Assembly: GCA_017460365.1 (NCBI GenBank)
Contig: JAFUBE010000002.1
Location: 1 to 33,521, forward strand
Length of the DNA: 33,521 nt
Origin: Eggerthellaceae bacterium
GTDB taxonomy: Bacteria; Actinomycetota; Coriobacteriia; Coriobacteriales; Eggerthellaceae
Reading direction: 5' to 3'
Positions 1 through 33,521 of this stretch are shown here, one piece after another (position 1 is the stretch's first letter; each line of letters starts with the position of its first letter). The notes beneath the pieces are model-generated. The model was given only the letters and a program-made list of their open reading frames with translations, had not been told where the DNA came from and did no database searches. A program made the translations under genes and the position numbers.

Positions 1-85
1 CCCCCGCCGCACCGCCCGTTGGCATGCCGTTGGCATATGCGCCCGGGCCTCCGCGCCGTCCCATCATGGTGTCGTGAACCGTCAT
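1..85 (-). CDS. possible partial ORF running off the left end
   Basis: An ATG at 85 opens a leftward frame (start MTVHDTMM, then Gly/Ala-rich) that stays open to the window edge. If the two window ends are joined directly, the frame remains open into the right end. No convincing ribosome binding site precedes it and I recognise no domain. The stretch also contains a tandem pair of CCGTTGGCAT (16-25 and 27-36). It may simply be untranslated DNA between the last early gene and terS, where cos or pac sites often lie in phages of this type. Confidence 0.2.
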   Translation of the reverse strand, partial: MTVHDTMMGRRGGPGAYANGMPTGGAAG

Positions 86-117
86 GCCCGCGAGCTTCGA
101 GCAGTCAAGCGGCAGCC

Positions 118-324
118 TCATCGCTCCTTGAGCCTCCTTTCCAGCTCGGCGGTCTTCTGGCGCTCGCGGCGAAGCGCCGCGCTCACCCCTCCGAGCTGCC
201 TCCTGTACATCTCGGCCCTGTCCCTCCATTCGGCGGGCACGTAGCGCGCCTTCACCTCCTGGGTGATGTCCACGGCCTCTATCTCTCCGGGCAGCTCCCG
301 CTGCCCCGTGAATAGCACCTTCAT
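118..324 (-). CDS. small charged coiled-coil protein, unknown function
   Basis: A 68-residue protein starting MKVLFTGQRELPGEIEAVDI. Its second half is rich in Arg, Glu and Lys with heptad-like spacing (RRERQKTAELERRLKER), suggesting a short coiled coil. The ATG at 324 overlaps the TGA of the upstream gene as ATGA and has a GGGGGAG ribosome binding site, so I prefer it to the TTG at 336. It is the last leftward gene before the window edge and, if the genome closes on itself, lies directly before terS. That position is typical of small packaging-associated or unknown pre-terminase proteins. I do not recognise a family. Confidence 0.7.
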   Translation of the reverse strand: MKVLFTGQRELPGEIEAVDITQEVKARYVPAEWRDRAEMYRRQLGGVSAALRRERQKTAELERRLKER

Positions 325-719
325 CGGCTCCCCCAATCGTGGTCGGGCTCGCGCTTCGACGCCGAACTTGTGTTCTCCTCGACGCTGCCCGTCATCGCGT
401 CCAGGCCGTCGTCGGTCTCGAACTCGCCATGCTCGTTGAGCTTGGTCCTGCCGCCGAAGTCGGGGGCTTTCAGATCGTCACGTCTCGGGCCGTCGAACAG
501 GATGCCGCCCTCGAACGCCCTGTCCGGGCGGTTCATCTGCAGCATCTGGGAGCGTATGTACAGGTCGCCCAACCCGATTATCGAGTGGGCGGTGCTGTTG
601 ACCGCCGTGGCCCTGTCGCACTCGGCCTTGACCTTGTCCATGTCGTCCATGGCCAGTTTGTCCAGTCGTATGAGCTGCGCGTAGAGCGCCTTCGCCGTCG
701 CCTCGACCATGCTGCTCAT
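321..719 (-). CDS. hypothetical pre-terminase protein
   Basis: A 132-residue protein starting MSSMVEATAKALYAQLIRLD. The ATG at 719 follows a strong AAGGAGG site. The first ~65 residues look helical (LYAQLIRLDKLAMDDMDKVK), with a conserved-looking middle around IIGLGDLYIRS. The last ~50 residues are polar and probably disordered (GSVEENTSSASKREPDHDW). It sits between the HTH/zinc protein upstream and the small coiled-coil protein downstream, coupled to both. No family recognised. Its place just ahead of the terminase genes in the circular order would suit a packaging accessory role, but that is only positional inference. Confidence 0.75.
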   Translation of the reverse strand: MSSMVEATAKALYAQLIRLDKLAMDDMDKVKAECDRATAVNSTAHSIIGLGDLYIRSQMLQMNRPDRAFEGGILFDGPRRDDLKAPDFGGRTKLNEHGEFETDDGLDAMTGSVEENTSSASKREPDHDWGSR

Positions 720-1021
720 TCTCCCAACCTCCTTAGAGTCCTGCGTAGCTGGCATTTCTTGTCGAACACCTTCCTCGCGTTCCTGCATCTCCGGCACCTG
801 CACCCGGCCTCGTAGCCCGATAGCTTGCCGTGGCTCGGATGGGAAGCGTCGGCCTTGAGGTTGCCGTACGTGCATGGCGCGGTGCGGCGCTTGACCCCGC
901 GCTCGTTGACCCATCTGCTCACGGTCCCGTGGCTGACGCCCGTCATTTCCGCGACCTCCACCGCGCTCCTGCCGTCAAGGTAGAGCTCGATGACCCTGGC
1001 CTTCATGTCGTCCCCGTACAT
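716..1021 (-). CDS. HTH protein with zinc-binding-like C-terminus
   Basis: A 101-residue protein starting MYGDDMKARVIELYLDG. Residues ~5-45 form a resolvase/IS-type helix-turn-helix (SAVEVAEMTGVSHGTVSRWV). Residues ~60-85 carry HGKLSGYEAGCRCRRC, a His-Gly...Gly-Tyr...Cys-x-Cys-x-x-Cys pattern that I associate with small actinobacteriophage proteins and that probably binds a metal. The ATG at 1021 shares a base with the upstream TGA (TGATG), indicating coupled translation. It is the only clear DNA-binding protein late in the early operon, so it could act as a late-gene activator. That is inference; packaging or recombination roles are not excluded. Confidence 0.75.
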   Translation of the reverse strand: MYGDDMKARVIELYLDGRSAVEVAEMTGVSHGTVSRWVNERGVKRRTAPCTYGNLKADASHPSHGKLSGYEAGCRCRRCRNARKVFDKKCQLRRTLRRLGE

Positions 1022-1134
1022 CACAGCTCCCATCCGGGCGGGTCCTCGAACCCCGCCGCCCTGCACAGCGACCACGCCATGATCATGACGGCCAGGGCCG
1101 CCGCAGCCACCGCCCGCATCGCGCTCATCGGCAT
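1021..1134 (-). CDS. tiny membrane or signal-peptide-like protein
   Basis: A 37-residue ORF starting MPMSAMRAVAAAALAVMIMAW: a hydrophobic Ala/Met/Val segment of ~18 residues, then CRAAGFEDPPGWEL. It is either a single-pass membrane peptide or a lipoprotein/signal peptide-like leader with a Cys after the hydrophobic stretch. The ATG at 1134 overlaps the end of the upstream 85-residue gene by 10 bases, and its TGA overlaps the next ATG. This tight packing on both sides is the main reason to believe it is translated. Function unknown. Confidence 0.5.
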   Translation of the reverse strand: MPMSAMRAVAAAALAVMIMAWSLCRAAGFEDPPGWEL

Positions 1135-1382
1135 CCCGCCTTCCATTCGATTCCCAGCCCTTCGAGCCTGGCCGCCATGGAGAGCAGCATGTCCGAGTGC
1201 TTGACGCGCTCGATCGGCGCGTAAGGCGGAATGTGGTCGAAACCGGCCATGTCCCTGACAAGCCGTCTGAGCGCATCGTTCTCGGAGCGCAGGCGATCCA
1301 GCGCAGCGCACGGGTCCGCGCATGGTCCGCAATCCGGCGCGCATCCGCCGGCACCGCAGCAGGAACCGTTTGTAGCCGCCAT
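1125..1382 (-). CDS. cysteine-rich small protein, unknown
   Basis: An 85-residue protein. The first ~27 residues are very Cys-rich (CCGAGGCAPDCGPCADPC), a likely metal-binding knuckle. A short heptad-like helix (LDRLRSENDALRRLV) and a less distinctive C-terminus follow. The ATG at 1382 lies 12 bases after the replication initiator stop; the preceding AGGGG site is only moderate. It overlaps the next small gene by 10 bases. No family recognised. A regulator or metal-binding accessory protein is possible, but nothing in the sequence decides this. Confidence 0.6.
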   Translation of the reverse strand: MAATNGSCCGAGGCAPDCGPCADPCAALDRLRSENDALRRLVRDMAGFDHIPPYAPIERVKHSDMLLSMAARLEGLGIEWKAGCR

Positions 1383-1394
1383 GCCGCACGTCCC

Positions 1395-2204
1395 CTACTC
1401 GTAGGCCGCCGTGGCCCTGTCCTGCCCGCCTGTTGCGGGGGACTTGGGCCTCGGTGATGAGTAGCTCGGCTCGGAAAGGTCCTCGTCGGCGAAAGCGGCC
1501 TTCTCGCCACATGCCAGGCAAAGCCACTCGCGGCGCTTGCCGCCCGGCAGGAAGGTGTTGGTCTTGGACATCCGGGAACGGCATCTGGGGCAGGCGGGCA
1601 CTGACGGGAGTGTGCAATCCATGCCAGGCTCGCCCGAACGCAAATCCGACCCTTCAATCCCTGAAGAGGGGTAATCTTTGGGATTGATTACCCCTTCAGG
1701 GGTATATGTATAGCGTTCGGCGTTTACTCGTGTTTGCCGAACACAAACGCCGTCTTGCGTTCGGTCTTGTCCCGTTGTGGAAAACTTTTCCACCGCCTGC
1801 GGGGTTTGCGTTCGGGCATCACGAGTAGCCCCCGAACACAAAGCCCCGTTTGCGTTCGGGTTTTCCTCGTAATCGCCGAACGCAAAGTTTTCCACAGCGG
1901 CGTCGTCCGGCAGAACCAGCAGGTAGGTCGCCGGGATCCTGCCCTCGCCTTCGCTCACGACCTTGACCAGCCCGCGCCTCGCGAGCTCGTCGACGGCGTC
2001 CTTGACCGTTGCAACTCCCATTCCGATCTCCTTTCCCATAACCCTCATGCTCGTCTTCAGGCACCCTTCCGGAGTAGCCTTGTCCATCCGGCTCATAGCG
2101 CACATGGCCAGCAGCACGCGGACCTGGCGCATTCCCAGGTCGCAGAACCACCGGGCACCCAGCCACGAAAGCGGCACGCGAACGTATTTATCGACCGCCG
2201 CCAT
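1395..2204 (-). CDS. phage replication initiator, winged-helix plus zinc ribbon
   Basis: A 269-residue protein. Residues ~10-100 look like a winged-helix DNA-binding domain (MRQVRVLLAMCAMSR, then KEIGMGVATVKDAVDELARR, then GLVKVV). Residues ~105-190 are low-complexity and coincide with a cluster of inverted/direct DNA repeats. Near residues 215-250 a CPRC...CLAC pair indicates a zinc ribbon. A DNA-binding initiator whose gene contains the origin is the lambda-O arrangement. The ATG directly abuts the TAG of the upstream recombinase gene, so the two are surely co-transcribed. No helicase, primase or polymerase gene accompanies it, so it presumably recruits host replication proteins. A simple regulator is the alternative, but the embedded iterons favour replication. 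Confidence 0.75.
   Translation of the reverse strand: MAAVDKYVRVPLSWLGARWFCDLGMRQVRVLLAMCAMSRMDKATPEGCLKTSMRVMGKEIGMGVATVKDAVDELARRGLVKVVSEGEGRIPATYLLVLPDDAAVENFAFGDYEENPNANGALCSGATRDARTQTPQAVEKFSTTGQDRTQDGVCVRQTRVNAERYTYTPEGVINPKDYPSSGIEGSDLRSGEPGMDCTLPSVPACPRCRSRMSKTNTFLPGGKRREWLCLACGEKAAFADEDLSEPSYSSPRPKSPATGGQDRATAAYE
1633..1896 (-). other. candidate phage origin of replication (iterons and DnaA-like boxes)
   Basis: Within the initiator gene there are eight copies of a TTTGCGTTCGGG-like word in both orientations: 1633-1644, 1713-1722 (partial), 1736-1747, 1755-1764, 1805-1816, 1831-1842, 1849-1860 and 1875-1886. Two TGTGGAAAA/TTTTCCACA sites (1776-1784 and 1888-1896) resemble DnaA boxes. 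The first is half of a perfect palindrome, GTGGAAAACTTTTCCAC (1778-1794). A further inverted repeat (1660-1676 with 1686-1700) with AT-rich flanks lies at one edge and could be an unwinding region. The layout matches an iteron-type origin; function is inferred. Confidence 0.7.
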
Positions 2205-3395
2205 CTAGCCGATGCCCTCCATGTACCTCTCGAAGCCTTCGGACGCGGCAGCGTCGCGGCCGGGCATCGCATGCGCGTATATGTCGGTGGTGGTGGAGGC
2301 CCGCGCATGCCCAAGCCTCTCCGCCGTCGTTTTCACATCGGCCCCCTGCGCCAGCACGATCGTCGCGTGCGTGTGGCGAAGCGTGTGGAACGTGGCCCCC
2401 TGCACGCCCAGGCAGGCGCACATGGCCCCGAACGCCTTCGACGCCGCGCTCGGGCGCAGCAGCCCGCCGTCGGGGGCGCAGCAGACGGTGGTGTCCCTGC
2501 GAACCCCGTCGAGCAGCCGTTTCTGCCATTCCAGGCACGACTTCAGCTCGGCAGCGACGGCCTTGCCGAACGCCACATGGCGCATGGACTTGCGTTTGGG
2601 CTTCGACTTCAGAAGAGGCGGCCCGCCGAGTTCCGCGACGGAGCCGCACACGTACGCGCTCATCCCCTTCGTGTCGATGTCGCGCCATCGCAGGGCGCAC
2701 GCCTCCCCGGCCCGCAGGCCCAGATGCAACGCCAGGTAAGCCGCCGTGGCCGCGCTGCGTTGCTCGGCGCGGGCGGGTTCGGTGGAGCCATCGTGCATCA
2801 CGGCGGCAAGCTCGTTGGCGACGGCCTCCAGCTCGTCCGGCTCCAGCGACCTGGCCTTGGCATCGGGCATCGGCGGCGGGGTCGCCATCATCGCGGGGTT
2901 CGCCGCCACGATGCCGTCGGTTACCCACGACTGGTAGCACCCGCGCAACAGCGCGTGCACCACACGCACGGTCGCCGGTGACAGCCCGTTGCCCCTGCGT
3001 CCCCCCGATTCGAGCAGGTGGACGTACAGGTCGTTGACGTCGGAGACCCTGACCTCGCCAGCGTCCATGCGCCCGATCGCCGGTTCGACGTACAGGGCGA
3101 GCTTGCCCCGGTAGGCGCGGGCCGTCGAGCGGTCGATCGCGCCGAGCGACTCCAGCATGTTGATTCGGTTCATGGCCATGTCCCCCAGCGCGGTGCCGCC
3201 CCCACGGCCCGCAGCAAGCTGCTGCCGGGACCACCACACGCGAGCCTGGCGGCACGCGTCCTCGTGGTCTGCGGCGGCGAAGGTCTCCGAAGGCCTTACG
3301 GCCCTGCCGGTCGAGCGGTCGGTACGCAGGTACTGCCTGGCGCGCCAGACGCCGGGGCGGACCATGCGCACATTGCACGGATCGAGCTCTTTCAC
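2205..3395 (-). CDS. second tyrosine recombinase, in the replication operon
   Basis: A 396-residue tyrosine recombinase. Residues ~1-65 resemble an arm-binding domain, ~75-170 the core-binding domain, ~185-390 the catalytic domain. Visible catalytic residues are Arg228 (GLRAGEACALRW), a Lys near 265, His337 and Arg340 (HTLRHTHAT), His363 (LGHARAS) and nucleophile Tyr373 (TTTDIYAHA), so it should be active. The start is GTG at 3395, overlapping the upstream TGA as GTGA; its TAG abuts the initiator ATG. It is transcribed with lytic/early genes and opposite to the integrase next to attP. It may resolve genome multimers, invert a DNA segment, or be an alternative integrase; the sequence alone does not say which. 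Confidence 0.93.
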   Translation of the reverse strand: MKELDPCNVRMVRPGVWRARQYLRTDRSTGRAVRPSETFAAADHEDACRQARVWWSRQQLAAGRGGGTALGDMAMNRINMLESLGAIDRSTARAYRGKLALYVEPAIGRMDAGEVRVSDVNDLYVHLLESGGRRGNGLSPATVRVVHALLRGCYQSWVTDGIVAANPAMMATPPPMPDAKARSLEPDELEAVANELAAVMHDGSTEPARAEQRSAATAAYLALHLGLRAGEACALRWRDIDTKGMSAYVCGSVAELGGPPLLKSKPKRKSMRHVAFGKAVAAELKSCLEWQKRLLDGVRRDTTVCCAPDGGLLRPSAASKAFGAMCACLGVQGATFHTLRHTHATIVLAQGADVKTTAERLGHARASTTTDIYAHAMPGRDAAASEGFERYMEGIG

Positions 3396-3688
3396 AGGGA
3401 TCCGCCCAGTCTGTTCCGGAGGATTGCGACCTCGCCCTTAAGGCGCTGGTTCTCCGCTCGCAGCTTCGCGTTCTCCGCGAACACGGCGCGCACGTCGCCC
3501 ACGACCGATCCGCCCGGACCTGCACCGGAGGCACGGGCGGCACCGCACCCAGGAACGGCTCCGCCCGTTCTTCCGGCACCCTCCGCAGGCGCAGCCTCCC
3601 GGCACGTGCCGGGAATGACCTCGATCACACTGCCCTCCGAGCTGGGCGCGGCAAACCTCTGGGCCTTTCCGCCCTTGGCGAAAATCAT
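3392..3688 (-). CDS. small coiled-coil protein, unknown
   Basis: A 98-residue protein starting MIFAKGGKAQRF. Residues ~25-65 are Gly/Ala/Pro-rich. Residues ~68-96 form a clear leucine-zipper-like helix (AENAKLRAENQRLKGEVAIL). The ATG at 3688 has a GGAG site six bases upstream. The TGA overlaps the GTG of the recombinase, so the two are translationally coupled. A coiled-coil partner made together with a recombinase could be a directionality or assembly factor, but I know no family that matches. Confidence 0.7.
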   Translation of the reverse strand: MIFAKGGKAQRFAAPSSEGSVIEVIPGTCREAAPAEGAGRTGGAVPGCGAARASGAGPGGSVVGDVRAVFAENAKLRAENQRLKGEVAILRNRLGGSL

Positions 3689-3719
3689 CTTTCTCCATCC
3701 TTTCCCGTCGGCAAACCGG

Positions 3720-3938
3720 CTACCAGCCCAGCAGCGCGATGCGCACCTGCTCCACCACGAGCATCAGTGCAAGCGCTATCCCCAGGGCGGCCACGATCGC
3801 CCAGTCTCCGGTATCCGCGCGTCTTCCCCGCTCGCGACGCCCCGAAGGGACCCTGGGGAGGACGCGCGCATCACGCGACCCCCGAGCTGCGCGGACCGAC
3901 CGTGCGGATGCGCGGCTTTGTTCACGTTGCACGCTCAT
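3720..3938 (-). CDS. small single-pass membrane protein
   Basis: A 72-residue protein. The N-terminal ~45 residues are strongly basic (many Arg), followed by one hydrophobic segment (WAIVAALGIALALMLVV) and a short C-terminal tail. This predicts a single transmembrane helix with the basic part in the cytoplasm. The ATG at 3938 overlaps the TGA of the excisionase-like gene as ATGA. Function unknown; small membrane proteins in phage early operons sometimes block superinfection, but there is no specific evidence here. Confidence 0.65.
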   Translation of the reverse strand: MSVQREQSRASARSVRAARGSRDARVLPRVPSGRRERGRRADTGDWAIVAALGIALALMLVVEQVRIALLGW

Positions 3939-4132
3939 GGCATCCTCACTTCCTGCTTGCGCTCCAGGTACGCCTGCCACGAGGCGTGCTCGATGCGCTT
4001 CCCGGTGGCCCCCACGCGCAGGTACGCTGGCGGGTCGGCGCTGTTCAGGTACCTCATTACCTCCTTCACGCCGATGCCCGCGACCTCTGCGGCCTGCTCG
4101 GCGGTCAGGTAGTAGGGAACCAGCTCCACCAT
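3935..4132 (-). CDS. excisionase-like HTH DNA-binding protein
   Basis: A 65-residue protein starting MVELVPYYLTAEQAAEVAG. The layout is that of AlpA/Xis-type proteins: LTAEQAAEVAGIGVKEVMRYL as the winged-helix recognition motif, then the wing (YLRVGATGKRIEHASW) and WQAYLERKQ. The ATG at 4132 is chosen because AAGGAG lies six bases before it; longer frames lack such a site. It is the first gene after the structured gap at 4133-4461. It probably directs excision with one of the two recombinases or regulates the early operon. The exact partner is unknown. Confidence 0.75.
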   Translation of the reverse strand: MVELVPYYLTAEQAAEVAGIGVKEVMRYLNSADPPAYLRVGATGKRIEHASWQAYLERKQEVRMP

Positions 4133-4461
4133 TGCGACTCCTTCCGTTTTCTTGGCAGCCGCGAAGGGCATCCGCAGACGTGGTGCAGAGCAACGCTGTC
4201 TACAAGGAGCACTGATAAGGGATAGCTTTCGAACAAGGAGGAGAACCGTGGTAGGTTTCGACCACGTCGCGGATGCCCTTCGCGGATGTCAAGGTTCCCG
4301 TGCCGCCATGGCCGCTCGGGGGAGAAGCAGGGAACCCCAAGCGCCCTGCTTGGCCTTCGCAGGGGGCGGCACGGCAGTTTGGCGGGGCCTTTTAACGTCA
4401 TGCCCGGGACGGCTGGACGAAAGCCCCCCTTGCGGGCGGTTTAGCGTCATGCCCGGGACGG
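4133..4461. other. structured gene-free gap in the early operon
   Basis: About 330 bases with no convincing gene. It holds a long inverted repeat (4159-4183 against 4262-4285), a hairpin (4325-4332 with 4344-4351, AAGCAGGG/CCCTGCTT), and a direct repeat ending at the stop of the next gene (4392-4414 and 4441-4463). Two AAGGAG words on the plus strand sit inside the inverted-repeat loop, but the frames they could start are unconvincing. A regulatory leader, attenuator or recombination site is more likely than coding. Confidence 0.6.
4159..4285. repeat. long inverted repeat around a ~78-bp segment
   Basis: CCGCGAAGGGCATCCGC at 4159-4175 is matched exactly on the other strand at 4269-4285. With one single-base gap the match extends through CCACGTC to 4183 and 4262, and with mismatches a few bases outwards (TGYCAAG), about 33 bp per arm. 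The segment between is 4184-4261. In leftward RNA this would form a very stable stem ending about 20 bases before the ribosome binding site of the excisionase-like gene. In DNA it has the form of an invertible element. Confidence 0.8.
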
Positions 4462-4463
4462 CT
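4392..4463. repeat. 23-bp direct repeat, period 49
   Basis: TTAACGTCATGCCCGGGACG followed by GCT at 4392-4414 recurs with one change (TTAGCGTC...) at 4441-4463. The second copy overlaps the stop codon of the 127-residue gene. The sequences ahead of each copy are also similar. Possibly a protein-binding site or a small duplication. Confidence 0.7.
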
Positions 4464-4845
4464 ATTCCCTTTTGCGTTCGATCTTGCGCGCTATCGCCTT
4501 CGTACGCTTCCTGGACTCGGCGATCTCGCCGAGCTTTTCCGGGTCCGTCGTCCAGCTTTCTAAACCGCTTCCGTAAAGGTCGAGCTCGTCGAGCATCGCC
4601 TGGGCCAGGTCGTCGTACAGATCGCGCTCATAGGAGATGCAGCGCGTGGGGTCCGCTCCCACCTTCAGGTGCGGGCAGGTCAACGGAGACCATCCGTCGT
4701 CCCCGCTCAGGGCGTGCACGCACTTGCGCGAGCAGCGCAGCCCGTCTATGGCCTTCCCTGCGGACTTCAGGAACCCGTCGAGCTCGCCCGATTCGAGTCT
4801 TGTCCGCAGCAGCCAGTCCTTTTCCAGCAGCGTCTTCTTCGACAC
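4462..4845 (-). CDS. hypothetical early protein with Cys/His cluster
   Basis: A 127-residue protein starting MSKKTLLEKDWLLRTRLESG. The middle contains CSRKCVHAL, then LTCPHLKVG and RCISYERD, a spaced Cys/His set that could bind zinc. An acidic helix (DLYDDLAQAMLDELDLYG) and a basic tail (KRTKAIARKIERKRE) follow. I choose the GTG at 4845, which has AGGGAG upstream; longer frames have poor composition. It is the third gene of the leftward early operon. No family recognised. Confidence 0.7.
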   Translation of the reverse strand: MSKKTLLEKDWLLRTRLESGELDGFLKSAGKAIDGLRCSRKCVHALSGDDGWSPLTCPHLKVGADPTRCISYERDLYDDLAQAMLDELDLYGSGLESWTTDPEKLGEIAESRKRTKAIARKIERKRE

Positions 4846-4955
4846 GCCAAGTTCTCCCTTCGAAGATGTTGAGCCGCTATGGACACCCGGGCGAATATCG
4901 GCAGAAGCCCCGGGAGCCCGACCTGCCGGCCGGGAGCGGCCCTTTTCCGGCGGTG

Positions 4956-5240
4956 TTACTCGTATTTCCCGGCGAGCACCCTCATAACGTCCTTGGCTAT
5001 CGCCCATTCGCTGTCGCCGCTCACGTTGACACGAATCATCCTGTCTCCGGAAACCTCGACCCACACGACCTCGGCGTTGGTGGCGGCGTCGACGACGTAG
5101 CGCGCCGCCTCGACCCACCCCCTGGTGGCGCATTCGAGCATGGAGGCGAGCTGCCCGGTCACGAAAGCCGACTTCTCGCGTTCCTCGGCGGTCATTTCGT
5201 CGAACGGTATGAATGGCGTAGATGGATTTGCGGCATGCAT
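4956..5240 (-). CDS. hypothetical early protein
   Basis: A 94-residue protein starting MHAANPSTPFIPFDEMTAEER. It looks like a compact alpha/beta protein: a helix rich in Ala/Glu, then VVWVEVSGDRMIRVNVSG as two beta strands, then a C-terminal helix. The ATG at 5240 lies only a few bases after the TAA of the Cro-like gene and has a GGGGTG-type site. Co-transcription with Cro puts it among the first proteins made in lytic growth. No family recognised. Confidence 0.7.
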   Translation of the reverse strand: MHAANPSTPFIPFDEMTAEEREKSAFVTGQLASMLECATRGWVEAARYVVDAATNAEVVWVEVSGDRMIRVNVSGDSEWAIAKDVMRVLAGKYE

Positions 5241-5242
5241 CG

Positions 5243-5464
5243 TTAGCACCCCGACTCCCGCACCATCAGCCGGTCGAGCGGCCATTCGAAGATGTCGCAG
5301 ATCTCCGCAGCCGTGGTGAACGGGACGGCGGTCCTGCCGCTCATCCAGTTCTTCACGACCTCGGCGCTCACGCCCAGGCGGGCGGCAAGGTCCTGCGCGC
5401 CCATCCCCCGGTCTACCATCCCGCTGTGGAGCCTGCGCCCTATAACCTCGTTGCTGTAGTCCAC
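5243..5464 (-). CDS. Cro-like XRE-family regulator
   Basis: A 73-residue helix-turn-helix protein. The motif LAARLGVSAEVVKNWMSGRT spans the two HTH helices, and IFEWPLDRLMV is the usual end helix of the XRE fold. I choose the GTG at 5464, preceded by AAGGAG at a good distance, over the TTG at 5482. It is the first gene of the leftward operon and is divergent from the repressor across a palindrome-rich region, the classical Cro position. It probably represses the lysogeny promoter during lytic growth. Confidence 0.85.
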   Translation of the reverse strand: MDYSNEVIGRRLHSGMVDRGMGAQDLAARLGVSAEVVKNWMSGRTAVPFTTAAEICDIFEWPLDRLMVRESGC

Positions 5465-5516
5465 GTCATCTCCTTCGGCCAAGGTCTCGCATGGAGCCCT
5501 CGTTTCCCTTCCATGT

Positions 5517-5548
5517 CGTCAGCTGTTGGCGTAAGTCAACAGCTGACG
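5517..5548. promoter_or_regulatory. palindrome in the early leader (possible operator)
   Basis: Perfect 12-bp arms, CGTCAGCTGTTG at 5517-5528 and its complement at 5537-5548, with an eight-base spacer. It lies between the leftward promoter and the Cro-like gene. It could be an operator or a stem in the leader RNA; no T-run follows, so a terminator is unlikely. Confidence 0.6.
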
Positions 5549-5549
5549 T

Positions 5550-5577
5550 AAGATTCATAGGGTTCCCTGTGAATCTT
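5550..5577. promoter_or_regulatory. 28-bp palindrome (possible operator)
   Basis: AAGATTCA (5550-5557) and TGAATCTT (5570-5577) enclose AGGG-TT-CCCT, giving a 28-bp sequence symmetrical except for one base pair. It lies just downstream of the leftward start point, so a bound protein would block early transcription. Confidence 0.65.
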
Positions 5578-5578
5578 T

Positions 5579-5597
5579 GTTACACGCACCGTGTAAC
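5579..5597. promoter_or_regulatory. operator GTTACACG-CAC-CGTGTAAC
   Basis: A 19-bp perfect palindrome with a three-base centre, placed at the predicted start point of the leftward promoter. Half-site words of the same kind (TTACAC at 5641-5646, GTGTAC at 5621-5626, GTGTAT at 5673-5678) occur across the region, as expected for a repressor binding several operators of unequal strength. Confidence 0.7.
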
Positions 5598-5605
5598 TGC
5601 TCGTA

Positions 5606-5633
5606 ATAATACGTCTTTGCGTGTACTTGTCAA
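5606..5633 (-). promoter_or_regulatory. leftward early promoter
   Basis: TTGACA (5633-5628) and TATTAT (5611-5606) on the minus strand, 16 bases apart: a near-consensus vegetative promoter. It drives the Cro-like gene and the early operon. The palindromes just downstream put it under repressor or Cro control. Confidence 0.85.
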
Positions 5634-5649
5634 TACCTAATTACACAAT

Positions 5650-5681
5650 TTGAAGATATTTCTACGCTGTACGTGTATAAT
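5650..5681 (+). promoter_or_regulatory. rightward repressor promoter
   Basis: A consensus TATAAT at 5676-5681 lies about 24 bases before the repressor GTG. The best upstream box is TTGAAG at 5650-5655, 20 bases away, so the promoter is probably weak or needs activation, as expected for a maintenance promoter. Confidence 0.6.
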
Positions 5682-5704
5682 GCTGCGTGTCGATAGGAGG
5701 TATC

Positions 5705-6046
5705 GTGAAATTAAGAATGAAGGAGCTGCGAGTCAGGATGGGATTGGGGCAGAAGGAGGTTGCCTCGGAGCTCGACATGCCCGTGCGACGGTACGGGAGC
5801 TACGAGCGCGGAGAGCGCACGCTTTCCCTCATCGACGCCGCGCGCATAGCCGACGTGTTCGAATGCACGCTCGACGAGCTGGCGGGCAGGGAGTGGCCGC
5901 CGGAGGGCCGCACGTCGGACGAGGCCCGGCTGGTTGACGCCTACCGGGAGTGCACGCCCCGCGAGAAGAGCTCGCTTCTGAACATGGCGCAGACGATGGC
6001 CGACGACGGCCAAGCGAAAAATGATCAGGTGGGAGGCGTAGCGTGA
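5705..6046 (+). CDS. short XRE-family repressor of the lysogeny switch
   Basis: A 113-residue protein. Residues ~1-58 are an XRE helix-turn-helix (QKEVASELDMPVRRYGSYER is the core, followed by TLSLIDAARIADVFECTLDE). The rest is a helical tail, perhaps for dimerisation. There is no S24 peptidase domain, so induction cannot be by the classical RecA-stimulated self-cleavage. GTG at 5705 follows AGGAGG; starts further upstream lack a site. It is divergent from Cro and upstream of the integrase, which marks it as the prophage repressor. Confidence 0.85.
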   Translation: MKLRMKELRVRMGLGQKEVASELDMPVRRYGSYERGERTLSLIDAARIADVFECTLDELAGREWPPEGRTSDEARLVDAYRECTPREKSSLLNMAQTMADDGQAKNDQVGGVA

Positions 6047-6114
6047 ACGTCGCGTTCAGCATAGAGGCGTTTCGTGATGCAGCGACGTCCGTCCATTGGT
6101 TCTGCGTGAAAGCG

Positions 6115-6144
6115 TTGACAAACTCGTCCGATATGAATTATTTT
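6115..6144 (+). promoter_or_regulatory. promoter for NYN gene and integrase
   Basis: TTGACA at 6115-6120 and TATTTT at 6139-6144 with 18 bases between, in a locally AT-rich stretch. The transcript would pass through the hairpin at 6190-6253 before reaching the NYN gene. Confidence 0.6.
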
Positions 6145-6189
6145 ACATATGTGACGAAACGACATTCCGCCGTTCCCGTCCACGTATCC

Positions 6190-6253
6190 GGCCCAGACGC
6201 CCAGCGCCGCCGCAAGATAAGCGGCTGCCTAGCGGTTCTGGGCCTTTGCTTTT
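6190..6253 (+). terminator. terminator or attenuator hairpin before the NYN gene
   Basis: GGCCCAGA (6190-6197) pairs with TCTGGGCC (6237-6244). An inner stem, GCCGC with GCGGC (6209-6213, 6221-6225), lies inside. TTTGCTTTT follows at once (6245-6253). The NYN ribosome binding site AGGAGG starts directly after the T-rich run. It may end the repressor transcript or regulate read-through into NYN and integrase. Confidence 0.65.
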
Positions 6254-6264
6254 AGGAGGTTGCA

Positions 6265-6936
6265 ATGGCCAAGACGGCAGTGCTTGTGGATGGAGGCTTC
6301 TATCGCAAGCGGGCGCAATGCCTATGGGGTGCGAAATCTCCGAAAAAACGTGCTCAAGAACTCAACGATTACGTATTCATGCACCTGGCGAAGAGGGACG
6401 GCGGGCAGGAGCGATTCCTGTACAGGGTTTTCTACTATGACTGCCCGCCCTTGAAGGACAAGCAGGTGTATCACCCGTTTCACGGCAAGACGATCGCATT
6501 TGGCTCCGACGAAACCTACAGGTGGGCTACCGAGTTCTTCGACCAGCTAAAGAGGATGCGCAAGTTTGCCCTGCGCTTCGGAAAACTCTCGGATTACGAC
6601 TTGGGCTACCGTCTCAACCCCAAAAAGGTCAACGCGCTCATGCGAGGAGAGATAGGCGTGGAACAGATTGTCGAGAGTGACTTCGCGCTGAGCATGAAGC
6701 AGAAAGGCGTGGATATGCGCCTAGGATTGGACATATCCTCTCTTGCGTACGAAGGCACTGTAGACCAGATCATCCTCATAGCAGGCGACAGCGACTTCGT
6801 TCCAGCCGCCAAGATGGCCAGGCGGAAGGGAATCGACTTCATACTGGACCCGATGGGGAACCACGTCCCCGACGATCTTCTGGAACACATAGACGGCATG
6901 GAGTCCATGATAGATGGTGACCCTGCGGTATGCTAA
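6265..6936 (+). CDS. NYN-domain (LabA/DUF88-like) putative ribonuclease
   Basis: A 223-residue protein with the PIN-like NYN fold. VDGGFY has the first acidic residue (Asp9), DMRLGLD gives Asp150 and Asp156, and LIAGDSDFVPAAKMARRKG supplies Asp175/Asp177 in the typical last active-site loop. Such proteins are metal-dependent RNA nucleases. AGGAGG precedes the ATG. It lies between repressor and integrase, where temperate phages carry genes expressed in the lysogen, and its base composition is less GC-rich than the structural genes. A role in host RNA control or superinfection exclusion is plausible but inferred. Confidence 0.85.
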   Translation: MAKTAVLVDGGFYRKRAQCLWGAKSPKKRAQELNDYVFMHLAKRDGGQERFLYRVFYYDCPPLKDKQVYHPFHGKTIAFGSDETYRWATEFFDQLKRMRKFALRFGKLSDYDLGYRLNPKKVNALMRGEIGVEQIVESDFALSMKQKGVDMRLGLDISSLAYEGTVDQIILIAGDSDFVPAAKMARRKGIDFILDPMGNHVPDDLLEHIDGMESMIDGDPAVC

Positions 6937-6952
6937 AGGTGGTCAGGAACCC

Positions 6953-8065
6953 ATGAGCATCAAAAAGAGAACCCTGCGGGACGGCACGACCGTCTGGGAC
7001 GTGTGCGAGTACACGGGCTTCACGCTCGACGGGAAGCGCGACCGGAAGACGGTAACGTGCTATTCCGAGAAGGCAGCGAAGGTGGAGCAGGCGAAGATCG
7101 TCGCCATGCGCGACGCCATGCGAGGCCGGTCCGGCAGGATGGATTTCGCGGCGTACGTGGAAGGCTGGTTCTGGCCGTCCAAGCGCGACCTGGCCCCCAG
7201 CACGAAAGACGGCTACAGGCGCGACCTCAAGCTTCGGCTGCTGCCAGCCTTCGGCAACATGGACATACGCGACATAGACCGGATGAGGATTCAGCGAATG
7301 GTGGACGGATGCGCCACCGAGAAGGTCGCCCGTAACGCCGTCGCCACCCTCAAGACCGTGCTCAACATGGCCAAGGGCGACGGGCTGATACTGTCCAACC
7401 CCGCCCAGGCCGCGTTCAGCTGGCCCGCGAAGGGGACGCGAAAGGCGAACCCGTTCGCGTTCACGACCTTCGCCGCCATGGGCCCGCTGTTCCGGGCGGT
7501 CGACGACTACGGGGACGAAGAGATCGAGAAGCTGGCCGTAACCGGCCTGCTCATGGGGCTGCGCCCCGAGGAAAGGTACGGGCTCGACTGGAACGACGTG
7601 GACTTCGCGAACCACGTCGTCCACGTGCACCAGGCCTACACCGCCGCTTCGGCGGAGTCGGGGGGAACGGTCCTCCGGAAGACCAAGACGGACCTGTCGA
7701 CCAGGGACGTGCCCATGCCGCCCAACGCGGAGAAGCGGCTCAAGAGGATGCGGCGCAAGGACGGGGCCCTGGCCGTGGGCGCGTTCCTGCCGGGCGGGCG
7801 GGTCGCAAGGACCAACCCGTCGGTGGCCAGAAGGCACTGGGAGAAGTTCATGGACTGGTGCGAGAGCAACGACCGGGGCGTGCCGCGCATCACGCTCGAG
7901 AACCTAAGGCACAGCTTCGCAACAAGCTACCTCCATGCAGGGGGCAACGTGGAGGACCTGTCCAGGATCCTCGGACACAGCGACATCAACACCACCTACA
8001 GGCGCTACGTGAGGCCGGGCTTCGACGACCTGCGCGCGGGCATGGAAGTCGTGTCCGCCGGATAG
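6953..8065 (+). CDS. int: tyrosine integrase adjacent to attP
   Basis: A 370-residue integrase. Residues ~1-55 look like an arm-binding domain, ~62-155 the SAM-like core-binding domain, ~175-365 the catalytic domain. Catalytic residues: Arg204 (GLRPEERYGLDW), Lys245 region (RKTKTDLSTRDVPM), Arg319 in ENLRHSFAT, His342 (LGHSD) and Tyr352 (TTYRRYV). The first His of the usual HxxR box is Glu316 here, which is unusual. I prefer the ATG at 6953 to the GTG at 6914, which lies inside the NYN gene. A terminator and attP follow immediately. It should integrate the phage into a tRNA-Ser gene. Confidence 0.93.
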   Translation: MSIKKRTLRDGTTVWDVCEYTGFTLDGKRDRKTVTCYSEKAAKVEQAKIVAMRDAMRGRSGRMDFAAYVEGWFWPSKRDLAPSTKDGYRRDLKLRLLPAFGNMDIRDIDRMRIQRMVDGCATEKVARNAVATLKTVLNMAKGDGLILSNPAQAAFSWPAKGTRKANPFAFTTFAAMGPLFRAVDDYGDEEIEKLAVTGLLMGLRPEERYGLDWNDVDFANHVVHVHQAYTAASAESGGTVLRKTKTDLSTRDVPMPPNAEKRLKRMRRKDGALAVGAFLPGGRVARTNPSVARRHWEKFMDWCESNDRGVPRITLENLRHSFATSYLHAGGNVEDLSRILGHSDINTTYRRYVRPGFDDLRAGMEVVSAG

Positions 8066-8179
8066 CCCAGGCCGCCCTGGCGGGCCAGGATTCCGTTTTA
8101 TGCAGGTTTATGGAGAAATATGCAACATATGACGAACAGATGAGTTGATGTTTTCCCTGTTCAGATAGGTAGCCCTGAA

Positions 8180-8205
8180 GGGTTCGAATCCCCAGCTCTC
8201 CGCCA
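8180..8205 (+). other. tRNA-Ser 3' end, attP core
   Basis: GGGTTCGAATCCCCA is a T-loop with its 3' stem strand, followed by GCTCTCC (acceptor 3' strand), G and CCA. The acceptor implies a 5' end GGAGAGC, typical of tRNA-Ser. The bases left of 8180 do not pair as a T-stem (AAGGG against CCCCA), so no intact tRNA is present. It is the duplicated 3' end carried by the phage for integration. Confidence 0.8.
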
Positions 8206-8210
8206 GGACG

Positions 8211-8255
8211 TTTTTACCGCCTGACCAACGTTTTCCCAGGTCAGGCGGTATTTTT
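8211..8255 (+). terminator. strong terminator after the tRNA 3' end
   Basis: ACCGCCTGACC (8216-8226) and GGTCAGGCGGT (8239-8249) form a perfect 11-bp stem followed by ATTTTTAT on the plus strand. It ends the integrase transcript, and after integration it would supply a terminator to the reconstituted tRNA-Ser gene. On the minus strand A residues follow the stem, so it is not bidirectional. Confidence 0.85.
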
Positions 8256-8437
8256 ATCAGATTTCAAAAATGCATAAAACGGGGCCGAAACTGCATAAAA
8301 CGGCATATTTCGGCATATTTCGGCATGGGTTTAACAGATGATTAACAGATAAACGGTGCCTTTTCGGATGGTTCTTCAAGGCCGAAAACCGCCCGGCTTG
8401 CGCACCGCCCAAGGGAAGCGGAAAACGTGGCCGAGGA

Positions 8438-8623
8438 TTAATTCTCGTCCGGTTTCTCCGTCTTACCGCCCGAAGAGCGCCCCATGGCGTTGCCGAAAAC
8501 CGCCTGGGCGGCTTCGGGGTCGAGCCGTTTGCGTTCCGTCTCGGGAAGCTCTCCCTCGCCCAGGACGGCGACGGCGTCTTCGAGGCTCATCGGCTCCAGG
8601 TGCTCCAGGATTTCGAGCTCCAT
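8438..8623 (-). CDS. small acidic protein after endolysin
   Basis: A 61-residue protein starting MELEILEHLEPMSLEDAVAV, acidic and helical at the start and polar at the end (SSGGKTEKPDEN). Its ATG directly follows the TAG of the endolysin gene, so it is translated from the same message. It is the last gene of the late operon. No family recognised. Confidence 0.6.
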   Translation of the reverse strand: MELEILEHLEPMSLEDAVAVLGEGELPETERKRLDPEAAQAVFGNAMGRSSGGKTEKPDEN

Positions 8624-9436
8624 CTAGCCCACCACCTTGTACTCGTCGGCTAGCGCGCCCGAACGCGCGTTGCGGATTTCAAACGCCTGCGCGAGCCTTG
8701 CCGCCCAGGGAGCCTTCTTGGTGCCGAGCTTGAAGCAGGGGATGTCCCTGCCGGTCGCGGTCTTGTAAACATGCTGGATGGCCTTCATCTGGTCGGGATG
8801 GGCGAGGCGGTGGATCACCGACCCGTCGAAGTACCACATCTCCGACCGCTCGTCGGGCTGGCACAGGAATGCGAATGGTAGCACGTCGTCCTCCTTCTGT
8901 TGGTTGTCCGTCGCGGCGGGCGCTGCAGCCCCGTCCGCCTTTCCGTTGTAGTGCAGGATCCCGTCCCACGGGTAGTCGTAGTAGGCGTGCGCGTAGGCCT
9001 CGTATCCGCTCTGGTCGCCGCGCCTGTTCCCGTAGGCTCCCACGTCGCCCCAGCAGAACTCGGTGAGAACGTCGGGCTCCTGCGTGAAGCACATGGCCAC
9101 ATGGTGCTCCTCGCACAGGTACAGGTCGCCCGGCTCGGCCAGGAAGCTCATCGGCTTCCACTCGAACAGACCAGACGCCGTGAACACGGAGCGCATGTTC
9201 CCGGTGAACGTGGCCGCGTCGAGAACGCCTTCGAACGGGGTTCCGATAATCGCCTTGCGCCAAGCGGTGATAGCCGAGCTGGAGCAGTCGTAGTCGCCGA
9301 CGCTCATGGAGAAGGTGTGCCCCAGGACCGTCCACGTCTCTCCGTCCGCGCCGAACCGCTCCTCCCAGCTGTACCCGAAGCGGTCGTCGTCAACCATACG
9401 GCGGTGGATGGCGGCGGCCAGCAATCCCCTATTCAT
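8624..9436 (-). CDS. endolysin, NlpC/P60-like amidase/peptidase
   Basis: A 270-residue cell-wall hydrolase. GDYDCSSSA provides the nucleophile (Cys51) and HHVAMCF the catalytic His (111/112), the Cys/His layout of NlpC/P60- and CHAP-type enzymes. After ~165 residues comes an Ala/Gly/Pro-rich linker (GKADGAAAPAATDNQQ), then a C-terminal region (~185-270; FLCQPDERSEMWYFDG) that probably binds the cell wall. There is no signal peptide, so release depends on the holin. It overlaps the holin gene by eight bases. The exact bond cleaved cannot be read from the sequence. Confidence 0.85.
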   Translation of the reverse strand: MNRGLLAAAIHRRMVDDDRFGYSWEERFGADGETWTVLGHTFSMSVGDYDCSSSAITAWRKAIIGTPFEGVLDAATFTGNMRSVFTASGLFEWKPMSFLAEPGDLYLCEEHHVAMCFTQEPDVLTEFCWGDVGAYGNRRGDQSGYEAYAHAYYDYPWDGILHYNGKADGAAAPAATDNQQKEDDVLPFAFLCQPDERSEMWYFDGSVIHRLAHPDQMKAIQHVYKTATGRDIPCFKLGTKKAPWAARLAQAFEIRNARSGALADEYKVVG

Positions 9437-9710
9437 CGCCCCTCCTGGCGTGCCTGCCCTCGGCGTCGCTGTAGATGGCGACGATGTTCATGCCGTCGTC
9501 GACCTCCGGCAGGCCGGTTGCTATGGACGTGGCGATCGATGCCACCGCAGCCCCTGCGGAGACCGACAGCGCAAGCACCCAGTTGACCTCGCCCAGGGCG
9601 AACCCGCTGGCGGGCAGCGCCGCCGCGAACACCTGGAAGAAGCTCCGGAGCGCCCTGATGGCCACGGCCTCCATGAAGTCCGCTATCCTTGATTTCGTGA
9701 TTCGAGTCAC
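9429..9710 (-). CDS. holin
   Basis: A 93-residue membrane protein resembling small r1t-type holins. It has a basic N-terminus with an amphipathic/hydrophobic segment (ALRSFFQVFAAALPASGFAL), a second hydrophobic segment (WVLALSVSAGAAVASIATS) and a charged, soluble tail (SDAEGRHARRGDE). It forms the membrane hole that lets the endolysin out. The GTG at 9710 overlaps the TGA of the upstream gene as GTGA. Position directly before the endolysin supports the call. Confidence 0.8.
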   Translation of the reverse strand: MTRITKSRIADFMEAVAIRALRSFFQVFAAALPASGFALGEVNWVLALSVSAGAAVASIATSIATGLPEVDDGMNIVAIYSDAEGRHARRGDE

Positions 9711-9964
9711 TTCGTTCCCCCTATCTTAATCTCCTCGAGTCTTTCGATCCTGGTTCTCTGCTCATCAATCCTGTTGAACGCGGTAAGCAGATCGCGCTCC
9801 ATCTTGTAGGTGCGCTCAACCACCTGGTTGTGCTTCTCCACGTCTTCCCGCAGGTTCTTTATCTCGGTCTCCAGCACGGCGAGCTGGCGGCTCATGGTGG
9901 CGTAGACCCCGATAAGTGTGATCGCCGCAGTGAGCACCGGGCCCACGAAAGGTTGGAAGTCCAT
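9707..9964 (-). CDS. membrane-anchored coiled-coil lysis-module protein
   Basis: An 85-residue protein with one N-terminal transmembrane segment (PFVGPVLTAAITLIGVYAT) and a long charged coiled coil (LETEIKNLREDVEKHNQVVE onward, ending EQRTRIERLEEIKIGG). The ATG at 9964 follows AGAGGGGG. It could be a second holin, a holin regulator or a XhlA-like partner, although XhlA usually has the membrane segment at the other end. Its place between the tail fibre and holin genes supports a lysis role. Confidence 0.7.
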   Translation of the reverse strand: MDFQPFVGPVLTAAITLIGVYATMSRQLAVLETEIKNLREDVEKHNQVVERTYKMERDLLTAFNRIDEQRTRIERLEEIKIGGTK

Positions 9965-9982
9965 GCACGTCACCCCCTCTCG

Positions 9983-11221
9983 CTAACCCGCCGCATAATC
10001 GATGCTCGCCTGTAGACCCGCAAGCACTACCGGATCGCCGTTGTCTCCGACCGCCGTGTCAAGCGCCACCACAACGCAGGGTGCCCAGGTCCCGTACATC
10101 GCCCCAGGGGGAACTGCCACGCTTGCCACAGTCGCGTTGGCGGTGAACCTGCTCACGAGGTTGACCACCGCCACCGTCGTGCTCGAGCCGAGCGACACGT
10201 CCTGGGGCAGGCCAGGGCAGTCGATTGTGGCTAGGACCTGCTTGCCGTTGCCCGACGCAACCCTTCCAAGGAGAGTCGAGCCCGTCAGGCTCCTGGTCCC
10301 CGATCCACCCGCCGTGCCGCCCGAACCCAAGGGATGCGCAACCTTCTGGAAGGCCCCGTCGACGAACATGAACACGTCGCTCGACGACACGAAGTTGAAG
10401 TAGTTCGCGCCGCTCGACTGGTTTCCCAGCCTGCCGATGGGGATGTAGGCCTTTCCGTCGGCCACCGTCGGTGGGGATGCGGTCACCACAGGCGAGGCGA
10501 TGGTGAACGTGGATCCCGACAGCGTGCCGACCAGGTACACGCAGGCGTTCTTCGCGCCGGTAAACGACGGGTAGCACGTCGCGAGGTTGCGGTCGTAGGT
10601 CTGCTGCCACAGGTTCGCGTAGTTCGTGGCCCCGTTGGCGATGGCGGCGTTCGCCCAGAGGACGGGGTACGCCATGTCGAACGACACGCCGTCTGCGGCG
10701 GACGCGTAGCCCGACGCGTCGCCCACGATGATCGAGGCGTTAGCGATCGCGCTCCTGGCGACGATGGTGTTGTAGAACTGGACGTAGCGCCCGATCGTGT
10801 TGTCGTTGGTGTTGTAGTTCGCGTCGGCCCACCATCCCTTCGCGATGGTCGTGAAGGTCTGCTTCGCGACGTTGGTGCACACCTGCACGTTCTCGCGGTA
10901 GGTGAAATGGATTGCAGAACCCATCGCGTAGTGGGTGCCAAGGCGCGTGGTTCCCTGGTAGTAGCAGGGGATCGCGCCGGTCGTGCCGCCCCCCGCCAGC
11001 GTCAGGTTCAACGTGACGTTCGAGGCGCCGGTGACGGGCAGCCAGTACGTTATCTGCTGCCCGTCGGCGAGCGACGCAAGCTCCGGGCAGTTTCCCGTCC
11101 ACGTGGCAGTGGCCGCAGTGGTTGCCTGGGTGCCCACGACGAAGGGCACGATGGCTTCGTCGCGGGCCTTGATCTTGGCCCACAGCCGCGCGAGCCCCGT
11201 CGAGTCGAGTAGATATCCCAT
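9983..11221 (-). CDS. tail fibre / candidate receptor-binding protein
   Basis: A 412-residue protein. It opens with MGYLLDSTGLARLWAKIKAR, the short anchor motif common at the start of phage tail-tip fibres. The body is rich in Gly, Ser, Thr and Ala with many beta-strand-like stretches, and the C-terminus (~320-412) has a compact beta pattern (PPGAMYGTWAPCVVVALD). It is the last structural gene before lysis, the usual place of receptor-binding proteins. The receptor cannot be inferred. Confidence 0.75.
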   Translation of the reverse strand: MGYLLDSTGLARLWAKIKARDEAIVPFVVGTQATTAATATWTGNCPELASLADGQQITYWLPVTGASNVTLNLTLAGGGTTGAIPCYYQGTTRLGTHYAMGSAIHFTYRENVQVCTNVAKQTFTTIAKGWWADANYNTNDNTIGRYVQFYNTIVARSAIANASIIVGDASGYASAADGVSFDMAYPVLWANAAIANGATNYANLWQQTYDRNLATCYPSFTGAKNACVYLVGTLSGSTFTIASPVVTASPPTVADGKAYIPIGRLGNQSSGANYFNFVSSSDVFMFVDGAFQKVAHPLGSGGTAGGSGTRSLTGSTLLGRVASGNGKQVLATIDCPGLPQDVSLGSSTTVAVVNLVSRFTANATVASVAVPPGAMYGTWAPCVVVALDTAVGDNGDPVVLAGLQASIDYAAG

Positions 11222-11230
11222 GTTTCCTCC

Positions 11231-13198
11231 CTACACGCAGATCGCGTCTATCTCGGCGCTGGACATGGCCCACACGGGCACGAAGACGTCGTAGAGGTAG
11301 TCGACATCGGTCATGTCCTGCTCGATGAGGGAGTGGACCCTGCTCTCCGAGACTCCTCCGCCGCCTCCGCCGCCCAGCGAGGTCACGTCCACGCCGTTAA
11401 CGGTGCCGCACTCGATGTTGCCGGACCGGTCGACCGTGAGCACGTTGGCGCGGTTCAGGTTGTCCATGCCTCTGCCGATGATCAGCAGATACTTACCGCT
11501 AGGGTCTTCCTCGTTGTACTCCCCTAGCACATACTGGCCGCTCGACGCCGCCACCGTGCCGCGCCCACCTGCGAAGGAGGCATCCCCCTTGGCATCCGTG
11601 GCCCAACCCGCCGCATGGGCGGCGAACCCGGTCGCGGCGGTTCTGTAGCCCTCCGCGTGGGAGGCCCTGCCCGACGCCTCGGTGTCCCACCCCTCGGCTA
11701 GGCTCAATCCGCCCACCTGGGACCCGTCCCGCCGCGTCCCGAGCGTGGCGGCCATGGAGGGGGCCTGGGTCGTGTACGAGATGGCCACCACCGCGCCCAA
11801 GCCGGGCGGGCTGGGAAGCTCGAACAACAGGCCAGGGTTGGTGTTGCCGTCTACCGGCCAGTACGTCGAGGCTGTCACGCCGTCCTGCTCGACGCTGTCC
11901 ACGGTGACGGAGCCGAGTTCGTACACTGGGGTGCGTACGATGAAGTGGTAATTCGAGCCGTCGCCGACGAAGTACTCGGTCATGTGCGCGAAGCCGGAGG
12001 CGTCTCGCAGGTCCTGGAACCGCATGCTTTCGGCCCCGTCGCTGGACACCATCGCCAACGACCTGTAATCCATGTCCAAATGCGCCCTGTCCGACCTGCC
12101 TATCCGCGCGCTCTCTCCGAAGCTCGCGATCGAGGCCCCTGCGGTCGGCGTGCCGTAGCTCCAGGCGACTTCGGTCACGTCGAAGCTGCCGTCGGCGTTC
12201 ACCAGGGCCCCGACCGAGTTGCCCGTCTTGCACACGAGCACGCCATCCTCATAAGGCCTCACGAGGGTCTTCAGCTCGCCGAGCGACTGGTCGACGTAGG
12301 GCTTGTACGGGCCCGTGTACTCGCCATCGTAGAGGCTCACGCGGAAGTCGTATTCCGCCGTTACGCCCGCGCTCGCGTCGACCACGAGCGGAAGCGAGGT
12401 TGGCCTTCCCTTGTCGTTGACGAGGTGGGTCGACTCCGGTGTCTCGGAGATCTTGACGAACCGCTTCGCGTAGACCCCCTCGGTTCCAGGCGGGAAGTCG
12501 TTGTAGACGTTCGCGCTGGAACTCGACCCCTTGCCCTCAAGGTTTTTCTTGATATGTCCGCCCCAGAACTGGCACGAGGCGGTGCCGTTCTGGACGACGT
12601 ACATCGTGTTCGACCCCGTTGACGAGTTGTTCCGGAACTCGAACAGCACGGTGTAGTCCGCGCCGGGTTCTACCGACGAGGATGCAGGCAGGCCGAAGTC
12701 GCACCGTCGGACTGCCGTGGCGGTGTTCACCAGCTTCACGTGAACCCAGCCGTCTTCGAGCTGGGTGAACGTGCACATCACATTGCCGTTTCCTTCCTTG
12801 AACGAGAGGGCGCCACCCGCCTCGACGGGAGACGCCGAGAAGCCCGCTATGAGGTTCGGCCTGCCCGCAGCGTCGGCGGTGGCCTGGGCCGCGTTGGCGG
12901 TCGACAGGGCGGACACCGCGCGGTTGTACGCGAGCTTGGCGGCCTCGAACGACGCCGACAGGCTCACCTCGCCGTACTCGAACGATCCGTCTTTGAAGTA
13001 GCTGCCGATGCAGGTGTACAGGTAGAGGGTGCTGCCCTCGGTGTAGCCAGGCTCGGTGGTCTGCCAGGGGCTCGCGGGCGTGGCGACGGTCGGCTTGGCT
13101 GGCTTGGTGGCGCTCGTCGACAGCTGGTAGTAGGTGGTTATGTGGTCGATGTCGGTCAGGTCGGTAACCGTGACCTGGTCGCGTGCCTTGACAGCCAT
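11231..13198 (-). CDS. large tail fibre with YadA-like head repeats
   Basis: A 655-residue tail protein. Residues ~1-110 share an anchor (ARDQVTVTDL) with the next gene upstream. The middle resembles carbohydrate-binding beta domains. Near residues ~525-570 the run ASHAEGYRTAATGFAAHAAG and its continuation (ATDAKGDASFAGG) have the 14-residue periodicity of YadA-type trimeric adhesin heads. A poly-Gly stretch (GGGGGGGV) and a C-terminal domain follow. The ATG at 13198 has GGAGGG upstream. It is probably a trimeric host-contact fibre. Confidence 0.75.
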   Translation of the reverse strand: MAVKARDQVTVTDLTDIDHITTYYQLSTSATKPAKPTVATPASPWQTTEPGYTEGSTLYLYTCIGSYFKDGSFEYGEVSLSASFEAAKLAYNRAVSALSTANAAQATADAAGRPNLIAGFSASPVEAGGALSFKEGNGNVMCTFTQLEDGWVHVKLVNTATAVRRCDFGLPASSSVEPGADYTVLFEFRNNSSTGSNTMYVVQNGTASCQFWGGHIKKNLEGKGSSSSANVYNDFPPGTEGVYAKRFVKISETPESTHLVNDKGRPTSLPLVVDASAGVTAEYDFRVSLYDGEYTGPYKPYVDQSLGELKTLVRPYEDGVLVCKTGNSVGALVNADGSFDVTEVAWSYGTPTAGASIASFGESARIGRSDRAHLDMDYRSLAMVSSDGAESMRFQDLRDASGFAHMTEYFVGDGSNYHFIVRTPVYELGSVTVDSVEQDGVTASTYWPVDGNTNPGLLFELPSPPGLGAVVAISYTTQAPSMAATLGTRRDGSQVGGLSLAEGWDTEASGRASHAEGYRTAATGFAAHAAGWATDAKGDASFAGGRGTVAASSGQYVLGEYNEEDPSGKYLLIIGRGMDNLNRANVLTVDRSGNIECGTVNGVDVTSLGGGGGGGVSESRVHSLIEQDMTDVDYLYDVFVPVWAMSSAEIDAICV

Positions 13199-13199
13199 C

Positions 13200-14297
13200 C
13201 TAGCCCTCCAGCTGCGCCACGTAGGTCGCCTTGCTGTCAACGTCGCCCGCGCTTATCGACAGCGTCTGCCCCGTGCCCACCGCAGTGCTCCCGCCGTCCT
13301 TGTACCACTTGATGGTCCCGAGGCTCGACAGCTTGGGCGTGGTGGACTCGGTGAGCTCCACGCCCGCCTTGAACACGTGGGCGGTCAGGGTCGTGACGAT
13401 GTCGGAGTTCTTGAAGATGAGCCCGGCGGAGCTGGTTATCGACAGGGTTATCGCGTCGGCCCCCGGATCCCCCGTGTCGCCCTTGGCGCCCTTCGAGTTG
13501 CCCGCATAGGTCCACACGGCGGTGCCCGACGCCCCAGCGGTGGTGCAGCGGTAGTAGTTCGATGTGGACGTGTTCAGGTACATGTCGCCCACGACCGCCG
13601 TGATGCCCGTTGCGCTTTTCGCCGTGCCGGAGGTGTGGGTGCATGCGGTGCCGGTGTACCACCTGCCGCCTGCGGCCCCCGCCGCGCCGGGGTTGCCCTG
13701 GCCGCCCTGGGGGCCGACCAGGTTCTCCACGTAGACCCACTTGGCGGCGTTGGCCGCGCCCTTGACGGTGCATCGGTAGGTGTTGCCCGTGTCCGTGTTC
13801 AGGTACATGTCGCCCACGATCGCCGAGCTTATGCCCGACCCGGAGAAGATGGTGGCCGTGGTCGAGGTGCCCGTGATGGCGGTGCCCGAGTACCACAGCG
13901 CGCCGCGCGCGCCCGCCGCACCCGTCGTGCCCTTGAGCGCGATCGAGTAGCTGAACGTCTTGGTGATCACGACGTCGCCGATCGCCACCGGGATGGTTAC
14001 GGTGCCGCCTGCGGTCGCCGCTGCAGCCACGTTGACGGTGATCACGGGCCAGGTGCCCGAGTTGTCCACGGACACGGTAACGTTGGCCGTGTCCGAGCGC
14101 GCGCACGCTGAAGCGTCCACCGTGCACGCCACGGCGTCGGTTCCGCAGAACGCCTGCGCCGTGGTGGTTGCGCTGGACGCCACGTTGAGCTTGGTGTCGC
14201 TGGTGGCCTTGAACGAGGCCGCCTCGTTCGAAAGGGTCACCGAGTAGGCGTCGGAGACGTCGATGACGGTGACCTGGTCCTGTGCCCTTGTTGCCAT
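13200..14297 (-). CDS. tail fibre with collagen-like segments
   Basis: A 365-residue protein. The N-terminus (ARAQDQVTV is approximated here as RAQDQVTVIDVSD) resembles that of the downstream fibre. Three Gly-X-Y collagen-like stretches (GTTGAAGARGA; GPQGGQGNPGAAGAAGG; GAKGDTGDPGADA) separate two copies of a small domain with VGDMYLNT...YRCT. The C-terminal ~85 residues are Ig-like (KWYKDGGSTAVGTGQTLSIS). Collagen-like triple helices give phage fibres length and trimer stability. It ends two bases before the next ATG. Confidence 0.75.
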   Translation of the reverse strand: MATRAQDQVTVIDVSDAYSVTLSNEAASFKATSDTKLNVASSATTTAQAFCGTDAVACTVDASACARSDTANVTVSVDNSGTWPVITVNVAAAATAGGTVTIPVAIGDVVITKTFSYSIALKGTTGAAGARGALWYSGTAITGTSTTATIFSGSGISSAIVGDMYLNTDTGNTYRCTVKGAANAAKWVYVENLVGPQGGQGNPGAAGAAGGRWYTGTACTHTSGTAKSATGITAVVGDMYLNTSTSNYYRCTTAGASGTAVWTYAGNSKGAKGDTGDPGADAITLSITSSAGLIFKNSDIVTTLTAHVFKAGVELTESTTPKLSSLGTIKWYKDGGSTAVGTGQTLSISAGDVDSKATYVAQLEG

Positions 14298-14309
14298 GCA
14301 GAATCCTTC

Positions 14310-15167
14310 CTAGTAGACCAGGCCGCAGGTGATCACGGCCTGGACGTCGATGTCGTCGGGCGTGACTTCCAGCTGGAAGCCGCCCCTCCTTATGCGCGGG
14401 TCGGTGGCCACGAGCGTGGAGAACGACCCCTCGCCGCGCCCCCGCCACGCCCATTCCAGGTAGGCGGAGTTCCCGACCCTCGACTTGAGCGCCGCCAGGT
14501 CGGTTATGCGCTCGCCCCCCGCGATCACGGTCGCCTCGAGCACCGTCGATATCCCCAGATTGCTCTTGAAGACCGTGCCGTTTGTCGAGGTGACCTTGAC
14601 CTGCACGGCGTCAGCGCCCTTGTTCCCGCTCACGCGCTCCGGGGCGGTCTGCTCCTGGCTGCCGTTGGCGTGGACGATGTTCGCCCTTCGCCAATGGACC
14701 GCATCCGACGCCCAGTCCGGGTACTCCTCCGACCATCCCGCGTCCGGCGGGGCCGCCTCATCGTAGTTCGACGCGTACTCGTAGGTCACGAGGATCACTG
14801 CCTCGCCCGCCGACCTGTCGGCGCTCTCTGCGGCCTCGGCGGCCGCCGAGGCCTTTTTCAGGGATTCCCTCGCCACAGTCGCCGCCTCGGCCAGCTCCCT
14901 GGCCGTCGCTGCCGGAGAGGTCAGGTTCCCCGTGCCCGTGGCCTGCAGGTTCCCCAGCGATACGCTTACGACGTCGCCCACGCCCGCCCCCGCGTACATC
15001 GACGACAGCGGGGTCTCTTCGGCCCCGCCCGCTATGCGCACCCACACGGTGCCCTCTTCGTCGATGCGGGTCACGGTGGCGGGCATCGACGACCGTCCGT
15101 CCGGCCCCTGCACGCCGCCGATGGCGTCGACCAGCTCCCACACGGCCTGGGCATCTACCTTCGCCAT
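14310..15167 (-). CDS. tail tip protein with OB-fold-like domain
   Basis: A 285-residue protein. Residues ~25-75 (MPATVTRIDEEGTVWVRIAG, then GDVVSVSL) look like an OB-type beta barrel as found in baseplate hubs. A helical Ala/Glu-rich linker follows (~88-120), then beta-rich domains. The C-terminus ends in VTPDDIDVQAVITCGLVY, a common ending for tail proteins of this region. AAAGGA precedes the ATG; the gene overlaps the upstream one by 13 bases. Probably part of the tail tip or fibre connector. Confidence 0.65.
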   Translation of the reverse strand: MAKVDAQAVWELVDAIGGVQGPDGRSSMPATVTRIDEEGTVWVRIAGGAEETPLSSMYAGAGVGDVVSVSLGNLQATGTGNLTSPAATARELAEAATVARESLKKASAAAEAAESADRSAGEAVILVTYEYASNYDEAAPPDAGWSEEYPDWASDAVHWRRANIVHANGSQEQTAPERVSGNKGADAVQVKVTSTNGTVFKSNLGISTVLEATVIAGGERITDLAALKSRVGNSAYLEWAWRGRGEGSFSTLVATDPRIRRGGFQLEVTPDDIDVQAVITCGLVY

Positions 15168-16183
15168 GTCCTTTCCTCTCTAACGGCCTTCTCGGTGACC
15201 ACCGCCCCATGGGCGCATTCGATGCTCTGCGCGCTCACGCGCATGTCCCCCTCGATCCCGAGCGCGGGAAGCGAGCCGCGCACGACCGAGAAGGGCAAAA
15301 CGCCCGGCTGGAACTCGCGCCTGTAGGTGAGCTCGACGCTGACCACGCTCGCCTCTTCGAGCTTGCGCGACGCGTAGGCCGCAAGCGTTTCGCCTCCAAC
15401 GAGCACCGGCGACGGGTCGACCACGTCGACGAACCGCCCGCGCGCCGGCGCGGAAGTCGGCGACGCCGGGTCGTCGTTGACCGCCTGGGCCACGTCTGCG
15501 CCCAGGACGGCGGTGTAGCGGTTAGGCACGTCGAGCCTGTCGGAGGAGCGCGTGACCCCGGGCGTGAGGCACCGCGCCCCGTTCCGGTCGAGCACCAGGG
15601 ACGGCGCGACCGGAAGCGGCCCCACGTGCACCGTGCCCGTTCCGTCGATCTGCATGCAGAACCCGCCCGCGTCGAGCACCGTCCACGCGGCATCGAGCAG
15701 GGTGGTACCGGCTTCGAACACCACGTGCGAGCCGAGTGCGAAGCCGCCGAGCAGCCGGATGGGCGCGTGCACGGCCCGCTTGAGCAGCGACGCCGCCCAT
15801 GCGGCCCCGTCGCATCCCTTGGGGGCGTACTCGCCCGCGAGCAGGCGCTGCCCCTGGGCGGGTGCGAGCACCGACGATCCGGCCACGTCGGTCTCGGAGG
15901 TGCCCCTGTCGGCTTCGCGGGCCTCCGCCTCGCACAGCAGCGTCGCGAAGGCGACGTGGGCGCGCTCCGGACCCTGGGACGCATGCAAGTGCACGCGGTA
16001 GTACCCGTCGGGCAGCCCGTCGCCCTCGACGCGGAGCATCCCGCTTTCCAGCAGCCCGGTGCAGCTGCGCTCGACGGATGCGGCCAGCACCCCCCTGACG
16101 TCCCCCGCGTCGGCCCAGGTGCTCCTGTCGACGCGGGCGATCCGCCATTGCGCCTCGTAGCCTGCGGCCCAGTCCAACGCCAT
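15155..16183 (-). CDS. tail tip component, Gp37-like
   Basis: A 342-residue protein starting MALDWAAGYEAQWRIARVDR. The order of segments (an N-terminal strand-rich part with CTGLLESGMLRVEGD, a central part with LLDAAWTVLDAGGFCMQIDG, and a late RLDVPNRYTAV) resembles siphophage tail components such as ReqiPepy6 Gp37-like or baseplate hub proteins; I judge this by pattern only. The ATG abuts the TAG of the upstream FN3-type gene. It likely forms part of the hub through which DNA passes. Confidence 0.65.
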   Translation of the reverse strand: MALDWAAGYEAQWRIARVDRSTWADAGDVRGVLAASVERSCTGLLESGMLRVEGDGLPDGYYRVHLHASQGPERAHVAFATLLCEAEAREADRGTSETDVAGSSVLAPAQGQRLLAGEYAPKGCDGAAWAASLLKRAVHAPIRLLGGFALGSHVVFEAGTTLLDAAWTVLDAGGFCMQIDGTGTVHVGPLPVAPSLVLDRNGARCLTPGVTRSSDRLDVPNRYTAVLGADVAQAVNDDPASPTSAPARGRFVDVVDPSPVLVGGETLAAYASRKLEEASVVSVELTYRREFQPGVLPFSVVRGSLPALGIEGDMRVSAQSIECAHGAVVTEKAVREERTWRR

Positions 16184-19100
16184 CTACACCGCCCCCTGCG
16201 CTATCGACTCCGAGTCGGTTGCCATGAACGCCTCCGTCGTGGCCACGCGCACCGCATCCAATGCGACGGCGGTCGACGGGCCGCCGTCCGAGTCGAGGCC
16301 GGAAACGTTCACGTTGGCCTGGTAGGCCGCCCCGTCGGGAGTGCGCACGAACACCGGCCCGTCGTGGTTGGCGAGCTCGCGAAGCCTTGCTATCGTGTCG
16401 CGGTCGCGCAGGGCCATGACGTCGGTGCTCATGCCCGAGGACATGGCAACCCCCCTGTTCCAGTAGCCCTGGACGGTTCCGTCAAGGTGCGTCCTGGGCT
16501 CGAAGTCCTTCTCGTAGGAATCCTGGACCTCCAGGTTGTAGGGAAGCTCGACGCTTCCGCCCGGCCAGTCGATGCGCAGCGCCGCGCCTTCGAGCTCGTA
16601 TGGGTAGTCGGCCCAGTCGACGTCGCCGTCGGCGGTCCGGCACGCCACGCGGTAGCGCCGCTCCCCCTTGCCGAACGGGGCGTAGCGGTCGATCACACGT
16701 GCGTCGAGTGGCATTCCGGCGGCGACGAGCTCAGGGCCGTCTGCGCCGATTCGGTACACGTCGTAGACATCCCCCTCTTCCGAGCCATCCGGCTCCACCA
16801 GGGCTATCTCCGCCTGCCGCACGACGCCGCCCGATCCGTCGGACTCCACGGATGCGGCGACCTCGATGGCCTCCGAGGGCGCGGGCGCAAGGTGGTCCCA
16901 CCGGACCTCGAACGTCATGCCCACGGGCTCGGACGCCAGCCCCGTCTGCTCGTCGGTCACGCTCGCCTCCAGGTAGTACGTGCAGCCGTTGCGTAGGTCA
17001 AGCCCCTCCGGGGCCTGCATGTCGGCGCGGGATGCGCCCGCTTCAGGATCCCAGACCCAGCCGGGGTTCTGGGCGTACGTCCAGACGACGTCGCCCGGCA
17101 GCTGCTCGCTTTCCCTGCCATCCGCGCCCTGGCCCCACGCCCCCAGCGAGCACACGGTGGCGGAGACGGTTCCGCCTTGGCCGGTGAAGACGGAGAATCC
17201 CAGGGGCTGGACGGTCACGTCGAGCGGGAACGGCTCGATCCAGCACGATGGCCGCCCCGCCACCCCCACTGCGACCTCGTTCGAGTCGACCCATTCGCCG
17301 CCCGTCGAAACGCTCGCGACGAACGTGGCGACCGGCGCGCCCCCATGGCTGGCGGCCGCCTCGAGCATGCGCTCGGCGTCCACCGTGCACGTTCCGAACG
17401 CGTCTTCGCCCTGAGCCACCACCATGCTGTAACGGAACAGGCCATCCTCGTCGGAATGGCAGATCAGGTAGGGGGTTTCTTCCATGCGCGACGCCAGAGC
17501 GCGGCGGTTGCCGTCCCACATCGCCTGCATTTCGGCGAGCACGTCCGACGGGTACCCGTCTCCTGCGGCGGGCCTTCTGACACTCCGCGTCGCCGGGTCG
17601 TAGACGAAGCACCAGAACGTTTCCTCGCCGACCCCGAGGCCGTACCAGTCGCCGATCACCTCGTAGTCGCCGTCGGGCAGGTCGACCGCGAACGCGACGA
17701 ACGTGGGGTCGGGAACGTCCGGTTCCACCTGCTCGCCGGTTGCCACGTCGGTTATGGTCCCCGGCACCACGGAGTAGGAGTCGGCGGGCTCGCGGATTCC
17801 CACCCTCCAGCGGCGCATCTCGCCGTACAGCCCGCTCGTGCAGCGGAGCTGCCAGGCTATCTGGGGCCAGTCGCCGTCGAGCGACCAGCTGAACGCCGCA
17901 GGCTGCCCCTCCTCGATCCACGAGGGGGCGGAGAGCACCACGTTGCCGGGCGGAGGAGGCGCGAGCGTGTGCGCGGTCCAGGCGCTGTAGGGCCCGAACT
18001 TCTCGCCCCCTTCCGCGTCCATGTAACGGCGCGCGCGGAAGAAGTACTCGACACCCGCCTCCAGGCCCCGCACCGTCACGAGGGCCGTGCGGGCGTACCC
18101 TTCGGCCTGGGGCGCGGCATCGCTCCATTCGAAGCTGTACCGGGAGGGGGCCTCGGTCGACGTCCAAGCGTCCTGGTGCTCCGACCAGGACAGCTCGGTT
18201 CCGTCGGAGTCGTCGGCGTGCCAGCCCACCAGAACGCGCATGCTCGCGCCGTCGGCGCCCGACGTGGCCGACACGATGTCGGCCACGTCGTCTGCAGCGC
18301 TGGGAACGGGCGGCACGGGGCGCTCGAGCTGCGTCATGCGGTAGGGAGACGAATACCGGCAGAACACCGATTCGTCGTCGTGGTAGTTCTTCAGCCGGAT
18401 CCACGTGCGCTTGCCCGCCTGGGGCAGCAGAGCCGACGTGGGGCAGGCCAGCGCGGTGCAGTTCGCGCTGTCTATGGAGCCGGTGTCCTCCCAGTCGTCC
18501 GATGCGCTCATCTGCGATGCGCTCGTGTAGTCGCAGTCCTTGAGCACCTGCAGCTTCACGCGGTCCACCGGATGGTTCGCGCTGGAGTTGGTCCTAACGC
18601 CGACCGTGCAAAGCCCGTTCGCGTCCCTGGAAGAGCATGACACCTTGGTTATCGAGGGCTGCGCGGGCCATGCCAGCACGTGCTCCCTGCTCGCCCAGGT
18701 GCTGTCGCCGGCGAAGCCGCGCGCCCGCGCGCTGAACTTGACCTTCACGTAGGCGCTGTACCCGAGCGCCTGCTGGTCAGCCACGTCCCAGCTCAACCCG
18801 AACTCGGTCGATGTGGTGGACCCGCTCTTCACGGTCTGCCACTTCGCCTTCCGGGAGTCGTACACCTCGATCTTCCATTGGGTGTCGTAGCGCTCCTGGC
18901 GGTCCTTGCCCGCGTTGGTCTTGACCGTCGTGCTCAGCGACCCCGTCTCCGACGCGCGCGAGACCGCGTCGAGCGAGGGGGATCGCGGGGTCGAGAACGA
19001 CATGTAGGAGCTCGCCCACGGCCCCCAGCCCTTGGCGTTGGTCCCGCGCACCTCCACGGTCACCCCCGTGAGCTTGCACGATGTGACGGGGTAGAACGAC

Positions 19101-19393
19101 GCCCTCGTGTACCTCACCTTGCTCGACGCGGTGAAGTCGGTCAGCCAGATCCAGCTCTCCTTGAAGCCCGTTCCCTGGCCGGGGACCGACTTGTGGAGCC
19201 GCCCGTACGACGTGTGCAGGTACCACTGCGCGTCGATGTGCTGGAATCGCCGCGCGTTCTGGTCGTTGGTCAGCCAGCTGCCGACGGTCCACTTGCTCGC
19301 CACCTTGTACGTGCTCGTGGCGTCCCTGGCCGGTGCGGCCAGGCCGCTCACCTTGCCGTCGGGCTTACCGGATATGTCCTTGGCCTTCGCCAT
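16184..19393 (-). CDS. large tail tip protein with fibronectin type III-like domains
   Basis: A 1069-residue protein placed directly after the tape measure gene. It contains several Ig/FN3-like repeats, seen for example in VEVRGTNAKGWGPWASSYMS and TALVTVRGLEAGVEYFFRAR, each with the Trp/Tyr pattern of FN3 strands. A further beta-rich part (~740-900) and a C-terminal ~130 residues without FN3 features follow. Position and length suit a tail-tip or distal-tail structural protein with surface-adhesive domains. The ATG at 19393 starts only four bases after the tape measure stop. Confidence 0.75.
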   Translation of the reverse strand: MAKAKDISGKPDGKVSGLAAPARDATSTYKVASKWTVGSWLTNDQNARRFQHIDAQWYLHTSYGRLHKSVPGQGTGFKESWIWLTDFTASSKVRYTRASFYPVTSCKLTGVTVEVRGTNAKGWGPWASSYMSFSTPRSPSLDAVSRASETGSLSTTVKTNAGKDRQERYDTQWKIEVYDSRKAKWQTVKSGSTTSTEFGLSWDVADQQALGYSAYVKVKFSARARGFAGDSTWASREHVLAWPAQPSITKVSCSSRDANGLCTVGVRTNSSANHPVDRVKLQVLKDCDYTSASQMSASDDWEDTGSIDSANCTALACPTSALLPQAGKRTWIRLKNYHDDESVFCRYSSPYRMTQLERPVPPVPSAADDVADIVSATSGADGASMRVLVGWHADDSDGTELSWSEHQDAWTSTEAPSRYSFEWSDAAPQAEGYARTALVTVRGLEAGVEYFFRARRYMDAEGGEKFGPYSAWTAHTLAPPPPGNVVLSAPSWIEEGQPAAFSWSLDGDWPQIAWQLRCTSGLYGEMRRWRVGIREPADSYSVVPGTITDVATGEQVEPDVPDPTFVAFAVDLPDGDYEVIGDWYGLGVGEETFWCFVYDPATRSVRRPAAGDGYPSDVLAEMQAMWDGNRRALASRMEETPYLICHSDEDGLFRYSMVVAQGEDAFGTCTVDAERMLEAAASHGGAPVATFVASVSTGGEWVDSNEVAVGVAGRPSCWIEPFPLDVTVQPLGFSVFTGQGGTVSATVCSLGAWGQGADGRESEQLPGDVVWTYAQNPGWVWDPEAGASRADMQAPEGLDLRNGCTYYLEASVTDEQTGLASEPVGMTFEVRWDHLAPAPSEAIEVAASVESDGSGGVVRQAEIALVEPDGSEEGDVYDVYRIGADGPELVAAGMPLDARVIDRYAPFGKGERRYRVACRTADGDVDWADYPYELEGAALRIDWPGGSVELPYNLEVQDSYEKDFEPRTHLDGTVQGYWNRGVAMSSGMSTDVMALRDRDTIARLRELANHDGPVFVRTPDGAAYQANVNVSGLDSDGGPSTAVALDAVRVATTEAFMATDSESIAQGAV

Positions 19394-19397
19394 GCTG

Positions 19398-22300
19398 CTA
19401 CCCCGCCATCCTGTGCATCTTTACCTGCCTTGCTATGTCGCGGACCAGCCGCGTGGCGTCCTCGCCCGCGCGGTAGTCCAGGTACACGTTCACGTCGCCC
19501 CTGCCCTGCGCGGCGGGCGCGGGCATCTCGGAGGCCACCGCCTGGGCGAACGGGCGCACGTATCGCCGGTTGGTGAGCGGCACGATGGCCCGCGTCCCGT
19601 GCGCCCCCTGCAGCACGGCCTCGGCCCCGGCCTCGCCGACGAGCCCCATGTCGGTTACGGTGGCGCGCGTGACGATCGCGCCCGCCATGTGAGCCGGCAT
19701 GGCCACCCCGCCTGCCGCGTTCCTGGCCTCGGCCACCGTGACGTTGCGGTGGACGGTGGTGATGGTCGATGTGCGGTCGGTGACGGAGCGGAGCATGCCC
19801 AACACGTTCGAAATCACCCCGCTGGCATGGTCGAATGCCCGGATGGTGAACGACTTGTCGTTAACGGGTTTGCGGTTGATGTTGTCCACGGCGGCGTTCG
19901 CGGCCGCCGTGTTCGCCCTGGCGGTGAACGGCTTGTCGTTAATGGGTTTGCGGTTGGTCGCGTCGATCGCCGCGTTCGCTGCGGCCGTTATCGCCTCGAC
20001 CGAGAACCGCTTGTCGTCGGGGTTGTTGCCGTCGAGGCGGGCAAGATTCGACTCCGCAAGTGCGATCGTTCCGTTGTCGGTGACGGTGTAGGGCTTGCCG
20101 CCAAGGGTCTTCGCGTCCAGCTCGATCACCCGGCCCATGTTGTCCACGATGGTGCCGTCGTCGGTGACGTGGAACTGCTTGGGGTCGATGCCCTGCGCGT
20201 CGAGCTGGGCTATCCTGGCGGCGGCGTCCTCGGCGGAGACCCCCGCCTCCTCCATGCCCGCGCGCAGCCTGTCGTAGCCGCCCTGCAGCTCGGCGGCGTG
20301 GGCCGACGCCTGCTCGGCCTGCTGCGACTGCTCGGCGAAGGCGTCCGTGAGCCTGGCCATGGCCTGCTCGTTTGCGGCCACGGCCTCGGTGGCCTGGTTG
20401 TACTCCTCGCGCCTGGCCTGCACCGCCATGGTGGCGGCAAGCTCCGCGTCGACGGTGGCCGCCGGGTCCGACTGCACGTCGGCCAGGCGCTGCTCGGCGT
20501 CGGAGAGCGCGTCTTTGGCGTCGGCCTGGGCCATCGTGTTCTCCACCTGCTGGCGCTGGAGGTCCACCATGGCCTCCTGCATCGCCTGGGCCCTCGCGTT
20601 CGCGATCCAGGCGTCCGCGTTGGCCATGAGCGCGCCGGTCGAACGGTCGATCGCGCCCGACGCCCCGTCGGTTATCGCCACGCTCTCCCCGGTGATGCGG
20701 TTGTAGCCGTCCACCGCCAGCTGCAGCTCGGCGATCTTGCGCGCGTCGCCGTCGCACTTGCCGGCGAGCTCGCCTATCTTGTCGGCGTAGGCCTTGAGCA
20801 TGGCGGAGTCGGAGCCGACCTTGGCCATGTCGTCATTGAGCTTGCGGGCCGTCTCCGCCTGGTCCTCCAGGGCCTTCTTGACCCGGTCGCGCGAGCTCTC
20901 CGAGGCCCCGGCTGCGTCGCCGAAGGCGTCGGCCTGCCCCGACATGGAGCGCGAGACCCCTTCGGCGGCCTCCACGAGTCCCGTGGTCGCGTCGCGGTAG
21001 TCGGCGGCCTCCTTGGCCGTGTTCGCTATGCCGATCGCCGCGCCCGCGAGTGCTGCGACCAGCAGGGCGATGCCGCCGGTCGCTGCGGCCCCCGACGCCA
21101 CGCTGGCCTCGGCTGCTGCGGTGCCGAACACCTTCATGTCGGCCTTGGCCAGCCCTTTGGCGATCGACTCCATGCCTTCCCCGAGCGGGCCGATCTTGGA
21201 GACGATTCCCCCGATGCCGGAGAGCGCGGGCCCCAGAGCGGTGGCGAACGCGAGCGTCTGCAGCACCGCCTGCTGCTCGCCCGCGCTCATCTCGGAGAAC
21301 GACCTGGCCCCGCTTTCGATGGCGTCGAAGAGGGGCCTGGCCGCCTCCACGGCGGAAAGCATGGCGTCGGCGATCGGCTCGCCCACCTCCTGGGCCACCG
21401 CGACGATGCGGTTCTTGAGCATCTCGAACCTGGCGGCCAGGCTGTCGTTGCGGTTTTCCACCTCGGCGGAAAGCGCCGTGTTTTCGCGCCATGCGTCGTT
21501 GGCGGCGCCGACCGCGCGCGACATCAGGTCGCCCGAGTTGGCCAGACGCTTCATCATGTCGGTCTGCCGCAGGCTCGAGATGCCCAGATCTTCGAGCATC
21601 ACCGAAAGGTTGCCGCCTTCCTCGACCGCCGATTCCATGCCGCGCAGCACGGAATCGAGCGCGTCGACGGGCCTGTCCTTCCACGCCGCCACGAACTCGT
21701 CGACCGACATCCTGGCGGTGCTCGCCCAGGTCTGAAGGCCCTCGCCGCCCGTGGCCACGTCCTTGTCGATCTGCGACATGACCGTGGACACGGCGGTGCC
21801 GCCCGCCTCGGCCTCGATGCCCAGCGACGACAGCGCCGTCGCCAGGCCCAGAACGTCGGCGCTGGACAGGCCGATGCTCTTGCCAGCGCCCGCGATGCGC
21901 ATGGCCATGGCTGAAACGTCTGACTCCGTCGTGGCGAAGCTGTTGCCCAGCTCGACGATGGCCGAGCCGTAGTTCGACGCCATGTCCTTGCCCTCGCCCA
22001 TGATGTTGAAGAACTGGGCCAGCTCGGTGCCCGCCTGCTCCGCGCTCATGTTCGTGGCTATGTCCAGGCCGCTCACGACCTCGCCGAACTCCTGGATCTC
22101 GGACTTGCCGTTGGCCATGGTGTCCAGCGTGAAGCCGAGCTGCGCGCCCAGGGATTCGATGTCGAGTATCTGCGCGGCGCTGACCGCGTTGGTCTTGCTG
22201 AACTCGACGGCGGCGTCTTTGAGCCTTGCGTAGTCCTCCTCGGTGCCGTCGACGGTCTTGCGCACGTTGGTGAGGCTCGTGTCTATGTCCACGGCCGCCT

Positions 22301-22814
22301 TCACGCTTGCGGCGGCGCCCACCGCGATCGCAGGGGTGACGGTTCGCGTCATCACTCCTCCGACCGCCCGCATGGCGGCCCCCGCCTTCTCGAACCCGCC
22401 CGCGTGCTGCTGCAGCAAGGCCCCCGCCTTGCCCAGCACGGAGTTCGAGGCCGCCTGCTGGGCGCCCAGCTCGCGGAGCTGCTCCCTGTACGCGCGCAGC
22501 CTCGCCTCGCACGCGGCGATGTCGCCCTGCAGCTCGCTCCACTGCTGCCCCGACATCTTCTCGCGGCCCAGCTCGCGCTCGGCCTGCTTCAGGAGCTTCA
22601 GCCTGTCGCGGGTGTTCTCGGCCTGCTGGGAGACCTTCTGCATCTTCTGCGCCAGCAGCTGCGGCGACCTGGTATCGAAGCGCAGCGACTTCTCGATCTG
22701 CTTCAGCTCGCGCGAGAGGGTGCCCGCCTGCTTGCCGTTGCGGTTGAGCGCGCGCTGCAGGTCGCCGTCGTCCGCCTCGATCTTGATCGTGAGCCCCTTG
22801 TAGACCCCCGCCAT
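19398..22814 (-). CDS. tail tape measure protein
   Basis: An 1138-residue protein, the longest of the window. Residues ~5-125 are coiled coil (GTLSRELKQIEKSLRFDTRS). Residues ~150-420 match the TP901-type tape measure core (VDIDTSLTNVRKTVDGTEED, FSKTNAVSAAQILDIESLGA). Hydrophobic helices near 560-590 (GGIALLVAALAGAAIGIANT) may enter the membrane. Near 960-1030 are degenerate ~30-residue repeats with NRKPINDKPFTARA. The protein sets tail length and is the template for tail tube assembly. It follows the two chaperone frames as expected. Confidence 0.95.
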   Translation of the reverse strand: MAGVYKGLTIKIEADDGDLQRALNRNGKQAGTLSRELKQIEKSLRFDTRSPQLLAQKMQKVSQQAENTRDRLKLLKQAERELGREKMSGQQWSELQGDIAACEARLRAYREQLRELGAQQAASNSVLGKAGALLQQHAGGFEKAGAAMRAVGGVMTRTVTPAIAVGAAASVKAAVDIDTSLTNVRKTVDGTEEDYARLKDAAVEFSKTNAVSAAQILDIESLGAQLGFTLDTMANGKSEIQEFGEVVSGLDIATNMSAEQAGTELAQFFNIMGEGKDMASNYGSAIVELGNSFATTESDVSAMAMRIAGAGKSIGLSSADVLGLATALSSLGIEAEAGGTAVSTVMSQIDKDVATGGEGLQTWASTARMSVDEFVAAWKDRPVDALDSVLRGMESAVEEGGNLSVMLEDLGISSLRQTDMMKRLANSGDLMSRAVGAANDAWRENTALSAEVENRNDSLAARFEMLKNRIVAVAQEVGEPIADAMLSAVEAARPLFDAIESGARSFSEMSAGEQQAVLQTLAFATALGPALSGIGGIVSKIGPLGEGMESIAKGLAKADMKVFGTAAAEASVASGAAATGGIALLVAALAGAAIGIANTAKEAADYRDATTGLVEAAEGVSRSMSGQADAFGDAAGASESSRDRVKKALEDQAETARKLNDDMAKVGSDSAMLKAYADKIGELAGKCDGDARKIAELQLAVDGYNRITGESVAITDGASGAIDRSTGALMANADAWIANARAQAMQEAMVDLQRQQVENTMAQADAKDALSDAEQRLADVQSDPAATVDAELAATMAVQARREEYNQATEAVAANEQAMARLTDAFAEQSQQAEQASAHAAELQGGYDRLRAGMEEAGVSAEDAAARIAQLDAQGIDPKQFHVTDDGTIVDNMGRVIELDAKTLGGKPYTVTDNGTIALAESNLARLDGNNPDDKRFSVEAITAAANAAIDATNRKPINDKPFTARANTAAANAAVDNINRKPVNDKSFTIRAFDHASGVISNVLGMLRSVTDRTSTITTVHRNVTVAEARNAAGGVAMPAHMAGAIVTRATVTDMGLVGEAGAEAVLQGAHGTRAIVPLTNRRYVRPFAQAVASEMPAPAAQGRGDVNVYLDYRAGEDATRLVRDIARQVKMHRMAG

Positions 22815-22830
22815 TGATGTCGCACCTCCC

Positions 22831-23061
22831 CTAGCTCATGAAATCGTCTATGTCGTCCTGGGTGGCCTCGCGGGCCGCCGCCTGGCGTGCGTCCTCGCCG
22901 AAGGCCACGTCGGTGAACGCGACGAAGTCGGCCATGGTCAGCCGCCTGACGTCGTCAACCGAAAAGCCCATGCGGACCAGCGCGGCCACGTCCCTATACG
23001 CGTCCCAGCCGTCGCGCTCGTACCGTTCGCCACCATCTCCTGATCCAGGGCGATCGAGCAC
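22831..23061 (-). CDS. tail assembly chaperone, frameshifted second part
   Basis: A reading frame of 76 residues that overlaps the end of the preceding chaperone gene in another frame. It looks helical (VAALVRMGFSVDDVRRLTMA) with an acidic end (TQDDIDDFM). It has no good start of its own; the nearest GTG has no ribosome binding site. In siphophages the second chaperone is usually made by ribosomal frameshift from the first. Here a +1 shift at CCC-UGG (codon at 23050-23048) would join the two frames. The product binds tape measure and tail tube subunits. Confidence 0.7.
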   Translation of the reverse strand: MLDRPGSGDGGERYERDGWDAYRDVAALVRMGFSVDDVRRLTMADFVAFTDVAFGEDARQAAAREATQDDIDDFMS

Positions 23062-23362
23062 GAAACAGCTCCGCCTCTATGGCGGACCCGATCACCGACG
23101 CGACCGCCGACCCCTCCCCGTCGCCCAGGGTGAACTCCGGAAAGGACCGGCACCACTCGTCGAACGGCTCGACTTCGTCGGAGCGGGTGCGGCACATCGC
23201 CCACGCGAACTTCAGGAAGTCCGCCAGCTCCACTCGCTCCCTTTTGTAGGCTTCGACGATGTCGGAGAGCAGGTCGCCCCCGAACTCCCGGCGGTACACC
23301 AGGAAGGTCCAGGGGCTGCCCTGCATCTCGACCTCGCGGCCCCATATGCGGGCGCGTATCAT
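22994..23362 (-). CDS. tail assembly chaperone (gpG-like)
   Basis: A 122-residue protein starting MIRARIWGREVEMQGSPWTF. It is helical, with WTFLVYRREFGGDLLSDIVE and ADFLKFAWAMCRTR typical of the small tail chaperones that sit between the major tail protein and tape measure genes. The last ~20 residues are basic (RRWWRTVRARRLGRV) and look like out-of-frame read-through past the shift point, supporting a programmed frameshift. Only assembly uses this protein; it is not part of the virion. Confidence 0.8.
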   Translation of the reverse strand: MIRARIWGREVEMQGSPWTFLVYRREFGGDLLSDIVEAYKRERVELADFLKFAWAMCRTRSDEVEPFDEWCRSFPEFTLGDGEGSAVASVIGSAIEAELFRARSPWIRRWWRTVRARRLGRV

Positions 23363-23364
23363 CC

Positions 23365-23970
23365 CTAGCCCTCGGCGGGATCCTGCGTGCTCTCGGGATC
23401 CTGCGTGCTCTCGTAGGAGGGCACGTAGACCCCGTCGAAGAAGGTCGCGAACGCCTCCGGGTCGTCGGACTCGTTGAGCACGGCGTCCACGGTCTTGTGA
23501 CCGGCCAGCGGGATGGCCTTGCTGCGGATGGCCAGCTGCTCGGTCTGCACCTCGACGTTCTCGCCCTTGGTGCTCGCGCTCTCGTCCGGAACGCTGGCCA
23601 CGCAGCTGTAGACCACCTTCGCGCGGGGCTTCTTGTCGCCCTCAACCTGATAGGCCATGGCGAACTCCTCGGGCTCGCCGTCGGTGGTGCGCACCAGCGC
23701 CCCCTTGGAGTCGATGCGCCACCCGAGCATGCGGGCCTTCACCTCGTCGGGGAACAACGCCGTGGTCACGTTGATCTCGTCGCCGGTGTCGGCGTTGGCG
23801 CGGTAGTACAGGATGTTGTCGGCGTAGAAGTCGTCGCTGTTCACCTGCGCGGTTCGCGTGCACTCGGTTACGCCCGGGATGGCGATGGGCTCTTCCCATT
23901 CCGCCTCGCCCTTCGAGAAGAAGATGTGCAGCCTGGAGAGCCCGAAGCGCACCTTGTTGGTCTCTGGCAT
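23365..23970 (-). CDS. major tail (tube) protein
   Basis: A 201-residue protein resembling the phi13/TP901-type major tail subunit. It has a beta-rich body (VRFGLSRLHIFFSKGE at the start, then YADNILYYRANADTGDEINV) and the usual short conserved stretches FAMAYQVEGDKK and AIPLAGHKTVDAVLNES near the end. The last residues repeat as ESTQDPESTQDP, coded by two tandem 18-bp units (23377-23394, 23395-23412). It polymerises into the tail tube. Position before the chaperones supports the call. Confidence 0.88.
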   Translation of the reverse strand: MPETNKVRFGLSRLHIFFSKGEAEWEEPIAIPGVTECTRTAQVNSDDFYADNILYYRANADTGDEINVTTALFPDEVKARMLGWRIDSKGALVRTTDGEPEEFAMAYQVEGDKKPRAKVVYSCVASVPDESASTKGENVEVQTEQLAIRSKAIPLAGHKTVDAVLNESDDPEAFATFFDGVYVPSYESTQDPESTQDPAEG

Positions 23971-24021
23971 CTTTGCCTCCTGTCTGGTTTCGGCCTTGTC
24001 GGCCTTGTTTGCTCTTGCGCC

Positions 24022-24348
24022 CTACCCGGGCAGGGTGAAGCCGTAGGCGACCTGGTAGAGCCGCTCGGCCTCGACGTAGACGGTCTCGCCCTTGGAGTAG
24101 GCCACGCCCGCCTCCGCCAGCGCCCGTTCGACGGCGGCCTCAGCCGCGTCGTCCTTGCGCTCGGACACGAGCGTCGCCTCGTAGGCGGTCCGCTTGAAGT
24201 AGTTCACGTTGTCGGCGACCAGGTCGTTTCGCCCGGTCTCCACGTAGCGCACGCAGGGGAAGCGCGGGCGCGACCCGTCCGGCCAGTGGTGGTAGACCAC
24301 CGGCATCCCTGCGGCGCGCAGCATGGCGGCAGCCTCGGCGTTGCCCAT
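24022..24348 (-). CDS. tail terminator / head-tail joining protein
   Basis: A 108-residue protein starting MGNAEAAAMLRAAGMPVVYH. Features resemble siphophage tail terminator proteins: an early strand-turn with PVVYHHWPDG, PRFPCVRYVETG, an exposed acidic helix (DDAAEAAVERALAEAG) and a final YQVAYGFTLPG. The ATG at 24348 shares a base with the preceding TGA (TGATG). It would cap the tail tube on the head side. A minor connector protein is the alternative. Confidence 0.7.
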   Translation of the reverse strand: MGNAEAAAMLRAAGMPVVYHHWPDGSRPRFPCVRYVETGRNDLVADNVNYFKRTAYEATLVSERKDDAAEAAVERALAEAGVAYSKGETVYVEAERLYQVAYGFTLPG

Positions 24349-24722
24349 CAGCGCATCCTCCTTTCCAGCTCGGCGAATCCAGCCTCGGCCCCTTCGGCGA
24401 TATGCCGGCGGCCCGGCACCCATCCGCCCCCGCCGCGCGTCATGTGCCCCTTCTCCAGAAGGTGCGTGAGCGACGGCTGGGTCGTGTTGTGGGTGGTGTC
24501 GGCAACCGAGTGGGCCCCCTCGTCCGTGTCGTGCGTCCAGCCCCCGGCGTACTTGCCGGTGCCGCCGAGCACGCTTCCCGCCAGGTCCTTCGTCGTCCTG
24601 GCTGCGACCTCGCCCGCCATGCGCACGTCGGCGCGCATCCGCTCGTCGACCTCGTCGGCGAACTCGCGGAGTATCTCGCTGATCGCGCCGTCGAACTCGG
24701 ACGCCGCCACGACCCTACCCAC
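24348..24722 (-). CDS. HK97 gp10-like tail completion protein
   Basis: A 124-residue protein with a helical N-terminal half (ISEILREFADEVDERMRADV) and a Gly-rich centre (LGGTGKYAGGWTHDTD). The motif LTHLLEKGHMTRGGG, then HIAEGAEAGFAELERRM, is typical of HK97 gp10-type proteins. They join head and tail. Starts with GTG at 24722, overlapping the upstream gene by eight bases. Confidence 0.8.
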   Translation of the reverse strand: MGRVVAASEFDGAISEILREFADEVDERMRADVRMAGEVAARTTKDLAGSVLGGTGKYAGGWTHDTDEGAHSVADTTHNTTQPSLTHLLEKGHMTRGGGGWVPGRRHIAEGAEAGFAELERRMR

Positions 24723-25326
24723 GCCGCACCGCCTTCACGCTGGCGCTCTCGCCGCGCCGGTCGACGTTGTCGACCGAAACCACGTCGAGCACGTCGCCCC
24801 GGAATGCGATCCGCAGCGACGAGGGCAGCGCCCCGTCGAGCCCTTCGGGCCACGGGAACACGAACAGCCACGTCTCCGTGGAGTCGGTCTGCCTGGCGCT
24901 TCCGCCGGAGGTCTCCCCCGAATCCATGCGAGCCTGTGCGGGACCCTCGTAGACGGTCCGCTCCGAGGCCACGGGGTAGCCGGTTTCGTCGATGCCGGTT
25001 TCGAGCGCGGTCAGACGGATCTCGTCCGAGAGGCCGTATTCGAGCCGGTAGGCCAGCGCGTAGCGGTTCCACTCCCCGGGGGTGTTGCCGGTCGTGTAGG
25101 CGGGCTTGTCGGCGACGTCGTAGAGCCCGCCCCGGACCTCGACCTTCTGCCCGCACAGGCGCTCTGTGTACGACTTGGGTATGTCCAAGCGGTACTCGAC
25201 CCGCGCGCCCGCTGGCAGCGCGATGTCGGTGGGCAGCAGCCTGTCCGACTCGCCCGGCGACACGAGCACGCCGTCGACGGGAACGCCGTCGACGCGGATC
25301 GTCTCGGTCTCGAACGCCCCGCCCAT
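24715..25326 (-). CDS. head closure / head-tail joining protein
   Basis: A 203-residue protein starting MGGAFETETIRVDGVPVDGV. It is beta-rich with a plausible joining-protein pattern (RVEYRLDIPKSYTERLCGQK, then GLYDVADKPAYTTG). The ATG at 25326 shares a base with the preceding TGA. Its position between the connector adaptor and the gp10-like gene fits a head-closure (stopper) protein. Identification rests on gene order and general shape rather than on a specific motif. Confidence 0.6.
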   Translation of the reverse strand: MGGAFETETIRVDGVPVDGVLVSPGESDRLLPTDIALPAGARVEYRLDIPKSYTERLCGQKVEVRGGLYDVADKPAYTTGNTPGEWNRYALAYRLEYGLSDEIRLTALETGIDETGYPVASERTVYEGPAQARMDSGETSGGSARQTDSTETWLFVFPWPEGLDGALPSSLRIAFRGDVLDVVSVDNVDRRGESASVKAVRRG

Positions 25327-25703
25327 CACGGCTCACCGAACCCGAGCGGGACGCATGCGACGCCGCCCTCCGATATGCCGAGCAGAGCGCCGAACTCGTC
25401 GCGGAGCCAGGACCGGAAATCCCTGGGCGGCTTCGTGTAGCTGACCGTGTAGCTGTAAGGGCCCGCCTGCTGCGTGCGGCTGGCCGAGCCGTCGCCGCGC
25501 TCCTCGAGGTAGCGGGCGCGGGCGCAGCACACCAGCTCGAGCGCGTCGGCCTTTGCCACGGCGTCTATGCCGTACTCGTCGACGGCGGCGTCCAGGAACA
25601 GGGCCGCATCGTCGAGCAGCCGCCCGATTCTCTCGGCGGCGCTGTCTCCGACCCCGCCGTAGCGGGCCGTGTAGTTCTCTATCGTCGCGTAGGGGTTCGC
25701 CAT
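25326..25703 (-). CDS. head-tail connector adaptor (Gp15/Gp19-like)
   Basis: A 125-residue, mostly helical protein starting MANPYATIENYTARYGG. ATIENYTARYG and ERIGRLLDDAALFLDAAVDE match the small adaptor proteins that dock onto the portal (HK97 gp6 / Gp15-type). CCARARYLEERG and the late SYTVSYTKPPRDF...LRDEFGALLG agree. ATG at 25703 follows GGAGGGGG; a GTG nine bases upstream is the alternative. It connects portal and tail. Confidence 0.8.
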   Translation of the reverse strand: MANPYATIENYTARYGGVGDSAAERIGRLLDDAALFLDAAVDEYGIDAVAKADALELVCCARARYLEERGDGSASRTQQAGPYSYTVSYTKPPRDFRSWLRDEFGALLGISEGGVACVPLGFGEP

Positions 25704-25708
25704 GCGCG

Positions 25709-26029
25709 TCACCCCCTCCGGGGCCGTCTGCCGGGCCTCGCGCCCGCGCGGCGGCGACGGCCCTTGCGGGAGGGGCCGACTGCGGCGTCTATGGCGTCGG
25801 CTATCTGCGGGTTCGTGGCCCCTTCAGGCACCTCGACCCCCAGCTCGGCGGCCCTGGCGAGCAGCTCGGCCTTGCTGGGCCTTCCGCCGCGCCTCGCCGC
25901 CGGTTCGGCTATCCCCTTGGAGGCGAGCCTCGCCGACGCGCCGGGCGAGCACTCGAACTCGCTGCCCGCCGCCACGAGCCTGCCGCTGGACTCGTCGGTG
26001 AACGCGCGAAGCGCCTTCATGCGCGGCAT
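25709..26029 (-). CDS. small head protein with SAP/HeH-like domain
   Basis: A 106-residue protein starting MPRMKALRAFTDESSGRLVA. The first ~45 residues form a small beta part (RLVAAGSEFECSPGASARLA). Residues ~50-90 (SKAELLARAAELGVEVPEGA) form a helix-extension-helix/SAP-like unit. The C-terminus is extremely basic (SRKGRRRRAGARPGRRPRRG) and may touch DNA or the capsid interior. The ATG at 26029 follows AAGGAGG; an ATG one codon earlier is also possible. It stands immediately after the extended capsid frame. Confidence 0.65.
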   Translation of the reverse strand: MPRMKALRAFTDESSGRLVAAGSEFECSPGASARLASKGIAEPAARRGGRPSKAELLARAAELGVEVPEGATNPQIADAIDAAVGPSRKGRRRRAGARPGRRPRRG

Positions 26030-26195
26030 CATTCGCCTCCTTCCATGCCTTCGATTGCCTGGATTATCTCGGCCTTCGTCATCGACGAGGACACGCCCTC
26101 GATGCCAAGCTCGGCTGCGTAGGCGAGCAGCTCGTCCTTGGTCATCGAGGACAGGCTCTTCGCGCCGGCGTCACCGGCGCTGTTGCCCTCGCCGG
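26029..26195 (-). CDS. C-terminal extension of the capsid protein by frameshift
   Basis: After the capsid stop (TAG at 26196-26198), the -1 frame stays open for 55 residues. It reads sensibly: GIAGEGNSAGDAGAKSL, then two helix-extension-helix-like units (MTKDELLAYAAELGIEG and MTKAEIIQAIEGMEGGE). The only ATG inside has no good ribosome binding site. A run of five G's just before the stop (TCG-GGG-GAA-TAG) is a possible slip site. A minor, longer capsid form is known in other siphophages. A sequencing indel or a separate small gene are alternatives. Confidence 0.5.
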
Positions 26196-27146
26196 CTATT
26201 CCCCCGACGAGTCGGCAGCAAGCGGCGTGATGACGCCGCCCGGGTATGCCAGCTCGCCCTGGGCACGTGTCTTGGGCTTTGCCACCTGGTAGCCAACGCG
26301 GAACACCACGCGCAGGGCCTTGGTGTCCTGCTGCATCAGGTTCAGCAGGATCTTGCCCTTCGAGTCGCTGATGACGCCCTCCTCGAAGATCCTGTAGGTG
26401 ACGTCCTGGCGGATGCCGATGAGCTGCTTGGACCAGTCGAGAGCGACCAGCTCGGCAGCGCTGGCGTCCCAGGCCCCGTTCATCACCTCGTTGAGCTCGT
26501 AGCCGTACAGGCCGTTCGCCGGGCTTCCGGGCAGCGGGGTGTAGATGGGGTCTCCCTGCTGGTTGCGCAGGCCCACCAGCTCCCACTGCATGCCGGGCTT
26601 GCTGACGAAGCCGTTGATGCCGTAGCCCTGTTTGGCCACCTTTGCGCCCAGCTCGGCAACGTTCTGGCCCAGGTCGGTCGTCGCCGTGCGGGCCACCGCG
26701 TTGCCTGCGGCGGTGGCTGCGGCCACGATGGCGTCGGGCCATGTGGCGGGCTTGTCCGCGCCGAAGATGCAGGCCGCGTCGAGCTTCTTGCCGATCGCCT
26801 CGGCGATCAGCGGCTTGACAGCGTCCCACAGGTTGATCTTGGAGTCCTCGACCACGGCGTCGGGGATGGGCACGATGACGGCCATCTCCTCCGCGACGAT
26901 CTCCAGGCCCGTCCAGTCGGACTTCGAGGTGCTCTTCAGCCCCATGTCGCCGTCCACCCAGTACGCCTCGGGCAGCGTGGCCAGCACGGGCTGCTTGTAC
27001 TTCTTGGAGCTCATGCGCACCTGCTTGGCGTGCGAGAGCATGACGGAGGCCTTCGGGACCTCCTGGATGATCTCGGTGACGACTTGGTCGGGCATAAGCT
27101 CGCTGCCCACGTCGCCCCGTTCGATGATGTTGATCGAATCTGCCAT
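26196..27146 (-). CDS. major capsid protein, HK97-type
   Basis: A 316-residue protein beginning MADSINIIERGDVGSELMPD. It has the features of HK97-fold major capsid proteins: a flexible N-terminal arm, then PKASVMLSHAKQVRMSSKK, the long-helix spine region (LWDAVKPLIAEAIGKKLDAA), the domain with WELVGLRNQQGDPIYTPLPG and a C-terminal RVVFRVGYQVAKP. It builds the icosahedral shell. A scaffold gene precedes it and there is no large propeptide. Its end may extend by frameshift. Confidence 0.93.
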   Translation of the reverse strand: MADSINIIERGDVGSELMPDQVVTEIIQEVPKASVMLSHAKQVRMSSKKYKQPVLATLPEAYWVDGDMGLKSTSKSDWTGLEIVAEEMAVIVPIPDAVVEDSKINLWDAVKPLIAEAIGKKLDAACIFGADKPATWPDAIVAAATAAGNAVARTATTDLGQNVAELGAKVAKQGYGINGFVSKPGMQWELVGLRNQQGDPIYTPLPGSPANGLYGYELNEVMNGAWDASAAELVALDWSKQLIGIRQDVTYRIFEEGVISDSKGKILLNLMQQDTKALRVVFRVGYQVAKPKTRAQGELAYPGGVITPLAADSSGE

Positions 27147-27155
27147 TTCCCTCTC

Positions 27156-27653
27156 CTAACGTTGTTCGAGCTTCTTGCGAAGCCAGTCCTTCTGCTCCGG
27201 CGCGCGGCTGCCCGAGCTGCCCTCGTCGGGCACGTCGGGGTACTTGGGCCGGGAGGCGGCCTTCTCGGCCAGGAAGGCGGCGTTGTCCTCCACGTCGCCC
27301 GCCATCCGGGCCAGCATGTCGGCGTCCACGCCGTGCTCCTTGGCCGCCGCCGCGACGGCTGCCGCGCGCTCCTTTTCGGCCTTGAGCTCTTCGAGCTCGG
27401 CGTTTGCCTTGGCCAGCGCGTCGTTGGCCTTTTCGAGCTCGGATTTCTTTGCCTCCTCCAATGCGTCGAACTGCTCGGCCTTGGCCTTGAAGTCGGCGTA
27501 CCCCGCGAACTTCGCCTCGGTCTCTCTGCGCTCCTTCGCGATCATCTTGTTCACGTCTTCCTGCGTGAACGTGCGGGAACCCTCAGCTGAGGGGTTCTCG
27601 CTCCCCGTGCCTTCCACGGTCTGGTTTCCTGCTTCCGCAGTGTTCTCGGACAT
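27156..27653 (-). CDS. capsid scaffold protein
   Basis: A 165-residue protein starting MSENTAEAGNQTVEGTG, with a disordered acidic head, a long coiled coil (~45-110, EEAKKSELEKANDALAKANA) and a capsid-binding-type basic C-terminus (DWLRKKLEQR). This is the DUF4355-like scaffold pattern. I choose the ATG at 27653; the ATG at 27659 is only four bases from the AAGGGG site. It guides shell assembly and leaves the procapsid before DNA enters. Confidence 0.85.
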   Translation of the reverse strand: MSENTAEAGNQTVEGTGSENPSAEGSRTFTQEDVNKMIAKERRETEAKFAGYADFKAKAEQFDALEEAKKSELEKANDALAKANAELEELKAEKERAAAVAAAAKEHGVDADMLARMAGDVEDNAAFLAEKAASRPKYPDVPDEGSSGSRAPEQKDWLRKKLEQR

Positions 27654-27752
27654 GTGCATGCCCCTTCCCCCGCCCCCAGGCGGTGTCGGTGCGCGCTATG
27701 CCTCGCGCGCAATGAGTAGGTTCGCCCCGGCGTCTAGCACCGCCAGGGCATG

Positions 27753-27774
27753 AAAAAAGCGCCCGCAGGCGCTT
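27753..27774 (-). terminator. terminator after the zinc-ribbon gene
   Basis: On the minus strand AAGCGCC-TGCG-GGCGCTT (27774-27757) forms a seven-pair stem with a four-base loop, followed by TTTTTT (27758-27753). It lies inside the late operon, between the accessory cassette and the scaffold gene. No good promoter is visible in the ~100 bases between it and the scaffold. Confidence 0.8.
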
Positions 27775-27798
27775 GATTCCAGAAATCAGGTTGCCGTC

Positions 27799-28122
27799 TT
27801 ACCCGGCGGACAAACCGTTTTGCTTGCTGATCCGCCTTTTGCATCCTGGGCACCTATCCGGCGGCACGTTGCCGTCTATGGAGAGCGCGTCAATATGGAA
27901 GCTGGTGCCGCACTTGTTGCACACAACGCGGTGCGGATTGCCATCGAGATGCAAGAACGAGCAGCAGGTCAGGTCGTCGAGCTTCGCCAGGCATTCTGGG
28001 CAATAGCAGTCACCCTCTTCGCTATCGTTGCCGCTCCACGTGGGATGGAGCCTGCCGCCCTCCTCGTGCTTCTCCCGCCCGCACAGGCTGCACTTGAACA
28101 CGCGCATCATCTTCCACGTCAT
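27799..28122 (-). CDS. zinc-ribbon protein of the accessory cassette
   Basis: A 107-residue protein with four Cys pairs: CSLC, CPEC, CNKC and CPGC, plus a CC. Two treble-clef or rubredoxin-like zinc sites are likely (residues ~11-45 and ~68-98). ATG at 28122 overlaps the metallopeptidase TGA as ATGA, so the two are coupled. Function unknown; partner or regulator of the peptidase is possible. Confidence 0.7.
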   Translation of the reverse strand: MTWKMMRVFKCSLCGREKHEEGGRLHPTWSGNDSEEGDCYCPECLAKLDDLTCCSFLHLDGNPHRVVCNKCGTSFHIDALSIDGNVPPDRCPGCKRRISKQNGLSAG

Positions 28123-28541
28123 GCAGCGTCGCCCCCTTCGGGCACCGCCCAGTCCATGCCGAAGCGGTCCAGGATCGCGCGGAAGTCCTCGACGTCGTGC
28201 GAGACGATCTTGTATACTTCCTCACCATCCTCGTTGGCAAACACGCCCACGTGCATGAGCTCGTGCAACATGAGGATGCGCAGCCGCGACTCGTTGAATC
28301 CGGCTACGTTGGGCTCGTAGATGACGATGGCGAAATCGTAGGGGACCGCCCACTTGTACTTGTCCGAAACCTTCTCGCACTGCCCGTACACGGCCTTGCC
28401 CTTCGAGGTCTTCTTCGCGTCCGAGGACAGGTAGGCGATGCGCACCTCGCTGTGGGCGATCGGTGCCAGCCATCCTTCGTGCTCGATGAGGTCCTCAGCC
28501 ATAGCGGCATACCGTTCGCTAGGGATTCGCGTCTCGGCCAT
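28119..28541 (-). CDS. putative phage metallopeptidase
   Basis: A 140-residue protein. HELMH at 93-97 is the zinc-binding HExxH motif; HDVEDF (115-120) provides a likely third ligand. VYGQCEKVSDKYKWAVPYDF and AIVIYEP match the small "phage metallopeptidase" family as I remember it. The ATG at 28541 has GGAG six bases upstream. The substrate is unknown. A terminator lies directly before this gene on the same strand, so it is expressed by read-through or from an unseen promoter. Confidence 0.8.
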   Translation of the reverse strand: MAETRIPSERYAAMAEDLIEHEGWLAPIAHSEVRIAYLSSDAKKTSKGKAVYGQCEKVSDKYKWAVPYDFAIVIYEPNVAGFNESRLRILMLHELMHVGVFANEDGEEVYKIVSHDVEDFRAILDRFGMDWAVPEGGDAA

Positions 28542-28557
28542 AGAGTCTCCTAACATG

Positions 28558-28578
28558 AAAAAGCCGCCCGGAGGCGGC
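28558..28578 (-). terminator. terminator directly upstream of the metallopeptidase
   Basis: On the minus strand GCCGCC-TCCG-GGCGGC (28578-28563) is followed by TTTTT (28562-28558). The peptidase ribosome binding site begins only a few bases later. Such a close terminator works as an attenuator or needs antitermination in the late phase. Confidence 0.8.
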
Positions 28579-28659
28579 GCGTAGCACTTTCATTTTTTCG
28601 CAAAAGTTGGCGCCTGGCTTTCATCGCATAGCCTGGTTCCAAAATCCGACCTGGAGGCC

Positions 28660-28860
28660 TTACACGTCCAATCCTTCAAGCTCCTTGAGGTTGCTTATCA
28701 GAGCGTCCATGGCATCTGAGGATCCGTACGACTTCGCCACCTTGACCATAGCGCGCAGCGCCTCGGGCCCGGCGTCGCGCCAGTTTTGAGCCACGTCGAC
28801 CACGAACGCCGCCAACGCAGCGAACACCTGCTCTTTAGAGACTTGCTTCCCGGAATCCAT
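28660..28860 (-). CDS. small helical protein, candidate immunity partner of the toxin
   Basis: A 66-residue helical protein (KEQVFAALAAFVVDVAQNWR, then PEALRAMVKVAKSYGSS). A strong AAAGGAGG site precedes the ATG. It is the first gene after the MuF-toxin fusion, separated by 83 bases with a hairpin and a TGCAATTGCA palindrome (28894-28903). Immunity proteins of CdiA-like toxins are usually encoded directly downstream of the toxin, so it could neutralise the toxin domain. Its base composition is more like the phage core than the toxin's. It may also be unrelated. Confidence 0.6.
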   Translation of the reverse strand: MDSGKQVSKEQVFAALAAFVVDVAQNWRDAGPEALRAMVKVAKSYGSSDAMDALISNLKELEGLDV

Positions 28861-28943
28861 TGTTTTCCTCCTTTAGGTTTGGTAGAATTACATTGCAATT
28901 GCATTGGCGCAGAGCCGGACATTGGCCCGGTGATGCGCCAAAA

Positions 28944-29693
28944 TTATTTCAGCGTATAGCGTCGTACTCTTCCCGTTTTCGAGTCAACAAGCACAATCTC
29001 GTCCATATAATCGAGCTCTTTGGACGATATCCTGGAATTACCGCTTAGCACCTTGGCCAATCCGCGCTCCATATCAAGCATGCTCATAGAGCTTCTTACG
29101 TTGCTGATTACGAGCCTGCTACTCTGCGGATTGAACGTCTCCCCATCATTGCCATAGAAGTTGTTTAAAAGTTGATTCTGGATAGTGTTCCCTGAGTCGC
29201 CGGTTGGATTCTTAAACTCAAAGTTGAGGCCATTCAGCTTGATGTCGCTTCGTCGTCTTCTGTTCTTGTCAATCTCTTTCAAGAACCGAATCCGATGGCC
29301 TGCTGATGCGAGAATCAAAGCAGTTCGCTTCTCCCAATCGTCCGGGCTAGCGCCGTCCTCAATCGTTATGCCGAGCTTTTCAAGCCGCTCCTTGCTTGTA
29401 AAACGATCCTTGAATCGCGTCTCCTGGAAGAACAAAGCGACGTGGCACTTGCAGTACTGGTGGTACCGGCTGGCGATCTGCGATGGCTTTACCGGGCGGC
29501 TGGTGCCGAGCTGCCTGCAGAAGTCGCAGGCATCCTCTTCGACCACGCGCTGCGCGTACGGTTTCGCGGGGTCCTCGACGGCATTTCTCACCATCGTGTC
29601 GCGGGCCCTCTGCTTTATCCGCCTGTCGAGCGCGCCGCGCAGCACCGACAGAAGGGGCTTGGGCTTGATCGTGCGGTTAGGATCCATCGCCAT
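28944..29693 (-). CDS. MuF-type head protein fused to CdiA-like nuclease toxin domain
   Basis: A 249-residue protein from the ATG at 29693. Residues ~1-90 are the C-terminal half of a MuF/minor head protein with its metal knuckle (ACDFCRQ, Cys56/59; YHQYCKCHVA, His78, Cys81/83). Residues ~115-249 change character: FEFKNPTGDSGNTIQNQL (Glu159, Lys161) and LVISNVRS followed by YMDEIVLVDSKTGRVRRY resemble the CdiA C-terminal tRNase-type (BECR-like) toxin domain. The toxin part is distinctly AT-rich. MuF proteins travel inside the phage head, so the toxin could be delivered with phage DNA. The toxin call rests on motif memory. Confidence 0.65.
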   Translation of the reverse strand: MAMDPNRTIKPKPLLSVLRGALDRRIKQRARDTMVRNAVEDPAKPYAQRVVEEDACDFCRQLGTSRPVKPSQIASRYHQYCKCHVALFFQETRFKDRFTSKERLEKLGITIEDGASPDDWEKRTALILASAGHRIRFLKEIDKNRRRRSDIKLNGLNFEFKNPTGDSGNTIQNQLLNNFYGNDGETFNPQSSRLVISNVRSSMSMLDMERGLAKVLSGNSRISSKELDYMDEIVLVDSKTGRVRRYTLK

Positions 29694-30012
29694 CACCCTC
29701 GAAAAGGTAGCCGCAGGCGAAGCGGATGGACTCAAGCAGGGCCTCGCGGTCCTCGTCGGTCGCTGGCGCCAGGATGGCGCGGTACTCGCCGCCTATCTGG
29801 CGGTGGCGCTCCTGCTCGTAGTACTCGGCGGCTGCCAATGCCGCCAGGTCGCCGTACTTGTCGGCGATGGCGGGCACCAGCTCCAGCAGCGCGTCGCGCA
29901 GCTGCAGCTTGTCGTCCTTCGGCAGCCTCTCCCAGAGCTCCTCCAGCTCGCGCTGGGCCGCAAGGGATATGTTCTCGACCGCCTGGACGTAGCGTTCGTA
30001 GTGCCTATCCAT
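29677..30012 (-). CDS. N-terminal part of split MuF-like head protein
   Basis: A 111-residue helical protein starting MDRHYERYVQAVENISLAAQ. The pattern (QAVENISLAAQRELEELWER, YGDLAALAAAEYYEQERHRQ) is that of the N-terminal half of MuF/VG15-type minor head proteins, which are usually one longer chain. Its TAA lies inside the start of the next gene, in a different frame. It either forms a separate subunit or is joined to the following frame by a +1 shift at TCC-UAA. It overlaps the portal gene end by eight bases. Confidence 0.7.
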   Translation of the reverse strand: MDRHYERYVQAVENISLAAQRELEELWERLPKDDKLQLRDALLELVPAIADKYGDLAALAAAEYYEQERHRQIGGEYRAILAPATDEDREALLESIRFACGYLFEGDGDGS

Positions 30013-31447
30013 CGGACGCCTTCGGGATGTCCACCGACATGAGCGAGTCGAGCACGGACCGTGCCGCCTTGCGGTCGGTCTCGCTGCGGATGCGCCTGAT
30101 GTCGGCGGGGTCTGCGCCCTGCATCTCCCAGTAGACCTCGGTGCCGGCGAAGCCCTCCACGTCGTGGGCCCACTTGGTGCCGGCGTCGGCCCTCTGCGCG
30201 GGGCTGTAGATCATCGGGTCGGCGAACTTGGCCACCACGCCCTTCTGGGATTCGCTCAGCTGGTCGGTCCCCTTGTTCTCCGCCACGGCCATGGCCATCA
30301 GCGCCACCCGCTCCAGGCTCTTGCGGTTGGAGCGGTTCATGGCGGCTGCGATGTTGCAGATGTCCTCTCTCGAAGCGCCGATGGCCTCGGCGGAAGACGG
30401 GTTGTCCTGCACGATGCCAAGGCTGTTGAGCGGCACGCCGGTGGCGCCGCTGAACATGGTCGCGTAGCAGCGGATGAGGTCGATGTAGGGCTGGGGGCTG
30501 GCGGCTGCGAGCTGCCCGAACGTGGGCGCGCCGTGGTCCTCGTCGCCCACGGCCAGCACCAGCGCTCCGATGTAGGTGGACCACTTGTCCTTCTTGAACT
30601 CGTTGAAGTTGTCCTCGGTGAGACCCAGCAGGTACTTCTGCGGGTGCGCATAGAACTCCGCGCTCACGGCCATGTCGCGCATAACGCGCACGCACGCGTC
30701 GGTCAGGCGTATGACGTCCTTGCTCACGCGGCTCTGGCCCAGGGGCTTGTCGCCGTTGGCGTCGAAGGTGAACGCCTCCATCATCGGCCGGTCGAGCGCG
30801 GTGCGCTCGGTCCCGTCGCAAACCCAATGCCCGCTGTCCAGGCGGCGCAGCAGCGTGACCAGGCCCGGCTCGTGCAGGTTCACGCGCACCGGCACCTTGC
30901 GGTTTCCGCTCCAGGGCGTCCTGCGCGAGGCGGCCACCACGAAGCCGGCGCCAATGCGGTCGGCCCCTTCGTCCCAGTCCATGGCGCAGTTCTCGGCGCT
31001 GTGGAAGCGCACGATGACGCGCCCGGCGTGCTTGCCGACGGTGGCGGCCATGCACCCGTGTATGAGCTCGCTCGACTTGTGGCGGTCGTAGGCGTCGGCG
31101 ATGGCGTTGTCTCGCGCAATTGCGACAAGGTTGGCGTCCTCGGAGCCGTCCTCGAAGCGGAACGCCTTGAACACGGAACGTTCCGCGACACTCGAAACCG
31201 CCTTGTGCGGCCAGTTGCACGCCTCGTCGGTGCGCACGGTCTTGGGCATCGTGTCGATGCCGATGCCCTTGACGGTCATGTTGCCGTCGTAGTAGGCGCG
31301 CCGCTTCGAATTGTCGGCCATGACGTCGCTGTACACCAGCATCAGCTCCTGGAGCCTGTCCCTTTGCGCGGGCCAGAGCCCGTCGGCGTTCAGGATGCCG
31401 GAGAAGTCGCTCGGCCCATGGCTCCCTTTCTCCCAGATCTCGCTCAT
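30005..31447 (-). CDS. portal protein
   Basis: A 480-residue portal protein of the SPP1 gp6-like group. Recognisable parts are the N-terminal MLVYSDVMADNSKRRAYYDG, the wing-like AVSSVAERSVFKAFRFED, and the stem/crown helices near 330-400 with GVPLNSLGIVQDNPSSAEAI and ICNIAAAMNRSNRKSLERV. Twelve copies form the DNA gate at one capsid vertex. The gene overlaps TerL by four bases (ATGA type) and MuF by eight. Confidence 0.93.
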   Translation of the reverse strand: MSEIWEKGSHGPSDFSGILNADGLWPAQRDRLQELMLVYSDVMADNSKRRAYYDGNMTVKGIGIDTMPKTVRTDEACNWPHKAVSSVAERSVFKAFRFEDGSEDANLVAIARDNAIADAYDRHKSSELIHGCMAATVGKHAGRVIVRFHSAENCAMDWDEGADRIGAGFVVAASRRTPWSGNRKVPVRVNLHEPGLVTLLRRLDSGHWVCDGTERTALDRPMMEAFTFDANGDKPLGQSRVSKDVIRLTDACVRVMRDMAVSAEFYAHPQKYLLGLTEDNFNEFKKDKWSTYIGALVLAVGDEDHGAPTFGQLAAASPQPYIDLIRCYATMFSGATGVPLNSLGIVQDNPSSAEAIGASREDICNIAAAMNRSNRKSLERVALMAMAVAENKGTDQLSESQKGVVAKFADPMIYSPAQRADAGTKWAHDVEGFAGTEVYWEMQGADPADIRRIRSETDRKAARSVLDSLMSVDIPKASDG

Positions 31448-32958
31448 CCGATAAGCTGCTTTCTACTCGGGTCCCTCTTGGTTGTCACGACCGCCCACGC
31501 GGCGGCGAACGCGCTCTCTATCGCGCAGCTGTCGCCGCCCAGGCCGTAGCCGTCGCTTCCTATGCGCCGCTTCACTGCGGCCTTGGCGGACGCGGAGAGC
31601 ACCGCGTCGCCGTTGTGCGTCATGCGCCCCTCGGCGAGCATGGTCGTGCCCATCGCGGTGGCGGTTATGGCGTCGTGCGGGGCCATCACGTGGACGGCCT
31701 TCTTCGGCAGCCCTGACCTCACGAGCGCGCCGGCGAGGTTCTCCGCGCCGATCCTTCCGTCTATGGCCACGCAGGCCACGCGGTCGCGCGCATCCACCAG
31801 CTCGTCGACGAGCCACTGGATGCCCAAGAGCGTGTCCTCGGCGTGCATAAGCTCCACGTGCACGGAATCCGCCGAACGGGGCCTTCCGCGCGAGAGCAGG
31901 GCCGCCGAAACGCAGAGCTGCAGGCCGTCGGGCGCGAACTTCACGCCCACCGCCATCTTGTCGAAGCCCTCCATGGGGTCTGCGCCCTCCTCCTGCTCCG
32001 GCACCTCCACGGCGGCGGCTTCCCACCGCTTGGCGTCGACGGCCTTGGCGCTGGCCGTCTCCGGCCACCAGCAGAGCCGCTCGATCGCGAACTTCTCTGC
32101 CGAGAGCTCCATGAGCTCGCTTTCCACGTACGACGCCAGCAGGTGCCGCCCCATGGCGGGATTGCACTCGGCCCATACGTTGCGGTCGGAAAGCGTGTCC
32201 CGCTCGATGCGCTCCACGGACCATTCGTGCCAGCAGAGCCTTCCGGCGTTCGACATAGCGTTGTTGCGCACGCGGGCGAACGGCTCGGCGTAGATGCCGT
32301 GCTCTGAAGGCGGAGTTCCCAGGTAGACCACCTGCGGGTTGCCGTGCGGCGCGGACGCGGCGGTCGACTTGGACGCGCTCTGCTGGTCGTCGGTCAGGAA
32401 TCCCGCCTCGTCGTAGACCATGACGTCGCAGGTCTGCGACCGCTTGCGCCCGGTCGAACGAGCGTTGAAGGTCACTTCGGACCCGTTCTGCAGCCGTATG
32501 GCCTGGTGGCCGTTGGTGAACCGCTCGTAGGCGACGAGCTCGTGCATCTCCGGGTGCGCCCAGGTCTCGGGCGGCTCGCGGTCGTCGCCGAACACTTCGA
32601 GGAGGCGGCTGAACACGACCAGGGACGACTCGACGGTGTGGCCCGAGTAGGCTATGACCTCGCCGGCGCCGCAGTTGCCGAAGAGCATCCCGTACAGGAT
32701 CCGCGCGGCCACAACCTCGGTCTTGCCGTTCTGGCGCGGCACCAGCAGCCCGCACGTGGTGCAGGCGTAGCGTCCCTCTTCGTCCTCGGCGAGCCAGCAG
32801 GCCAGCACGTCGCGCTGCCAGTCCTGCAGCTCGACCAGGTAGGCGGCGGCCAGGTCGCACGCGTCCTCGAGGGGGAACTCCCACGAGTAGTCTCCGCTGG
32901 GGACCACCCTAAGCCTGGGCGGTCGCTCTACGCCCGGCGCGTCTCGAAGCGATGACAT
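31444..32958 (-). CDS. terL: terminase large subunit
   Basis: A 504-residue DNA-packaging motor. Walker A is LLVPRQNGKTE (~71-81) and Walker B DVMVYDEAG (~178-186). RSTGRKRSQT just before may hold the arginine/coupling loop. The C-terminal half has the nuclease fold, with a candidate metal-binding Asp in VACVAIDGRIG (~400). It cuts concatemers and pumps DNA into the head. The ATG lies inside the end of terS (50-base overlap) with GGAGGT eleven bases upstream. Confidence 0.96.
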   Translation of the reverse strand: MSSLRDAPGVERPPRLRVVPSGDYSWEFPLEDACDLAAAYLVELQDWQRDVLACWLAEDEEGRYACTTCGLLVPRQNGKTEVVAARILYGMLFGNCGAGEVIAYSGHTVESSLVVFSRLLEVFGDDREPPETWAHPEMHELVAYERFTNGHQAIRLQNGSEVTFNARSTGRKRSQTCDVMVYDEAGFLTDDQQSASKSTAASAPHGNPQVVYLGTPPSEHGIYAEPFARVRNNAMSNAGRLCWHEWSVERIERDTLSDRNVWAECNPAMGRHLLASYVESELMELSAEKFAIERLCWWPETASAKAVDAKRWEAAAVEVPEQEEGADPMEGFDKMAVGVKFAPDGLQLCVSAALLSRGRPRSADSVHVELMHAEDTLLGIQWLVDELVDARDRVACVAIDGRIGAENLAGALVRSGLPKKAVHVMAPHDAITATAMGTTMLAEGRMTHNGDAVLSASAKAAVKRRIGSDGYGLGGDSCAIESAFAAAWAVVTTKRDPSRKQLIG

Positions 32959-33376
32959 CGAAGCTGGTCACCTCCGCCCCTTTGCCCTGCGGCTTGCCGC
33001 CGTCGCGGACCTCCTCTATGCGCGCCCCGACCTCGATCATCCGCTTGGCCAGGGCTGCGGTGTCCCGGGCGCTGGTCGTGGCGTCGATGCGCTCCGCGAG
33101 CACGTCGCGCAGCGTTTCGAGCACCTTCTGCTCGTCGCCGGACCTGGCCGCCTCGGCCATGGTCTTGGGCCGCGAATCGGCCCCGCGCCTGCCGTGCCCC
33201 ATGCGCGCGGGCGCGTCGGGGCACTGCCCCTCCCGCAGTCCGAGCTTGGTCACGCGGTGGCTCACGCCGGTGCGGCTGCGGCCCAGGTGCCGGGCTATCT
33301 CGGCAGGCCCCATGTCGGGCCAGCTGCCGCGTATGAACTGGTCTTCGGCTTCCGAGAACGGCGTCTGCCATGCCAT
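32909..33376 (-). CDS. terS: terminase small subunit
   Basis: A 155-residue protein starting MAWQTPFSEAEDQFIRG. The N-terminal domain is a helix-turn-helix (PAEIARHLGRSRTGVSHRVT), expected to bind the packaging site. The centre (~75-125) is helical, for ring formation (KVLETLRDVLAERIDATTSA), and the C-terminus is basic. The ATG at 33376 follows AAAGGA; longer starts lack a site. It recognises the start of packaging and controls TerL. Just upstream are a GC-rich hairpin and a repeat pair that may be part of cos/pac. Confidence 0.9.
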   Translation of the reverse strand: MAWQTPFSEAEDQFIRGSWPDMGPAEIARHLGRSRTGVSHRVTKLGLREGQCPDAPARMGHGRRGADSRPKTMAEAARSGDEQKVLETLRDVLAERIDATTSARDTAALAKRMIEVGARIEEVRDGGKPQGKGAEVTSFDVIASRRAGRRATAQA

Positions 33377-33521
33377 GGGCCATCCTTTCGGGTCGGGCGG
33401 CCCCAAAGCCGGGCGGCAGCCGCCCGTCCCAGGGACCGTTTATGCACTTTCCTTGGCGTTTTATGCAATTCGGAGGGGTAGAGAACAGGGCGGCGTTGTC
33501 CAGCGGGAAGCAGGTAGGGGG
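33377..33521. promoter_or_regulatory. terS upstream region: hairpin and repeat pair
   Basis: CGGGCGGC (33394-33401) pairs with GCCGCCCG (33419-33426). Further right, the minus strand carries TGCATAAAACG (33467-33457) and TGCATAAACGG (33446-33436), 21 bases apart, like the pair in attP. The same two words could also be read as a weak leftward promoter (TTGCAT, 18 bases, CATAAA). Position ahead of terS, near the window edge, suits a packaging site or late promoter. Confidence 0.55.

Follow-up and report, generated by a model that had tools for sequence, protein, structure and literature searches.

Why does a temperate phage of a gut bacterium carry, just upstream of its small terminase gene, a pair of repeats that matches those at its own attachment site 25 kb away? 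The window (the whole stretch of DNA analysed) is one entire contig, C738, of 33,521 bp, from a fragmented assembly of 4.5 Mb in 1,031 contigs. Its layout was that of a temperate phage, whose left part holds early genes together with a regulator pair; in the minus-strand late operon, terL (31444-32958), encoding the large terminase subunit, and terS (32909-33406; PHROG 1459, with an alternative ATG start at 33383), encoding the small subunit, lie at the right edge.

Integrase 1 (6914-8065, plus strand; 383 aa), the owner of the adjacent attP, contains Phage_integrase and SAM-like domains and was closest among solved structures to the Tn1549 integrase (6en0). An N-terminal arm-binding domain is present in integrases of the IntTn916 subgroup (PMC8138268). 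The start of the integrase gene is overlapped by a gene for an NYN-domain protein, a putative nuclease (6265-6936). The early operon encodes a further tyrosine recombinase, recombinase 2 (2205-3395, minus strand), and upstream of it a small excisionase-like protein (3935-4171, minus strand) with weak matches to PHROG 66 and 668 and a structure model of low confidence (pLDDT 55); G025 and G077 have related ORFs directly upstream of their recombinase 2. A second early-operon tyrosine recombinase recurred in related prophages of the same host family (G025, G077, G132, G067, G102, G076, G108 and G137). In those with a located terL it lay about 5-11 kb from this gene, towards the early genes, and in most of the prophages it was accompanied by a separate terminal integrase.

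Repeat units at attP and upstream of terS

A matched bipartite element at attP and upstream of terS had been reported in a preliminary description of this DNA, and it was present as described. The pattern TGCATAAAACG-N10-TGCATAAA occurred in two places, 8271-8299 on the plus strand and 33467-33439 on the minus strand, with a 21-bp register in both. Exact matches to TGCATAAAACG were found at 8271-8281 and 8292-8302 (plus strand) and at 8104-8094 and 33467-33457 (minus strand). The last of these is the first unit of the terS pair (33457-33467, minus strand); the second unit, TGCATAAACGG (33436-33446, minus strand), lies 21 bp from the first and lacks one A that its attP counterpart has; the bracketed A of the preliminary description had correctly implied this. 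An AAA stands in phase at the centre of both pairs (GGGGCCGAAAC at attP, GCCAAGGAAAG at terS). The terS block consists of two strong units flanking a weak one and is non-contiguous, unlike the attP array, in which direct repeats follow one another at 10-11 bp.

The attP, at about 8090-8350, contains a larger array of units of the form [TG]GCATAWWWC, spaced 10-11 bp apart in both arms, inverted across a core formed by a tRNA 3' end and reading outward from that core in each arm. The int-proximal P arm (8095-8124, minus strand) holds three tandem 10-bp units, TGCATATTTC TCCATAAACC TGCATAAAAC, directed away from the core; what had been taken for a third single copy at 8095-8104 is in fact the outermost of these three (8124-8095). 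The P' arm (8271-8321, plus strand) holds at least four units, TGCATAAAAC, a weak GGGGCCGAAAC, TGCATAAAAC, GGCATATTTC and GGCATATTTC, of which the two copies of GGCATATTTC extend beyond the pair, at 8302-8321. The core region (8181-8205, plus strand) carries the tRNA 3' end GGTTCGAATCCCCAGCTCTCCGCCA, which recurs in G031 at the att junction next to an integrase with 77% identity (locus L009), and between the core and the P' arm lies a 12-bp perfect inverted repeat (8215-8250, plus strand), the probable int terminator.

This is the arm-site layout of tyrosine integrases, with repeats in both arms, inverted around a core and beside int. The earlier proposal that the attP copies look like integrase arm sites fits the locus, where inverted tandem arrays surround a tRNA-3'-end core and adjoin a Tn916-subgroup-like integrase. 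A second class of repeats, TTAACAGATGA TTAACAGATAA with 11-bp spacing, occupies the outer edge of P' (8331-8352, plus strand) and has a related copy at 8133-8143; it may instead be the integrase's actual arm site. The TTAACAGATGA class resembles TTGAACA repeats beside the integrase of L009.

Setting, chance expectation and conservation of the terS pair

In syntenic relatives an HNH protein is encoded just upstream of terS. What may be the last codons of an HNH gene, cut by the contig end, can be read in the window at 33461-33520 (minus strand); they would encode PLPASRWTTPPCSLPLRIA, which resembles the HNH C-termini LPTSREW and LPKSREW of relatives (LPxSREW), and the stop codon falls within the first unit of the terS pair. 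We infer that the contig end falls within the HNH gene and that the pair occupies the gap between this gene and terS, a junction that, from the known layout of such phages, we take to be the expected position of cos. In the region of the pair, neither a sigma-70-like promoter (-35/-10 hexamers, 16-18 bp spacing) nor a terminator was called, and inverted repeats were absent from 33400-33521. The contig ends 54 bp past the pair, without a closing overlap. At this distance a cos end was considered and set aside: the end apparently lies in an HNH gene, and C1017 closes by overlap and the window does not. C1017 (L160, L161), a second phage contig of the assembly, spans 38,021 bp, has ends that overlap by about 140 bp and an HNH gene at one end, and is apparently circular and complete.

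The chance expectation was assessed with a scoring matrix built from seven attP units, with tandems scored across the window. The four exact units ranked first, followed by the remaining attP units and then by the second terS unit; the two terS units scored 17.8 (first unit, first 10 bases) and 11.1. As a tandem the pair scored 28.9 bits and was the sole tandem outside attP found by the unit matrix, all others not overlapping attP scoring at chance level. Null maxima were 15.6 in 12 Markov-2 windows and, with 200 random windows each, 21.7 at GC 0.66, 32.9 at GC 0.50 and 27.8 at GC 0.44; 28.9 bits was thus reached in 1 of 600 random windows overall, which is 1 of the 200 at GC 0.50, and in none of 20,000 random 115-bp regions. 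A raw 30-mer comparison gave 41.7 for the pair against null maxima of 32.6-39.8 (25 windows each). Single 11-mers allowing two mismatches were not rare (6 observed, 2.9 expected). Given the tandem and 30-mer scores relative to their null maxima, a chance origin is unlikely, but the improbability is not extreme if AT-rich sequence is the appropriate null; the site has 44% GC in a genome of 66% GC.

For twelve phage loci, the sequence after the terminal integrase was compared with the rest of the prophage. The window scored 42.2 at terS. Among the ten syntenic prophages with a located terminase, none had att sequence upstream of terS, and their best matches in the 1.2 kb upstream of terL (19.8-26.0) were unremarkable within each prophage; these relatives are distant, with TerL identity to the window of at most 44%, and most are represented by one att arm. 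Nothing outstanding was seen in G025, which has no located terL, and the high scores in G132 came from its own duplicated att core. TerL relatives had no such repeat upstream of terS, no relatives through terS were found in viral contigs and GenBank phages, and no near-identical phages were found. Since none of the ten syntenic prophages has the att sequence there, the terS pair is, on the genomes compared, lineage-specific rather than a conserved feature, and is a single-genome observation.

Tandem 10-11 bp repeats of other sequences occupied the same place beside homologues of integrase 1: ATTGGCT in G003, CCCCAAA in G077, TTGAACA in L009 and GGCTGATTTC/TCTAGC in G025. Such repeats, each with its own sequence, were also found beside int in L010 and L011; the stretch examined in the homologues L006 and L014 had no tandem repeats. 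Own-sequence repeats beside each homologue would be the pattern expected of integrase-specific arm sites, a pattern that does not in itself identify the binder.

The pair pattern was also sought elsewhere. The exact 11-mer had four copies in the 4.5-Mb assembly, all in C738, and no TGCATAAA pair was found there outside the window contig. The host order contained 29 TGCATAAA pairs at 20-22 bp, compared with 2 for the reversed-pattern control. In five genomes of one genus (L053-L057), a TGCATAAA pair at about 1501, with its units 21 bp apart, precedes a TGTTACG...CGTAACA palindrome, and both lie upstream of an apparent hydrogenase small-subunit gene. The host-order pairs look like unrelated regulation, with no matching set of sites for the window's host. 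In about 85,000 genomes the strict pattern occurred at 5 loci only, mostly tandem repeats or coding sequence. Viral contigs yielded 14 stretches with the pair pattern and 0 with the reversed pattern, and across all spacings 39 contigs, several at 11 and 20-22 bp; these pairs were not treated as a single family, since their settings ranged from unrelated hosts to coding repeats and an integrase coding region. An unrelated pair of viral contigs, L035 (3296-3324) and L037 (7862-7890), had a 21-bp TGCATAAAACG-N10-TGCATAAA pair just upstream of a terS-like gene, and L034 (8220-8248) had a 21-bp pair about 1.2 kb upstream of one; relatedness is not proven for any of the three. An ArgR box was considered for its 21-bp box periodicity and one Lachnospiraceae copy upstream of argG, and was discarded for mismatches in the second half-sites; a DnaA box was discarded for its non-conserved trailing CA.

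Candidate binders of the terS pair

As had been noted at the outset, the units do recur at terS, and integration gives no account of this second pair; it is most likely an arm-type site. Our leading, though tentative, reading is that integrase 1, the attP integrase of the phage itself, has here a lineage-specific pair of arm-type sites in an ectopic position. One protein would bind all the units, and this would be integrase 1 rather than the excisionase-like protein, its N-terminal arm-binding domain bridging arms and core via the attP units. The strong-weak-strong block at terS would copy the first three units of P' without a core-type site, so that the pair would recruit the integrase without recombination. 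The most likely effect would be transcriptional or architectural: with the integrase bound at 30-53 bp upstream of the start codon of terS, the late-operon leader, or the adjacent cos region, would be blocked or bent for as long as the integrase is abundant. The pair may in this way repress late transcription or affect cos, and a control element tied to late transcription or packaging, one of the suggestions made earlier, is possible.

Consistent with a role for integrase 1, inverted arm arrays surround the tRNA-3'-end core directly after its gene, and the confinement of the 11-mer to the phage contig is what would be expected for a phage-encoded binder. The integrative element ICEMlSym-R7A has five 10-bp integrase arm-type sites, and its integrase IntS is described as a negative autoregulator that acts on the integrase's promoter region at attP (PMC11963761). 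What counts most against integrase 1 is L009, whose arm-binding domain is largely conserved and whose single visible arm (P) has other repeats and no TGCATAAAAC. The lack of an arm-like copy upstream of terS in all ten syntenic relatives also counts against this reading, and tandem arrays at 10-11 bp would fit excisionases as well. A second recombinase site at terS, as had been proposed, was not borne out: the repeats are direct only, with no inverted core-type arms or half-sites around a 6-8 bp overlap.

Excisionases that double as regulators of the early switch are known, among them 186 Apl and P2 Cox, and excisionase sites are usually confined to one arm. The units could be operators of such a dual-purpose excisionase (recombination directionality factor), which would bind attP for excision and have as its second, regulatory region the late-operon leader rather than the early switch. 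We consider this somewhat unlikely, and an Apl/Cox-like excisionase less likely than integrase 1 as the binder. Direct repeats at attP with a spacing of one helical turn are characteristic of these factors (PMC7498355); an excisionase-like protein is encoded by the phage, two relatives have ORFs related to it upstream of their recombinase 2, and the motif is missing from L009's arm. However, the units occupy both arms, inverted around the core; a matrix scan found no copy or high-scoring cluster at the cro/cI switch region (5482 to 5687); and the excisionase-like assignment is weak, with a fold model of low confidence. Binding by Apl takes three adjacent operators, and none was seen in vitro with a '101' arrangement (PMC7498355); two strong units split by a weak one are the arrangement at terS, and this non-binding was counted against the excisionase and for integrase 1. 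Alternatively, the pair might have no function and be a relic, perhaps a recent one, or a coincidence: a short AT-rich stretch, either copied or arisen by chance. We hold this to be unlikely. The pair's absence from relatives, the comparable tandem in 1 of the 200 AT-rich random windows and the frequency of bare 11-mers with two mismatches would agree with this, but both units and the 21-bp register are kept though the spacer differs, and the site sits in a short regulatory gap, a score like its own being unmatched among the random 115-bp regions.

A host-factor site common to attP and cos, after the manner of IHF in phage lambda, which also acts at lambda attP, appears improbable. The location near the presumed cos fits, lambda cosB has an IHF site between TerS sites (PMC4669245), and the host order has its excess of TGCATAAA pairs, five of them upstream of the apparent hydrogenase gene in one genus. 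The exact 11-mer is nowhere else in the 4.5-Mb assembly, however, and for this reason a dedicated host factor, which had been among the earlier suggestions, is disfavoured; nor is there another TGCATAAA pair there, the strict pattern is as scarce across genomes as described above, and relatives from the same host family lack the pair at att and terS. Least probable is a late-promoter element, or a cosB-like site for TerS, whose likeness to the attP units is incidental. The location of the pair, in the gap that separates terS from the putative end of the HNH gene, would suit such an element, as would the pairs near terS-like genes in L035, L037 and L034, but no promoter was called in the region, TerL relatives have no such repeat there, and the identical units at attP would be left unexplained.

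Comparison with known systems

It is conceivable, although we think it unlikely, that an attP-binding protein of this phage, be it the integrase or the excisionase, has the late operon or cos cleavage under its control as well and couples integration/excision to packaging; it would then bind directly upstream of terS. We know of no described case of an attP-binding protein acting at terS. If true, a single protein would tie the integrated state of a temperate phage, or its entry into that state, to holding back the start of packaging.

Like the lambda IHF sites at attP and cosB, the units described here represent one sequence class at attP and in a terS-proximal packaging region; unlike the lambda sites, which are single bend sites, they are direct repeats in tandem, and show no sign of being a host-wide site. 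With the operators of 186 Apl and P2 Cox they share the 10-11 bp spacing of direct repeats and an occurrence at attP plus one further regulatory site, but the second site lies beside terS and not at the early switch, and its arrangement is strong-weak-strong and not contiguous. The arm-type sites of lambda, of the IntTn916 subgroup and of IntS of ICEMlSym-R7A have no counterpart of the extra pair that lies here 25 kb away beside terS, without a core. In common with those systems, the units are of the 10-bp class, several per attP, inverted around the core and beside int, and the integrase is itself Tn916-subgroup-like.
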